Origin: Histomonas meleagridis
Taxonomy: Eukaryota > Parabasalia > Tritrichomonadida > Dientamoebidae
NCBI GenBank assembly: GCA_020186115.1
Contig: WSYJ01000013.1
Span: 124,001-188,000 of the forward strand
Reading direction: 5' to 3'
DNA: 64,000 nucleotides
This document shows, piece after piece, positions 1-64,000 of the stretch. The stretch's first letter is position 1; every line of letters begins with the position of its first letter. The notes under the pieces were generated by a model. That model worked only from the letters and a program-made list of their open reading frames with translations. It was not told the origin of the DNA and made no database searches. Position numbers and translations under genes: made by a program.

Positions 1-1235
1 GCGAAGGCAAAACTCTTATATTTGATTTTTCAAGCAGCATGAATATAAGTAAAGTTTTTGATTTCACTCAAGGTAGTAATACAAAAGGTGATTATGAAAC
101 AATTGAGAAATACCTTAATCAGCTTCAACCACATTCTGGGACAACTAGTGTTGATGATCTCATCAAACAACTTTCTGATGTGAGTTCTAAACATTTCACT
201 CGCATTGTTCTTTTCTCAACCAAAGGGCCGAAGCGCACTTGTTTGAAGGATATCTTTGTTGATTGGGTTTCTCCATTTGGCCCAGAGCACTATGAGAACG
301 AAAATGACCCCATCAACGTCGACGGTTTATTTCTATGCGCCCCTCAATTTTCAGAAGGTTACAACGATCAGCTCAAGCTTCTTATCAAGCACATATCAAA
401 AGACAATATTTTTAATGTTTCAATGACTTCTTATGTTACCAATTATAAAATCCATAAGAAACAAAAGACGAGTTCCACTGCTAATGAATTTTTTTCCAAA
501 AAATTCCGTCTTACACCTAAAAGTGTTGATTCACATACGAACACAGCAATGTTCGGAGTTGAGACAACATATATTCGATTTACGAAAAGCGGCAAATCAT
601 ATTTTGATACGATATGGTCCACGCAAGAATTTCGTAAGTCGTCTGATTTCATTCCCGTTATATCGAGCACTAATCCAATGATGATGATACCACATCTTAA
701 TCGAAACCGAAATATTCGTTCGTTCATATCATTATTAATGGAAAATTATAAGAAGAAATGTTTATCCCAAATGTGCGGTATTGAAGATGAAGATAAAACA
801 TTTTCGTTAATACCCGAATTACAATGGTTTTTACGATTCGAATATGGGCTTAAGAACAAAACATGGATGAGTCGAATGTGTATCCCAATATATTGTAACT
901 TCGATAGTAAATTCTCGAGATATTATCCAAACGTTTCGCTATGGATCGACCCGCAAAATAAAATAGAAGAAAGATGCCCGCTGAGCGAATACCTCTATCG
1001 ATTGGTCGGAAGTCCGAAGTTGGCTGTGGTCGACTTCGTGTCTTCAATCGAAATATTTTCCGATGATTTGACCGAAATACCAAAAAAGAGCGAACTGAAT
1101 ATATATATTAAGAAGGCAAAGAAAAATCGATTTCCGAAAACTGAGCTGCGTTTTAGGAAATTAAATGATTTCGTGGATATGTTAATGGATACAAAACAGT
1201 TTTACGATTTTATAAGTAATGAGTTTAAGTCATAA
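1..1235 (+). CDS. vWA-domain-like protein, 5' end cut by the window
   Basis: The reading frame is open from base 3 through the first in-window ATG at 39, so this is the 3' part of a longer gene. The residues just before that ATG read LIFDFSSSM, which fits the DxSxS metal-binding (MIDAS) motif that opens a von Willebrand A domain after its first hydrophobic strand. A later hydrophobic stretch (DGLFLCAP) could be another strand of the fold. The remaining roughly 300 residues are mixed alpha/beta with no motif I recognise, and there is no membrane segment or signal peptide. The function is unknown; vWA domains usually mediate protein interactions through a metal ion. The gene ends 132 bases before the next gene on the same strand. 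The vWA call rests on one motif plus its context. Confidence 0.5.
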   Translation, partial: EGKTLIFDFSSSMNISKVFDFTQGSNTKGDYETIEKYLNQLQPHSGTTSVDDLIKQLSDVSSKHFTRIVLFSTKGPKRTCLKDIFVDWVSPFGPEHYENENDPINVDGLFLCAPQFSEGYNDQLKLLIKHISKDNIFNVSMTSYVTNYKIHKKQKTSSTANEFFSKKFRLTPKSVDSHTNTAMFGVETTYIRFTKSGKSYFDTIWSTQEFRKSSDFIPVISSTNPMMMIPHLNRNRNIRSFISLLMENYKKKCLSQMCGIEDEDKTFSLIPELQWFLRFEYGLKNKTWMSRMCIPIYCNFDSKFSRYYPNVSLWIDPQNKIEERCPLSEYLYRLVGSPKLAVVDFVSSIEIFSDDLTEIPKKSELNIYIKKAKKNRFPKTELRFRKLNDFVDMLMDTKQFYDFISNEFKS

Positions 1236-1350
1236 TTACGCGGATTATGTATAATAAACAGAAATAATATAAAAATTTGTTTTCCAAATGCGATAGAACT
1301 TTTTCAAAGGTAAATTCTGTGCGTTTTGATCGTGAAATGTGAAGTGTAGG

Positions 1351-1360
1351 AACGTTTAAA
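1351..1360 (+). promoter_or_regulatory. Candidate promoter element AACGTTTAAA
   Basis: An AACGTTTAAA box lies 10 bases before the ATG at 1371. Related CGTTTAA/CCGTTAA boxes precede many other genes here. They resemble the Myb-bound M3-type core promoter motifs described in Trichomonas vaginalis. The match is by eye only. Confidence 0.35.
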
Positions 1361-1370
1361 ATTTCTCGAT

Positions 1371-2918
1371 ATGATAAACGTTTGTGCAATTGTTCACGAA
1401 AAAACATCAAAGCAAAATTCAAATTGTAAAGTAACAATAAATGAAAAGCAAATAATTCTTTCGGATGAAACAGTTAGTCCACCATTTATTCAAAAGCAAG
1501 ATTTTGATTATGTTTACACAGATTTTAACGAAATAACTCAAATGAAATCAACTAGTAATTTCCGTATCATAAGCCTTTTTAACCATAATTCGATTTTGTC
1601 GTTTTCTGATGTTAAACAAAGTTGCCTAAATTTTGTACAACAATTTTATTCTAATAAAAGCGAACCTAGACCCATTGGCATTTCTCTTGGTCGTATCGCA
1701 AAAGATTATGTTATTGATTATTTATCACTCCAACAAAGCCAGAAAAAATTTGAGATGATTGAAACATATCATATTTCTGAAATGCATGATCTTGTTGAAT
1801 GTGGTTTAGAAAGGCTTCGTAAATTTTCAAGTTTTCCATTTGTTCTTCGAATTGGAAATGATCCTTTCTTTGAATGGGTTATCATTCCAAATGTTGATGG
1901 TTATATACCAACACCATCAATGAATGGTCTTCCGCCCAATTATCAACTAATTTTCGTATTAAATCACCTTCTAAAAATGGATGATGAAATATTTCAACGA
2001 TGCATCAACAAATCATTAGTTTTAAGACTAATTTCTGATAGTTTTGATGATGTTAATACAATTTGGGCATGCCATTTTTCTCAAAATTCACGATTCAGTC
2101 AAAATGCAAGTTTAATAAATGCAGTTTCAACTCTTATGAATAATAAGGACATACATTTCAACACATATAAAAATGATATATTTGTTATTCCTAAAGAAGA
2201 AGAAACTATAATTACACAAAATTATATAACACCTGAAATTAATGAATATTCATATGAAAGTGTAAAAGAACAAGAAATAAATGAAACATTTGATAATTCA
2301 AATCAATTTCCTAATGAAAATAATTATTCGTCTGATTCTTCACCCAAAGAAGAAGAAATAAAATCAAATTTAATTAATCAAAACGAAGAAAATATTAACA
2401 AGAAAATTAACGAAGTTTTTAAAAAAATAAATTTACGAAAAAGTATTCTTCAAACTACTACAAAAGCAACTGAGAATGAAGAATATAATAAAGAAGAAGA
2501 AAAATCTCAAAATAAAAAAGAGTTTAATCAAATTAAAATATTTAATTTTCGCTTACGAAAAACTGTTGAAGACAAAAATGTAACAGAGAAAGAATTAACA
2601 AAATATGAAAAAAATTTAGAAAACAAATTACGAATTTCAAATGAAAAAATTCAAATTCTTGAAAATGAAATTAAAGAAATGACTAAAATTACAAATGAAA
2701 TGGAAAGTGAACATGAAAAAAATCAAAAAGATATAAAAATATTAAAAAGTTTATATCTAAAAAAGAAACAAATTCATGAATATAATAAATCTAAAATCAA
2801 TTCATCAAAAAAGATCAAACCTGAGTTCCAAATAGCTATAAGCTGTTTATTGGATGAAATCAAAAATGTAAAAAATTCAATTGCGTCATTAAAATCACTA
2901 ACTAATAATCTTAATTAA
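1371..2918 (+). CDS. Coiled-coil protein with degenerate kinesin-like head
   Basis: A 515-residue protein. Residues 1-60 (start MINVCAIVH, later FDYVY) resemble the first strands of a kinesin motor. Residues about 215-265 (LRLISDSFDDVNTIWACHFS, then ASLINAVSTLMNN) resemble the end of a kinesin head, where DS-GG-N is followed by an ACVSP-type strand and the closing helix. The nucleotide-binding loop GxxxxGK[ST] and the switch motifs are absent, so it should not be an active ATPase. Residues about 330-515 are very rich in Glu, Lys, Asn and Ile and should form a coiled coil. Known motor-dead kinesin-fold proteins such as yeast Vik1 act as partners of real kinesins, so a similar role is possible. 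It could also be an unrelated coiled-coil protein. Confidence 0.4.
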   Translation: MINVCAIVHEKTSKQNSNCKVTINEKQIILSDETVSPPFIQKQDFDYVYTDFNEITQMKSTSNFRIISLFNHNSILSFSDVKQSCLNFVQQFYSNKSEPRPIGISLGRIAKDYVIDYLSLQQSQKKFEMIETYHISEMHDLVECGLERLRKFSSFPFVLRIGNDPFFEWVIIPNVDGYIPTPSMNGLPPNYQLIFVLNHLLKMDDEIFQRCINKSLVLRLISDSFDDVNTIWACHFSQNSRFSQNASLINAVSTLMNNKDIHFNTYKNDIFVIPKEEETIITQNYITPEINEYSYESVKEQEINETFDNSNQFPNENNYSSDSSPKEEEIKSNLINQNEENINKKINEVFKKINLRKSILQTTTKATENEEYNKEEEKSQNKKEFNQIKIFNFRLRKTVEDKNVTEKELTKYEKNLENKLRISNEKIQILENEIKEMTKITNEMESEHEKNQKDIKILKSLYLKKKQIHEYNKSKINSSKKIKPEFQIAISCLLDEIKNVKNSIASLKSLTNNLN

Positions 2919-3053
2919 CAACTCAATTTCTGTTTGTTTTGTAAGTAAAATTTATAAAATTGATTTTTTTTAAAAAAAATATTCTTTAATTTATATGATT
3001 TAGCCTATTTTACTCTAGAATAATTTTTCTGTTCGATTGAGAAATTAAAAAGT

Positions 3054-3060
3054 AAAAAAA
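3054..3060 (-). terminator. Pol III terminator of tRNA-Phe
   Basis: Seven A residues on the plus strand, which is T7 on the minus strand, lie one base downstream of the tRNA 3' end, as expected for RNA polymerase III termination. Confidence 0.75.
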
Positions 3061-3061
3061 T

Positions 3062-3133
3062 GGGACTCCGCGGACTCGAACCACGTACCTCACGATCTTC
3101 AGTCGTGTGCTCTCCCAGGTGAGCTAGAGTCCC
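3062..3133 (-). tRNA. tRNA-Phe (anticodon GAA)
   Basis: A 72-nt cloverleaf. The acceptor stem GGGACTC pairs with GAGTCCC. The D arm has GCTC/GAGC around a loop containing GGG. The anticodon stem CACGA/TCGTG closes the loop CTGAAGA, with anticodon GAA reading Phe codons. The T arm CGTGG/CCGCG closes TTCGAGT. Internal A-box (TAGCTCACCTGG) and B-box (GGTTCGAGTCC) sequences are intact. No intron is present and CCA is not encoded. It is an isolated single copy between two protein genes that run on the other strand. Confidence 0.95.
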
Positions 3134-3223
3134 TGATGCATTTTTGAAAAATTTATAATCATAAGTATAACTATAATCTCAAGTCAAAGCAACTCTTAAA
3201 TATATATTTAAAAAAATTTTAAA

Positions 3224-4111
3224 ATGAACATAACGTTTTATCCTTATTCAACAAATTCTATTTCTACAAAAATCAACTTCAAGACTTCACACACCCTAGC
3301 ACAAAAAAAAATTCCAGATAACTTTCCGAAGCTAAAGACTATATCTCATTTTAAAGATCTTATTCATACATTTATAAGCATAATGATCACAAAAACAAAT
3401 GAAAGCTATTTTTTACGCACAGTCGGAAACCCATCAGCTAGCAAAGAATTTATAGATCTATTTCAGATGCGTCGTATCAACTATCCTAACTTTAATGATT
3501 TTATCTCAGATGTTAAAAAGATGCTAAACAATGGGATCAGTCAAAGTGATCCAATACGAAAAGAAGCACTTAAATTGTCAGAATTTGTATATGATATTTT
3601 AGAAAAACTAGAAACAGACCCAACCACTAATCCATTTGAAAGCTTTAAGATCAACGAAAACGCTATTAACAGAGAAGCCGAAGCCAAACTTAACAAATTT
3701 CGAGAGCTCCATAGACAAAGCAACGAAAACAACAAACTTACCAAACGCAAAGATTTGCATGGTAAAAGTAGACAAGTAACAGATACTGAAGTTAATGAAT
3801 TAATCATCAAAATCCGCAACAACATTCGATCAGGGCCTGCATTAATTGGGATCATTGAAATAATCTCTGGGAAACCATACACGACAGATTTACTTCCATT
3901 TGAGCTTAGCATAAACAAAATAAAAAGTGAAAATGTAAATTGGGACCAGTTAAAATCATATGTTGACTATTGTTCGAAAAGCGGTAATAACTCTATGTAC
4001 ATTGCACCCAGGCCAATGCTACCACCTGAGCTACAACAAATACAAGATAAATATGAGGCAAAGATAGCTGATTGGTTAAAGCCACCAAGTTGGGACTCTA
4101 TGCAAAGTTGA
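3224..4111 (+). CDS. Degenerate bromodomain plus NET-like (BET-type) protein
   Basis: A 295-residue protein. Residues about 40-135 follow a bromodomain pattern, including FNDFISDVKKMLNNG followed by the long C helix ending FVYDILEKL. This matches the F-xx-DV-x-x-x-F-x-N region of bromodomains, but the acetyl-lysine-binding Asn and Tyr positions are not clear. A charged linker with many Lys and Asn (about 150-180) leads to residues about 190-250 (VNELIIKIRNNIRSGPALIG, then PFELSINKI, then LKSYV). That matches the extra-terminal (NET) domain layout of BET proteins. Such proteins read acetylated chromatin and recruit transcription factors through NET. A clearer member of the same type lies at 44164. 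The NET half is the stronger part of the call; the bromodomain may have lost acetyl-lysine binding. Confidence 0.5.
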   Translation: MNITFYPYSTNSISTKINFKTSHTLAQKKIPDNFPKLKTISHFKDLIHTFISIMITKTNESYFLRTVGNPSASKEFIDLFQMRRINYPNFNDFISDVKKMLNNGISQSDPIRKEALKLSEFVYDILEKLETDPTTNPFESFKINENAINREAEAKLNKFRELHRQSNENNKLTKRKDLHGKSRQVTDTEVNELIIKIRNNIRSGPALIGIIEIISGKPYTTDLLPFELSINKIKSENVNWDQLKSYVDYCSKSGNNSMYIAPRPMLPPELQQIQDKYEAKIADWLKPPSWDSMQS

Positions 4112-4185
4112 TATGTATGTTTGTGACTTTTTGTTTTTATAATAAAATATCTCTTATAGATAAAATTCGAATTTTTAGAAAATTT

Positions 4186-4193
4186 CCGTTAAG
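4186..4193 (+). promoter_or_regulatory. Candidate promoter element CCGTTAAG
   Basis: CCGTTAAG lies 37 bases before the ATG at 4231, with a second TTTAAACG box immediately downstream. It belongs to the CGTT(T)AA family of boxes seen before several genes in this window. Confidence 0.3.
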
Positions 4194-4230
4194 TTTAAAC
4201 GTATTTTGTGGTCCGATAGAAAAGTGACAA

Positions 4231-4863
4231 ATGGTGATAGTGTACATAATTGATAACCATTTGCTATTTGTTGGAGATGACAAATTCGAAAATGATGATT
4301 TAATCAAGTACTCCCAAAGGTATATGAAGGAACTCCAAACAGAAGTTTTATGGTTTCATGTTGATGATTTATCTTCACCTCATGCATATTTAAGACTTAA
4401 TGAAGGAGAAACAGTACCCCCGCCAAACCTCATTCAAGTGTGTTCGCAGATTGTGAAAAATGGTTCAATTGAAGGCGTCAAACGACCTTCTGTTGATGTA
4501 ATTTATACTTCTTGTTCAAATCTTACCAAAAGCAAAAGCTTCAAAGTAGGCACTGTTACATTTAAGCCTGGTGCAAAGGTTTCTACTGTTCATGGCGTTA
4601 GAAAAGATAACCAAATATTAAAGACTTTGGAAAAGGCTAAAGATCACACAGACGTTCTAAGCATGGAACGTGAGCTCGATGACATAATTAAAAACAAACA
4701 AAAGTCAAACAAAAAAAATTCACAACAAAAATCGTTTGATGACTGGGGCGATGAAGATGATTGGGATGAGCCTGCTTCGAAGCCAGAAAAGAAAACAGGA
4801 AATTTCATGGACAATGTGCCTAAAGCAGAGTTCAGTACAAATTTGGAAGATGACTTTATGTAA
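4231..4863 (+). CDS. CCDC25: CCDC25/Jlp2 homologue (NFACT-R domain protein)
   Basis: A 210-residue protein matching the family's usual length of about 200. The NFACT-R fold occupies residues about 1-130, with diagnostic stretches LLFVGDDKFENDDLIKYS, LWFHVDDLSSPHAYLRLNEG and VIYTSCSNLTKSKSFKVGTV. These correspond closely to the human CCDC25 segments around WFHVDKLSS and YLRLHKGE. The C-terminal third is Lys-rich and then acidic with Trp (DDWGDEDDWDEP), as is usual for this family. NFACT-R domains are linked to nucleic-acid or ribosome-associated functions, and human CCDC25 has been reported as a DNA sensor. The role here is probably intracellular RNA or ribosome-related, which is inference. 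Confidence 0.85.
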   Translation: MVIVYIIDNHLLFVGDDKFENDDLIKYSQRYMKELQTEVLWFHVDDLSSPHAYLRLNEGETVPPPNLIQVCSQIVKNGSIEGVKRPSVDVIYTSCSNLTKSKSFKVGTVTFKPGAKVSTVHGVRKDNQILKTLEKAKDHTDVLSMERELDDIIKNKQKSNKKNSQQKSFDDWGDEDDWDEPASKPEKKTGNFMDNVPKAEFSTNLEDDFM

Positions 4864-5083
4864 AATAAATTGATTTCTTTTACAATATATATAATTTTTT
4901 GCTTTGTTCCAAGTAATTTTTAAAATTTTGATTTGATAAATGTTTAAATTTAAATATACATTAATAATTAATTTTTTTCTTTGATTTCCTTAATATAAAA
5001 TGTGAACACACCATTGATATTAAGACTAATTTTATGCTTCTCTTCATTATTTATTTTTCATTTTTTTGTTGGCATTTTTTACA

Positions 5084-5614
5084 ATGGAGCCAAAAAAAAA
5101 ATCCATTAAAGCATTTGATACTCGAAAGATTACATCACATGAATTTATAGAAAAAATGGAATGCGTTATTTGCCAAGAGCGATTTGAATATGGAGTTGAA
5201 TATACATTACTTCCATGTGGCCATTTATTCCACGAAAATTGTTTAGCACCATGGCTAGCTGGACATGATCTCTGCCCAACATGTAGGGCTTACATTTACA
5301 CAAATGATCAAGAATCTTCAAATCAGCGACACCAAAATGACTCTTCTCAAATCCATCAAGATCCACCCAGAGAACATACAGAATCCCATAGTACAAATAG
5401 AGGAAATCAAACCGCTTTTTTGGTGTTTGAGTCGAGGCCAATCACAGCTCATGAATATATAGAAGAAATATCATGTCCATACTGCCGAAAGAGATTGAAG
5501 TTTGGAGAAAAGCATACCTACACATCTCTTCCTTGCGGTCACTTGGCACATGAAAGTTGTTTGGAACCAATTCTACGTTTGAGGAAATGCCCTCAATGCA
5601 AAGAAACATTTTAA
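5084..5614 (+). CDS. Tandem RING-H2 finger protein (probable E3 ubiquitin ligase)
   Basis: The start is the ATG at 5084; the frame is open a few codons upstream but without an ATG. The 176-residue protein carries two RING-type fingers. The first has CVIC, LPCGHLFHENCL and CPTC (C3H2C3, RING-H2), at residues about 26-67. The second has CPYC, LPCGHLAHESCL and CPQC, at about 133-174. Each finger is preceded by the same lead-in (DTRKITSHEFIEKM and ESRPITAHEYIEEI), so the protein arose by internal duplication. The linker between them is polar, with Gln, His, Asn and Ser. RING-H2 fingers recruit E2 enzymes, so this is probably a soluble ubiquitin ligase. A TCATTT initiator-like site lies about 26 bases before the ATG. 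Confidence 0.8.
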   Translation: MEPKKKSIKAFDTRKITSHEFIEKMECVICQERFEYGVEYTLLPCGHLFHENCLAPWLAGHDLCPTCRAYIYTNDQESSNQRHQNDSSQIHQDPPREHTESHSTNRGNQTAFLVFESRPITAHEYIEEISCPYCRKRLKFGEKHTYTSLPCGHLAHESCLEPILRLRKCPQCKETF

Positions 5615-5865
5615 TATGAAATTAGCAAAATAAGTTTTATTTCATTTGCAAAATAAGTGAATACTTTTGGCTAAATGCAAATTTATTCAATTATTCTTTT
5701 CATTTGATTTAATATTATTTAAAAAAGTTTTTTGTTTAATTCAAAATTGAAATATGCACTAATGCTGATACTAGAAAAAGAAGTTTTTTGTATGATACAA
5801 AAATCAAATATTAAATTACATTACAATTGTAAGGATTCCTTTTTTACTTAAAAAAAATCGCTTAA

Positions 5866-8133
5866 TTATTCAACTGTGGTTACATTGTGATTCATTTGAT
5901 AATTTATTAGTTTTTGTTTGAGTTGATACACCAAATTAATAAAATAAACATTTGCTTTAATATTATTATCACTAATACTTTCAAGTAGTTTCAATATATC
6001 TTCGTGACCACTTTTGAGTGCATAAGTGAGTGCTGTCATAAGAAATTTTAATAAGTTCCGAATATTATATCAAAGCATAAAATTATTAAAACAAATTTTA
6101 TCTTTTGTAAATAAATATCTTTGGCATTTATTTCAATATCATTATGTTCGAGAAGTAATTGAACCATTTCTGTGTTTCCATTTTGAGATGCGAACATAAT
6201 TGCAGTTTTAAATAATTCAAATAATTTCCAAATATTTTTCTGAAATATAAATTTATTAAAACAAATTTTAAATATAACAAAAAAAATATTTTTAATATTC
6301 ACATCAATTTTATCTTGTTCAAGAAGTAATTTAAATACTTCAACATTACCATTTTCAGCAACTTTCATAAGTGCTGTATTAAATATATTTAATAATTTCC
6401 AAATGCAACAAAAAAACATCAAACTATTAAAACAAATTTTAAATATAATAAAGAAATACCTTTTGCATTCACATCAATACCTCTTTGTTCAAGAAGTAAT
6501 TTAATTGTTTCTGTTTGACAATACCAACAGGCCCAAATAAGTGCAGTCCAAAATGATTTTCACCAATTCCAAACATTATATCAAAAAATGAAATTAAATA
6601 AACAAAATATTTTATCTTTAGTGTTTATATTAATACCTCTTTGATTAAGAAGTAATTTAACTATATCTACATAACCATTTTCAGCAGAATACATCAAAGC
6701 AGTTTTAAACAAACAGAATAAATTCCAAACATTACAAATAAATATCAGATTATCCAAGTAAACATTAAATATTTCAAACACACGTCAACGACATTAATAT
6801 CAAGACCTTTTTGCCCAAAAAGTAATTTAACAATTTCATTTTTGCCATATCTCGAAGCCTTTATTAGAGCTGTTTGCAAACATATAAACAAATTCCAAAT
6901 ATTATCAAAAAATATCAAAACATTAAAATAAACTTTAAATAAAACAAAAGAAATATTTTTCGTATTAATATCAATCTTTTGTTGTTTCAATACAGATTTT
7001 ATTATCTCAATGTTACCATTCATCAAGAACATATTCGCAATAACTTTATTCTGTTCGATATATGGAATTAAAATTAAACCATTTTCAGTTTCATTTAATT
7101 CATTCATAAAAGAGGCTTCAAATTTCATTCCATCATCGATTAGAAAAGAAAAGATTTCATAATTAAAATAACGTAAACACATATTCCCTAAATGTATTAA
7201 ATCATCAATTTTTTCTATATTGTTTTCATAAAAATATTTAAAGATGTCATTCTGATGGAAATGGATAGCGATTTCATATGCGTTAAAGAAAGATGAATTA
7301 TTTTGTTCACATAAATGAATTATCTCTAAGTTTCCTCCAGCTATAGCAAACTTACCTGTATTATTGGCACTTGCGCCATTAATTAACAAATATTTAAAAC
7401 ATTTAATTGATCCAAAAAATGCTGAATAATCAATCATAGTAACGTCTTCTTCATTAACAAATGAACATCGTTCATATATAGATGGCTTGATTCTTTTGTT
7501 AAAGTCAAAATTATTTTTTGACGTAATTTCTTGGAGTTTTTCAATGTCATCATTTCGAAGTATTTTTGCAATTTCATTCGGATTGACTCCTTCTGATGTT
7601 AACTTCTTATGAAGTGCCCAGTCGTTTTTAGATAGTTCTTCATTATTGTATTGGAAAAAGTCATAAAATTTAGAGTATATAATTTCTTTTTTGATAAAAT
7701 ATTGGCCAAAATATAATGAATGAGGTAATTGTTTTGGCTTAATGTAATCTTGTTCCAATAGTTTGGCTAAGATATAATATGATTCTTGACAAGTCTTCTT
7801 TTAGCTTCAAGAATATGAGATATAAATATATTTATTATATTATAATCTGAAATTGTGATTTCTTCATTCTTTTCAACCAACTGCATAAATTTACAATTGT
7901 AAATAAATATTAAAATCCTTTTTCTGTGATAAAAATGCGGAATATATTAATTGAGATATATTTAAATTAAAAGAATATTGTAAATTGACATCATAAAAAT
8001 TCATTAATGATTCAACTGAGGTCATTATATTATCTTCATTTAAGTTAAAGATTATACGTTCAATAATTAATGAATTTGATAAAATTTCTTGTATACCTTT
8101 TGGTATTTTGTTGGGTGATAAAGTATGAGACAT
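5866..8133 (-). pseudogene. Ankyrin-repeat gene A (DUF3447 family), frameshifted, with repeat-spacing inserts
   Basis: The gene reads from ATG 8133 (MSHTLSPNKIPKGI) to TAA 5866-5868 after a tail ending MNHNVTTVE. It has the N-terminal helical region seen in paralogues, then a DUF3447-type core (NDWALHKKL, then GVNPNEIAKILRNDDIEKLQ, then IYERCSF, then IDYSAFFGSIKCFKYLL), then about seven ankyrin repeats (TALMYSAENGYVDIVKLLL and similar). Two frame changes break the N-terminal region, near 7888 and near 7785; coding resumes as QESYYILAKLLEQDYIKP. Between consecutive repeats lie inserts of 80, 81, 80, 66, 80 and 81 nt, most containing stops; the two 81-nt inserts stay open. Such proteins are usually cytosolic interaction scaffolds. 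It is either a pseudogene, an assembly with errors, or a gene needing unusual processing. It shares a 245-bp divergent spacer with gene B. Confidence 0.7.
6037..6954 (-). repeat. 80-nt inter-repeat inserts of ankyrin gene A
   Basis: Measured from the Asp-position codon to the Thr codon, the inserts lie at 6037-6116, 6207-6287, 6378-6457, 6548-6613, 6704-6783 and 6874-6954. They are strongly AT-rich. In the coding sense they share a middle close to TTTATTTTAATAATTTGA and an end close to TTTGGAAATTATTT followed by AATTATTT(G/C)AA. Confidence 0.75.
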
Positions 8134-8378
8134 TTTAAATGACAAAGTGGACCAAGTTTTTGTTTTATTTATTCAAAAATTGGATCTTCATTTCACATTT
8201 CTTCTGGACACGATCTCAGTTAAAAAGTCAAATTTCAATACACATATGAACGTTCATTTTATGGAGCTTAACGTTGCAAAAGTGAATGTTATCGGTTAAA
8301 GTATTTTGAATGTGTGTTCATGATCACCCTATACAAATTTTCATAATAAACCGCTAGAATTCTGACATATCGCTCTTA
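8134..8378. promoter_or_regulatory. Divergent intergenic region between ankyrin genes A and B
   Basis: A 245-bp spacer separates the start codons of two ankyrin genes pointing away from each other, so any promoters for both must lie here or within the genes. It contains ATCGGTTAAAG (about 8290), similar to trichomonad M3-type elements. I see no other structure. Confidence 0.35.
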
Positions 8379-10861
8379 ATGGGAAACGAAGAGAGTACTC
8401 CATCACAACATGATGATAGCTCAAAACCAAGGTTACCAACATCCACAAATCAAGAAACCATTCAAATCCTAGTCTATCTTCAAAATTTACTTTTTAATTT
8501 AAAGGATGAAAATTTTGAAGAAACTCTATGCACGATTTTATCTACTTTTGATCCCACCTTCAGTTACACATGGTCGAATGTTATTTTGCAATTGATTTTC
8601 AAGTGTTTTCTTTCAAATCATGGGAATAATTTCAAATTGTATTTTAGCTTAATAACAAATCTTGATGAAAAAATTAGTGAAGATCTGAAAATGATGGACC
8701 GGTTTGTGCAATTTCTTTTGATCAATTCTGGAAAAAAAGAAGCGAAATATTTTCTAGAAATGTTAATTGAAAGTGATTATATTAAGCCACAAAGAGTTTT
8801 ACACTTAAAAACTTTATATTTTTCACATTATAAAACGGAAGCAGATGTTAAGAAATGTACCAAAGATGTTCCTTTTTATGATCAATTCTTTAAATCATTT
8901 GATACACTAAAAGAAAGTCAATTGGGAACTTCAAAAGAAACTTGTTCATGATGGTGTTAATCCATCAGAAATAGCTATAGCTCTTCGAAATGATGATATC
9001 GAAAAATTCCAACAAATATCATCGCAAACTAATTTTAATTTTAATCAAAAGATTATTCCATCTCTTTATGAAAGATGTAGTATTGTTAATGAGAAAGATG
9101 TTTCACTTATTAATTATTCCGCCTTTTTTGGATCTGTTCAATTTTACCTTATGCTTCACAATCTAAAAATGTTGAACTTGTAAGATATGTTCTTACATAT
9201 GAAGAAATTGACCTAAATGCTAAAGATATTTCTTAGTTTTGTTTGATATTTATTTTAATAATTTGAAATTTCAAAGCAATTTTTGGAAATTATTTAAATT
9301 ATTTTGTGCTTCATTATTAAATGCTATAAACCATTATAATAAAGATATCCTAAGATTACTTCTTGATCAGTATAGTATTGATGTTAATATTATAATAAAG
9401 ATATAATTTTATTTTATTTAATGTTTATTTCATTGAATTCCAATCAAATATTCGGAATTTATTTAAATCTTCTTGTACCCCACTTTGGACTGCTTCTTCC
9501 AAAGGATTTCTTCAGTCTGTAAAATCACTTCTTGAACAAAAAGGTATTAATATCAATGTCAAAAGTATTTATTTGCTTTGTATAAAATTTATTCACAAAA
9601 TTTGATGTTTCCAAAGAATATTTCTTCAAAATTATATAAATTATTTCAAACACCACTCATTGCTGCTGCCATAGGTGGTTATCATGAAGTAGTTAAATTA
9701 CTTCTTGAACAAAAAGGAATTGATGTTAATGCTAAATATATTATTTTCTTTTATATAGTGTTAATCATAAATTTATATTGTTAAAGCATAAAATTTGAGA
9801 ATTATTAAAATTATTTGAAACAGCACTTCATAAAGCAGTCCAAAAAGGTTATCAAACAACCACTAAATTGCTTCTGGAACATAAAGGAATTGATGTTAAT
9901 ATAAAAATTTCTATACTTTGTTTGGTATTTCTTATAAAATTATCTAGTTTAAATATAATAAAAAATGTTTATTCAAATTATCTTGAACACCATTAATGAT
10001 TGCATCTCACTTTGGTCATGTAAATATTGTTTAAATGCTTCTTGATTATAAAGAAATTAATTATAAAGCAAAAGATATTTAATTAATGAATTTCCTGTTT
10101 CTTTTAATGTTTTTTTATTTCAAAATAATATTTGGTATTTATTCAAATTATTAATAACTGCATTTTTAGATGCAGTTGCAGAAAATAAAATCGAAGTAGT
10201 TAAATTATTTCTTCAAAGAAAAGATATATCAATTGATATTAATGATAAAAGAGCTTTAATTTTTTGTATGAAATTTATTAAAATTATTTTATATTTCAAA
10301 GTAATGTTTAAAATTTAATTAAATAATTTAGAACAGCACTTATCTATGCAGTCAAAACAGATAACATTGATATGGTGAATTTAATACTTCAACAAAAAGG
10401 AGTTGATATGTATGCTAAAGATGTTTATTATTATTATATTCAAATGACTTTAGTTTAATTTTAATGAAAATGCACTTTTTAATGCAGTTCGTTGTGATAA
10501 TGTAAAAATAACGAATTTACTTCTTCAACAAGGAAATTATAATTTAAATTGTGAAAATATTAACATGTTTTGTATGATGTTTTATTCAATAACTTGTTGT
10601 TTTGTATTAAGATTTGGAATTTGTTTTAAATATTACTTACAGTTCTTATGATAAGTCATAATATTGACATTGTTCAAATGCTGCTTGATAAGGGAGCTGA
10701 TAAAAATATCAAAAATTTTTGTTTTTTTCATTCAAAGATTATTTTAATTTCTTCAAATTTCAAATAAATTTTTGGAGTTTTTTGGGGTTTTTCAAAACAG
10801 CACTTGATTTAGCTTCTGATAAAGGTTATAAAGATATAGTTGAATTAATTAGAAATTATTA
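8379..10861 (+). pseudogene. Ankyrin-repeat gene B (DUF3447 family), frameshifted and internally deleted
   Basis: It starts at ATG 8379 (MGNEESTPSQHDD) and ends at the TAA at 10859-10861 after TALDLASDKGYKDIVELIRN. The N-terminal 180 residues are open. At about 8922 a one-base change shifts the frame; the paralogous sequence continues as WELQKKLVHDGVNPSEIAIA. At about 9145 the core jumps from FFGSVQF straight to YASQSKNVELVRYVL, so most of the DUF3447 core, roughly 150 codons by comparison with genes C and D, is missing. About eleven ankyrin repeats follow, each close to 90 nt and mostly open, separated by AT-rich inserts (80, 84, 83, 80, 77, 80, 80, 36, 80, 80 nt). A further small indel lies near 9383. 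The deletion makes this the best pseudogene candidate among the ankyrin loci. Confidence 0.75.
9228..10796 (+). repeat. 80-nt inter-repeat inserts of ankyrin gene B
   Basis: Ten inserts: 9228-9307, 9393-9476, 9567-9649, 9740-9819, 9910-9986, 10077-10156, 10253-10332, 10433-10468, 10559-10638 and 10717-10796. Six are exactly 80 nt, giving a unit period near 170 nt (90 coding plus 80). Their ends lack a conserved GT or AG. Confidence 0.75.
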
Positions 10862-11096
10862 AATTAGAATTGGGAAAGTTTTAAATTCCAATTAATAATC
10901 ACATTACTAAAAACACTTTCACATTTTTTCTTTTTTTCATTATGAGTTCAATTTAATCCGGATCTTTAATTTAAACTAATTAAAAAAAGTGTTATAACAC
11001 ATTCTTCAATAATTCGAATTATACACATTATTAATTAGTATAATTGTATATAATAATGAAAATATGATCATGCTTTTTAATCATTAACTTCTTACA

Positions 11097-12008
11097 TCAT
11101 AATGAATTTACATCAACATTTGAATTTCTGCAGCATAAGGCATATCCCACGATCATACTTATCAATGCAATAACACCCGTTACTACTGATCCGATAATCC
11201 AAAAATACTTATTTTTTAATAAATTCTTTTCCTTTGAGTGTTCAGCATTTGTTGTTTTTGTTCTTGGCCTTGTAGGTCTTCGTGAATGATGTGGATCACT
11301 TGGATCAACTCCTGGACCATCACCAGGATCATCTGGTTTATCTGGTTTATCTGGTTTATCTGGATAATCTTCTGGATTGTCCTCTGTGTAATCTTCAGGG
11401 TAATCTTCTGAATAATCTTCAGGATAATCTTGTGGATCATCAGAATATGGCGTTTCTTCACCAGGAAAAACTGGCCAACTTATTGAAAATCCTGGAGGAA
11501 GAGATGGAAAGTGATCTGTTTTTGTTGGCTTTTTTGTTTTAGTAATTGTTTTTGTTGGCTTTTTCGTATTAGTTGGCCGTGGCTTTGTTATAGGAGGCTT
11601 TGTTTTGGTTATAGGAGCAGGTTTTGTTTTTGTTTTAGGAGGCTTTGGTGTTGGTGGTTGTTTTGTTTTTGTCTTTGTTTTTGTTTTTGGTTTAGTAGGC
11701 TTTTTTGATGGACGACCTCCTTTACCCAATTTCTTTAAAATTTTAAATTTTTCTTCGTCTTTTATATCATCTTCGTTATTGTCCATTTGAGAAGAATCTT
11801 CTATCTTTTTACATACACATGAAAAATTTCCTGGCTTCTCTTCTTTACAATAAAGAGAATATGTACTTTTATCCACCTGAGTGCTTGATTTTCTCCTGAA
11901 TAGTTGTAACATAAATAAATTTTCCCCTTCGCTAATATTATTTGTATGAAATTCAAAGTAAGCAAAATTATTAAACCCTTGAATACATCGGAAAAATATA
12001 TAAAACAT
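11097..12008 (-). CDS. Lys/Thr/Pro-rich single-pass membrane protein
   Basis: A 303-residue protein from the ATG at 12008; an in-frame stop lies shortly upstream, so the start is real. Residues about 95-170 are low complexity with repeated TKTK, PTKP and KPTKT units. Residues about 185-225 carry repeated DYPED/DYSED acidic units followed by DKPDKPDKP. A clear membrane segment (YFWIIGSVVTGVIALISMIV) begins at about residue 268, followed by a short tail starting CCRNSN. This architecture resembles the stalk, membrane anchor and tail of trichomonad surface proteins such as BspA-type adhesins. The N-terminal 90 residues show no signal peptide or leucine-rich repeats, so it may be the remaining 3' part of a larger surface protein. 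Confidence 0.65.
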   Translation of the reverse strand: MFYIFFRCIQGFNNFAYFEFHTNNISEGENLFMLQLFRRKSSTQVDKSTYSLYCKEEKPGNFSCVCKKIEDSSQMDNNEDDIKDEEKFKILKKLGKGGRPSKKPTKPKTKTKTKTKQPPTPKPPKTKTKPAPITKTKPPITKPRPTNTKKPTKTITKTKKPTKTDHFPSLPPGFSISWPVFPGEETPYSDDPQDYPEDYSEDYPEDYTEDNPEDYPDKPDKPDKPDDPGDGPGVDPSDPHHSRRPTRPRTKTTNAEHSKEKNLLKNKYFWIIGSVVTGVIALISMIVGYALCCRNSNVDVNSL

Positions 12009-12513
12009 TTTGATATTTAAAAAATGAAGTGACTGTTCTATATGGTTTTTAAGTTATAAATACATTTTCGGAGGAACAATGCCTTTGTTGTTAAAAACTA
12101 TAACTATGAACCTGAAGAACGAAAAAGAAAATATAAGAACTTTTATAAAAATACAAACGAAAATAATTTAAAGGAACATTTAAACAATAATTTGTGAAGT
12201 TAATAATTTCATTTAAGAATTTTCCATGTACAAATTTAATGTCGATATTGTACTATAGTTAAATCCCATGATTATAAAAAATTATGTCATGGTGACAACT
12301 GAAGGAATACAGAAGGATGAAAGTAATTAATTTTCTAGATTACATTGGAATTACATATAAGTAAATTAACACATTTGCAGTTGTATTTTGTAAGATTAAT
12401 TGTTGTGATTTTTCTTATTATGCGTTAATAGGCTTAACTTTGAAATCAAATAATATTGAGCATGCAAAACGATCAAATGCGACAGAAAAAAATTTGAATA
12501 AATGTGAAATCTT
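12009..12513. other. 505-bp gap, no gene seen
   Basis: AT-rich spacer between the 3' end of ankyrin gene C and the 5' end of the membrane protein gene, both on the minus strand. No open frame, RNA gene or repeat is recognisable. Confidence 0.6.
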
Positions 12514-14969
12514 TTACATAGAAAAAATTGTATTAAATTCCTCGGAAGCAAATTCAAGCAATTTAACAATTTCCCTATGACCATTATTAGATGCACAAAT
12601 AAGTGCTGTTTGAGATAATTCAAAAAAATTCCAAATATTATTTTGAAATAAAAAATTATTAAAATAAATTCTAAATAAAACAAATAAATATTTTTAGCAT
12701 TAATATCAATTCCTTCTTTTTCAAGAAGTAATTTAACAATTTCTGTATGACCTTTTTCCGATGATATTATAAGTGCTGTTTTAAATAATTTAAATAATTT
12801 TCAAATATTATTTTGAAATATCAAATTATTAAAATAAATTTTATCTTTAGCATTAATATCAATTCCTTCTTGTTCAAGAAGTAATATAACAATTTCTGTG
12901 TGCCCCTCTATAGATGCATATATAAGTGCTGTTTTAAGTAATTTAAATAATTTCCAAATTTTATTTTGAAATATCAAATTATTAAAATAAAATTCAAATA
13001 AAACGTATCAATATTCCGAGCATTAAGATCAATTCCTTTTTGATCAAGAAGTAATTTAACAATTTCTATTTTATTATAATAAGATGCTTGAATAAGTGCT
13101 GTCCAAAAAAAATTTAAATAATTCCCAAATTTTATTTTGAAATATCAAATGATTAAAATAAATTTCTTAAGCAAATAAATATCTTTTGCATTAATGTCAA
13201 TTCCTTCTTGGACAAGAAATAATTTAACTATTTCTGTATAGCCATATTTACATGCATATGTAAGTGCAGTCCATACTTGTCAAAATATTTTCCAAAAATT
13301 ATTATGAAACATAAAATTATTAAAATAAATTTTATATAAAACAAATAAATATTTTGAGCATTAAGATCAATTCCTTTTTGCTCAAGAAGTAATTTAACCA
13401 TGTTTATGTGGCCTTTAGAAGATGCCCAAATAAGTGCTGTATTAAATACTCTAAATTATTAAAATAAATTCTAAAGATAAAAAATGAGTATCTTTGGAAT
13501 TAATATCAATTCCGTCTTGTTCTAAAAGATATTTAGCCATTTTTATATTACCATATGCAGATGCAATCAAAAGAGGTGTATATAATATATTAAATAATTT
13601 CCAAACATGATTTAAAAATTTCAAATTTTTAGAATTAACTCTTAATAAAATTAATAAATATTTTTGGAATTAATATCACATCCTTTTTCAACAAGTAATT
13701 TAATAATTTCTATGTGACCATTATAAGATGCAGTCATAAGTGCTGTATCAAATAATTTAAATAATTTTCAAATTTTATTTTGAAATACAAAGTTAATATA
13801 ACAAATATAAAATAAAAAGATTAAATATCTTCTGCATTAATATCAATTCCTTTTTGTTCTAATATAAATTTAACAAGTTCAAAATTTCCTGAACACGAAG
13901 AACAATTTAAAATTTTCTCTGATTTTTTATCAATTTGGAAAAAATACTTAATAAGATATAAATTACCTAAACTTGCAGAAAAATTGATAATTTTTTCACT
14001 AATTTTCATTCCATCTTTAATTAAATATGTTAAAATTTCAAAGTTATAATAAAAAACACATTTGGTTCCTAATTCTTCTAAATTATTGATTTTTTCAATT
14101 TTATTTTCATAAATATATTTAAATACATCATTTCGGTGAAATTTAATTGCTGTATCATATGCTCCGTTGAATGATGATTGATTTTGTTCACATAAATGAA
14201 TTATTTCGATATTTCCACCCACAATAGCATATTTAAAGGTGTTCTTTATGTTAGAACCATTCAAAAGTAAATATTTAAAACATTTAATTGAACCAAAAAA
14301 TGCTGCATAATCAATTAATGGAACTTCATCACTATTGATAAAATCACATTTTTCATATAGTGATGGTTTAATTGCTTGATTAAAATCAAATTTTGTTTGC
14401 GATGATATTTCTTGAAGTTTCTCAACTTCATCGTTTCGAATTATTTTCGCAATAAAATTGGGATTTACTCCTTCTTTGATTAATTGCTTATGAAGTTCAT
14501 AATCATTCCTTGAAAGTTTTTTATAATTTAATATAAAAGATTTTTCAAAAGGTTTAACATATGCTCTTTTCTTGCTTTCTTCTTCTGGCTTATAATGTGC
14601 AAAATATTTTGAAGCAATGGTTTTAGTAACTGTTTTATCAACTAAATTTTTTTCGATCATTTTTTCTATTAAATAATATGATTCTTGTGAATGAGTTTTA
14701 AATAATAATTTAGTAAAAATTTTAATGATTTTATGATTACTTTTATTTATTTCTTCTTCTTTTATTTGAACTGATTTCAAATAATCTAAGTATATATCAA
14801 CTCCATCATTTTTAGATACAAATTTAAAGTAAACCAAATGACCTATAATTAAATTAAATGAATATGGAAAATTTGAATCGTATAATTTTATTGTTTCCTT
14901 CACTGATAACTCAATGTTTTCTTTTGTTAAATTAAATATTATTTTTTCGAGTGAGACAAGTGATTCCAT
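12514..14969 (-). CDS. Ankyrin-repeat gene C (DUF3447 family), intact core, repeats separated by 80-nt inserts
   Basis: ATG 14969 (MESLVSLEKIIFNL) begins an uninterrupted frame of 382 codons covering the N-terminal helical region, the hinge NYKKLSRNDYELHKQLIKEG, the DUF3447 core (IDYAAFFGSIKCFKYLLLNG, then IEIIHLCEQNQSSFNGAYDT) and the first ankyrin repeat ending IDINAEDI at a stop (13821). Downstream, eight more repeats (for example TALICASNNGHREIVKLL) are in coding condition but separated by inserts of 80, 80, 49, 79, 78, 80, 63 and 80 nt. The last exon-like segment closes with FNTIFSM and a TAA at 12514-12516. If the inserts are removed, a protein of roughly 600 residues results. If not, only the 382-residue product is made. 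This is the least damaged of the four long ankyrin loci and the best one to test. Confidence 0.6.
12610..13826 (-). repeat. 80-nt inter-repeat inserts of ankyrin gene C
   Basis: Inserts at 12610-12689, 12780-12842, 12933-13012, 13103-13180, 13272-13350, 13441-13489, 13580-13659 and 13747-13826. Four are exactly 80 nt. The consensus is the same as in genes A and B. Confidence 0.75.
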
Positions 14970-15303
14970 GTGTAATTGAATGATTATGAGATTCAATTGT
15001 TTACTTGATTCAATTTATAAATTATTCATCGTTGTATTCCGATAATTTGGCACTGCATAATGTCTTATTTAGTGCAATGAAAATTGTATTATTTTAATAT
15101 AAAAACAAGTTATTTTGCGACAGCAAGTTATCTATTGAACATAAGTTAATCAAATCGGACTAATATTAGTATTTTAAAATAAAGGAATTAGTTCAAGTTG
15201 TTTAACAAAAAATGAATATTTATATATACCATCTGTCTGTTTGTTATATGCATTTAAAATGCTATGTTTTAATGACTAAATCGTTTATTATTTCATACTA
15301 TGA
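14970..15303. other. Divergent spacer, no gene seen
   Basis: AT-rich spacer between ankyrin gene C (minus) and the OB-fold gene (plus). It must hold both promoters. The ATG at 15300 is a possible start of the downstream gene in a different frame. Confidence 0.5.
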
Positions 15304-16977
15304 CAAAAAATATTTTCACGCATTTTTAACGTCCTCCAGATTTTGTTTCGTCCCCTTGTTGACTACGAAAAATATATATTATATTTAATAGAAAGAATTG
15401 ACAAATTTTTAAATCCACCGTGCAGCCCAAGATCAATTGATCGCCCCACTCCAAATTGGGCTGCTGAGCAATTATTACTTCTTTTTTCAAACATTAAAGA
15501 AAATCTTACACCAGCTTTTATCATTGATACAATTATTACAAATTGGCGGAGTCTACATCATGAGATATCTTTACCAAAAGAAGGAGACTTAATTTTATGT
15601 ACAGTTCAATCACTTGATTATTTCGGTAACCCATCAAATCCTGTACTGTCATTAAAGGTTCCTTATTCAACAAGCACGTTTTTTATGTGGTTTCATGATT
15701 CTCTTTCCCAATTTATTGACACACCAATTCTCAAACAAAACAGAAAGTTACGAATGATTTCATCCCACTTTATCAATGATGTCATGCTTCCAAAGCGTTC
15801 CATTCTTATTGAGATGGAAAATGATGAAGAAGATTTTAGATGGGTTAATGAACACAAAGTTCTCAATGTTCTCCAATGGACCCATTCCAGAAACGCACCA
15901 GATTCTTTATTAGTTCAAATATATAGCAAAACAGAACATGGTTTTTTAGTTCAAGATGACAGCACGATAGAACCGATAGAACTTGTTTTGTCTCAAGACG
16001 AAATTGACTATCTTCGTTTGCTTGAAGTAAACGACCTCATTTTGATATGGAAACCGTTAATCACCGATGAACCCAAACAAATTGAATTCAGTTCTTCTTC
16101 CATTATATTACGATTACCAATACTTTCCCAAAGTGAATATGAAGATTCCCATGATATTTCATTTTATGGTATTATTGAATCCATTGCACATTCTGTTCAT
16201 AAAACGGAATGGACTGGGTGTCAATTTGATCTTATTACGAAAGGAAATCAACGTAAGACAGTTATATTTGAAAAGACAGTCCCATTTAATATTAAAAAGC
16301 AATTATCATCTATTCGCGAAGGGCATTTTGTTTGGCTATTTCATTTAGTGATTGATAGTGATGGGATGTATTTATTTTATGAAAATTCGACATTATTTAA
16401 CTTAAATATAATCAGAGGATTTATGAATTCTATGATTATTACACCCATTTCTATTCATTCCTTATTAAACTTTACGAGCGGATTAATCAAAGGTATAATA
16501 ACTGATCTAAAACTTCGTTCAGTTATAGTTCATACTGATTGTGGGTGTGTAATTAATAGTGAAACATTAAGTTGTCCAAGATGTATGATAAATGCAGGCG
16601 GACGACGTTCTAAACTTTTGTTGTATCATGTGTATATCGAAGATGGAAGTATTGAAGAATTCGATGCTTTCGGATTATCAAATACATTCGATATATTGGG
16701 ATATGATGGCGATGATTGGGAATCACAAGTCGCCGATGTGAAAGAAAAAATAATTAGAAAAACAATCGGAAAAGAATACGTATTCTTCGTGTCGAATGCA
16801 GACGCATCCGAATTTGGTATTAAAAATTATGATGAACAAGTGTGGAGAATAGATACATACGAAGAGGGAAGTGTGGAAACAAATAAAGAGATAAGATACT
16901 TGATCGACATCATAAAGAATGAGCAAAAATATGAAGTCGGTAATTGTGGATGTTCGAAGTTCCAAAGAAATATTTAA
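15304..16977 (+). CDS. RPA1/MEIOB-like OB-fold protein with zinc ribbon; start unclear
   Basis: The frame is open from 15304 to TAA 16977 but holds no ATG until about residue 115 of the conserved-looking sequence. An ATG at 15300 lies one frame away; a single extra A in the A6 run at 15305-15310 would explain this, giving a start MTKIFSRIFNVLQ. The middle shows two beta-rich OB-fold-like segments (about residues 85-260 and 270-370). The C-terminal part has CGC, then CPRC about 14 residues later, followed by LLLYHVYIEDGSIEEFDAFG. This matches the zinc-containing third OB fold of RPA1 and MEIOB, where four Cys bind zinc ahead of a strand pair. Single-stranded DNA binding in repair or meiosis is likely. 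It could also be a shelterin- or CST-like OB protein. Confidence 0.45.
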   Translation, partial: QKIFSRIFNVLQILFRPLVDYEKYILYLIERIDKFLNPPCSPRSIDRPTPNWAAEQLLLLFSNIKENLTPAFIIDTIITNWRSLHHEISLPKEGDLILCTVQSLDYFGNPSNPVLSLKVPYSTSTFFMWFHDSLSQFIDTPILKQNRKLRMISSHFINDVMLPKRSILIEMENDEEDFRWVNEHKVLNVLQWTHSRNAPDSLLVQIYSKTEHGFLVQDDSTIEPIELVLSQDEIDYLRLLEVNDLILIWKPLITDEPKQIEFSSSSIILRLPILSQSEYEDSHDISFYGIIESIAHSVHKTEWTGCQFDLITKGNQRKTVIFEKTVPFNIKKQLSSIREGHFVWLFHLVIDSDGMYLFYENSTLFNLNIIRGFMNSMIITPISIHSLLNFTSGLIKGIITDLKLRSVIVHTDCGCVINSETLSCPRCMINAGGRRSKLLLYHVYIEDGSIEEFDAFGLSNTFDILGYDGDDWESQVADVKEKIIRKTIGKEYVFFVSNADASEFGIKNYDEQVWRIDTYEEGSVETNKEIRYLIDIIKNEQKYEVGNCGCSKFQRNI

Positions 16978-17318
16978 TATTTGTAAATAACTTCTAATTA
17001 AAAACTTTGTTTAAATGGCGATGGATGTGAAAATGTTCATAATTAGTGCCTAACTTAGTAAAATATTTATAAATACGTCGAGTTTTTTATGAAAGATACG
17101 TATATGATTATTATTTTAAATATACTCAAAAATTTTTGAAGAAAGTGTGCGGTCTTTTGTTTTGGTCATTACTGCTTGGATACCAAATTATTTTCTCTTT
17201 TGCAGAATTTCGGCTTTTTCATTTTTTAGGTTCAATCAAAGTTTGAATTGTTTATGAAAAGTGTCATTAATGGTGGCCGTTAAATATTGAAATCTGATTT
17301 TGTTCGACCACTAAAACA
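16978..17318 (+). promoter_or_regulatory. Upstream region of the NOC3 gene with CCGTTAAA box
   Basis: A 341-bp spacer. GCCGTTAAA at 17276-17284, 35 bases before the ATG, is another copy of the recurrent CGTTAA-type element. No gene is visible in the spacer. Confidence 0.35.
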
Positions 17319-18839
17319 ATGGAAGCATACGATGAAATTGCTGACCTTTCGACTTCATTAATTCAAAAGCAATCATTCCAAACGAAAGAAAACCTTGATA
17401 AGCTATTTTCGTTTTGTAAAAACAAAAATAGAGATGTTGCAAAGGCTGCAATTCTCTCAGTAATGCAAGTTTTAATAGATATACTTCCTTCATACCCTGT
17501 TGGAAAACATGGAGCAAATGAAAATCTTTCCAAAGAAGTTCGTGCAAGGCGTTTTCAAGAAGAAACATTATTAAATTTTGCAAGAAAATTTATTCAGTTT
17601 TGCGAGGGAACAATCAACAATAGAAAGGGTTCAAAAAGACTTCAAATTGCTTCTGGAAAAGCATTAGCTTCTCTTTTACAAGCCAAACCTGGTTTTAATA
17701 CAGCAGAGCATCTATCAAAAGTAATTGTTCGCCTTGCTAACAACAAAGAAAAACCAATTCGTGATTTTGCTTGCGAAAAGATAGCTGAAATATTTCGTGA
17801 TGATTCAAATGGATCTAAAACACTTAAAGTTATGAATCAAATCGCCCTTACACCAACAAATCAAATCTCTACAGAACTTCTTCAAGCACTTCTTAGTATC
17901 AAATTCAAAAAAGATGAACCTCAACCAAAATCAGAAGAAAAGCCAAAGAAAAAATACGACAAAGATCTTGAAAGAGAGCTTCGTGAAGCTGATGTTATTG
18001 ACAATAAGACAGAGCAACAAAAGAACCAAATTTCAATTCTTGAACACTTATTTGGAACAGTTTTTAGGTTCTTAAAAGAAACAAAGAGCGAACAACATTT
18101 CCTTGATGCAATGCATGTAGTTCGTCGATATGTTGATTATATTAACATTGATATTGTTCCTTCCATTATTGACGCGCTCAAGAAAAAACGGTTTTCACTT
18201 TTAGCCTCCATAACCGCCGCCCAAACCGCCATAAGCGTATGTAATACAGCACAATACAGTGTTGATTTAAGAGACTTTTATACATCAGTTTATGAAAGGG
18301 CATATGAAGCACTTGATGATAGAGATGCATTACTTCAATTACTTGCTTTGTTTGAAATCATATCAGAAGCAATTAATAAGAGCAGAACAGCTTCATTTGC
18401 AAAAAGGTTGATGATTATGACTCTCCATGCATCACATGATGTAGCATCTGTGGTTTTATGTCATATTCGACAAATGTTTACAAACGATGCAAGCTTTACA
18501 TCAGCCGTTGATTTTCAATTTGAAGCAGAAAATGAATTTAATATATCATTAGATGACCCAGATTTTTGCAATGGTACATCTGCAAAATATTGGGAATTAT
18601 CTGAGTTATGTCAAAGCTCAAGTGATTTCTTGAGAACAGTTGCAAACGAAATTGCTACACTTACTGACTTGAATGCAATCAGAGAAAGTGATATTAGAGC
18701 TGCAAATGAAAAGAGAGATTGGAGACCTCGAAATGTTTTAGAGAAATACGATAACACATACAGAATATTTGATGCCATGTCAATAATGCCACAGAATCAC
18801 GTTCTTCCAAAACAATTTAAAATATATAATTTCGAATAA
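17319..18839 (+). CDS. NOC3: NOC3-like nucleolar complex protein
   Basis: A 506-residue helical-repeat protein. The N-terminal part (IADLSTSLIQKQSFQTKENL, then AAILSVMQVLIDILPSYPVG, then SKEVRARRFQEETLLNFARK) follows the NOC3 N-terminal signature, in which a short helical start is followed by a DIIPGYRIR-type segment and a conserved KEV...E..LL block. A Lys/Glu-rich linker at about 205-235 precedes a CBF/Mak21-type helical region (LEHLFGTVFRFLKETKSEQH, then YINIDIVPSIIDALKK). NOC3 pairs with NOC2 in the nucleolus and nucleus to move pre-60S particles, and yeast Noc3 also takes part in replication licensing. The protein is somewhat shorter than yeast Noc3 (about 660). There is no paralogue in the window. 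Confidence 0.75.
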   Translation: MEAYDEIADLSTSLIQKQSFQTKENLDKLFSFCKNKNRDVAKAAILSVMQVLIDILPSYPVGKHGANENLSKEVRARRFQEETLLNFARKFIQFCEGTINNRKGSKRLQIASGKALASLLQAKPGFNTAEHLSKVIVRLANNKEKPIRDFACEKIAEIFRDDSNGSKTLKVMNQIALTPTNQISTELLQALLSIKFKKDEPQPKSEEKPKKKYDKDLERELREADVIDNKTEQQKNQISILEHLFGTVFRFLKETKSEQHFLDAMHVVRRYVDYINIDIVPSIIDALKKKRFSLLASITAAQTAISVCNTAQYSVDLRDFYTSVYERAYEALDDRDALLQLLALFEIISEAINKSRTASFAKRLMIMTLHASHDVASVVLCHIRQMFTNDASFTSAVDFQFEAENEFNISLDDPDFCNGTSAKYWELSELCQSSSDFLRTVANEIATLTDLNAIRESDIRAANEKRDWRPRNVLEKYDNTYRIFDAMSIMPQNHVLPKQFKIYNFE

Positions 18840-18984
18840 AAATAATAATATCAATTTGGTACATCCACAAAAGAATTATTTCATTTTATTTTTTGCATTT
18901 GCTCATGAAAGAAACTAATAAAAGTATTTTAAATCAAGAGAAAAAGGTATTTTTTGAAATGAGATCTGACTTAGTTTATTGAAT

Positions 18985-19329
18985 CTACTTCTTTCCACCC
19001 TTCTTAGCTTGTTGAACACGCTTCTTAACAACTGTTGTGGCAATTTTAGCATTAGCATCAACTGAAACACCAGCATACCCACGTGAAATCTTCTTTGATC
19101 TTTGAACACGTCCTTTCTTTTCGACTTGGTCAGTGTTAGATTTCTTGTGATCAAAACGATAGTGTTCAGTCCAGCTGATCTTTCTTGGATTTCTCTTGCG
19201 TTCCCACATGCGGAAAGTTTTAGGAGATTCGAAAGCCATCATATGTTTATCTTCACGAACATATATGATTCCATGTCCTGGGTGAAATTGATGTCCAGAG
19301 AATCCATCGATCTCAGTTCTGTGAGACAT
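18985..19329 (-). CDS. RPL24: Large-subunit ribosomal protein eL24
   Basis: A 114-residue basic protein. The N-terminal L24e domain shows FSGHQFHPGHGIIYVREDK, then SPKTFRMWERKRNPRKISWT and EHYRFDHKK, which align with the FSGYKIYPGHG and KRNPRQINWT blocks of eukaryotic eL24. The C-terminal tail is Lys/Arg-rich. It sits on the surface of the 60S subunit and contributes to subunit bridges. Length is in the usual family range, slightly short at the tail. It is convergent with the NOC3 gene, with 145 bp between stops. Confidence 0.95.
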   Translation of the reverse strand: MSHRTEIDGFSGHQFHPGHGIIYVREDKHMMAFESPKTFRMWERKRNPRKISWTEHYRFDHKKSNTDQVEKKGRVQRSKKISRGYAGVSVDANAKIATTVVKKRVQQAKKGGKK

Positions 19330-19950
19330 AGCTCAAAAAGGAAGGCCAAATAGACCTTGTCAATTTTCTGGCACTTTTTGGTGAAATAAGGAAAATTTCA
19401 GATAACATTTCGTGAGCTTTATGTTAACTATATTCAGAATAGTCGTGACTCTTCAAACACAGACCAAACCTAGGTTACATTTTCTTAAGTTGAGCTATAT
19501 ATTCAATATGCTAAGGCTCAAGGAAAATCTGATGATTCTGAAAAATATCGAAATTAAGAGAAAATGGAAATTCAAAAAAAATTATTTCCTTTTTTTGTCT
19601 TTATGTTGTATTTTATTATATTTTGGTGTTATCTGAGAATAATGAAAAATGAAATTTTAGAAACTTTAACAAGGGAATGTGCTCTCAAACAAAACTATAA
19701 AAATGAATTCACCTGGCACAATTTTTTTTGATTTGTTTGTTATTAACTTTTTGATAGTAGACTCCAATTGGAGGCTTGGGTTAAAACAAGTGTACGACCA
19801 ACGATAAATATCATTTGAATGTTTACAACTTAAACTTTTTAAAATAAATGTTATGTTTTGAAAGCGTGTTGAATCTTTTAACAAGAACAAATTCGTGTCA
19901 AATGCCAAAAATTGAATACATGTCAATTGACTAACCGAAAACTTAAAGGA
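19330..19950. other. 620-bp divergent spacer, no gene seen
   Basis: Lies between the eL24 start (minus) and the saposin-protein start (plus). It should contain both promoters. The open stretch just before 19951 lacks an ATG. No repeat or RNA gene is recognised. Confidence 0.5.
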
Positions 19951-21237
19951 ATGTTTGCTCTTTTTGTAGCTTTGACAACATGCACTTTCGTTGTTAACCC
20001 AATAATTTGGCGCAATGATGATGACATGGATGATAAAACCTGTAATGTCTGCTATGAGGTATTTGAAAAGATCAAATCCATTTTCATGACTACCAAGAGT
20101 CAAGCATACATGATGTTGGCTTTAGGTAATGCTTGCACTGTATACAGAGATGATGATGTACAAGATATTTGCAAAGACATTATTAACAAAAATGTTCACA
20201 ATGTAATCATGGCTCTTAACGAAGGTAAAGGAAAGCGAACACTGTGCAATAAACTTAAATATTGCAGATCTTCAAGAAATGAAGCTGAACTTCTCTCTGA
20301 AGATGATGATGAAATCGAAATTCCTGAAGGTCTTGAAAATGGTATTGCATGCTCTATCTGCAAGCATCTTGTTGCTGCCGTTGCTAAAGTTCTTGATAAT
20401 GCCCAAGTTCAAACCAAAGCAGTTGAAGTTGCCCAAAAACTTTGTGCCAAATTCCCTAAGATTGGACGCAACTTCTGCAATAAGCTTGTTGAGAAGTACT
20501 TACCACAACTTATTTCATGGCTTAGTGAAAAAGTCAGTTCATCCATCATCTGCAACAAACTTAAGTTATGTCAATCAAATGACAATGCTAACGATGACGC
20601 ATACCTTGAATTATACTTAGACATGGATGACGATGATTATGTTACTGAAGTCGAACTTCCAATTGGTCTTACCAATGCTGACAACTGTGCGATCTGCAAG
20701 AAGGCTGTTGGCTTTGTTTCATCTGCGATGAAGAACAGCATTGTCCAAGCCGTCGTCAAGGCTGCTGCTACAGCTGCATGCGGTTTGATCACAAGTGGCG
20801 TTGGCGCAGGTCTCTGCAAGACAATTGTCAAGTTATCTGTCGGCCCAATCATGACATGGCTCGGCCAGAAGCTTTCACAATCGAAGATATGCTCCAAGCT
20901 CGGCTACTGCAAGGGCAATGATATCGAATTAGACATTGAAGTTGAAGAAGAAGATGATGACGACGAAGTATACTACATTCCAATTCCAGAAGGTTTGGAT
21001 AACGGTGTTGCATGCTCAACCTGCAAAACACTTGTCAGCAGCATTGCCACCATCATGAAGGTCACAAAGGTTACATCAAAAATCGCAATCATGGTTGTCA
21101 ATATTTGCGAGAAACTTCCAGAACAGCAAAAAATTATCTGCGAATCATTATTTGAAAATTATCTTTCAAAACTCATCTCTTGGGTAGGATCTGGAATTTC
21201 CAATGCAAACATCTGCAAGAAGCTTAGCCTTTGCTAA
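19951..21237 (+). CDS. Secreted protein with four saposin-B domains
   Basis: The start is the ATG at 19951, which begins a signal peptide (MFALFVALTTCTFVVNP). The 428-residue protein holds four saposin-type units, each with the six-Cys pattern. They open with CNVCYEVFEKI, CSICKHLVAAV, CAICKKAVGFV and CSTCKTLVSSI, and close with LCNKLKYC, ICNKLKLC, ICSKLGYC and ICKKLSLC. Short acidic spacers rich in Asp and Glu separate the units. Saposin-like proteins bind and perturb lipids, and in trichomonads and amoebae they form pore-forming effectors in lysosomes or secretions. The acidic spacers may be processing sites or may keep the helices soluble. GC content is higher in the third unit, suggesting units of different age or expression constraint. 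Confidence 0.9.
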   Translation: MFALFVALTTCTFVVNPIIWRNDDDMDDKTCNVCYEVFEKIKSIFMTTKSQAYMMLALGNACTVYRDDDVQDICKDIINKNVHNVIMALNEGKGKRTLCNKLKYCRSSRNEAELLSEDDDEIEIPEGLENGIACSICKHLVAAVAKVLDNAQVQTKAVEVAQKLCAKFPKIGRNFCNKLVEKYLPQLISWLSEKVSSSIICNKLKLCQSNDNANDDAYLELYLDMDDDDYVTEVELPIGLTNADNCAICKKAVGFVSSAMKNSIVQAVVKAAATAACGLITSGVGAGLCKTIVKLSVGPIMTWLGQKLSQSKICSKLGYCKGNDIELDIEVEEEDDDDEVYYIPIPEGLDNGVACSTCKTLVSSIATIMKVTKVTSKIAIMVVNICEKLPEQQKIICESLFENYLSKLISWVGSGISNANICKKLSLC

Positions 21238-22053
21238 GCATTTTAACTAAACGACTTTTCGCAATTTGATTTTTGATCGGTTTAATTAAATTTTAATGGT
21301 GGAATAGAAAACGTTTTACAAGTTATAGTACAGCGCATTACGCAGCGATGGCAAAAGACATAAAAACGAAAGAAGTTTTGCAGATTCATGCAAAGAATTG
21401 GACGACAGTAAGGAGAAAGTCAGAACAAATCAAATCATGTTCAATGCTATATAAAAGTTTAACCATTAAAAACGTATTAAATGTATGAAATTAACCAATA
21501 ACACATAAAACAGTCAGTGAATTGCATTCTTAAGCATGCATAACTTAAATGCATATTTGAATTCACAGAAAGAGTTGACTACAATTTTTGGTCTTCATTA
21601 TGAAAAAAGAGCACTATAATGAAAAGACATCCTGTAGTGCAACTTGATAGACTTTTTGCTAACAGTTGAAATTTTATTGATTAACAAATTAAACAAATCA
21701 ACAACTCATATTAGGCTGTAATTCACACTGCATTTTGCGAGGCATTATGGGATTATTTGTTTCTGGAAAGATTTATACTTTTTCCAAGGATGGGACCAAA
21801 CATGAAAATTATTTCTTCAAAAATCTATGTGCTCTGAAAACTACTGTAAACTTTTGATTTTAACTGTAGGACTGTGCGTTGCGGTGCCTGTGATAGCATT
21901 TTTCAAAGGGATCAAAATATAACGCATTCAAAATTGTGTGTATTGCATAGAATTCCGCATGCCAACGGTTGTCAATTTAATTATTGGCTTTTTAATTATT
22001 CGGAGAATTTCAATGGTTTTCTGAACGTTCTTGAAAAGTAAAGAAAAAACAAA
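21238..22053. other. 816-bp gap, no gene seen
   Basis: Spacer between two plus-strand genes. There are scattered short open stretches with no conserved look. AACGTTC at about 22024 is a weak promoter-box match before the kinase gene. Confidence 0.5.
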
Positions 22054-23139
22054 ATGGACAGCATAATTTGCGGAAGGTATCAGGTCGAGAGAGTGATTGG
22101 CACTGGGGCATATTCAGTTGTTAAACAGGTAAGGGACATATTTACGCAGGATCGTTTTGCCTGTAAAATGTATGAAATTTCCAATTTTGAAAATTCTTCC
22201 CAAAAGGCTCTTTTTGAAAACGAAGTTAGAGTTTTACAGAAAGTACAGCATGAAGGTGTTGTAGAGCTCTATGATATACTCAAAGATGACACATATTATT
22301 ATCTCATAATGGAATTATGTCCAAATGGTGAACTTTATGATTATATCATCCAAAACAAGCGCCTCACTGAGCTCGAAACAAAGTACTATCTTCGACAAAT
22401 TTTGGAAACTTTACAACATATACATTCTCTTGGAATAATTCATCGTGACATCAAACCAGAAAACCTTCTAATAGATGCTTATGGTAAGATTAAGTTCAGT
22501 GACTTTGGGCTTTCACGATTTGTTAATTCACAAGGATTAGCTGATACACCATGTGGATCAATTTGCTATGCTTCACCTGAATGCATTCGAGGTAATACAT
22601 ATGATGGTCGTAAAAGTGATATTTGGAGTGTTGGTGTTGTTGCATATGCAATGCTTACTGGAGTTCTTCCCTGGACTAAACAAAATCAAGCGCAACTTAT
22701 TGAGCAAATAATGAATGCGGATTTCACTATTCCTTATTATGTTAGTGAAGAAGCTAAGGACCTATTACATTGTCTTCTCGAACCTGATCCTGAACTTCGC
22801 ATCACAATAGAACAAGCTCTAAAACATAAATTTATCACTTCTGCGCCAAGGCATAAGTCATATAAAACATATTCTAGATCATTGCCAATTAGTTTAAAGA
22901 ACATCGAAATGTTCTTCGGAAGAAATAAATCAAACATTAGAATCGAAGAAAAAGAATTAAGTCGTTCACATTCTTCACAAAAAAATGGATTCGACAAAAC
23001 ATTAACCGAAGAAAAGAATAATGGAAAGAAAACTGTACGCGAAACAGGAAAAAGATTGGTGTATAGAGTGCACCCAAATTTGCCACCAGTTGTAGGAGAT
23101 GTAAAGAAGTCATCTGAAAAAGAAATGAAACAACCATGA
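22054..23139 (+). CDS. CAMK/SNF1-like serine/threonine kinase
   Basis: A 361-residue protein with the kinase domain at residues about 9-260. The glycine loop is GTGAYSVV (16-23), the catalytic Lys is in FACKMY (K38), HRDIKPEN begins at H130, DFG is 150-152, and the activation loop CGSICYASPE carries the P+1 SPE at 174-176. The full catalytic set is present, so it should be active, with activation-loop phosphorylation near T165. Subdomain style (ADTPCGS-YASPE, DIWSVGVVAYAMLTGVLPW) is that of CAMK-like/AMPK-related kinases, a very large family in trichomonads. The roughly 100-residue tail is Lys/Ser/Glu-rich without a recognisable domain. No EF-hands or membrane segment. Confidence 0.92.
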   Translation: MDSIICGRYQVERVIGTGAYSVVKQVRDIFTQDRFACKMYEISNFENSSQKALFENEVRVLQKVQHEGVVELYDILKDDTYYYLIMELCPNGELYDYIIQNKRLTELETKYYLRQILETLQHIHSLGIIHRDIKPENLLIDAYGKIKFSDFGLSRFVNSQGLADTPCGSICYASPECIRGNTYDGRKSDIWSVGVVAYAMLTGVLPWTKQNQAQLIEQIMNADFTIPYYVSEEAKDLLHCLLEPDPELRITIEQALKHKFITSAPRHKSYKTYSRSLPISLKNIEMFFGRNKSNIRIEEKELSRSHSSQKNGFDKTLTEEKNNGKKTVRETGKRLVYRVHPNLPPVVGDVKKSSEKEMKQP

Positions 23140-23670
23140 AATAATTGAGGATTTAAGATGTTATTAAAAAATTACGAATGGATAATTCTTTTTCTTATTT
23201 AAGGGAATCAATGAGAAAATATTTTTATGTGAATTAGAGAAAACCCAAATTAATGTCAGCGATTATAATCGAATTTTATATTTATGTTCAATTAAGGATT
23301 TAAAGTCCATTATATATAAACTTTGCATTAATGCATACACTGTTTAAAAAAAATTAAAAATTACTAAAGAATATTTTTAAATATTATGCTTTTTTGAAAT
23401 AAACATAATGAAATTATTGATGTTCATATTTCTGTGAGAAAGAAGTTGATTATTCCTGTGTTTCTTATAGATTCATGTATTAAATATTCTGAAATTTTTT
23501 TTAGAGTAATTTCAGGAAGAATAGTTTGCGATTCAACTAGCAAATAAACAAAATTATAATCTGTATGTATGTTATAAAAGTGAATATTTTTTTTATTTGA
23601 ATTTTGAGTCTTTTTTTGCTTTTAATAGCAGCTTAACTATATATAAATGTTTTTATCACATTTTTTTTAA
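23140..23670. other. 531-bp convergent spacer, no gene seen
   Basis: Strongly AT-rich region between the convergent 3' ends of the kinase gene and the ARF gene. No feature is recognised. Confidence 0.6.
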
Positions 23671-24216
23671 TCATTTTCTTTTTGTGTTAACTTTCTCACC
23701 TAGCCAATCCAATCCTTCATATAATCCATCTCCTGTTGTTGCGCATGTTCCTTGAACTTTCCATGGGTGATTGATTTTATCAAGTTTCAACTTGTTTCCT
23801 AGTTCATATGGACTTATAGCGTTTGGGAGGTCCTGTTTGTTTGCATAAACAAGTACAACAGCATCACGCAATTCATCTTCTTCAAGGAGAGTATGCAGAA
23901 CATCGCGAGCTTCATCAATTCTTCCAACATCATTTGAGTCAACAACAAAAACGACACCTTGGGAGTTGTGGATATAATGACGCCAAAGTGGACGAATTCG
24001 ATCTTGACCTCCAACATCCCATACATTCATATTAAATCCTTTATATTCAATTGTTTCAACATTAAAACCAATTGTTGGAATTGTTGTTACATGTTCCCCA
24101 AGTTTAAGTCTGTATAAAACTGTTGTTTTTCCTGCTGCATCAAGTCCAACCATAAGAATTCTCATGTCCTTGTTCTTGAACCATTTGTTATAAATACCAC
24201 TAAATAGTAATCCCAT
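23671..24216 (-). CDS. ARF1: ARF-family small GTPase
   Basis: A 181-residue protein, the standard ARF length. It has Gly2 ([10 protein letters not shown]) for myristoylation, P-loop GLDAAGKT, switch [11 protein letters not shown], switch II/G3 [17 protein letters not shown]4 NKQD and G5-type [11 protein letters not shown]. All are intact. ARF proteins recruit coat complexes and lipid-modifying enzymes to Golgi membranes when GTP-bound. Sequence is very close to class I ARFs. One substitution, HNSQ in place of the usual QNTQ after switch II, is minor. Confidence 0.97.
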
Positions 24217-24642
24217 TTAAAAATGATGTGTTTTCTGGTTAGTTCCATCTTGTTGCAAATTTCCATCTGACCAAAATTTTTAAAATTTACGATAGAAAAC
24301 ATTAAACGTTCAACCTTTCTCATTTAAAAAAAATTTCGCTAATATTAACTGGATTTATCATAGGTTTATCTGTGTTATTAGATTCAATACATATTTTCAA
24401 AAAAAGAATTTAAAAGTAAACGAGATTTTGTAAAATAAATTTGTATTTTAAATCACAAAAGATGCAATCCCAGTTATGCATTAAGGCCTCAAATGATGTT
24501 TTTAAATCATATGTGCCATTCAGATTATCCAAACACATTTAGAATCCTGAGATATAAAACATTTTAAAGAAGTTTTCAAGTAAATCATTCAAAGAAATTG
24601 GAACAAACCTATTCAATTTAGGAGGTTTGGTCCACCTTTGCG
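24217..24642. promoter_or_regulatory. Divergent promoter region between ARF and uS4
   Basis: A 426-bp spacer between two highly expressed gene types reading outward. TTAAACGTT at 24302-24310 (AACGTTTAA on the ARF strand) matches the recurrent box and lies about 86 bases from the ARF start. No gene is seen in it. Confidence 0.4.
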
Positions 24643-25215
24643 ATGACGAGCCATAACTTCGGCCGTACTTTTAAGAAGCCAATGCGTCCTTACGAAAAGG
24701 AACGCATTCACCGTGAACTTAAGGTTGTCGGTGAATACGGTCTCAAAAACAAACGTGAACTTTGGAGGGTTAATTACACACTTGCCAAGATCCGCAAGGC
24801 TGCCCGTAACCTTCTCATGCTTCCAGAAAACGACACAAAGCGCATCTTTGAAGGTGCTGCTCTTCTTCGTCGTCTCACACGCCTTGGTGTTCTTGATGAA
24901 ACAAAACAAAAACTCGATTATGTACTTTCACTCACACCAAACGATCTTCTTGACCGCCGTCTTCAAACACAAGTTCACAAAGCTGCTCTTGCCAAGTCTA
25001 TTCATCATGCTCGCACATTGATAAATCATCGCCATATTGCAGTTGAGAACCAACTTGTCAATCAACCACAATTCCTTGTTTGGAAGGAGTCTGAACGCAA
25101 TATCCGCTACGCAGATAACTCTGTTATGACGACTGAAAAGGCTGGCCGTAAGAGGAGAATGAGGGCTAAAGACGCTGCTAAGAAGCAAGGAAAGGGTGAT
25201 GATTTCTCTGAGTAA
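24643..25215 (+). CDS. RPS9: Small-subunit ribosomal protein uS4 (RPS9)
   Basis: A 190-residue protein of normal length. The N-terminus [20 protein letters not shown], then the middle [20 protein letters not shown] and [20 protein letters not shown], and the S4 RNA-binding motif [19 protein letters not shown] are all recognisable from eukaryotic RPS9. It binds 18S rRNA in the body of the 40S subunit and is important for decoding accuracy. Codons are richer in C-ending forms than in neighbouring accessory genes, consistent with high expression. Confidence 0.97.
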
Positions 25216-25271
25216 ACCCATTTGATGATGTTTGGTCATCTGTTTAACTGAGTTTGGATAATTATTGATAT

Positions 25272-25646
25272 TTACTTACGATTTGGATACGCCATGATTT
25301 TGAGTGTAGAACCTCTTGGATATGTAGCTTTTTGCTCTTTGAGGAAACGACGGATTGCACCTTCGGGTACATCGATTTGTGTTGGCTTATTCGAAACATA
25401 ATCATTTCTACGATCTTTTTTGTTATTTTTGTTGTCTCGCTTATTTGGCCTTTCATCACGTGTTCTACGTTGATCTTTCTTTTCTTGTTTTGCGGCTTCA
25501 CGCTTTGCTTTTTTTTCTTCATATTCACTCTTTGCAATTTCTTCAAGTGACATGTTTAATTTTTTGTTGTCCGCCTTAGCAGCTTTGATTGCTGCTTCTT
25601 TTTCGGCAGCTGCTTGTTTTGGATCGAAAGTAAATCCTTCAGACAT
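25272..25646 (-). CDS. Small basic protein with UAP56-binding motif (probable mRNA export/RNA-binding adaptor)
   Basis: A 124-residue highly charged protein. Residues about 30-40 read LNMSLEEIAKSE, close to the UAP56-binding motif (consensus DMSLDDIIK) found in ALY/REF, UIF/FYTTD1 and related mRNA export adaptors. A long Lys/Arg/Glu segment with RRTRDERPNKRDN and KNNKKDRRNDY is a likely RNA-binding region. The C-terminus (TQIDVPEGAIRRFLKEQKAT) is predicted helical. There is no RRM. It would act in the nucleus, coupling spliced or packaged mRNA to the DEAD-box helicase UAP56. The motif is short, so other basic RNA-associated roles remain possible. Its stop lies 56 bases from the convergent uS4 stop. 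Confidence 0.5.
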   Translation of the reverse strand: MSEGFTFDPKQAAAEKEAAIKAAKADNKKLNMSLEEIAKSEYEEKKAKREAAKQEKKDQRRTRDERPNKRDNKNNKKDRRNDYVSNKPTQIDVPEGAIRRFLKEQKATYPRGSTLKIMAYPNRK

Positions 25647-26054
25647 TTCGAAGTGGTCAGAAAATATAAACGTTTTTTGGCAAGGAAAACGAAATTTGTT
25701 TTTGCTGTGAATTACCAGCTAGAAAATGCCTGAATAAGGTGTTTTGATGCCATATGAACTTACAAAAAATGATTTAATCCTCGAAAAAGTTTTGAAAATC
25801 CATCAAAAAAATAATTTTGATAAATCTTTATTTTTCTGTTTTACACAATGAAATTCAATAGATTCGAATTTCCTCACTCGAAATAGTTTTATGCAATTTG
25901 ATCAGATGGAATCATAACGTTTGATTACGTTCGTTAATGCGGCAAAAAAATCCGTCGATGAAATTAATATTAAGCTTAATAAGCGTAATAAGCTTTTGAG
26001 AAGGTCCATTGAATATTGAGAACTGCTAATAAAACAATTTGAATCAACGATAAA
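25647..26054. promoter_or_regulatory. Divergent promoter region, 408 bp
   Basis: Between the UAP56-motif gene (minus) and the SCAR gene (plus). TATAAACGTT around 25665-25674 gives AACGTTTATA on the minus strand, 19 bases from that gene's ATG. No gene is seen. Confidence 0.35.
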
Positions 26055-28211
26055 ATGTTTCCTGGGATATCTCTTCCCCCTTTCCAGGCCAACACCAATG
26101 TTGATCCAAAGAAAAAGGCTTCAATGTCAACAAGCCAAATAATTGGCAGCATGGAAGCTGTGTATGTTCAAGGAATCTTTAATCAAATTTATCAACTTCA
26201 AAAATATGCATTAAACCTTTTTTTGGAAATAGATTCCGACATATCTAAGCTATGTGACAAGTATGAAAAAATTGCATCAGAGATTATTCCACTTAAATCA
26301 ACAGCACAACAAATAGTCGAAAAAACTAACTCAGATTCATATAAAGACTTTTTGACCAACAGGGTCAAGGATGTTAAAATCCCTGTAATTGAAAACATAA
26401 AAGAAGCAATGCCAGGTCAAAGCAATTATTTCTTAGAAAATTCAACAAAAGACATCCCACCATCTCTTACACTTGAACCATTCAAAGAAATCATCCCAAG
26501 TTACAAAGAGCTTGAACTTCAAATCAGTGATACAGGATTTTATAAGAAACAACTTCGTGAAGAATTGGCAATAGCTCTTTCACGTGAACTTGAAGCAGCT
26601 CAGCAAACCTATGAGAAAAGGAAAGGCTCTGTTAAAATACAAAATCAACGTTATACGACACCACCTAACATTGTATATTTTGAAGAATCAATTCCTCTCC
26701 CTAACTTCCGCCTTGCAATCCCACCTAAACCAGGGAAAACAAGTAGTTGGCGTAACGAAGTCAAGTACACTCCTTTCCTTAAAGAAGAAGACAGAATTCG
26801 AACCGCTGATGTGCAAACAGACCCTGTCAAATTGTCTAAATGCCCCGCAACGTTATTTGATCAGCCTCCGAAAGAGCCTGTACAACTTACACCAATCCGA
26901 GATATTCTTTTTGATGTTGAGCCTGAGCCTGAGCCAGAACCAGAACCAATAATTCTTACTCCAATCAAAGATGTATTATTTGATCTTGAACCTGAACCTG
27001 AGCCAGAACCAATAATTCTTACTCCAATCAAAGACGTTTTATTTGATCTTGAACCTGAACCAGAGCCAGAACCAATTCAGCTTACTCCCATCAAATCTGT
27101 GATATTTGATGAAGAACCTGAACCCGAACCTGAACCCATTCAACTAACGCCCACAATCAAAACTGTTATATACGATAAAGAACCAGAGCCAGAGCCTGAA
27201 CCAATTCAATTGACTCGAACAATCAAAACGGTTATTTGCGATCATGAACCAGAACCAATACCCGAACCAGAGCCCATTATCATCCATGAGCCAGTATACA
27301 TCTCACAAGTCATTGAATCCGAGAAACCTACGTATAGTCCAAATTTGTGTACCACATTTACAAGCCACAAAGTCTCAATACCACTCAAAGAAGAGCCCCA
27401 ATACAATCCCACTCTATATACCAGTAATCTTACACATCAAATATCGATTCCATTAAAAGAAGATCCACAATACAAGCCGACCTTATATCCAACGATCACA
27501 GGGCAACAAGTATCAATTCCACTTAAGGAAGAGCGTCAGTACAACCCAACATTATACACATCTTCGATCAGTCATATTTGTAATATATCATTAAAAGAAG
27601 AACGTCAGTATAACCCAACGTTATACACCTCAATAACAAGCCAACAAATCTCATTACCACTAAAGGAGCAACGACAGTATAACCCAACACTGTACACCTC
27701 AATGACGAGTCAGCGATTTTCAATTGGATTTGATCGTAGTTATTCACCGACACTCTATACGTCAATGACGAGTCAGCAGTTTGCTTTCATGCCGATTCGC
27801 TTGGACTTGATGGTTTCGCCGCCGATATCATCAGAGCAAATGTTCGAAATACTTCCTCCGCCTCCACCTCCACCACCACCACCACCACCGCCACCGAAAA
27901 CTACAAAAACATACAAAGAAAGAATATATGACAAAGTGTTCCAACAAGTGACGGCTTCTATCAATAAGCCAATTGTCGGCGATCGATCGTTTTTGGAGGA
28001 AATCAAAAACAGAAAATTCGAGCTGAAGAAGGTGCCGCCGAAGGAGGAGAACAAAACGAGCAAGCAGTTCAGGAACGAGCCAAGCACTGTGAACGAGCTG
28101 TCGCTGGAAGACTTGCAGATCGCCCTGCAAAAGGTCAGAGAGCAGATGCAGTGCTCCGATTCTTCTGATGATTCTGACATGACGACATCAGAATCAGTCT
28201 GGGAGGATTAG
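26055..28211 (+). CDS. SCAR: SCAR/WAVE homologue with expanded central repeats
   Basis: A 718-residue protein with the SCAR/WAVE order of parts. Residues about 20-190 look like the SCAR homology domain: [20 protein letters not shown] then [13 protein letters not shown], followed by a second block near [16 protein letters not shown]. The centre is unusual: about six EPEPEP-IxLTPIKxVxxD repeats (about 290-410) and about eight [17 protein letters not shown] repeats (about 435-575). A run of 14 prolines at about 600-614 can bind profilin or SH3 domains. A WH2 motif follows ([17 protein letters not shown], about 643-659), then a helix and an acidic tail ending ESVWED, with the conserved Trp that contacts Arp2/3. 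It should activate Arp2/3-driven actin branching downstream of Rac. The 5' and 3' ends are the conserved parts; the repeats are lineage-specific. Confidence 0.8.
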
Positions 28212-28680
28212 TAAAAGCTATGACGAATACATCGAGTGTTAAATGAAATAATTATTTAAAGTGCGAATTCGCATCTGAATATTGGTATGTCCAAGATTCT
28301 GCCGAACCAATTTATTATTGAGTTTTGGTTGATTCAATATTAGATTTCAATTTTTTTAGAAAATATTTCTTTAATAAATTGTTGGATCACTTATATAAAA
28401 ATATAATTCATTAATTGTTAAAATTTGTATGTGGTGGAGGATATTGGGATTTTCAGGAATTCCCTTACGAAGGGAAACAGTGATCTTATGGATGAGAATA
28501 TTAATTATTTATATCATTATTACCAAGTGATAAATTTTCACTTTACAACCTCTTCAAATTTTAGTTACGACACATAATTCAAGTCAAACATAATTTTATA
28601 ACAAATTCAATAAAGTTTATCACTAATTACAACATTCACATCAAACATTAACAATATGTATTTTGCATCAAACCACTTCA
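28212..28680. other. 469-bp convergent spacer, no gene seen
   Basis: AT-rich region between the 3' ends of the SCAR gene and the minus-strand kinase gene. No feature is recognised. Confidence 0.6.
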
Positions 28681-29928
28681 TCAAGGCGTTTCGAAGCATT
28701 TCTCGTTATTCTCAGGCTGCACTACCATTACTCTTCTCATTGCAATTGGCCTTGACATTCTTCTAATTGATACCACATTCGGCGATACCCTTATAACACT
28801 TGGCAGCATTCTCAGCGGCGGAGAATCTTTCTTCCTCATTGCTGGTGGGATGAAGTTTTCGTTTTTCATCTTCGCCATACAAGACATTATATCTTTCATT
28901 TTCTCAGTTATTTTGTTCTTCCTGAGCATACGATAGATAGCCGTATTCTCATTGAATTCCCCTGTCAAAATTGACTGCGGCAAAAATTTGCAGTCAATTC
29001 CGTAAACGGTCATCTGATCGATGATGTCTCTGTCAATTGCACACTCAGTGGGATGGAAACTAAGATTATTCATGAAGTTAAGATTCATAAGTGCGGTGTA
29101 CTCACTTTTGGAAAACCATGGATGTTCCTTGAGCCGTGATAATGTGATGCGTTGATTCGGATCTTTTAATAACATTCGTTTAAGTAAATCTACAAGTGAC
29201 GGTGACATAACACTTGGATAGGTGATTTCGGTTTTGACAATCTTGGATAGAAGTGTTTGAATATCTTGATCATAATATGGAAGACGACCTGCAACCATGG
29301 CATAGAGTAAAATACCAGAACTCCAAATGTCAGCTGCTTTGGTATATGGGTTTCCTAATATCATCTCAGGAGATGCATAAGCAGGTGACCCGCATGCTGT
29401 CATTAATTCTGGTGTCCTTTTCGTAAATTGATTGCTAAGGCCAAAGTCTATCAAACGGATGTTGTCGTAGCGATCCAACATAACATTTTCTGCTTTTAAG
29501 TCACGATGTGCTACAAATTTTTGATCATGAATATACTCAAGAGAGCTAACAAGTTGGCAAAAATAGCGCCTCGCTTTATCTTCCGTGAGTCTTCCGTTTT
29601 TATTAATGAAATCAAGCATATTTCCATGTTCAACATATTCCATCACAAGATAAAAAGCTTCTTCATCTTCAATAATCTCAAACAATTCTGTGATAAATGG
29701 GTGATTCATTTGTTTGAGAAGAGAAGTCTCTCTTTGAAATCTGGTAATTGATTCTTGAGTATTAAGAGAAGATCGGGAGATAATTTTAATAGCAACATTT
29801 AAACCTGTAAATCTATGACGTGCTAACCAGACAGTTGCGAAAGATCCAGAACCAATCTGGAAAACGAAATCATAGTTCCCTATCGACTCCCTTTGCATTA
29901 GAGAGGGGTTTAATTGAGTGATGTTCAT
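28681..29928 (-). CDS. CAMKL (AMPK/MARK-like) serine/threonine kinase
   Basis: A 415-residue protein with the kinase domain at residues about 18-272. Glycine loop IGSGSFATV (25-33), VAIK Lys48, HRDLKAEN from H141, DFG 161-163, and activation loop TACGSPAYASPE with SPE at 186-188. All catalytic residues are present. T178 corresponds to the LKB1-type activating site in AMPK-related kinases. After the kinase, residues about 300-345 (IIDQMTVYGIDCKFLPQSIL then NENTAIYRMLRK) resemble the UBA-like or autoinhibitory segment typical of this group. The tail is basic and Met/Arg-rich. It is probably a cytosolic regulatory kinase; its substrate is not predictable. Confidence 0.92.
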   Translation of the reverse strand: MNITQLNPSLMQRESIGNYDFVFQIGSGSFATVWLARHRFTGLNVAIKIISRSSLNTQESITRFQRETSLLKQMNHPFITELFEIIEDEEAFYLVMEYVEHGNMLDFINKNGRLTEDKARRYFCQLVSSLEYIHDQKFVAHRDLKAENVMLDRYDNIRLIDFGLSNQFTKRTPELMTACGSPAYASPEMILGNPYTKAADIWSSGILLYAMVAGRLPYYDQDIQTLLSKIVKTEITYPSVMSPSLVDLLKRMLLKDPNQRITLSRLKEHPWFSKSEYTALMNLNFMNNLSFHPTECAIDRDIIDQMTVYGIDCKFLPQSILTGEFNENTAIYRMLRKNKITEKMKDIMSCMAKMKNENFIPPAMRKKDSPPLRMLPSVIRVSPNVVSIRRMSRPIAMRRVMVVQPENNEKCFETP

Positions 29929-30727
29929 TCAAATTTTTGTGTGATGAGAGTTTATCAGCACAAATTTAAAACAACGATGACCTTAATTTTTGAATGGACT
30001 TGACCGTCTTTGAATAAATATAAAGTATAGAAATAAATAAAGTGGCAATACGTTGTTTTTTTAGAGATTTAAATTTGCTGTTGCGTAAATAGAAATGTAA
30101 GTGATACATGAAAAGGAATTCATACAATTTTTCAAAACGAACATAGCTCGGTTTTATATGCGCATTTATTAAGTGAATCTGTAAAATATAAATATGAAAT
30201 ATATGAATCTGATATCTCACTAATATTTGATGCTAGGATAGAACGTTTGAAAAAAAATTAAGTTTTCAAGAACTTATTCATATTATATAATATTTTTTTA
30301 GTCATGCAAGCAAAATTTTTCATGATCAAAATTTTTAACAACAAATGTGAAAAAAAATCGGTAGTATCGGCTTCACTTTTTGAACGTGATTCTATTAAAA
30401 CCGATCAAAAAATGCTGCTAATTTTTTACAACCAGTTTATTAGATAACTAATTAGCGGATAAAAAGTGACAAGGGTTTTATAGAACGGGGTGTCCCAAAA
30501 CGTTACAAATTTTTCAATTTTTTAGAATAACTTTTTGCAATTGTTCCTTTTCAAGCAGACATTTTTTTTTTAGAATTTGATATAAGAACTTTAATAGCAG
30601 CAGTTGAGCATAATGTATTTCTTATCAAATTCCTAAAATTTTCAAAAAATTGAAATCACCAAAAATATCAAATTTTAATTTGTTTAAAGCAAGACAATAT
30701 GTGGCTTGTTTCATTTTATTCAAAGCT
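29929..30727. other. 799-bp gap, no gene seen
   Basis: Divergent spacer between the kinase gene (minus) and ankyrin gene D (plus). AT-rich. The frame before 30728 is open without an ATG and is not conserved-looking. Confidence 0.5.
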
Positions 30728-32480
30728 ATGATTTCGCCAAACCACATGCATGTGCCTAATGATGATACTGCCATAAACACAGGAGATAAAAATTCGAATA
30801 ATTCATCAACCTGCTTGAAATTCCTAATTGAGAAAACTATTTTCGGTTTAACCGAAGAAAACTTCCAGCCATCCATTAAAAAAGTAATGAAATTTTTTGA
30901 TTCAAATTATCCAAATACATTTAATACCATTATAAGTAACATCGTTTATAATGCATTTTCATCACGAAAACAAGCATTCGATATTTACTTAAATTTTTTA
31001 AAGACACTTCAAATGAAAGAAGAAGAAATTAATCAAAATATCGTTAAACTATTATCAATTTTTATCAAACGTGTATCTACAAAGAACACACAAGAATCAT
31101 ATTATTTAATTGAGAAAATGATTGAACAAAATTTAATTGATAAAAATATCACTAAAAATATTAATTCAATAAAGCAAAAGAAGAAAACCAAAACCAAAAT
31201 CATTTGCCATTTGGGTATAATAGAAACGATCCAATAGAAAAATACTTTTTGGATAATTATGAAGAACTATCAAAGAATGATTGGGAGCTCCATAAGAAGT
31301 ATAATAAAGAAGGACATAATCCAAATGAAATTGCAAAAAATAATTCGGAATGATGAAATAGAAAAACTTCAAGAAATATCATCACAAACAAATTTTGATT
31401 TTAATCAAACAATTGAACCATCACTTTATGAAAGATGTTCATTTATTAACAAAGAAAATGTTACATTAATTGATTATGCAGCATTCTTTTCTTCAGTTAA
31501 ATGTTTTAAATATTTACTTATGAATGGCTCTAACATAAATAATACAGGTAAATATGCAGTTGCAGGTGGAAATGAAGAAATTATTCATTTATGTGAACAG
31601 AATCATTCATCATTTGAAGGTTCATATGAAACAGCAATTAAATTCCATCAAAATGATATCTTTAAATATGTTTATGAGAATAAATCAGAAAAAACACAAC
31701 CAAATTCAATGTTTCGAATGTTAGAGAATAAAACTAATGATTTGGTAAGTTTTTGTATTAAACAAGACAATTATGAAATTTTAGCATTTTTGGAAGAAAA
31801 AGGAATTAATGTTAATCCTGTTAATATTAATGAAACAGTAAGAAATGGAAATTTATATCTCGTTGAATGTTTCCTTCAAAATAATCAAATTCCTATAAAT
31901 ATTTTGTTATTTGCTTCTGAATCAGATAATATCGAACTTGTGAAATATGTTTTAGATAAAGAAGAAATTGATGTTAATGCGAAATATATTCATTTGAATA
32001 ATTTGAAATATGTTTTAATAATTTGAAACAGCACTTCATATAGCAGTTAGAAATAAAAAAAAGAAATAGTAAAATTACTTTTAGATAAAGGAATTGATGT
32101 TAATGCAAAAATTATTCATTTTAATAATTTGGAATATGTTTTAATAATTTGAAACAGCACTTCAAATTTCACAAAAGAAAGGTTCCACAGAAATAGTAAA
32201 TTTACTCCTTGAAAAAAGTACTGACGAAAATTCTAATTCATATTCCTCTTCTACAAATATCAAATCTTCACTTTCAAGAAATAGAAATGAAGCTTATATT
32301 GCTAATAATCAAAATCAACTCAAAGATCGAATGTATGCAGAAAACAATCGAAATAATTGTATCAAAACAAAATTTGATATAAACATACAAACATATGAAA
32401 ATCATCGAAATGGCAATATACAATATAACAAATATCCCCACAAAGCAAAATGTAAATACATAAAAACAATAATATTATAA
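30728..32480 (+). pseudogene. Ankyrin-repeat gene D (DUF3447 family), frameshifted, with 40-nt inserts
   Basis: ATG 30728 (MISPNHMHVPNDD) leads into the same N-terminal helical region as gene C (LIEKTIFGLTEENFQPSIKK). Frame changes occur near 31165, at about 31335 in an A6 run (IAK then IIRNDEIEKLQEISSQTNFD), and at about 32057 in an A8 run. The core (IDYAAFFSSVKCFKYLLMNG, then EEIIHLCEQNHSSFEGSYET) is well preserved. Two inter-repeat inserts are 40 nt each (31988-32027 and 32114-32153), half the usual 80. After the last repeat (ALQISQKKGSTEIVNLLLEK) the frame stays open to TAA 32480, giving a tail of about 90 residues rich in Asn, Lys and Ile. Two of the three frame changes lie in A runs, so sequencing error is a real alternative to decay. 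Confidence 0.65.
31988..32153 (+). repeat. Pair of 40-nt inter-repeat inserts
   Basis: Inserts at 31988-32027 and 32114-32153 are near-identical. Each contains TTTTAATAATTTG-type sequence twice (TTTGAATAATTTG or TTTTAATAATTTG, then TTTTAATAATTTG), so the 40-nt form is itself an internal duplication of about 20 nt. Confidence 0.6.
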
Positions 32481-33217
32481 AGTGCATTATAAGAAAAACT
32501 TCAACAAAAAATTTTTGGAAACAACATTACAAAGATAATGCATAAATATTTTATAATAATCGCTTTGGGTTCAACTGAACCGAAATTTTGATATCTGCAA
32601 ATGTTCTTAAGGTCTTTCTTCCGTATTTAATAATAATTTCATTGGTTGCATCATCGTTTAGAAAATGAAACAGTTTAATTTTCATATTACAAAAGTTACA
32701 CACAAAAAACAAATGACTTTTTGGCATTGACATTCTTGGAAGCACATTAAATAAATATACTACAAAATTTACCAAAGTAAATATGAATTTTTTTGACAAT
32801 TATACATTTAAAATATTTTTTGAATGAAAGCTACCTTTGTGTAATGTAATTACATTCTCTTAGAAACTATATTATTAGATCACAGAAATAATAAAACCAA
32901 GATTAATGAATTTTAAAATATATTTTTGTTGAGAAATCAAAAAACCATATGAAATGTTTTGCATGTCGTTTCAAAAGTGATTGCATTAACAAAGAACAAA
33001 AAAAGAGCCCCATATTCAATACACGGCAACCACACATTATTCAGTAAACTGGTACTGGATGGTTTTTGAAAATTAAAAAATATATATATTTCAAAATTCA
33101 TGTTTGAATTTCAAAGAAGATCAACTTCAAAAAAATATATCACAATTGTGTAAATCAGGCCACCCCCAAATAAACGGCCACCTCACCTGTCAAAGATAAC
33201 CGTTTTGGAAAGTGCCA
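32481..33217. other. 737-bp gap, no supported gene
   Basis: Holds an 82-codon minus-strand open stretch (32551-32799) that begins without an ATG; I do not recognise it. AACCGTT at about 33198-33204, 14 bases before the ATG at 33218, fits an M3-like promoter box in reverse orientation (AACGGTT). Confidence 0.45.
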
Positions 33218-34219
33218 ATGACATTGGTTCAGCACCAAGCGCTCAGGGCGATTCAGCCTTACAGAGAGACACCAATTGATCAGAAAACGAACTTCCTATC
33301 TCACCCAGTTTTTCAGCTTACAGGGCACTCCGGTTCTGTCAATGAGTGTCATTTTTCGCCAGATGGGAATCTCCTTGCGAGCTGTGCGGGAGAAATCATT
33401 CTGTGGAAGGTCGGATCAGAGATCCAATCTGTCGGCGCGATTCGTTCGCACAATTTCCCAATAACAAGTCTCGCGTGGTTTGTTGATGGAACGAAATTCG
33501 CGACGTCTTCCGCAGATAAAACAGTTGCGCTGATCGACACAGGCAGCGGCAAAGTTATCCGCCGCTTTAAAGATCATCGTGAAATTGTGAATTGTGTCCA
33601 ATTCACAAAAGATGGCCAAAACCTCATTGTGTCAGGAGACGACGCAGGATATGTAATGGTTAACGATGTACGAGTTCGTGAATGCGTCATTAAGCTTAAA
33701 TCTAATTCACCAGTTACATCCATCTCCACAAATCCTTACTTCGTCGCAGTTGGCGGAGTCTGCGGCAACATATTCGTTGATTGCCTTTTCGAGAACAGAC
33801 TGAAAATGGTTTATACGCTTCCTGGAGAATCAATTATTTTTGGTACCGCGTTCAGCCCAAACTTGAAATACATTGCTTCAAATGAATCCAATGGTACTCT
33901 TAAGATCTTTTCTGTTCAGGCACAAGACGAAGGTTCTAATCGTCTTCTGTCAGTTACTCAGAATGGAGAGCCAATGCAAGAAGTTGTGCCATCGCGTGTT
34001 GCGTTTTCGCCTGATGGCCGCTATGTAATGTGTGGAAGCTCTGATAGACTTTTGAGGATATTTGATATCGAAAATGTATTCGAACCACTTCTTAAATATG
34101 AATTACCAGGACATAAAGGCGCTGTCACTGGTGTTGACTTCCATCCGACGCATCCAATTGTTGTTTCAGGAAGTACAGACGGGACGATCATTGTCGGAGA
34201 ACTCAAAGAAAGTGTATAA
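33218..34219 (+). CDS. SNRNP40: U5 snRNP 40-kDa WD40 protein
   Basis: The start is ATG 33218 (MTLVQHQALRAIQPY). The 333-residue WD40 propeller shows repeats opening with LTGHSGSVNECHFSPDGNLL, FKDHREIVNCVQFTKDGQNL and LPGHKGAVTGVDFHPTHPIV. The final strand SGSTDGTIIVGELK mirrors the atypical last blade of SNRNP40, which ends in GEI rather than W-D. The penultimate blade (PSRVAFSPDGRYVMCGSSDR) also matches. This protein binds Prp8 in the U5 snRNP, so it indicates a working spliceosome, which matters for the intron questions raised elsewhere in the window. It is close to the human length (357). Confidence 0.8.
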   Translation: MTLVQHQALRAIQPYRETPIDQKTNFLSHPVFQLTGHSGSVNECHFSPDGNLLASCAGEIILWKVGSEIQSVGAIRSHNFPITSLAWFVDGTKFATSSADKTVALIDTGSGKVIRRFKDHREIVNCVQFTKDGQNLIVSGDDAGYVMVNDVRVRECVIKLKSNSPVTSISTNPYFVAVGGVCGNIFVDCLFENRLKMVYTLPGESIIFGTAFSPNLKYIASNESNGTLKIFSVQAQDEGSNRLLSVTQNGEPMQEVVPSRVAFSPDGRYVMCGSSDRLLRIFDIENVFEPLLKYELPGHKGAVTGVDFHPTHPIVVSGSTDGTIIVGELKESV

Positions 34220-34307
34220 ATGTATAAATTAAAATTAATTTTTTTTTTTGATTTCGTTTGTAAACCATTCAATTTTTAAGTGATTCCGTTTACATTTAAT
34301 TTGGAGT

Positions 34308-34315
34308 ACGTTAAC
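34308..34315 (+). promoter_or_regulatory. Candidate promoter element ACGTTAAC
   Basis: ACGTTAAC lies 13 bases before the MCM2 ATG, with a second related box CCGTTTAC at 34286-34293. Both belong to the recurrent CGTT(T)AA family. Confidence 0.35.
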
Positions 34316-34328
34316 TATTTCCAAGGAA

Positions 34329-36875
34329 ATGTCTGATAGTTCTCCACTTTCAACGCCAATTCATTCAGAATCAGAATATTCGGAATCAGAATCAGATGAT
34401 ATTCACTCGACTCGGATCGGCGATAATTTCGAAAGTGAACCAGAAGGTGAAGATTTAGCAGATACAGTCCGCTTAGATTATAGAGCAATCCCAGAACTTG
34501 ACACATATGAAGACGCAGGTTTAGATTCTGCAACATATGAACAAATGTCTGCCGAAGATCGATTAAATGCAGAGCTTGAAATTCGTAGAAGAAATCAAGC
34601 AATGCGCGGACCCGCTGATCTTGGTTGGGATTCCGATGATGAAATGTCAATCATTGGAAGGAGAAACAGAATAAGACAAAGAGCTCGTGATGGAGATCTT
34701 GATCCGTTAAATGAATTATTCAAAGTCGACAATGATAATCCCGTCATTCTTCAAGATGTCACTGGCCCTCTTACACAATATCTCGAAAGGCCGGAAATTC
34801 GTCATGAAATTGCACGTCGATTTCATGACTTTTTAATTAATTACAAAAGTAGTGATGGCGAACCATTATATATTAATAGGATCAAACAAATGGCATCACA
34901 AAACAGAATTAGTTTCGAAGTTTCATATGTCCATTTGGCACAACATACGCCAATTATCGGCATCTGGCTTGGTGATGCACCAGCACAAATCCTCGAAATT
35001 TTAGATGATGCAGCATTCGCACTCGTTACTAACAATGCACTTTTCCCCGAATTCACAAGAATTTCACCCGAAATTCATGTTCGTATATCTGATCTTCAAA
35101 TCATTGATGAGCTTAGGAACTTACGTCAGATACATCTGAACGCTCTTATTAAAACACGTGGCGTTGTTACAAAGCGTACATCGGTGTTTCCACAGCTTCG
35201 AATAGTTAAATGGAAATGTTCAAGATGTGGTAATACAATTGGACCATTCCCTGTAACAGATGAAAAACCTGTTCCACCTAATTATTGCCCGGTTTGTACT
35301 GCAAAAAGTGGATTTACAATAGATACGGCTTCAACAGTATACAGAAACTATCAAAGAATTACTATCCAAGAGCCTCCTGGTTCAGTACAACCTGGTCGTT
35401 TACCACGTACAAAAGAAGTCGTTCTTTACGCCGATTTAGCAGATTGTTGTCGACCAGGTGAAGAAGTTGAAATCACCGGAATATACAAACATATGATGGA
35501 CATTCGTCGTCAAGGATTTCCTGTGTTTTCTACAATGATTGAAGCTAATCATGTTTCACGGAGTGGTGATTCATATTCGGCAATATCAATTACAAAAGAA
35601 GAAGAACAACAAATAATAGAACTTTCAAAACAACCAGATATATCAAAAACAATATTCGAATCAATTGCTCCTTCAATATTTGGTCATGAAAATATTAAAG
35701 CAGCAATTGCACTTTCATTATTCGGAGGTCGTAGAAAAGACTTTAAAGATCGTCATAGTGTTAGAGGCGATATAAACGTTCTCCTTTTGGGGGACCCCGG
35801 AACCGCTAAGTCACAATTTCTGAAATATGCTGAATCGATTGCACCACGCGCAGTATTTACAACTGGTAAAGGTGCATCCGCAGTAGGCCTTACAGCGTCA
35901 GTCCATTTAGAACATTCAACTGGTGAATGGACATTAGAAGGTGGAGCATTAGTCTTAGCAGATGGAGGAGTTTGTTTAATTGACGAGTTCGATAAGATGA
36001 GTGATAAAGATCGAACATCAATTCATGAAGCTATGGAACAACAATCAATATCAATATCAAAAGCTGGAATTGTTACTACATTATTAGCTCGTTGCTCAGT
36101 TATTGCAGCATGTAACCCTATCCATGGTCGTTACGATGGGTCATTATCATTTTCACAAAATTCAGGTTTATCAGAACCAATTTTGTCTCGTTTTGATGTG
36201 TTATGTGTTGTTAAAGATGTCGTAGATTCTATACTTGATGCGAAATTGGCTGATTACGTCATCAAATCTCATCAAGGTGAAACTCATCAAAATGGATTAG
36301 ATGAAGGAATTTTACGAAAGTACATTGCATATGCACGAAAGAATGTTCAGCCAAAACTAAGTGATATTGATAATGAGAAACTTGTTTCATTATATAATGA
36401 ATTAAGAGAAGAAAGTGAAAAAGGAGGAGGAGCAAGAATTACTGTCAGACATTTAGAATCTATCATTAGACTTGCTGAAGCACATGCAAGACTTCATTTA
36501 AGGAATAATGTTGTTGAGTCAGATGTTAATTTTGCGATTTCATTAATATTGGAATCATTTGTTTCTACTGAGAAATATGCGAATAAGAAATACTTGGAAA
36601 AGAAATTTGGAAGATATTTGGTTTATGGTAGAGATAGAAATGATTTGTTATTACATGTAATACATACTATGGTTAGAGAACGAATTGCATTTATGAACTT
36701 AAGAAGAAGTGGAATTGAATATGAAGATAAAACTAGAAAAATTGTTATAAAGAAAAGTGATTTCGAAGCTAGAGCAAAGGATATCGGTGTGAATGATTTC
36801 CATAATTTCTATCAATCTCAAAAGTTCAAAAATGATTTTGATCAAACAGATACAGAAATTATCCGTGAAACTTAA
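34329..36875 (+). CDS. MCM2: Replicative helicase subunit MCM2
   Basis: An 848-residue protein. The acidic N-terminus contains LDYRAIPELDTYEDAGLD (49-66), the histone H3-H4 binding element specific to MCM2, with its two aromatic Tyr. A zinc finger follows (CSRC, then YCPVC; about 298-322). The AAA+ module has Walker A GDPGTAKSQ (about 488), Walker B CLIDEFDKM (about 550) and the arginine finger LSRFDV (about 619). The C-terminus ends with a winged-helix-like segment. MCM2-7 unwinds origins and, with MCM2, recycles parental histones at forks. All functional residues looked for are present, so it should be active. It lies 109 bp downstream of U5-40K on the same strand. Confidence 0.97.
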   Translation: MSDSSPLSTPIHSESEYSESESDDIHSTRIGDNFESEPEGEDLADTVRLDYRAIPELDTYEDAGLDSATYEQMSAEDRLNAELEIRRRNQAMRGPADLGWDSDDEMSIIGRRNRIRQRARDGDLDPLNELFKVDNDNPVILQDVTGPLTQYLERPEIRHEIARRFHDFLINYKSSDGEPLYINRIKQMASQNRISFEVSYVHLAQHTPIIGIWLGDAPAQILEILDDAAFALVTNNALFPEFTRISPEIHVRISDLQIIDELRNLRQIHLNALIKTRGVVTKRTSVFPQLRIVKWKCSRCGNTIGPFPVTDEKPVPPNYCPVCTAKSGFTIDTASTVYRNYQRITIQEPPGSVQPGRLPRTKEVVLYADLADCCRPGEEVEITGIYKHMMDIRRQGFPVFSTMIEANHVSRSGDSYSAISITKEEEQQIIELSKQPDISKTIFESIAPSIFGHENIKAAIALSLFGGRRKDFKDRHSVRGDINVLLLGDPGTAKSQFLKYAESIAPRAVFTTGKGASAVGLTASVHLEHSTGEWTLEGGALVLADGGVCLIDEFDKMSDKDRTSIHEAMEQQSISISKAGIVTTLLARCSVIAACNPIHGRYDGSLSFSQNSGLSEPILSRFDVLCVVKDVVDSILDAKLADYVIKSHQGETHQNGLDEGILRKYIAYARKNVQPKLSDIDNEKLVSLYNELREESEKGGGARITVRHLESIIRLAEAHARLHLRNNVVESDVNFAISLILESFVSTEKYANKKYLEKKFGRYLVYGRDRNDLLLHVIHTMVRERIAFMNLRRSGIEYEDKTRKIVIKKSDFEARAKDIGVNDFHNFYQSQKFKNDFDQTDTEIIRET

Positions 36876-37050
36876 ATAAAGAAATTAATTAATACATCAA
36901 ATTTGATGCACAAAATTTAACCGTTGATAATTCAGTTCGTTTTCATCGTATTTGGTGTCATTGTACGTTAAGTTCGGAGTTGAAGAAATTAAGTGCATAT
37001 GTGAATTTTTTCACTCAAGAGCTTTTTCAGAAGAAGCCTTTTCAAGTAAA

Positions 37051-37440
37051 ATGTGCAAAGAAGTTGACCAGGAAACAACCCCAAGTCATCATCACCATCA
37101 TCACCATAGACACCATGAAAGGCCATCGAAGCCAGATAATGATGAAGAAAGTCAAGAAAAATTAACCGAAATTAAAGAAAAGGAAGCCCAAGCAGAACAA
37201 ACGGATCCGGAATCCCCACTTGCCCAAGTTAACCAACAAAAGCCAGAATGGGAAGAACCTAAGCCATCAATTGAGCCACCAACTCCTTCTATTTATGCAG
37301 TTTCAAAAATGAATGGAAAACCGGAAGACATAAGTTCATCAGATGGTGAAACTTCTGGTAGCGCTCTTGTTGCAAAGGAAATTCCAGATACATGCGAATC
37401 ATCTGTAGATGAATATATTGATCGTCTACCATTTAAATAA
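37051..37440 (+). CDS. Small acidic protein with poly-His run, unknown function
   Basis: The start is ATG 37051 (MCKEVDQETTPS); the open stretch upstream has no ATG. The 129-residue protein has a natural His cluster ([16 protein letters not shown], about 12-27), then a Glu/Gln/Pro-rich disordered region and a Ser/acidic C-terminus ending DEYIDRLPFK. There is no domain, membrane segment or signal peptide. His clusters can bind divalent metals or target proteins to nuclear speckles, but nothing here decides this. The gene is plausible because its codons look like those of its neighbours and the frame is long for such AT-rich DNA. Confidence 0.5.
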   Translation: MCKEVDQETTPSHHHHHHHRHHERPSKPDNDEESQEKLTEIKEKEAQAEQTDPESPLAQVNQQKPEWEEPKPSIEPPTPSIYAVSKMNGKPEDISSSDGETSGSALVAKEIPDTCESSVDEYIDRLPFK

Positions 37441-37873
37441 ATTGATGTGGCACAGTTATTACTCATTTTTGTACTAACCAAGCGCTGCTTGCCAAATAAT
37501 TATTAATACAAAATATTGTTTTTCATGAGCTTGAAAAAATTTTACAATTGGAGTTATTTATTGTTGAGATGGTGGTCTTGGTTATAAGTGATTAATTGTT
37601 AAATATTTCTTTTTAAAGCTTTCAACACTTACGAAATTCATTGCATAACACTGTACAGTTTTAACGTTCTTTTTCTGGTCGTCCACTTTTTGAATTGATA
37701 TTTATAACGCAAAAATATAAAGTACGTAAAAAGTGAAATATTTTCATCAAAAACTAAAAAAGTGACTGTGTCAGATATTCTGGTGAAGTGCTGTGTTGTA
37801 ATCATGGCCATAATAACTTTTTCATTTTTAAAAATGCATTCAAAATTGAGAAGTTTCGGCTTTCTGTTGAAAA
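37441..37873. other. 433-bp gap, no gene seen
   Basis: Spacer between two plus-strand genes. There are open stretches on both strands near 37640-37980, but they overlap the Myb start and show no conserved features. Confidence 0.5.
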
Positions 37874-38482
37874 ATGATGTCACTTTCAACACAGCACATG
37901 AGCTTTCTGCAGAGGCAGGGGAATCAACTTCTATCAGCTTCACCTCATGCCAATGTTATACGAACTTCAAAATCAACCGTTAAATCAAAATTCAGTCCTC
38001 AAGAAGATTCAAAATTATTATCATTAGTTAGAGAACATGGGACAAAGAATTGGCTTCATATTTCCCAGTTAATGGGAACAAGAAATCCTAGACAATGCAG
38101 AGAGAGATGGAACAATTATGTAAACCCTGACCTTAGGAAAGATCCATGGACCCCTGAAGAGGATAAAATTCTCGAAGAAAAATATGCAGAAATCGGTCCA
38201 AAATGGAATAAACTCGCACGCTTTTTAAGTAATCGTTCTGATAATAGTATTAGAAATAGATGGATGATGATATCCAGGCATCGTTCAATAACTTCAAATC
38301 CTAAAAAGCAAATCAAGAGCCAACCAAGCAAGCCGAGTAACGATGTTGACCTTGGTCAAATTGTTTTTCCAGGAGTTGATGATTTTGATTCCTTTAACGA
38401 ACCACTTTTCATCAATCATGGAATTGACTTTTCCCTTAACGAAAAAGGGATTGATATTTGGGAGAATTTTTCATTCTTCTAA
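37874..38482 (+). CDS. R2R3 Myb DNA-binding protein
   Basis: A 202-residue protein. Two Myb repeats span residues about 38-140. The first runs FSPQEDSKLLSLVREHGTKN, W, then RNPRQCRERWNNYVNP; the second DPWTPEEDKILEEKYAEIGP, W, then SDNSIRNRWMMISRH. The spaced Trp residues are present, with the first Trp of repeat 1 replaced by Phe. The C-terminal 60 residues are acidic and aromatic (IDIWENFSFF at the end) and may activate transcription. Small R2R3 Mybs of this type bind core promoter or stress elements in Trichomonas vaginalis. Two more Myb genes lie at 46846 and 48293. Confidence 0.92.
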   Translation: MMSLSTQHMSFLQRQGNQLLSASPHANVIRTSKSTVKSKFSPQEDSKLLSLVREHGTKNWLHISQLMGTRNPRQCRERWNNYVNPDLRKDPWTPEEDKILEEKYAEIGPKWNKLARFLSNRSDNSIRNRWMMISRHRSITSNPKKQIKSQPSKPSNDVDLGQIVFPGVDDFDSFNEPLFINHGIDFSLNEKGIDIWENFSFF

Positions 38483-38584
38483 ACTAGTTTAAGTTTTCGA
38501 AATCTTTTTTTTTTTATTATTGAATGTGTCAACTATTTGTTTTCAATTTTTTTTGTCATTAATTTTACTCAAATCACCAAACAA

Positions 38585-39370
38585 ATGCGCATCCTAGAAT
38601 CCATTTTTTCTGACGAAGATGATGGCCTTAAAGAAGGAGCATCAGAAAAAGAAATAAACTTAAGGCCAATTATGGTTTTTTTCCACCTTCTTGTTTATGT
38701 TACCTTATTTTATTCAGATTCTATTCTTAGATCGTCTTTTTTATCCAAAACCCCAATTTATTTCTATTTGTTTAGTACCTTATATGGAATGACCTTGTCT
38801 TTACTTGATCTTTCAGTAGAAGAATTAGAAGATGAAGGTTCAACTGAATTTAATAATCAAGAAATATGTACTATATGCAAAAAAAATGTTCCACCTAGAG
38901 GCTCACATTGTGCAGTATGTCAAAAATGTTTTCCATTTAGAGATCATCATTCAAGATGGCTTGGAACATGCATCAGCAAAGAAAATTATGCTAATTATGT
39001 TTACTTAATTTTGCTTGAGATTTTGTTATCCTCTCTTATCATTTTTGATTGCATATTCACAATGTATCATTCGAATTCATTTACAGACTTTTTCACAAAT
39101 AAGATTCCACTGTTTCCAACTCTTCTTTTATCATTACTTGCTTTTTATCTTTCAGTCAAAAATCTTAAATCCATATATTTAACAATTTCACAAAATCTCA
39201 ATCAATATGAAAGAAAACATAGAAGCAAAATTCCTTATCTCACTGGATTACCTGCCAATGCTCTTCCATTTAACCATGGTTTTATGAATAATCTTAATGA
39301 GATTTTATCCACAAATAGAAAAAATGAAACTAAGACAAAAGCTGCTTCTCCGGGAGAATCTACTCTATGA
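38585..39370 (+). CDS. DHHC-type palmitoyltransferase homologue with DHHS at the active site
   Basis: The start is ATG 38585 (MRILESIFSDEDDG). The 261-residue protein has four membrane segments, roughly at 25-45, 55-75, 140-160 and 175-193. The Cys-rich domain between segments 2 and 3 runs CTICKKNVPPRGSHCAVCQK, then CFPFRDHHSRWLGTC. The zinc-binding Cys and His residues are kept, but the catalytic Cys of DHHC is Ser (codons GAT CAT CAT TCA), and the usual PWVNNCVG that follows is altered to RWLGTCIS. Active DHHC enzymes pass palmitate through that Cys to substrate Cys. This copy is probably inactive as a thiol acyltransferase and may act as a scaffold or a serine variant. Confidence 0.85.
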   Translation: MRILESIFSDEDDGLKEGASEKEINLRPIMVFFHLLVYVTLFYSDSILRSSFLSKTPIYFYLFSTLYGMTLSLLDLSVEELEDEGSTEFNNQEICTICKKNVPPRGSHCAVCQKCFPFRDHHSRWLGTCISKENYANYVYLILLEILLSSLIIFDCIFTMYHSNSFTDFFTNKIPLFPTLLLSLLAFYLSVKNLKSIYLTISQNLNQYERKHRSKIPYLTGLPANALPFNHGFMNNLNEILSTNRKNETKTKAASPGESTL

Positions 39371-40315
39371 TAAATTAAGGTTTTAATCAATTGAAAATAT
39401 CATATAATAACCATTACGAAATTTTTTCATTTTTAAAAAGAGTTCAACTTGAATAAGATCTTTTTGTATCATTAGATAAATCCAGTCCTGATGTTTTTTG
39501 GTTAAAAACTATGGGAAAAATCAAAAATAATATCTCTCAAAAAGTTGATTGTTAAATTGAAAAATTTGTGTAACCGCTTTATCTTCGCAAATCAAATGAG
39601 GAAACAAAATCTTTAGGACTTCCACAAGTGGTTATTACATTCAATTTTCAATAAAACCGTCCCTGGGCCAAATCTTCCCAATTTTTTTCAATCTCTTGAA
39701 AATGAAACAAAATAACATATAAAAATCAGCAAATAGGACTATTTGTTAAAAATATAGAATATGAATAAAATTTTTTTATATGAATTTTAAAAAATAATTT
39801 TAAGGAGAAGACAAATTTGTATTCTTCAATCTTTCTTTTTTAAGTTTTTATAAATATTTTTCAAGGGAAAGAAAAAATGAAAGCGAATAAATATAAATCA
39901 TAAATATTTTTATTGATCATTGTTCTCTAAATCAATGATTAGTTTTTGAAAAAACCAGAAATTTATTTATAGGGAATTTAGGTTTATGATTTTTAAAAAG
40001 CAAAAGCATTTAAATAAAATAATAATCATAAAAAGGTAATCGCAAAATATAATTATTTTGTTAGTTTCATTATTATATCATAAATCAAATTAATGATTAA
40101 ACACAACACATGAATTAAATTAATGATTAAAAACGAAATAAATTTGTTTACTTGTTGTATACTTTAAGTTAATGAGGTGAAAAATTGTTATACAACAATG
40201 TGAAAGAACAAAATTGAGTTCTGATCATCCTTTTTCTTCATTTCAATTCCGGGGTGGTTTCTATTAAAACTGCTTTATTGATTGAAAATTGTTTGCTGCG
40301 AGGTGAAAAAATTGA
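39371..40315. other. 945-bp gap, no gene seen
   Basis: AT-rich spacer between two plus-strand genes. No open frame, repeat or RNA gene is recognised. Confidence 0.6.
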
Positions 40316-40630
40316 ATGCCATCTCAATTTTTGAAACAAACGAAAATCAAGCATTTTCTTGTTATGAACTCAATCTGGATAGACACAAAAGAAAATGACC
40401 AGACAAAATCAAAACCACCTTACCTGGGTGTATTTCTAGAAGATCCGACGGTAATAGGTAAAAATCTCCCAAGACCATCTGCACCAAATTTAATTCAGAT
40501 AAAAGAATTATTTTTACTGAAAGATAATTCTATAAAAGATGCCCAAATTGATATGTATTCACCACCAGAATATTCAGGTTCTCTTTTGGATGTTGAAACA
40601 GAATTTACTTTATCAGTTCATACCATTTAA
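40316..40630 (+). CDS. Small protein with DPxVIGxxLxRPSxP motif, unknown function
   Basis: A 104-residue protein from ATG 40316. A second ATG at codon 17 (MNSIWIDTKENDQ) is an equally good start. The key stretch is DPTVIGKNLPRPSAPNLIQI. A separate small protein encoded at 56762-56998 has DPEVIGRSLERPSRPSIVGQ in a similar position. The two share no other obvious similarity, so the block looks like a conserved short module. The rest is polar and probably disordered. No known domain is recognised. Confidence 0.5.
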   Translation: MPSQFLKQTKIKHFLVMNSIWIDTKENDQTKSKPPYLGVFLEDPTVIGKNLPRPSAPNLIQIKELFLLKDNSIKDAQIDMYSPPEYSGSLLDVETEFTLSVHTI

Positions 40631-41376
40631 TTCTAAAATTTTCATAATATTAACTGATGTTTTTTCTTGTTTTATGAAGATTTTAATATATGTCAATAAA
40701 GGAAATTTGTTGTTTTGTATTGGAAAAAATTGAGAACAACCGTTATAACTGTTTTTTGCTGTCAATATCCTGAATGAAAACTTTATGAATCATTCAACAA
40801 AAATCTTCGATCTTGTGCTTGTTTGTTCTCAAGGTAAATTGAATCAATCCTCTCAGCATTGAAAAGGAAATTACTATCTTCCATATTACTTTTCGTTATT
40901 AATTCTCATTACTAATTCATTAAAATGGAATAAGCAAGAAGATTCCAAATTATATTTTATATTGTTATAAAGTGCATCCTTACATTTACGAGAATTGTTG
41001 GAAATTTTAAACAATTGTAATTTTGAATTGCAAATTCATGAAATTATAAAAATCGTTCATTTTTAAAAACGTTGTAAAGCAAGCTTAAATTCCTGGCTTG
41101 TGATAGTTAATAATGTGTTCATTAATGGAATAATTAACTGATTGAACATATATTCATTTTTTTGGAATTTACATTTTTAATCAATTTTTCTTTCAAACAT
41201 AATTTTACAACTAATTTGGTACGTAGGTTATGAAAGAATTAAGAAAATTTGCAATCTGACATATGTCTTTGTGGCGTGCAACCGATTTGGTGATGACGAT
41301 TTTACAACAGCTTTTTCTATATTTTACATTAAATAGTGTTTTTTTTAAAAACTTTATTTTTTTTGGTTTTTCCAAA
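40631..41376. other. 746-bp gap, no gene seen
   Basis: Spacer ahead of the CK1 gene. The open frame running into the CK1 start from 41263 encodes a hydrophobic stretch unlike CK1 and is taken as untranslated. Confidence 0.5.
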
Positions 41377-42630
41377 ATGGAAATCACAGTCGGAGGGCAT
41401 TTCAAGCTCCACAGGAAAATAGGTTCTGGAAGCTTTGGAGAGGTTTACTCCGGAGAAGATACTAAGACACACCAAATCGTTGCAATTAAGTTAGAGCCAA
41501 ATAAAACAAACTCACCTCAATTAACTTATGAGTCAAAACTTTATCTAATATTTTCAGGTGGAGTCTCGATCCCAAAGCTTCATTGGTATGGAAACGAAGC
41601 AAATTACCGTGTGATGGTCATTGATTATCTTGGAAAATCACTTGAAGATTTATTTCAACTTTGTCACCAACGCTTTTCATTAAAAACAGTTCTGATGATT
41701 GCAGATCAATGCATTTCCGCTATTCAGTACATACATAATAAGAGTTTCATTCATCGTGATATCAAACCAGATAACTTTTTAATTGGAGTTGGGAACAAAA
41801 AGTCACAAATATACTGTATTGATTTTGGATTGTCAAAAAAGTATCGAGATCCAAAAACACATCAACACATCAAGTTTGTTCAAGGAAAATCTTTGACAGG
41901 AACTGCTCGTTATGCATCCATTAATGCTCTTGGAGGCTGTGAGCAATCTCGCCGTGATGATATGGAAGCATTAGGATACTGTTTTCTTTATTTTTTACGA
42001 GGATCCTTACCATGGATGGGACTTGATGCCAAAAATAGAAAGGAAAAATACGAAAGGATTTGTTGTGTCAAAGCCAGCACATCTCTTGAAGATTTATGTG
42101 ATGGTCTTCCACATGAATTCCTTCAATACATGCAACTTGTACATGAACTTAACTTTACAGATGAACCCGAATACGCTCGATACAGGCAGTTATTCCGTGA
42201 CTGTTTCATTCGGGAAGGTTTTGTTTATGATTATCAATATGATTGGGTCGAGATCATCCAAAACACAGAACCTGGACATCCAAAACGAACTGATGGTTTA
42301 CATCCACTTGTGGCCATGAAAGGTAACTGCGGTTCGAGGCCTTCTTTGATAGTCAACGTAAACGACTCCCAAAATGAGGAAACCGTTAACGATCAAAAAG
42401 ACGATAAACCGCCAACTCAACAAATACCAAAAGTAACATCAGAAATTCCATCACAGCCATTTTCATCAAGGATTGTTCCCAAACCAAATAATAATAACCA
42501 ACGACAGAGAAATGTGGCGAACTCAAAGAACCCATTAATGAGGACAAGAACAACAAATGGACAAACAGTTCATAAAGCACCAATACCAACGGGATGGACA
42601 CCGCCTAAGAGGACGCCAAGAAAGCAATGA
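41377..42630 (+). CDS. CK1: Casein kinase 1 family protein
   Basis: The start chosen is ATG 41377 (MEITVGGHFKLHRKIG), which aligns with CK1 starts; 38 upstream codons are open but unlike the family. The 417-residue protein has glycine loop IGSGSFGEVY, VAIKLE Lys38, HRDIKPDN from H126 and DFG 149-151. It carries the CK1-specific activation segment GTARYASINALGG followed by CEQSRRDDMEALGY, where SIN replaces APE. All catalytic residues are present. The tail (about 300-417) is Pro/Asn/Arg-rich and probably regulatory. CK1 enzymes phosphorylate primed or acidic substrates in trafficking, repair and division. Confidence 0.96.
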   Translation: MEITVGGHFKLHRKIGSGSFGEVYSGEDTKTHQIVAIKLEPNKTNSPQLTYESKLYLIFSGGVSIPKLHWYGNEANYRVMVIDYLGKSLEDLFQLCHQRFSLKTVLMIADQCISAIQYIHNKSFIHRDIKPDNFLIGVGNKKSQIYCIDFGLSKKYRDPKTHQHIKFVQGKSLTGTARYASINALGGCEQSRRDDMEALGYCFLYFLRGSLPWMGLDAKNRKEKYERICCVKASTSLEDLCDGLPHEFLQYMQLVHELNFTDEPEYARYRQLFRDCFIREGFVYDYQYDWVEIIQNTEPGHPKRTDGLHPLVAMKGNCGSRPSLIVNVNDSQNEETVNDQKDDKPPTQQIPKVTSEIPSQPFSSRIVPKPNNNNQRQRNVANSKNPLMRTRTTNGQTVHKAPIPTGWTPPKRTPRKQ

Positions 42631-43519
42631 AACTTCTCTTTAAGGCTTTATCATTTATTTAAATAAAAATAAAAATAAATTTTTACTTTGATATTGATTT
42701 AAATTGTAAATGAATTTAAATTATTATAAAACATTTGGATGTAAAATTACAAATTAATGTTTTCATATTACATTGTGTTCGATTGATGTAAACAAAAGAT
42801 AAATTTAATGAAAAAAAATATATATTATGAGCAAAATATTTACATTATTCACTGTGAATATCATGATATACTAGAATCATTTTTCATTCCTTCTTCTAGT
42901 ATAAAATAATAATAATAAAATTATTCAAAGATATATTTTAGTATAGGATACAGCAAAATTATTTATGGTCATTAAAGAAATAAAATATTAAATAAAGAAA
43001 TCAATTTGAATTAAATTTTTCAACCTAAAATTAAATATCTTCAACAACATCCTAAATGCAAGATATTTAGAAATCCTATTCGTTTATTTTAGGTTTAAAA
43101 TTAATTTGCAAAAGTTAAATACACTTTTTATATATAATATATTTATAATATCATTCATATATGAAAATATTCCAAATATTTATTTTTCCACCATATGTTT
43201 AGCATAAACTAAATGCATTTTAATCATAGAAATGATATTAAATAATTGAAGGCAATACAAATAATTTTAAATTAAAATAAATGAAAAGCTATCACAAATT
43301 TATATATCTTATAATAAAATTTTTTTTATAAATTTTATATAATAAAATCCAAATTTGGATAAATTTCATTTATTTAGTTGGAAGATTAATTTTGTTACAA
43401 ATAATATTTTTTTTATGTTATGCATATTTTTTATTAAAAAAATAAACAGTTAATATTTCTCTAAAATCATATCATTTTATTCGTTTTATTTATTAATGAG
43501 AGAAAAAGTAAAATACATC
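42631..43519. other. 889-bp convergent spacer, very AT-rich, no gene seen
   Basis: One of the most AT-rich parts of the window, between convergent gene ends. No feature is recognised. Confidence 0.6.
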
Positions 43520-44080
43520 TCATTTGAGAGAGTTGATAAATTCGTTGTTTCCGTTTATGAGTGCACCAACAGATGTGGCATGCCATTTTGAGTATTGTGA
43601 CTCGACACTCATTGGTGCTATGAACGCTGTTGGGATGAAAATTGAAGTCAAACGAACAACTTCTGGATCAAAGTCTATGTGGGCTGCTGGTTCTAATTGT
43701 CGAGACATTGATGCTCTTCCTTCTTCTGTTTGAGTATAAAGAATCTGTTCTTTATCAACAAGCCCTGAGAACTCTTGGACCATTGAATCAGAGATTCGAT
43801 TAACCTCTTCCTGATCTTTAACAAGTATGAATATAAAAATAGATGCCTTTTTAGCTAATGTAACTAAAGCAGATCTTGCCTGTTCGGTCAGTTTCATGTT
43901 TTCATCAAGTAAAATATTATTTGCTGTGATTGTCACAATAGGAAGACGAGAAAATTTAGTAGGATTTTCAAGATTTGTCATATTACTTTTACCACCTTTT
44001 GACCTACAAGCAATAAGGTAAATTATAACAATAAAAATTATTGGTATAACAATAATTAAGAAATCGCTTTGAGCTTCCAT
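43520..44080 (-). CDS. Membrane-anchored PEX22-like protein
   Basis: A 186-residue protein with an N-terminal membrane anchor (DFLIIVIPIIFIVIIYLI, about 6-23), a short basic stretch, then a soluble alpha/beta domain. The stretch ILYTQTEEGRASMSRQLEPA then HIDFDPEVVRL matches the pattern in plant-type peroxin 22, where a Cys/Ser-Thr-x-x-G-R-x-S turn is followed by RQLEP and HID. PEX22 anchors the E2 enzyme PEX4 on peroxisomes. Trichomonads are considered to lack peroxisomes, so here the protein would have to serve another membrane (ER or hydrogenosome). The match is from memory of a short motif, so moderate confidence. Confidence 0.45.
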   Translation of the reverse strand: MEAQSDFLIIVIPIIFIVIIYLIACRSKGGKSNMTNLENPTKFSRLPIVTITANNILLDENMKLTEQARSALVTLAKKASIFIFILVKDQEEVNRISDSMVQEFSGLVDKEQILYTQTEEGRASMSRQLEPAAHIDFDPEVVRLTSIFIPTAFIAPMSVESQYSKWHATSVGALINGNNEFINSLK

Positions 44081-44151
44081 TTACTAAAAATGTGACCAAA
44101 TTAATTGACTATGTTTGTTAGATAAGTAAACGTTCGCTGATAATTTAACGG

Positions 44152-44160
44152 CCGTTTAAT
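44152..44160 (+). promoter_or_regulatory. Candidate promoter element CCGTTTAAT
   Basis: AACGGCCGTTTAAT (44147-44160) sits only 3 bases before the ATG at 44164. It also contains the palindrome AACGGCCGTT. If functional, the leader would be extremely short or the element would work downstream of the start site. Confidence 0.35.
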
Positions 44161-44163
44161 CCG

Positions 44164-44826
44164 ATGTCAACGAGTGTTATGAGAAGATGCAGGGAAATCA
44201 CAGAAAAACTAATGGAAAAGCCAATAAATTCATATTTTATGCATCCTGTTAATCCTGTGAAAGAAGGGCTGACTGGTTATGATGATATCATTGAAAAAAA
44301 AATGGATTTAAGCACAATTTTAAATAAAATTAAAGCAAACGAGTACGGATCTGCAAGGGAATGGTATCAAGATGTATTACTTGTTTATGAAAATGCTCTT
44401 AAATACCATGATCCATCAACAATTTGGTACGCCATAGCCAAATATGGTCTTAAGCAATTCCAATCAGAAGCAATCGGTATGGAATGTGAAACACCTCAAG
44501 AGTGGTATGATTTAGTTGGAAAAACAATGCGCAAGTTATCAGAAAATATTTCAAATGGTCCCGTTCCTCAAGGCGTAGATCCACTTGTTTTATCTATTGT
44601 GAAGAAAGCGGATACAATGCCACCACCATCCAGTCAGACAATTGCGGAATTGGTAGAAAAATTGAATTCACAAATTGGGGATGATAATATACATTTTGAT
44701 GTTCTTTGCATTCTCAAAGAAACACAACCTTCGTTGAAGATCGAAGGGGAATCGATGACAATTGATGCCGATAAGCTATCCCCGTTATCATTGAATGCTC
44801 TTTCTTTGTATGTAAAAGCACAATAA
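44164..44826 (+). CDS. Bromodomain plus NET (minimal BET-type) protein
   Basis: A 220-residue protein with the two hallmark parts of BET proteins and little else. Residues 1-105 form a bromodomain: NSYFMHPV, then YDDIIEKKMDLSTILNKIKA and REWYQDVLLVYENALKYHDP. The N at the usual acetyl-lysine-binding place (NALKYH) is kept. Residues about 155-218 form a NET domain (IAELVEKLNSQIGDDNIHFD, then LKIEGESMTIDADKLSPLSL, then LYV), which recruits partners. There is only one bromodomain, unlike the two in animal BETs but as in plant GTE proteins. It probably reads acetylated histones. It is convergent with eL42, with 33 bases between stops. Confidence 0.8.
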   Translation: MSTSVMRRCREITEKLMEKPINSYFMHPVNPVKEGLTGYDDIIEKKMDLSTILNKIKANEYGSAREWYQDVLLVYENALKYHDPSTIWYAIAKYGLKQFQSEAIGMECETPQEWYDLVGKTMRKLSENISNGPVPQGVDPLVLSIVKKADTMPPPSSQTIAELVEKLNSQIGDDNIHFDVLCILKETQPSLKIEGESMTIDADKLSPLSLNALSLYVKAQ

Positions 44827-44859
44827 AATAAACCAAAAATGCCTTTTATCAAAACGAAA

Positions 44860-45174
44860 TTACCATGTTGGTTCAGCGTGCTTCTTCTTCTTGTCGACCA
44901 TCCATTCGAATTTCCTGAGACGACCGAGGCAATACATGGATGATTTCTTGCATTGTTGGCATGTGAAACGGAGGCTGATCTTCTTTGATGTCTTCTTGCT
45001 ACGACGGAGGAATGGCTTAACACGACCCACGAAACCTTCTTGCTTACGATCATACCTACGACGACCTAAGGCAACCTTACGTTCTTCACCACGGCTAGCT
45101 TGGGTAACCTTAACAGTGGTATGCTTCTTGCAGAACTTGCAGAAGAATTTCTTTGTCTTTGGATAATGCACCAT
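44860..45174 (-). CDS. RPL42: Large-subunit ribosomal protein eL42 (L44/L36a)
   Basis: A 104-residue protein, near the standard length of 105-106. It starts MVHYPKTKKFFCKFCKKHT. The zinc ribbon uses FCKFC near the N-terminus and the FTCQQCKKSSMYC segment near the C-terminus. GRRRYDRKQEGFVGRVKPFL, a highly conserved eL42 block, is present. eL42 lies near the E site of the 60S subunit. The promoter side carries CGGTTATTTACGGTTTGG, two M3-like boxes, within about 35 bases of the ATG. Its stop is 33 bases from that of the bromodomain/NET gene. Confidence 0.96.
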   Translation of the reverse strand: MVHYPKTKKFFCKFCKKHTTVKVTQASRGEERKVALGRRRYDRKQEGFVGRVKPFLRRSKKTSKKISLRFTCQQCKKSSMYCLGRLRKFEWMVDKKKKHAEPTW

Positions 45175-45616
45175 TTGCGGAAAGGGACGACCAAACCGTA
45201 AATAACCGATTTCAAGAAAGCAGAATGTTAACTTTTATATAAACAATTGAATAACAGCAATTTGTTAAATACATAATTTTAAATAGATTATTGAAAAGTA
45301 TTTTTCATTAAACATCGGTCTGAAAATCCGACATTATCATTATTTAATATAATTATTCATTTTAATTTTCTTAGTACCAAAGTGTTCACTGTTTGTATAG
45401 AGTTTTGTTCTTTAGAACATCAAGTAAAAAAGGTGGTCTGAACAATTTCTTGAGAACTTATAGTTTGGGGATATTGAGGTCAATCTCCGATAATTTTCAA
45501 AATTTGAAAAAAATTAACCCAATTATTTGAAAAGCCTGCTTCATCCAGTTTTTTGTTCACTGATGATATTTATGATATTGATGACACTGAAGTAATTGTT
45601 TCAATTGCTTGATGTT
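45175..45616. other. 442-bp gap, no gene seen
   Basis: Upstream region of eL42 running into the ankyrin relic. No open frame is recognised. Confidence 0.5.
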
Positions 45617-46090
45617 TCGAATTTACATTTGAGTCGGCTTTAATTAAAGCTGTTAAAAAACGTGATTTAGATAAAGTCAAATCACTTCTAAACGAAAAGT
45701 ATTGGTACAAATGCTAAAGGTATTTTTTTATAAAAATTTCTTTTTTGGTGTTTTGATATTTTCTTGGAAATTATAAAATCAATACCAAAAATATTTAAAT
45801 GATATTATTGATGTTCAAAATAATATCTCAAATTTTAATTTATTTTTGGGAATTTAATAAAATTATTTAACAGTTCTTATGATTGCTGCTATGAATGGAT
45901 ACACAGCGGGTCAATCTCTTCTTGAGTGAAAAGCTATTGAAGCTAAAGATGTTTTTTAATTATATTTAATATTTATTTTAATAATTCAAGGCATCAAATT
46001 AATTTTCAGTATTTATTTAAATGATTTATGACTGATGTTCACCATGCATTAATAAATGGTCATTCTGACATTGCCAAAAATTATATGTAT
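45617..46090 (+). pseudogene. Ankyrin-repeat relic with an 80-nt insert
   Basis: Decayed ankyrin sequence. It reads ALIKAVKKRDLDKVKSLLNE, then, after a 148-nt gap, TVLMIAAMNGYTAGQSLLE with a stop, then KAIEAKD. Next comes an insert of exactly 80 nt (45951-46030), then TDVHHALINGHSDIAKN. There is no start and there are several stops. The repeat order and the insert are those of the long ankyrin genes A-D, so this is a decayed member or fragment. Confidence 0.6.
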
Positions 46091-46845
46091 ACCTTTCATT
46101 AAATAAACTTATAATTCAATCAAATATTCGCATCATGAAAAAATTAATTGAGTAAATAAGTTGAATATCATCTTTTTGATTTTTATTCATTTTTTAATTT
46201 TAAACATGATAAATTGCTCATTTCCGTAGTTGAGTTGTAAAATAAAGGTTGATTGATAATAGATGTCAGTGCATATGATTACTTAAAAATCCATCAACCA
46301 CATCAAATTTATTTTGCTCATTCGATTTATATGTTTTTTTGGTTGTATTTGGATCATTACATCATACCAATTTTTAGAAGTAGAATCTAAAAATCCTTAA
46401 TTTATTCAGAATTTAACGTGTAAGTTTATTTGATAAACATTTTTTGAGATATATATATAATATTCATTAATGAACGAAAAAATGCAAACGAGATGCTCTT
46501 CTTTAAACTATGTGATGATAAAGCGATTGATACTTAATTCAAAATCGTAATATCGACATAAAATTAGTCATATAGAATATAAACAAATGTATAACATTTC
46601 TATTGATGATATTCATCACAATACCACTGGGACCTCGTACTTAACATCATAACCGTCATAACTGTTTTTCTATGTTTGGCTCATTGTAAACACGTGAAAA
46701 CCGCAACAACAACACAAAATTTGAATTTAACTACCCAAAGAAAGAGGCCATTTAAATCTCGAAGTGTCATATCTACTTTTATGCATTGAAAAATCAATGA
46801 ATTGAAAACTTAGCTTCTAAAACCTCATAACACCTCACTAATCTC
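46091..46845. other. 755-bp gap, no gene seen
   Basis: AT-rich spacer upstream of a Myb gene. No feature is recognised. Confidence 0.55.
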
Positions 46846-47412
46846 ATGACATATCAGACGCGCAAACCACATCCAAAGACAAAGTTTACTCCAGAGGAAG
46901 ACGAGAAACTCAAAGAACTTGTAGCAAACCATGGTGAAAATAATTGGTATCTTATCTCAGAATTAATGCCAGGAAGGAATACCCGTCAATGCCGTGAAAG
47001 GTGGAGATATTACCTTTCACCAGAAGTATCAAATGCCCCTTGGACTGAGGAAGAAGATAATTTGCTTGACGAAAAATATCGACAATTCGGACCAAAATGG
47101 AAACTTATTGCAAAATTTTTCCCAAAAAGAACTGACATAAATGTTAAAAGCAGATGGCACGTTCATCGTCGAAGAGAAGCTAAAAAAATGAAAAAAATGA
47201 TGGAAAATAAAAAAGAACGAAAACGGAAAACTGTGAAACAAGTACCACAAAACATTACGCCTGTGGTTGATAAGCAAAATCAACAACAAGATTATGATGA
47301 TTTCTCAAATTATTTCATGCAACATGTAGAAGAAGAAAAAAGTTTTGAAGACTTTTCGGGTTCATCTGCTTTAGGCTGTGATTTTGCACCTTATTTCGAT
47401 TATTTTTGGTAG
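46846..47412 (+). CDS. R2R3 Myb DNA-binding protein
   Basis: A 188-residue protein. Myb repeat 1 (FTPEEDEKLKELVANHGENN, W, then RNTRQCRERWRYYLSP) spans about 14-65 and repeat 2 (APWTEEEDNLLDEKYRQFGP, W, then TDINVKSRWHVHRRR) about 66-116. A strongly basic stretch (KKMKKMMENKKERKRKTVK) follows as a likely nuclear signal, then a Gln/acidic tail with aromatic end FAPYFDYFW. The layout is almost the same as the Myb at 37874 (short N-terminus, two repeats, aromatic acidic tail), so the two are probably paralogues. Confidence 0.93.
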   Translation: MTYQTRKPHPKTKFTPEEDEKLKELVANHGENNWYLISELMPGRNTRQCRERWRYYLSPEVSNAPWTEEEDNLLDEKYRQFGPKWKLIAKFFPKRTDINVKSRWHVHRRREAKKMKKMMENKKERKRKTVKQVPQNITPVVDKQNQQQDYDDFSNYFMQHVEEEKSFEDFSGSSALGCDFAPYFDYFW

Positions 47413-48292
47413 ATAAATTATTTGTTTCCAATATGTTTTTTTTAGGTCAAATTTTCGGTGCTGTAAATCAATCAAAAAATTCTGAACAATTTCAATATTT
47501 GAATGAGTGAAGTGATCACTTTTTGAATCAAAAATGCCATCACATTGAAAATTTGACTTTGTAAATGTGATAACCGCACCGAGTTTTGATAGCATCTCAA
47601 TCTGTCGCTTCAAAGATGATTGTCTCTATCAATGATTAATATCTTTCGATTTCAACCTTATTGGACTTAATCCTACTGTTTGTTAAATTAACATCTGTTG
47701 TTATAGATTTATTTTTCAGAGACATTAAAATTGATAGTATTTAAAAAATGAAACTTAGTTAATGTTTGTGAATATTGATTGTAAATTATCATCGACTGTA
47801 ATTGTTCACAATCCTTCATCTATTATGCATAATTTTCTCGAGTTTTTTTTGTTGGAAATATTTCGAAAATTCTCGAAAAAATGCAGCCCTTATCATCAAT
47901 AAATGTTACGTGTATTATTTATTACAAACAAAAAAATGAAATTCACAAAAATCAAATATCAAAATTAAAATACAATCTGAGTCTTTCTTCGAATTTTATT
48001 ATAAAAACACCACTGTATATTTCTAAAGACAAATGAGTACGAATGGGAATTATCAAATGAGCTTAAAAATATAATTTTCTTTATTTTTTGATTTGAAGCA
48101 TTTTTTATTGTAATTATATTTTTCGAAATGATCGACATTTATACAATATAAAGGACCCAAAAATGTAGAATTTTATTGTTTAAGCACGATGATTTATATT
48201 TCTTGGTGATTTTGATGCCAAAATTTTCCACTTTTTCTTTCTGAATCATTAAACTTTTTCAGGTCAAAATAATTTTAAACGTACAATAAAAA
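47413..48292. other. 880-bp gap, no gene seen
   Basis: Spacer between two Myb genes. TTTTAAACGTAC at about 48272-48283 is a weak CGTTTAA-type box in reverse orientation, about 10 bases before the next ATG. Nothing else is seen. Confidence 0.5.
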
Positions 48293-49207
48293 ATGGACTG
48301 TTCCCCAGAGAAACCAATAGCACCAACACGAAAACGTACGCGAAACAGCGCTCAAAACAAATATCAAAAATGGAAACCTGAAGAAGATGCTCTTCTTCAC
48401 CAAATTGTTACATCACAAAAAAATGTAAACTGGAAGTTAGCTGAAGCACATTTCCCAGGTAAAACATCACAGCAAATTTTTGAAAGATGGACTAAAGTCC
48501 TTGATCCAACACTTATGAAAGGTTCTTGGACTCGACAAGAAGATGAAGTAATCATTAAATTTGTCACAGAAAATGGATGTAAGTCATGGACTAAGCTTGC
48601 TTCATTACTTCCAGGAAGAATTGGTAAGCAATGCCGAGAAAGATGGATGAATCATTTGAACCCAAACATAAGTAGAAGTGCATGGACACTTGAAGAAGAT
48701 AGAATTCTTTATAAGCTTCATGAACAATTTGGGAATCATTGGTCTAAGATATCTCAATTTATGCCATCAAGAACTGATAACATGATAAAGAACAGATGGT
48801 ATTCTGTTCTATCTAAGAAGTCACCGTCAGAGTTACAGGAAGAACCCGTTGCTACTCCAACAGCTGTTGATTCAAATGAAAAAGAAAATGAGACAGAAAA
48901 AGATTATATCCCCAAACCATTTGAAGATTCTAACACAGAATATAAGCCAAGTTGGATGAACGGAAACGCAACTCCATTTTCAATGACTCCATTTCAAGGA
49001 ACTCCAATGGGATCCATATCTCCTATGTTTACTGCGGGTTCTCCTTTCTCGTTGTTCTCTCCTTGTTCCAAGCAATCGCCTTTTAGTCCATGGATAGGTG
49101 ATAAGCCATCAAGGAATTTGCTTATGTCACCAACGAAGCCAAAGAATTCACCTCCTTCGTTATCAGAGAATAGAGTAGAGCTTATGAATCTCTTTGTTCA
49201 TCAATGA
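48293..49207 (+). CDS. Three-repeat (R1R2R3) Myb protein
   Basis: A 304-residue protein. Repeat 1 (KWKPEEDALLHQIVTSQKNV, W) is divergent. Repeat 2 (GSWTRQEDEVIIKFVTENGC, then WTKLASLLPGRIGKQCRERW) and repeat 3 (SAWTLEEDRILYKLHEQFGN, then WSKISQFMPSRTDNMIKNRW) are canonical. Together they span about residues 22-175. The Pro/Ser-rich tail has repeated TPF/SPF units (ATPFSMTPFQGTPMGSISP, then SPFSPW) that could be CDK-type SP/TP phosphorylation sites. Three-repeat Mybs are close to animal c-Myb and plant cell-cycle MYB3R proteins, so a cell-cycle role is possible. Confidence 0.93.
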   Translation: MDCSPEKPIAPTRKRTRNSAQNKYQKWKPEEDALLHQIVTSQKNVNWKLAEAHFPGKTSQQIFERWTKVLDPTLMKGSWTRQEDEVIIKFVTENGCKSWTKLASLLPGRIGKQCRERWMNHLNPNISRSAWTLEEDRILYKLHEQFGNHWSKISQFMPSRTDNMIKNRWYSVLSKKSPSELQEEPVATPTAVDSNEKENETEKDYIPKPFEDSNTEYKPSWMNGNATPFSMTPFQGTPMGSISPMFTAGSPFSLFSPCSKQSPFSPWIGDKPSRNLLMSPTKPKNSPPSLSENRVELMNLFVHQ

Positions 49208-49369
49208 ATAAACTATTAATTATCATGGACTATTTAGATTTAGTTAATTGTATTAATAAAGCTCAAACGTCGTATTAGTTTTTGGGAATAAATTGATTTG
49301 GAAAAGATGATAATATATTGTTTGTTATTTGGCATTTATCGAAACAAAGGTTTGTGTCACTTTTGGGGT

Positions 49370-49378
49370 CCGTTTAAC
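49370..49378 (+). promoter_or_regulatory. Candidate promoter element CCGTTTAAC
   Basis: CCGTTTAAC lies 25 bases before the Nup98-like ATG. It is a clean copy of the recurrent CGTTTAA box. Confidence 0.4.
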
Positions 49379-49403
49379 TAGTCGAACAAAGGATCTGCTG
49401 TAA

Positions 49404-50690
49404 ATGAGTTTTCAATCTCCTCTTTTTAATGGACTACAAAGTGCATCAAGTTCAAGTAAAGGTTCATTAATACCAACAACAGGTTCTTTATTTTCAGGCT
49501 CTTCTTTGACCGGTCAAGGTCTTTTCTCCGGAATTGGAAATAATGCTGCATCTTCTTCAGCTGCATCTTCTACGACTACGCCTTCTACAACCACACCTGC
49601 CTCAATTACATCAACTCCAAGCACAACTTCTGCTTCTACAACAACAGATCAAAATATATCAACAGATGGTATAAAGTACACTCCACAAGCACTTCCAGGA
49701 GGAACATATAAGTGTACAACAATTATGGCAGATCCTAAATTCAAAAATTACACCCCATTGGAACTCAGAGTTTATGACTATGTTAAGAAAAACAAAATTG
49801 AAAAACTTCCACCGCAACCTGAAAAACCAAAAGAAGCCGCACCTGCAGCTCAGCCGTTGTCACTATTTTCAAAAACTACCGGCACAGATAATACTAATAA
49901 TAATAATAAGACCTTTGGGTTTGGTGCAGTTCAAGATCATGGCGAAGGCCTTAAAATCAATTGGCAGAAAGCAACGTATCCAACTGAAATTGCATATAAG
50001 GTTGAATCAGCAGCTCCTTATTTCCAACCAATTCCAAAAATAACAATAGAAAGCAGGCAGCATGGATACTCTGGTACCTCTGAGCAACAAATTGTTCGAC
50101 ATAAGAATTATTCAAAATTATTTCAACCAAGAACATCAACTCACATCAAGCAGTCTGTGGTTCCTCTTGTTGTCCCATCAAAGATGTACAGCCTTGCAGA
50201 ACCAGCTCCATCTTGTTTGGATCAATTCAGATTAGATGCACCTCAAGAACTAGAAAATAAATATCTAACGACAGTGCCTTCACTCAAAGAAATTGGAGAT
50301 ACGAAAAAGGTTGCCCATTTTAGAATCGAAAGACAAGAATTTGGAGCAATTGATTTTCAAAATACTATTGACATTTCTGGATTCGACTTCAGGAAAGATG
50401 TCGTCATCAATGAAAGGTTTGTTGATGTGTATAGAAGAAAGAGAGATATTCCAGAAGTTGGAACGGGATTAAATACAGATGCAATTATAACCTTATATAA
50501 GGTTTTCCCAAAGGACAAAAGAAGTGGGAAAAGATATAAGACAGATGACTTAAACATTGTAAATGGGTACCAAAGTCAGCTGAAGGAATACTGCTTGTCT
50601 AAAAACATCAGGTTCATTTCCTATCACCCAAGCGGGGTGCTCCAATTTGCGGTTAGCTGCTTTAACAGAGGTCCGTTTGAGTTCCCCTAA
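49404..50690 (+). CDS. NUP98: Nup98-like nucleoporin with non-cleaving C-terminal domain
   Basis: A 428-residue protein. The N-terminal 90 residues are Ser/Thr/Gly-rich with GLFSG, SLFSG and similar FG-type units but few true FG repeats. ADPKFKNYTPLELRVYDYVK (about 110-130) resembles the ELRLEDY segment next to the GLEBS motif in Nup98. Residues about 280-428 match the Nup98 autoproteolytic domain: LTTVPSLKEIGD, then FRIERQEFGAIDFQNTIDIS, then VGTGLNTDAIITLYKVFPKD and FISYHPSGVLQFAV. The usual His-Phe-Ser cleavage site is Cys-Phe-Asn here, followed by only RGPFEFP, so no cleavage is expected. It should anchor in the nuclear pore and interact with transport receptors. No Nup96 part follows. 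Confidence 0.75.
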   Translation: MSFQSPLFNGLQSASSSSKGSLIPTTGSLFSGSSLTGQGLFSGIGNNAASSSAASSTTTPSTTTPASITSTPSTTSASTTTDQNISTDGIKYTPQALPGGTYKCTTIMADPKFKNYTPLELRVYDYVKKNKIEKLPPQPEKPKEAAPAAQPLSLFSKTTGTDNTNNNNKTFGFGAVQDHGEGLKINWQKATYPTEIAYKVESAAPYFQPIPKITIESRQHGYSGTSEQQIVRHKNYSKLFQPRTSTHIKQSVVPLVVPSKMYSLAEPAPSCLDQFRLDAPQELENKYLTTVPSLKEIGDTKKVAHFRIERQEFGAIDFQNTIDISGFDFRKDVVINERFVDVYRRKRDIPEVGTGLNTDAIITLYKVFPKDKRSGKRYKTDDLNIVNGYQSQLKEYCLSKNIRFISYHPSGVLQFAVSCFNRGPFEFP

Positions 50691-51194
50691 ATTCCAAATT
50701 ATAGCTTATTTTGAAATATAAATAAATAAAACTTCTTAAATTAAGTTTGAGATGAATACATAAATTTTTCTTTTCAATTTTTGAAAGTCTCAAAATGCAT
50801 AACGAAAATTATTATAAAAAAATATTGTTCGCTTTTATAGTTTCTATCATATTTTAATTAAGGATAAGTAAATGGTTGTCATTTAAGGAAAAATAAGGTA
50901 GTTGCAGCAGAGTGTCTCGGGCTCTTTCTACTGAATTGCAAATAAAGTACTCTCCATCCTTAAATTTAGAGGATTTTGTGTAGTGGGTTTGATTTTCTAC
51001 TATTGTTATGTTATCAAAACAAATTCTATATTATATACTTAGATTGATATAAAATTCATTGTTTTTAGCATATCGGAATCACTTGATACATCCTCATTAT
51101 CAAGTTTTGTTCTTCCATTTTTTAATTGGTTCCCCAAAAAATGAATTCACAAGAATAATTTTACATAAATTTAAATGATAAAGAGATCACAAAA
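50691..51194. other. 504-bp gap, no gene seen
   Basis: AT-rich spacer downstream of the nucleoporin gene. No feature is recognised. Confidence 0.55.
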
Positions 51195-51885
51195 AGTATC
51201 AAATAAAAATATTTTTGTACACTATAAAACAGAAATAGAAAGCAAAACATATCATTTTAATGAATTTGAGATTGTGTTTTTAGATAATTATGAAAAACTT
51301 TCAAAGAATGATTGGGAGCTTCATAAAGAATAAATTAAAGAATGAGTTAATCCAAATGAAATATCAAAAATAATTCGAAATGATGAAATAGAAAAACCAT
51401 AAGAAATATCATCACAAACAAATTTTAATGATAATTATACCATCACTTTATGAAAGATGTTTATTTATTAACAAATGCCCCATTTCACTTATTAATTATG
51501 CAGCATTTTTTTTCCAGTTAAATGTTTTAAATATTTACTTATGAATGGAGCAAAAGTAGATAACACAAGTAAATATGCAGTTGCAAGTGGAAATGAAGAA
51601 ATTATTCATTTATGTGAACAAAATCATTTATCTTTTCAAAATGCATATAAAGCAGCAATTTAATTTCAATAAATTGATATCAATATCAATATCATTATGA
51701 AAATAAAATCAAAAAATTAAATGATAATTTGGGATGTTTTTTATAAAAAAGGCAATTATGAAATTCTTTCATTATTGGAAGAACATCTGGATGAAAACAA
51801 AAATTTTGTAATCAATAAATCAGCAAGTTCATGAAATTTATATCTCATTGTTCAAAAAAAATCCTTTTGGAAAATTCACAGAGGA
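51195..51885 (+). pseudogene. DUF3447 ankyrin-family relic
   Basis: Heavily decayed copy of the core of genes C and D. Recognisable pieces are VHYKTEIESKT, LDNYEKLSKNDWELHKE followed by a stop, SKIIRNDEIEK, PSLYERCLFIN, then FFFQLNVLNIYL-type sequence with frame changes, NGAKVDNTSKYAVASGNEEI, then IHLCEQNHLSFQNAYKAAI and a stop. No start or repeat array remains. It is closest in wording to gene D, suggesting a recent duplicate that decayed. Confidence 0.65.
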
Positions 51886-52085
51886 GAAACCATCAAGTAT
51901 AAATCAACACCATGGTGTTGTACGTACATCTTTGTAAACAAATCCCAAGTTAATAAATCATTTATAATATTTTGCTAAATTGATAATTACTTTAATTGGT
52001 AAATTTCTCCATATAATTTTAATAGTGAACGAATATTTATTCAATTTTTTCTATTTATAATAATCGTTTTTACCAAACTTCAAAA

Positions 52086-53354
52086 ATGGCTGGTAATCCA
52101 CAGGATCTTGACCAGCAATTATTTGAGTCAATTGAAAAGGGCAACTTAAACTTATTAAAATCTTTGCTAGAACCAAATTTTCGAATTGATACAATTGTAT
52201 TTTTATTTTTTAATTTCCAGCTTCGTGATGTGTATTTTTATATGATAACAGCAGTTATGCACTCAATGGCGCATGTACAAGGAAGCCAACATTGTTAATT
52301 ATTGCAGCTGCTTTTTCGCAATTACAAATTGTTCAATACTTACTTCAAAAAGGAGCAAATCCAAACATTTGTGACGTTTGCTTTTATCTTTTAAAGTTTT
52401 TTAAAAATTATTCGAGTTAATTTTCTTTTACAATCAGTTGATTTAGAATAATTCGAAGTCCCTTACATTTTGCTGCAATGAAATCAAATGCTGATATTGT
52501 TCGAACTTTAATTTTATTTAAGGCTGATGTTAACAAGCAAGATATTTCATTAAAATATTTTGGGTTTTCTTTTCTTTTTTGATATTTCTTAATTATTTTT
52601 TAATGTTTTTTTGTATAAATTCGAACGCCACTTCATTATTGCTGTGAATTTGGGTTTAAAGAAGGTGCTAAATTACTTCTTGATGCTGGCGCATCGATTA
52701 ATATTCAAACACGAATGCTTGAGACCCCATTAATTGTTGCTTTAATATCTGGGCAAAAAGAAATGGTACATTTTCTAATCAACTCAAGAGCATCTGTCGA
52801 AAAATGTGGAATTCATGTTGATATAAATTTTTTCATGTTTATTATATTTTATTCAAACTCCACTTTTCTTTGCAAGTGATAAAGAATCTGTCGAAACATT
52901 AATAAAAGCAGGTGCTAGAGTTAAAGTTATAAATGATGAAGGTGTATTTTTATATATATTTCAAACGCCACTTCATACTGCTTCTTCTCGTGGCTTATTA
53001 GAAGTTGCAAAAGTTTTAATCGAAAATGGCGCTGATGTAAATGCTCAAGATAATCAAAAACAATCTCCACTTCATAAAGCAGCTGAAAATGGACAAGCAG
53101 AAATTTGTAAATTACTTCTACAAAATAAGGCTGAGATTAAAGTTGTCGATTCTGCAAGAAGAAGCCCGGAAATGCTTGCAAGAAGAAATGACCACTTTAA
53201 TGTGCTGGCTGTGATATCCGAATTCCAAACAGCCAAAGAAAATTATGATTCTTCTTTGATTTCGTTTAAGCCTATCCAAGGTGTTGAGAACTCCACAGAA
53301 CCTCCAAATGCTGATGTATCTTACGAGTACTTTAAATTTAATATGAAAGAATAA
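52086..53354 (+). CDS. Ankyrin-repeat gene E, with two mini-introns and inter-repeat inserts
   Basis: ATG 52086 (MAGNPQDLDQQLFESIEKGN) opens ankyrin repeats without the DUF3447 core. Two candidate introns, 52197-52220 (24 nt) and 52232-52254 (23 nt), both start GTATTTTTAT and end CAG. Removing them gives RIDTILRDVYALNGACTRKP, which joins the first repeat to LLIIAAAFSQLQIVQYLLQK. Later repeats are separated by inserts of 81, 80, 46 and 30 nt (52376-52456, 52545-52624, 52811-52856, 52935-52964). From 52965 to the end the frame is open: TPLHTASSRGLLEVAKVLIE, SPLHKAAENGQAEICKLLLQ, and a tail ending YEYFKFNMKE. All repeats are well conserved with no frameshift inside exons, so this gene looks functional if the inserts are removed. 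It is probably a soluble interaction protein. Confidence 0.65.
52197..52220 (+). other. Candidate 24-nt spliceosomal mini-intron
   Basis: Starts GTATTTTTAT and ends TTTCCAG. Removal is in frame and improves the ankyrin match. Its length is in the range of the shortest intron class reported for Trichomonas vaginalis (about 25 nt). Confidence 0.45.
52232..52254 (+). other. Candidate 23-nt spliceosomal mini-intron
   Basis: Starts GTATTTTTAT and ends ACAGCAG. Its removal changes the frame and joins GATGT to TTATGCACTC, giving DVYALNG and the following intact repeat, which is otherwise out of frame with the ATG. Confidence 0.55.
52376..52964 (+). repeat. Inter-repeat inserts of ankyrin gene E
   Basis: Inserts of 81, 80, 46 and 30 nt at the same hairpin position of the repeat as in genes A-D. 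The 30-nt one is the normal 12 bases (Asp-Glu-Gly-Gln) plus 18 extra bases beginning GTATTTTTAT. Confidence 0.65.
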
Positions 53355-53969
53355 TAAAATGTAATATGTAAATATTTTTAAATTTTTTTGTTTAATTTGT
53401 TACATATGTAAAATCCAAAACATTTAAAATTAAACATTAAAACAAATATTTAAACAAAAACTTATGATAAATCACTAAATAAAAATGATTACAGTTATCA
53501 TTTAATGTATTAACAAAAAATTAAAAATTTAAGATTTACTAAATTTTTTAATATTAAATGAATACCTGGTAATTATTAGAGAATATGATTTTAGTGAATA
53601 TTTTCATTAAAAAGCATGGGTAAGCTATGAATGAAACAATTTTCTTATTTTATAAAAAAAAAAAAAAAATGTTTTACGATATACACTTTACACAATAGAA
53701 ATATCTATAGTGTTCCTAGAAAAAAGATTAAAGCATATTCTAATTCAAAATGCTAATTTTCAAGATACTTAATAAAACATCATCAATTAAATTTTAAATG
53801 CAAATATATATCATTTTAATTGCCATGTAATAAATATATTTAAATATGTACAAATGAAATATCAAAATCATCTAAATTCATATTTTATAAGCAAATACTA
53901 AAACACATCCAAATTCCAATTCCAAAGATCATTAATAATAAACCACAACCACAATCACCTAAACATGAT
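53355..53969. other. 615-bp convergent spacer, no gene seen
   Basis: Very AT-rich, including a run of about 14 A residues near 53656. No feature is recognised. Confidence 0.6.
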
Positions 53970-56246
53970 TTATTCACCTATTTGCGTATCTCCTTTTACA
54001 TTTTCGCTAAATTTATTATTCTCATTCGACAGAATTCTTGCCACGCTCGTTGCATACACTCCGAACTCGCTATGATGTTCTATTTGGTTGTCATCTATTT
54101 TCGTTTCTCCCCCTTCGACATGTATTCCCGTTCCTCCGTTGTTACGAATTACGTTACTTTGTATTACACTTTTCGAGTTGATGTCAGTGAACACTCCGCA
54201 AATTCCGCAGTCGAAAATTTCGGACTTGACAATGATAACTTCGCTTTTCTCCCCTGCGAAGACTGCTGTTTTATTTTCGTTATGTATCCGACAATTATCG
54301 ATTTCTGTTACGCCTTTATCATGCGCAAATATTCCGATTCCGCCATTGGATTCAGATATTGTACATCGATTAAATTGACCTTTAGCTTCGTTACGTATTT
54401 CAGCATGACATTGACCACTTTGGAAAAATGTACAGTCAATGAAAACACCAATCGATTTGTCGTCTAAAATCAGTGACGAACTTGAAATATGTTTCGAAAA
54501 TGTGCATTTCGTAAATTGCGATTTCGTGTTTGAGCCAGTTAAATGGATGGCAAAACTTGAGTTAGAGTCAAAGCTACATGAGTTAAGCTGTGGAGTGGAT
54601 GAGTTAGAGATGTCAAACCCAATTCCATGATTGATGCCAAACTCACAATTATTAAAAGTGGGCGATGAATTGGATGAAACTGCGCCATATTGTTCGTTTT
54701 GACGTAATAAACAATGGTTAAATAATGGGGTGGACCCATCTAATGATGTAATTCCGGAAGACAAATTCTCCGTAAAATTACAATTGATAAACATGGGCTG
54801 CGCTTCAGGACCACGTATTTGACACCCTACAAGCGTATTAGCCTCAAATGTGCAATTTTGGAAAAATGCAGATTTGGATGATATCAATGCTCCAGCTCCT
54901 TTGTTTTGGTTAAATTGCGATGACAATATGCAGGAACAAGTATCTTTTGATAATTCAATACCATTAGATGAACTATTTGAAAATGTACAACCCTGAATTT
55001 GAATCTTGGATTCTCCAGTGGATATTAGCCCAGATAGTGGTGATGCTATCACTTTACAATTTTCCATTAATAAATTTGATGATTGTACATATATAGTCAA
55101 TGGTGAACAATCTAATAAATATAAAAACCCAGAGTTAACAACAGTTACGGGCTTATTAAGTTGTAATCCTGTACAATGTACTGATGAATTATTAGATGAT
55201 ACAGTCGATTTGCAGTGCCCCGAAAAAGTGCCATTCTTTATATTAACGGTCGCTCCTAATGTTGATGTTAATAAATTTTCATTTTCAGAGTCAAAAACAT
55301 CACATTTAATGAAGGTAGAAACAGAATGACCACTACAATGAATAACAGACTTAGTACAATCGCCAATTGAACTTTCTTCTATAAAACAATTTCCACCTTC
55401 AATTTGCAATGCCGTTCCATTAATTGATTCGATTTTGCTTTTTGTAACAACAAGGATTCCATCAGTTATAGAAAGGCCTCTTCCTGAAATATTACATTGA
55501 TGAAGTAGTAATGATGCTTCATCTGTAACATTAATACAATTTTTAGAGTTATTGGTAAATGTGGTATTGATGCAACTAACAACGCCTTTGTTTTGTACAG
55601 AAAGAGTTGATGAAAACTTAGAATTACGGATTTGAACATTTCCTGAATTAACGACAAATGTTCCTCCGTTAATTTGTATTCCGTCAATTTGAATGGCACC
55701 GCCATCAATAACGAAACTTTCTGTGTCAGATTTGAAAAATGCATTTCCATCTGATTTGATGGATATATTTTTAGAAATAGTAAATGGTCCTTTATAATTA
55801 CCTGGTTTGAGTACAATTAATGTGTTTGATTTTGCTGTTGCAATCGTATCTGATAAAGATGGTTTTGAATCCGGTGAAATTGTGATTTGTTTTAATGATT
55901 CATTTGATGGAAAATCAAAAGAAATATCTGGCTTTTGATGCTTATAGAATGATATCGATATTCCCGTATTAAGAGATAATTTAATTGGCTTAGTATCCAT
56001 TGGAATTGATGATCCTTCCTTTGGTGTGATTGTTTCTAAAAAAACACCAAGATCAGACTTAGTTGGTCGGAATTGTCCTAATGTACCACCAATAAAAAAT
56101 GATGAACTATCAAAAGCTTCTATTATACTTGCTTGATCTGAAAATCCTCCAATTCCTGTATGTTTTGTAGCATTGACATTTATTGGAATTACAACATTAT
56201 CTTCGAGTTGCTTAATTTGTGATAGAAATTGAGAAAAATCGCTCAT
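53970..56246 (-). CDS. Right-handed parallel beta-helix repeat protein (FBXO11/SHCBP1-like)
   Basis: A 758-residue protein. Residues about 1-120 form a non-repeat N-terminal part; there is no signal peptide and no clear F-box. From about residue 125 to the end there are over 20 parallel beta-helix (PbH1-type) coils of about 21-24 residues, each with an N-x-x-[FI]-x-x-N or C-x-[FI] rung. Examples are PMFINCNFTENLSSGITSLD, then PLFNHCLLRQNEQYGAVSSN and PTFNNCEFGINHGIGFDISN. Such helices bind sugars in enzymes, but cytosolic relatives (FBXO11, SHCBP1) use them for protein binding. Lacking a signal peptide, this one is probably intracellular. The repeated Cys at the strand corners could form a stacked ladder inside the helix. 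Confidence 0.85.
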   Translation of the reverse strand: MSDFSQFLSQIKQLEDNVVIPINVNATKHTGIGGFSDQASIIEAFDSSSFFIGGTLGQFRPTKSDLGVFLETITPKEGSSIPMDTKPIKLSLNTGISISFYKHQKPDISFDFPSNESLKQITISPDSKPSLSDTIATAKSNTLIVLKPGNYKGPFTISKNISIKSDGNAFFKSDTESFVIDGGAIQIDGIQINGGTFVVNSGNVQIRNSKFSSTLSVQNKGVVSCINTTFTNNSKNCINVTDEASLLLHQCNISGRGLSITDGILVVTKSKIESINGTALQIEGGNCFIEESSIGDCTKSVIHCSGHSVSTFIKCDVFDSENENLLTSTLGATVNIKNGTFSGHCKSTVSSNNSSVHCTGLQLNKPVTVVNSGFLYLLDCSPLTIYVQSSNLLMENCKVIASPLSGLISTGESKIQIQGCTFSNSSSNGIELSKDTCSCILSSQFNQNKGAGALISSKSAFFQNCTFEANTLVGCQIRGPEAQPMFINCNFTENLSSGITSLDGSTPLFNHCLLRQNEQYGAVSSNSSPTFNNCEFGINHGIGFDISNSSTPQLNSCSFDSNSSFAIHLTGSNTKSQFTKCTFSKHISSSSLILDDKSIGVFIDCTFFQSGQCHAEIRNEAKGQFNRCTISESNGGIGIFAHDKGVTEIDNCRIHNENKTAVFAGEKSEVIIVKSEIFDCGICGVFTDINSKSVIQSNVIRNNGGTGIHVEGGETKIDDNQIEHHSEFGVYATSVARILSNENNKFSENVKGDTQIGE

Positions 56247-56761
56247 AAAGAATCGTCAAATTGATTTTTATGAGATTAATTGTAGACCGTTAATTCCCAA
56301 TATTATCACATCACATGTCTTTGGTGAAAACGATAAATAATATTCAGTCATCGGCCGTTAAATACAATTGACACTTTTCATTTGACGTTTAGAAATTCAT
56401 TTCAGGATATTGTTCATTAGTTTCAGACTTACAAAGCAATTTTGATTTACTAAACGACACGCAGGATACCAGCAATTCAAAATAGAACAAATTACACGCA
56501 TACATAAAAAATTTAATCATCAGATGAAATGCTATTGAATAAAGATCTATCAACAACAAAGCTATTGACAAGCTCAAGATGATCTTGGTATTGTACGGAC
56601 AGAAGCTAATTCGCATTATTTTTGACCAAAAAAGATAAATTTGACAAACATTTTTTTCCTCAATAATTAATCCCCTTAAAAATACACACCATTGCATGCT
56701 AATACATTATGTATACAAAATGAAAGTATCATATAGAAAAATTTACTAAAATGACAAACAT
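56247..56761. other. 515-bp gap, weak minus-strand frame only
   Basis: CCGTTAAT (about 56288) and GGCCGTTAAATAC (about 56353) promoter-like boxes lie close to the beta-helix start. A 102-codon minus-strand frame (56389-56697) encodes a hydrophobic stretch with no family resemblance; I do not call it a gene. Confidence 0.45.
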
Positions 56762-56998
56762 CTATGCGAAAATTTCCCGTTGAGCTCCCATAGAGCTCAC
56801 AATTGTTGTTTCGACCGATTTTTCATGGACAATGAAAGTACGACAGAACTGTCTTGGAGCGAATGTTGATCTGCTCATTTGCCCCACAATTGAGGGTCTT
56901 GAAGGTCTTTCCAAGCTCCTACCAATAACCTCTGGGTCTGTTGTGTATGTAGATTTTGAGTATTTCCTGTTTACTGAGGTTTCTGTTAGCTCGGACAT
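56762..56998 (-). CDS. Small protein with DPxVIGxxLxRPSxP motif, unknown function
   Basis: The start is ATG 56998 (MSELTETSVNRKYSK). The 78-residue protein has the stretch DPEVIGRSLERPSRPSIVGQ at about 22-41, matching DPTVIGKNLPRPSAPNLIQI in the protein at 40316. The C-terminal half is basic with TFAPRQFCRTFIVHEKSVET. AACCGTT in the coding sense (about 25 bases upstream) is a promoter-like box. No domain, signal or membrane segment is recognised. Confidence 0.5.
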   Translation of the reverse strand: MSELTETSVNRKYSKSTYTTDPEVIGRSLERPSRPSIVGQMSRSTFAPRQFCRTFIVHEKSVETTIVSSMGAQREIFA

Positions 56999-57490
56999 AA
57001 TGGACAAAGTGGTCAACGGTTATCGGTCAAAACCAATGTAAATGCCATCGGTTAAAGATTTTGAATGCTCAACTTTTGAATACATTTTTCTGTTATTGAC
57101 ATTTGCCAAAGTCCACACGACTTTTTCTTTAGATTCTGATCGTTTTTCTGGTTCATCAAAAATAACATCATAAACAATTCATATTTTAATGTTATTCTTA
57201 ATGATTCTTAATAACATCAAACAATTAAACAATTAATTTCTGTTTTATAACGTTGCAAACTCAACAAATATTTACGTAAATTTAATTTGAAATTTGTTTT
57301 CGTACATTTCAACTTTTACATATAAAAACATTTGTCAGCAAAAGGGCGTCGGCAGTGATATCATTAAATGTAAATATAAAATGTTTTAACATCCAAAAAA
57401 TGTTTTTTAGTTACATTCAATGAATGGTGTTAAATTGCCGATAATCGTTCTTTTTGTAAACCATTGAAAACATTTATTGATTTTTTGCAA
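56999..57490. other. 492-bp divergent spacer, no gene seen
   Basis: Between the small DPxVIG gene (minus) and the BspA-like gene (plus). The frame upstream of 57491 is open for nine codons without an ATG. No other feature. Confidence 0.5.
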
Positions 57491-60400
57491 ATGTCCGAAC
57501 AAGAAGAAACCCAACCGAAAGCAGAGACAGAGACAACGGACGCACCACAACAACCAGACCTGCCGAAGGAAGAAGTCAAGACAATTTCGAATATCGTTCC
57601 ATATGGCGCGAAATTAGTTAGCGAAGGACAGTTCCGTGATAATCTCGAAATAACGCATGCGAAGATTCCGCAGACAGTTATCAAAGTCAATGCGAATGCA
57701 TTTTCCGGCTGCACAAATTTGGAGGCATTTATCGTCTCCAAAAGCATGGAGCCAACTCTACAATACATTGGCCCAAACGCGTTCTACATGTGCACCAAAT
57801 TACATTCTGTCGATATACCAATCGGCGTAACCGAGATAGCGGAGAATGCATTCTTCGGTTGCACCAGTCTTAAGAAGGTCAAAATCCCATCAACGGTCAC
57901 AAAGATCGGCGCGAACGCATTTCCCGAAGGCATTGAGTTCGATCTTGTCTTTCCAGATGAGATCAAATCAATCCAAGCAAATCAATTCAAAGACCGCAAG
58001 GAATTATACAAAATCGAACTTCCGCTAAACATCAGTCAGATATGTCGCGAAGCATTTGCGGGATGTGTCAATGTCAAATCAATCAAAATCCCATTGACAT
58101 GTTCAACGCTTAGTGACGGGGCATTTGCACGCTGCGAAAGTCTCGAAGGGATCACATTTCCGACGCGTCTCGATAAGATCAGTCCACGTCTTTGTTATGG
58201 ATGTAAGTCGATCACTACCATCGAAATCCCATCGATGGTTAAACAAATCCTTAACAGTGCATTCGAAGGCTGCGTTAACTTACAGAGTGTACAACTTCCC
58301 GAATCACTTACATCGATTGGTAATTTGGCATTTTCTGGTTGTGAGAATATCGTCGAGATGAAGATCCCAGAGGCAGTAGTTAAGTTTGGCGATTATGCTT
58401 TTAAGGGATGTTTGAAGTTGTCGAGTATTAATATTCCAAACTCGACAACGAACATTGGTAAAGGAGCATTTAGTAATTGTCCATCATTAGGTAACTTAAT
58501 ATTACCGACGAGTGTTGTTTCTATTGGGGAAACAGCATTCGATGAAACATGTTTAGTTGAACAAATTATTATAGCAGAAGGTGATGAACTTGAAGAACGA
58601 TTTGTAAATGGTAAAGATTTAATTACTTATGCTCGTGTACCAGAGAATGTTAAAACTATTGGGCTACGAGCATTTATAGGATATTCTAAACTACAAAAAG
58701 TAGTAATTCCAAATACTGTTACTACTATTGGATATTTGGCATTTAAGAAATGTACGTCAATTAAAGTTATCGAATTACCATCAACAATTACAATGATTTG
58801 TGATTCTGCTTTCGAAGGTTGCGTAATGTTAGAATCGATTAATATTCCCGAAAGTGTTAAATTAATTGGACATAAAGCATTTAAAGATTGTATTGCACTT
58901 AAGTCAATTGATATTCCTTCTTCTGTTGTTGAAATGGGTGATGACGTATTTCATCAAAATACTGTAGTTAATTTAATTGTAATTAATGGTACAAAAGTTA
59001 TTGAAGAAAATCAATTCCAAGATAGAGTCGATATAGTGAAAGTTATATTACCTGAAAGTGTAACTGAAATTAAACAATGTGCATTTTATGGATGTAATCA
59101 TTTAAAGGAAATCCAATTAACTTCATCAATAGAGAAAATTGAAAAATTTGCATTTGCTCAATGTACAAATCTTTTAAGTTTTAATGTGCCTGAAAAAGTT
59201 ACTGAAATTGATGATCATTTATTTGAGAATTGTATAAGTTTAGCAGAAGTTAATTTACCTGATAATATAATACGTATTGGGAAATATTCATTTTCAATGT
59301 GTTCGAAACTTAAAGCAATTAAATTACCAAATATTACTGAAATTTGTGAATTTGCTTTCCAAGGCTGTACTATAATGGATAATATTATATTACCTAATAC
59401 GATAAAGAGAATTGGTATTGCAGCATTTGCAGAATGTAATGGATTTACAAATATTATATTACCTAATGAATTAAAGGAATTAAGTGCATATACATTTTCA
59501 GGATGTGAAAACTTACAAGAAATTGTTATACCTGAAAGCGTCGAAATTATTGGTAGTGATGTATTTCATGAATGTAAATCATTAATTAAAGTAATTATTC
59601 CTCCAAATATCAAACGAATTGAAGATTATACATTTGCTAATTGTATTTCATTAAATGAAGTTCAACTTCCGAATTGTATTACATTTATCGGTAATTTAGC
59701 ATTTTTCGAATGTATTAAATTATCAATATTTAATATGCCTACTTCAATAGAATCTATAGGTGATCATTCATTTGAGAAATGTATTGAGTTAACTAATATT
59801 GAATTACCAAATGGACTTAAATCTATTGGTGAATGTTCATTCTTAGGTTGTATTAAATTAAATACAATTGTCTTACCAAATACATTAATAACTATGGGTT
59901 TATCATCATTCTCTGATTGTATTAACTTAACAAATATTACATTATCTAATCAATTAACTAAACTTGAAAGTAAAGTCTTTGATAATTGTGAAAATCTTTC
60001 GGATATTATTATCCCTGAATCAATTCTTGAAATTGGTCATCAAACATTTAAGAATTGTAAGAAATTAACAAATATTATATTACCATCAAATATTACATCA
60101 ATTGGATGTCAAATATTCAAAAGTTGTATTAGTTTACAATCAATTAAATTATCACCATTAATTAAAGTTATAGATGAAAGTGCATTTGAAGGTTGTGTAG
60201 CATTAAAATCAATCGAATTATTCGAAGGTATTGAACGAATTGGTATGAAAGCATTCGAATCTTGTAAAAGTATTACAGAAATGCATATTCCTTCATCTGT
60301 TAATTACATCGGTCAACAAGCATTTAAGAATTGTATTAATCTTCAAAAGATTAACATACCCGAGAAATTAACAGCTATTAATGTTGAGACATTTTATAAT

Positions 60401-61198
60401 TGCGTTAAACTCGTCGATGTACAAATAGCAGAAGGTATTAAACAAATATTAAAAGACGCGTTTTCATTATGTAAAAGTCTTCCAAAACTTATCATACCAT
60501 CAACTGTATGTGAACTTGATTATGCATTCCATAAATGTTTGGCTATGAAAGAAGTATATTTCCCTTCTTCAATACCTGACACAGGTTTCTTGAAGTTCCC
60601 AATGAATTGTTATGCAACTCTTGTAATAGTACCTGGTACAGTCGAAATCAAAGAAATGCAATTCGTAGAACGTACTGATTTCCAAAGAGTTCAAATACCG
60701 AAATCTTGTAAACGAATTTGTGATTTCGCGTTTTCAAATTGTACAGCATTAAAAGAAATAGATATTCCAAATACTGTCGAAGAAATTGGTAAATATGTAT
60801 TCGCTGGTTGTATTAAATTAGAAGCCGTTAGTCTCCCGAATAAATTGAAGAGAATTAATGATTCAACTTTCCAAGAATGTACAAGTTTAACTCGTATTAA
60901 TATACCTTCAACTTTAGAATCAATAGGAAGTTCAGTTTTCGAAGAATGTACAAGTTTGGCTAGAGCGAATTTACCTTCTGGAATTAAAAGTATTGGAAAA
61001 AGAGCTTTCTTCCATACAAGATTCAAGGAGCTTTTCGTGCCAATTAGTGCTGTGGATATTGGTGAGGAAGCATTCGCTGAAATGGATAAGTTAATATCAG
61101 CACAAATACCAGTGATGTATAAGGATGATAATACAAGATTCAAACTTGATAAATACGTCAAGATTGAATGGATCGATGAAAACTCACTTTACCATTAA
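57491..61198 (+). CDS. BspA-like leucine-rich-repeat protein (LRR_5 type)
   Basis: The start is ATG 57491 (MSEQEETQPKAETETTDAPQ). The 1235-residue protein has a 45-residue polar, acidic N-terminus followed by about 45-50 leucine-rich repeats of about 23 residues of the BspA/TpLRR type (for example ITTIEIPSMVKQILNSAFEG, then CVNLQSVQLPESLTSIGNLA). There is no signal peptide and no C-terminal membrane segment, so this copy is soluble and probably intracellular, unlike the surface-anchored BspA adhesins of Trichomonas vaginalis. The C-terminus (YVKIEWIDENSLYH) is non-repeat. The first about 300 residues use many C-ending codons while the rest is strongly AT-ended, a clear change at about 58390-58500, suggesting joined segments of different age or origin. 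Confidence 0.93.
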   Translation: MSEQEETQPKAETETTDAPQQPDLPKEEVKTISNIVPYGAKLVSEGQFRDNLEITHAKIPQTVIKVNANAFSGCTNLEAFIVSKSMEPTLQYIGPNAFYMCTKLHSVDIPIGVTEIAENAFFGCTSLKKVKIPSTVTKIGANAFPEGIEFDLVFPDEIKSIQANQFKDRKELYKIELPLNISQICREAFAGCVNVKSIKIPLTCSTLSDGAFARCESLEGITFPTRLDKISPRLCYGCKSITTIEIPSMVKQILNSAFEGCVNLQSVQLPESLTSIGNLAFSGCENIVEMKIPEAVVKFGDYAFKGCLKLSSINIPNSTTNIGKGAFSNCPSLGNLILPTSVVSIGETAFDETCLVEQIIIAEGDELEERFVNGKDLITYARVPENVKTIGLRAFIGYSKLQKVVIPNTVTTIGYLAFKKCTSIKVIELPSTITMICDSAFEGCVMLESINIPESVKLIGHKAFKDCIALKSIDIPSSVVEMGDDVFHQNTVVNLIVINGTKVIEENQFQDRVDIVKVILPESVTEIKQCAFYGCNHLKEIQLTSSIEKIEKFAFAQCTNLLSFNVPEKVTEIDDHLFENCISLAEVNLPDNIIRIGKYSFSMCSKLKAIKLPNITEICEFAFQGCTIMDNIILPNTIKRIGIAAFAECNGFTNIILPNELKELSAYTFSGCENLQEIVIPESVEIIGSDVFHECKSLIKVIIPPNIKRIEDYTFANCISLNEVQLPNCITFIGNLAFFECIKLSIFNMPTSIESIGDHSFEKCIELTNIELPNGLKSIGECSFLGCIKLNTIVLPNTLITMGLSSFSDCINLTNITLSNQLTKLESKVFDNCENLSDIIIPESILEIGHQTFKNCKKLTNIILPSNITSIGCQIFKSCISLQSIKLSPLIKVIDESAFEGCVALKSIELFEGIERIGMKAFESCKSITEMHIPSSVNYIGQQAFKNCINLQKINIPEKLTAINVETFYNCVKLVDVQIAEGIKQILKDAFSLCKSLPKLIIPSTVCELDYAFHKCLAMKEVYFPSSIPDTGFLKFPMNCYATLVIVPGTVEIKEMQFVERTDFQRVQIPKSCKRICDFAFSNCTALKEIDIPNTVEEIGKYVFAGCIKLEAVSLPNKLKRINDSTFQECTSLTRINIPSTLESIGSSVFEECTSLARANLPSGIKSIGKRAFFHTRFKELFVPISAVDIGEEAFAEMDKLISAQIPVMYKDDNTRFKLDKYVKIEWIDENSLYH

Positions 61199-61425
61199 AG
61201 ATTCCATGGTTGAATCAAAAAAATAATAATATTTTAAGACATAACTAAAATTTGAGTATTCTATGAATTTGATGCGACGACCGTTAAGTATAATATTATT
61301 TCTTTTAAATGTTTTTAGTATAAAATGAATGCTTTGATGGCAATTAAATTGTTGATTATAGTTGTTTCTTAATTAAAAATTAATTTCGAAATTAATTTGA
61401 TTATAAATGGGTTTGTTTATTTTGA
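61199..61425. other. 227-bp convergent spacer
   Basis: GACCGTTAAG at about 61279-61288 resembles the promoter box but lies between convergent gene ends, a reminder that the motif also occurs where no start is near. Confidence 0.4.
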
Positions 61426-61872
61426 TCAAAAATCAAGCATAAGCCTGGCAAAGTCATCATATTTGATACAGTCATTCTTGTCAATCGTTGCTTGACCAAG
61501 TAATTCGTTAATTTGATCTTCTGTGAATGGTTGCTTGAGGCTTCGTAAAATTTTACGTATGGTTTCTGTCTTGAGTTTTCCTGAGCCATCTTTATCAAAT
61601 ACACGAAATGAATCGATTAATTCTTGTTCAGGATCAGCTTCACGTGCGTGTCTTGAAACAATATACATAAATGAGTTATAATCAAAGGTTGGAGCATTTA
61701 TGTCTTCAATCATATCTTCAACTTCTTCTGGAAGTGGATTAAATCCTACGGCACGAAGTAATTTTCCTAATTCATCAGTACTGACAAGGTCATCACGATC
61801 ATCATCAAAAGCGTCAAAAGCATTTTTAAAATTTTCACGAACTTCAGGGGAAAACAATCTCTCTTCGCTCAT
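61426..61872 (-). CDS. Calmodulin/centrin-like EF-hand protein
   Basis: The start is ATG 61872 (MSEERLFSPEVRENF). The 148-residue protein is of calmodulin length. EF-hand 1 is complete (DDDRDDLVSTDE). EF-hand 2 has lost its loop (INAPTFDYNSF). EF-hand 3 (DKDGSGKLKTET) has all side-chain ligands except Glu at position 12, which is Thr. EF-hand 4 (DKNDCIKYDDF) is shortened. So one site should bind calcium well and the others weakly or not at all. The mix of lost loops is typical of myosin light chains and other calmodulin-like regulatory subunits. Promoter-like TTAAACG (61894-61900, minus strand CGTTTAA) lies about 22 bases upstream. Confidence 0.88.
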   Translation of the reverse strand: MSEERLFSPEVRENFKNAFDAFDDDRDDLVSTDELGKLLRAVGFNPLPEEVEDMIEDINAPTFDYNSFMYIVSRHAREADPEQELIDSFRVFDKDGSGKLKTETIRKILRSLKQPFTEDQINELLGQATIDKNDCIKYDDFARLMLDF

Positions 61873-62030
61873 CAATTAATTGACGGCTTAAAATTAAACG
61901 TATTTTTGAAGTAGAACGTTAAATAAACGGTCGTAATTTAAGTAAAACGTACTAAATTTGTAATATTTAATATTTTACTGACTTTCATAAAGGTATTACA
62001 TAGAAAGTGAACCATTACATTTTGATCTAT

Positions 62031-62450
62031 TTATTTTTTTGCTTTTTGTTCTTTTTGAATTCTTTGCTTTTTTTCATTGACGGTTTTTGCCGCCATTTCT
62101 TTTATCTTGTTCTTCCTTTCTTCCTTTTGCTCTTGTCTTGCTAGCTTTTTATTAGCTTTGTTCTTCTCGCGTTCTTTCTGTTTAATACTTCTTTCTTCAT
62201 CTCTAATTCTTGAAACAACTCGTTTTTGTTGTGTCTTATCAAATGCTTCTCTGCTTAGTTGAAGAAGTTTCTCAATAGAATCTGCATATTGAAGATCTTC
62301 TTTAGAATTTCCAAGACGCAAATTCCTCTTCTTTTTCTTTTGTTTTGGCTTTTTTTCTTCTTCGTTATTTTGTGCTTCCTCTGGTTCTTCCTGTTCTTTA
62401 GGTTTTTCTTCAGATTCCACAATTTCTAATTTTGGATGGTGATGACTCAT
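62031..62450 (-). CDS. Lys/Glu-rich basic coiled protein, unknown function
   Basis: The start is ATG 62450 (MSHHHPKLEIVESEEK). The 139-residue protein has an acidic N-terminal third, a basic patch (KKPKQKKKKRNLRLGNS), a short conserved-looking segment (DLQYADSIEKLLQLSREAFD) and a long Lys/Glu/Arg helix to the end. It resembles small nucleolar or ribosome-assembly proteins in composition only. No domain is recognised. The frame is long and its composition is coherent, so it is probably a real gene. Confidence 0.6.
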   Translation of the reverse strand: MSHHHPKLEIVESEEKPKEQEEPEEAQNNEEEKKPKQKKKKRNLRLGNSKEDLQYADSIEKLLQLSREAFDKTQQKRVVSRIRDEERSIKQKEREKNKANKKLARQEQKEERKNKIKEMAAKTVNEKKQRIQKEQKAKK

Positions 62451-63469
62451 TTGATTGACCAAAAATAAACGGCTTCTTTATGGGTCCAGAGTCTGGACTC
62501 CAGACCCAAGGAAAGAACAATATAATGAACATTGAAAAAAAATTCTTTTTCACTAAAATTTCTGTGCATGCACAATTAAATTTCATTGTCATGATTTGCA
62601 ATTGGCTTTATATGAAATACTTAGGTGTGTATCTATTTTTGTTTTTTATTTTTTATTATTTCATTATTCTCCTTCAACATGTGTTTGGATCATTTTTCTT
62701 ATTTTTTATCATTTTTTATTATCCATACATATATTTTTATCACTCTTTTATTGTACAAGTGGTTTTGTTTTATATGTTTTTGATGATTTTTGTTCATGTT
62801 TTAACTTTAATAAGTCAACATTATTACTCAATATTTTTTGTTGATTTTATATTTTTAATCTTTATCCTTATATATATTTCACAATACATCCATATATATA
62901 TATATTTATTTAATTTTCCCCCCTCTCTACTTCTTATCGATTTTCTCGTTTCATATTTTTATTTATTAAGATAAATTGATGTTTTTATAGCTTCCTTGGC
63001 AGAAATGTTAAATAAAATTTGAAATTTATATTGATAAGCTATCACACTGTAAACACATAAATTAAAATACACAAAGTCAAGAAATGCATTTTTTTATTGT
63101 ACAGTGAAATGGTCATGTGAAGTAAATACAGAAAATTGACAGATCTGATTGAATGATTCAACGAAAAAACGATTACTTTTGATTTAATTATTGAATTGTT
63201 GAACATTCGACATCTGAAACAATAAATTCAATTAAACGCCAAGATAAATCCAATTTGTATCAATATAAATATATGAACATCGAAAACTTAATCGATTCAA
63301 TCTCAATGTAAATTATTTTCTCGTAAATATTAATACATCCTCTTGCTTCACTCTAAAGTTTTCACTTGATGTAAATGTTTTGTTTTCACTGATTATATTG
63401 ACTTTTTGAGTCAATAATAAACGCTCCCGAATAACCGTCAAAAATATTCTATAAATAACAAATAATCAA
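62451..63469. other. 1019-bp divergent spacer, T-rich, no supported gene
   Basis: A plus-strand frame at 62480-62974 encodes almost only Phe, Ile, Leu and Tyr from a T-rich stretch. It overlaps the promoter side of the minus-strand gene and is treated as spurious. TA-rich tracts occur near 62890. AATAACCGTC near 63431 is a weak promoter-like box ahead of the kinase. Confidence 0.5.
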
Positions 63470-64000
63470 ATGACAAACCTCCTCAGCCACGTCAGCCCGG
63501 AACTTAAGTCTTACCAGGTAGAGTTGGAAGACTTTGAAATGATGCAAATGATTGGTCAAGGAGCCTATGGACAAGTTTTTAAAGCAAGACATATTCCCAC
63601 AGGAAAAATTTGTGCTGTTAAAAAACTTTTTACACAGGACATTGAAAGTAAGGACTTAATAGATTTCTGTCGAGAAGTAGGAGTTCTTGCTAAATGTGAT
63701 AACTTGTTTTTGGTTCCATTTTATGGATGGAAGCCAACAATTCCACTTCTTATTGTTACAGAATATATACCAAATGGCTCACTCTTTGGTGCTCTTCGTC
63801 ATCGAAAGGGCGCTCCATCATTAACTCCTACACAAAAAACAATTATTGCACTTGGCATATGTAAAGGTATGGCTTCTCTTCACGCAATGGGCATCATCCA
63901 TAGAGATCTTAAGTCCCTCAACATACTTTTAGATAAGAAATTATTCCCTAGAATCTGTGATTTTGGTACATCAAGATTAACATCAGAATCTAATTTAATG
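63470..64000 (+). CDS. TKL-type protein kinase, 3' end cut by the window
   Basis: The frame starts at ATG 63470 (MTNLLSHVSPELKSYQVELE) and is open to the end of the window (177 codons). Kinase motifs are in order: glycine loop IGQGAYGQVFKA, Lys in CAVKKLF, the alphaC Glu in FCREVGVLAKC, HRDLKSLN and DFGTSRL. HRDLKSxN with DFG-TSR is the style of tyrosine-kinase-like (TKL) enzymes, a large family in trichomonads. The catalytic residues seen are intact. The activation loop, substrate lobe and any C-terminal repeats lie outside the window, so full-length activity cannot be judged. Confidence 0.9.
   Translation, partial: MTNLLSHVSPELKSYQVELEDFEMMQMIGQGAYGQVFKARHIPTGKICAVKKLFTQDIESKDLIDFCREVGVLAKCDNLFLVPFYGWKPTIPLLIVTEYIPNGSLFGALRHRKGAPSLTPTQKTIIALGICKGMASLHAMGIIHRDLKSLNILLDKKLFPRICDFGTSRLTSESNLM

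Follow-up and report, generated by a model that had tools for sequence, protein, structure and literature searches.

Introduction

Coding genes of several protists are interrupted by very short introns of near-uniform length. Stentor has spliceosomal introns of 15–16 nt (PMC9505925), and the type B introns described for Trichomonas vaginalis measure 23–25 nt, with T-rich interiors in those of 23 nt (PMC12316389). According to these accounts both kinds are mostly GU...AG, and those of T. vaginalis have CTAA-type branch sites. Amoebophrya has non-canonical introns and introners that are supported by RNA-seq and varied, and a subset of them bears inverted repeats of 8–20 nt together with direct repeats of 3–5 nt at the boundaries (PMC7789003). 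In the mitochondria of Magnusiomyces capitatus, block inserts disrupt 12 of 15 genes (PMC5009743). For Histomonas meleagridis, the genome account gives 573 introns, at most one per gene (PMC8529796).

Here, we show for a window of 64,000 nt of the H. meleagridis genome (the whole stretch of DNA analysed), together with related loci, that ankyrin repeats are interrupted by short elements with a defined anatomy, register and length rule, that the single codons isolated between these elements behave like protein positions, and that the elements carry none of the signals of the introns predicted in this genome. For the large ankyrin-gene family of this parasite of poultry, the findings point to a mechanism, not described so far, by which short pieces are omitted from a gene product. 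The elements are probably absent from the protein, through excision from RNA or, less likely, through ribosomal bypass.

Results

The initial annotation had described genes A, B and C as ankyrin repeats separated by an insert of about 80 nt. Repeats, inserts and coordinates were confirmed, and the inserts share the middle and end that had been noted. The unit, however, is not one 80-nt insert; it comprises four elements of 17 nt with one codon after each, in the order D-[17]-x-[17]-x-[17]-G-[17]-x-T-A-L. Up to four such pieces interrupt one protein repeat, with single codons isolated between them. Taking the elements out gives a repeat of 34 residues with the ankyrin hairpin D-x-x-G-x-T, the same as in an uninterrupted gene of this genome. 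That gene, L049, is an insert-free DUF3447-ankyrin frame of 500 residues whose repeat spacing, 102 nt, equals 170 − 4 × 17; it is an intact insert-free member of the kind whose absence was, in the initial annotation, one of several signs that together would mark the arrays as decayed.

Two sets were used for the anatomy: 204 unique 170-nt units, which yield 816 elements and 816 single codons, and 263 unique inserts. Decoding that permitted elements between any two codons placed 1,839 of 1,896 elements at the four hairpin junctions. The weak consensus of the element is RTTTATTTWWATTATTT; pooled, elements begin with A or G (0.91 at nt 1) and then T (0.78 at nt 2), TT forms the last two nucleotides in 725/816, and the first triplet of slot 1 is an Ile codon in 184/204. 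By sequence the boundaries could slide in 609 of the 816 elements, and it is the variable codons in the pooled data that set the boundary, not each copy by itself. Relatives from another species, as read from their proteins, keep this register.

Repeat spacing in the window and 50 loci (L009–L058), counted for neighbouring repeats 60–200 nt apart, gave 305 pairs, or 298 when L047, a duplicate that sits within L011, was excluded. Among these 298, the spacing is 170 nt in 211, 153 nt in 48, 173 nt in eight, and 156 and 171 nt in six each; rarer spacings are 150 and 167 nt (four each), 176 nt (three), 113 nt (two) and 102, 139, 161, 165, 168 and 191 nt (one each). Again excluding L047, a regular four-element parse fits 202 of the 211 170-nt units and a three-element parse 47 of the 48 153-nt units. 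Odd lengths are likewise consistent with 17-mers, as in a 63-nt insert from which one element is gone and its codon retained. Two results on length count against our preferred explanation: with lengths of 13–21 nt at equal cost, 186 of 1,000 elements from unique inserts parse at other lengths, and in flat-cost decoding of eight arrays, where 17 nt is best in total (2,429, followed by 28 nt with 2,157), 28 nt surpasses 17 nt in four (L040, L031, L053 and L050).

The isolated codons are never stops (0/816). No stop occurs in any of the 204 units at unit columns 108, 128, 148 and 168, against 3.1, 10.9, 0.9 and 18.9 expected from column-wise shuffling, and the fourth hairpin residue (column 148) is Gly in 171 of 204 units. 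Between close pairs, single-codon columns show 27.6 changes per column against 6.5 in element columns, about fourfold, and the predicted period-20 register scores 331, compared with 180, 254, 214 and 136 for overlapping registers and 51–115 for the 15 that share no column with it. Surface codons vary and framework codons are almost frozen. The overall pN/pS in the repeats is 1.04 (156 close pairs), which counts against the preferred explanation; with a ratio near 1, purifying selection is visible position by position only.

Once the elements are left out, the arrays show the 33–34-residue repeat and D-x-x-G-x-T hairpin of ankyrins, and a typed consensus of 204 residues matches 119 distinct solved sequences (E up to 1e-30); the 60 matches listed include natural ankyrins as well as designed ones. 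A joined-repeat query returned no Histomonas-like protein by identity among the best 120 of 6,348 matches, a weak negative because that database gives no sign of containing Histomonas RNA-derived proteins.

Gene C (12514–14969, minus strand; ATG 14967–14969, TAA 12514–12516) is a nearly intact DUF3447/ankyrin gene with eight element-bearing inserts. Its N-terminal part (13827–14969, minus strand) contains DUF3447 (Pfam, 1.8e-13; 50.7 bits against a cut-off of 26.9) and the first ankyrin motifs (also Ank_2), and stays open for 381 codons, as far as the Asp that precedes the first element. The array, decoded over 12556–13910, holds 28 elements, 26 of them at the four hairpin junctions, and a stop directly follows the last repeat. 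Insert lengths in window order are 80, 63, 80, 78, 80, 49, 80 and 80 nt, as annotated initially save for one 80-nt insert given as 79.

All inserts of gene C lie on the minus strand. Insert 1 (13750–13826) has four elements (13810–13826, 13790–13806, 13770–13786 and 13750–13766) with single codons between them, and insert 2 (13583–13659) also has four (13643–13659, 13623–13639, 13603–13619 and 13583–13599), with the Gly codon retained. The 49-nt insert 3 (13453–13489) has two (13473–13489 and 13453–13469), the remainder being whole codons. Four elements recur in insert 4 (13274–13350: 13334–13350, 13314–13330, 13294–13310, 13274–13290), insert 6 (12936–13012: 12996–13012, 12976–12992, 12956–12972, 12936–12952) and insert 8 (12613–12689: 12673–12689, 12653–12669, 12633–12649, 12613–12629). 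From the 63-nt insert 7 (12783–12839) the first element is cleanly gone with its codon kept, leaving three (12823–12839, 12803–12819 and 12783–12799). The 78-nt insert 5 (13106–13180) is irregular, with one single codon absent and a last element of 18 nt (13106–13123) ending in a T-run, and this counts against the preferred explanation.

Gene A is a decaying copy: its array (5983–6959, minus strand) decodes into 22 elements, 20 at hairpin junctions, with two of six inserts irregular, and its N-terminal part (6960–8133, minus strand; ATG 8131–8133) has ordinary frameshifts. Gene B is a degenerate, decaying copy, with 36 elements in its array (9201–10847, plus strand), 30 at hairpin junctions, many codon gaps and insertions, a stop at 10860–10862, and an N-terminal frame (8379–9200, plus strand) broken after 190 codons. 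That inserts spread after the genes had died, as the initial annotation suggested, agrees for these two copies with the ordinary frameshifts read in their N-terminal parts.

A genome search for the DUF3447 family (PF11929), in which 150 of 1,695 candidates were scored, gave at least 150 matches. A 35-nt motif, made up of the 3′ half of the insert, a free codon and the start of Thr-Ala-Leu, has with up to three mismatches allowed 4,470 genome matches and none in the reversed control; at about 3.6 elements per decoded repeat this extrapolates to some 16,000 elements. Outside the decoded arrays (430,796 nt, both strands), 10 element matches were found, nine in L068 and one in L067, and the reversed control gave eight in the same two loci; both are DUF3447-family matches from outside the decoded set, and the scan is of uncertain sensitivity for lone elements. 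No convincing lone element was seen in other genes, the window scan giving one weak site beyond the arrays (30651, minus strand). A single element carries 8.6 bits over background, which, as regards recognition, counts against the preferred explanation.

Discussion

We lean towards the reading that four non-coding elements of about 17 nt per repeat are left out of the product, probably by excision from the transcript as a phased array without GT...AG ends. Their absence from the product is inferred from how the isolated codons behave, the register, the forms of the lengths and the missing splice signals. One repeat would be coded as a 90-nt piece and four isolated codons (hairpin x2, x3, G4 and x5), separated by four elements nearly always of 17 nt; with these left out, the isolated codons would join as D-x-x-G-x-T. 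An excision activity would most likely recognise the phased 20-nt array (17 + 3) and involve no GT...AG splicing. Of the options in the initial annotation, a removable intron-like or skipping element is favoured, while spread after gene death fails to fit the family.

What would such an activity mean for the organism? The chances seem to us evenly balanced that H. meleagridis has, beside canonical splicing, an RNA-processing or decoding activity that takes out thousands of 17-nt elements and joins exons of one codon each into ankyrin hairpins, acting by measured length and 20-nt phasing and not by splice-site sequence, with the target-binding codons of a diversifying family kept as one-codon cassettes. 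A gene family would then be written as single-codon exons and 17-nt spacers. Such an interruption would match no known class among those tested here, and standard gene finders would overlook it in thousands of repeats. It is also relevant to how the binding surface of a protein family may vary by single codons.

It is possible, though unlikely, that the mRNA keeps the elements and that translation skips them, with a ribosomal hop of 17 nt following each of four codons in a repeat. The elements are short, near-fixed in length, AU-rich and without splice signals, with whole-codon pieces on either side, and there is precedent in the block inserts skipped at 81 sites in M. capitatus mitochondria (PMC5009743). 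However, the codon before an element equals its last triplet in only 7/816, so that re-pairing of the peptidyl-tRNA is unsupported; take-off and landing codons are, by that account, not always matched in M. capitatus either (PMC5009743). Slot 1, moreover, mostly opens with its Ile codon and not with a stop, and for gene C by itself about 28 hops would be required.

It seems improbable that the elements are spliceosomal introns with degenerate sites, similar in size to the small ones of Stentor (PMC9505925). The mostly purine first nucleotide followed by T would suit such introns, as would the T-rich interiors of 23-nt T. vaginalis introns (PMC12316389). Nevertheless, no element has GT...AG ends (0/816), in keeping with the initial annotation, most end in TT, and the 263 unique inserts contain GTATGT and CTAAC in no case and TAACACA in one. 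The predicted introns of this genome have the form GTATGT...CTAACACATAG (18 matches, four of them checked for coding continuity; reversed control 0), and the inserts do not show these 5′ and 3′ ends; the T. vaginalis-type motif GTAYGT...ACTAACACACAG had given no match, and the H. meleagridis form was found afterwards. At eight candidate intron sites, coding continuity on both sides was judged present in five (L059, L060, L062, L063 and L065, with an intron start other than GTATGT in L062) and absent in L061, L064 and L066; YTAACACAYAG alone is barely enriched, at 119 matches compared with 100 for the control. Exons of 3 nt between introns of 17 nt would also be extreme. A single 80-nt intron was discarded, since it would enclose both the variable triplets and the conserved Gly. 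Hairpins from inverted repeats, as in Amoebophrya introners, were not seen in 40 inserts (mean MFE z 0.02); a consensus fold over 50 inserts gave none, in a test made powerless by a shuffled control that was also 0.0.

Very improbable, in our view, is that nothing is removed and the protein stops in the first insert, the arrays being dead or silent DNA. An upstream-frame stop does lie inside the insert in 129/204 units, the others leaving the frame; pN/pS is near 1, genes A and B are decaying, and the joined protein was not found among the database matches listed. Against this, the isolated codons hold no stop and their Gly is kept, the framework is near-frozen while surface codons vary, element length is maintained across wide divergence, and gene C has its long open N-terminal frame and a stop directly after its last repeat. 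Translation of the insert with one frameshift, into repeats of 50–57 residues, is hardly credible. A −1 shift was at first attractive, as many inserts leave the downstream frame open when it is traced backwards. The 153-nt units stay in frame, 22 of the 41 unique ones being open, and in distant pairs third positions of the downstream frame show a coding-like excess over the last 23 nt that precede the final codon. The reading was rejected on account of in-frame stops in 19 of the 41 and of variable triplets 108–110 and 128–130 that lie in different frames, for which one frame cannot account.

A literature search, at the level of search results and selected passages, returned no earlier report of such elements. 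Tritrichomonas foetus P0022 and P0026, from the gene C search, likewise have DUF3447 and ankyrin Pfam domains; these predicted proteins, known here from protein sequence alone, read through their ankyrin repeats. Like the introns described for Stentor (PMC9505925) and T. vaginalis (PMC12316389), the elements are very short, near-uniform and placed in protist coding genes, and they share T-richness with the latter; unlike them, they run RT...TT with no branch motif and lie one codon apart, up to four per protein repeat. With the Amoebophrya introns, as reported, they have in common many copies, no GT-AG signature and an unexplained excision (PMC7789003), whereas they are near-fixed at 17 nt, without a fold found, seen here in a single gene family within the DNA covered, and removed by inference. 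The M. capitatus blocks are, similarly, many, short, frame-breaking and left out of the product, as is probable here; those blocks are mitochondrial, whereas the H. meleagridis elements occupy one repeat family of a large protist genome, nearly always at 17 nt and between single codons (PMC5009743).

Results

Genes A, B and C of the window, three ankyrin-repeat genes, are confirmed as real. The 80-nt insert that the initial annotation described in them is also present, not as one block, however, but as four 17-nt elements lying between triplets.

The H. meleagridis assembly that we searched comprises 43,276,120 bases in 121 contigs, and 50 of its loci together with the window gave 305 neighbouring pairs of repeats at distances of 60–200 nt. 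Locus L047 is contained in L011 and is a duplicate; without it 298 pairs are left, with a spacing of 170 nt in 211 and 153 nt in 48. The sample is non-random: 20 loci were picked for their resemblance to gene C and 30 for ranking highest among the DUF3447 matches.

Within the insert, substitutions between close pairs among the 204 unique 170-nt units are concentrated in the triplets at unit columns 108–110, 128–130 and 168–170. These three fit a 20-nt grid with one further slot, 148–150, which is Gly in 171 of the 204. The register predicted from this grid holds 331 changes, the registers overlapping it (106, 107, 109 and 110) hold 180, 254, 214 and 136, and the 15 registers that share no column with it hold 51–115; element columns 162 and 159 are also fairly changeable (31 and 21 changes). 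None of the 816 isolated triplets is a stop codon. Column-wise shuffling predicts about 34 stops in all, only 3.1 of them at column 108 and 0.9 at column 148, so the force of this result lies in columns 128 and 168. The consensus of the four elements differs by slot; pooled over 54 nonredundant units it is RTTTATTTWWATTATTT. Minus its elements the unit reads N-A-K-D-x-x-G-x-T-A-L and the repeat measures 102 nt, a spacing observed once, in the insert-free gene L049. This anatomy of units and elements is secure.

When elements of 16–18 nt are permitted, 202 of the 211 units of 170 nt parse into four codons and as many elements; of the 48 units of 153 nt, 47 lack exactly one element while retaining its codon. 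Codons have been lost or gained in the 113-, 139-, 150- and 173-nt forms, whose element counts are one, two, three and four. An element of 18 or 16 nt occurs in all six 171-nt units, and several further units can be parsed only with difficulty. If every length from 13 to 21 nt is given an equal cost, 17 nt is the length of 814 of the 1,000 elements in unique inserts.

Placement was examined with two decoders. The first permitted elements between any two codons and used an element model trained on the same units, so that it tests the place and not the existence of the elements; it put 1,867 of 1,924 elements (59 stretches, L047 included) or 1,839 of 1,896 (58 stretches, L047 left out) at the four hairpin junctions, whose occupancy with L047 included was 391/511, 470/517, 472/509 and 490/513. 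The second, with no element model, hairpin columns carrying no information and a flat cost per skip, reached its best total at 17 nt (2,429), followed by 28 nt (2,157), which scored above 17 nt in four of eight arrays; a candidate explanation is that the flat cost may favour fewer, longer skips.

In gene C, 26 of 28 decoded elements are at hairpin junctions. Its insert 5 is irregular, the last element (13106–13123, minus strand) being 18 nt long with a T run, possibly a homopolymer sequencing error or real decay. The counts are 20 of 22 in gene A, which has frameshifts in its N-terminal part, and 30 of 36 in the degenerate gene B. Between genes B and C, an ORF of 303 residues (11097–12008, minus strand) contains short tandem repeats (families D9, D11 and D13).

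Genome-wide, a 35-nt motif gave 2,244 + 2,226 matches when up to 3 mismatches were tolerated (control 0). Outside the decoded arrays, a scan of 430,796 nt on both strands gave 10 matches, all in L067 and L068, undecoded loci taken as DUF3447-family matches, and its reversed control gave 8, likewise in these two loci. A joined-repeat query against the same genome returned uninterrupted frames of 984, 1,578 and 1,101 residues at 45–49% identity, and no long insert-free copy of these arrays among the matches listed; two listed matches of 60–61% identity have span lengths compatible with three repeats plus 63-nt inserts. The H. meleagridis DUF3447 proteins P0016 and P0020 are publicly named 'cask-interacting protein (caskin) 1,2', which probably reflects ankyrin similarity only. 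The proteomic table in PMC10063853 includes an H. meleagridis protein named as ankyrin-repeat (KANK1-like unigene).

Searching databases with gene C also found relatives on ENA contigs (DNA or RNA), and P0001–P0015 are 35–61% identical to gene C. Among the matches scored, the identity of P0001 to the H. meleagridis genome does not exceed 60%, so its source appears to be another species. Eight of the 19 ENA proteins inspected (P0001, P0002, P0005, P0006, P0010, P0011, P0013 and P0019) stop one residue past the Asp position. Three (P0003, P0004 and P0015) end 12 residues past it, which makes the stop the 13th codon, straddling the end of element 2; in 57 of the 204 H. meleagridis units the first stop falls on this 13th codon, more often than on any other. 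In P0014, 21 residues precede T-A-L, as in the 63-nt form, and the remaining proteins end elsewhere or stop short of the insert. In our reading of these proteins, the relatives seem to keep the element register. The ankyrin repeats of P0022 and P0026 from T. foetus are read through.

Discussion

How might the stop-containing arrays be expressed? The strong inference is that the elements are missing from the product, which RNA excision would explain best and ribosomal bypass second best. For recognition, each element carries 8.6 bits over background, and with the element median as score threshold the 64-kb window holds 135 sites, both strands and array elements included; the element sequence alone therefore cannot suffice, and the 20-nt phasing presumably matters. 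An RNA fold test of the inserts, the consensus part of which had no power, found nothing. Simple bypass does not seem to fit, as the take-off codon equals the last triplet of the element in 7 of 816 cases and slot 1 opens with an Ile triplet in 184 of 204.

Judged by their sequence the elements are not canonical introns, with GT...AG ends in 0 of 816, TT as the final two nucleotides in 725 of 816, and GTATGT in none, CTAAC in none and TAACACA in one of 263 unique inserts. For the virulent strain, PMC8529796 gives 573 introns, at most one per gene, and the word ankyrin is absent from its main text. The exact pattern GTATGT...CTAACACATAG, searched with gaps up to 66 nt, has one match of 25 nt and 17 of 57–82 nt in the genome (reversed control 0). 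Four of these 18 predicted introns were examined (L059, L060, L063 and L065), and all four were judged to join coding frames. Visual inspection shows internal inverted repeats in several of the longer predictions. CTAACACATAG also occurs in tandem, at a spacing of about 825 bp, on contigs C9, C53, C55 and C84, probably as a tandem repeat without relation to introns.

What acts on the arrays? Over 156 close pairs pN/pS is 1.04, giving no net purifying signal. In close pairs, change in the insert as a whole lags behind that at exon positions 1 and 3; in the most distant pairs it is as fast as at third positions (0.320 vs 0.315). Framework codons of the repeats show hardly any change. Comparison of close copies shows repeat codons 5, 8, 9 and 11 (unit columns 1–90) to be hypervariable, and variation is also seen at the isolated x codons. 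The position-specific variation of these four repeat codons suggests a diversifying binding surface, and the variable positions are similar to the ones that are randomised in designed ankyrins.
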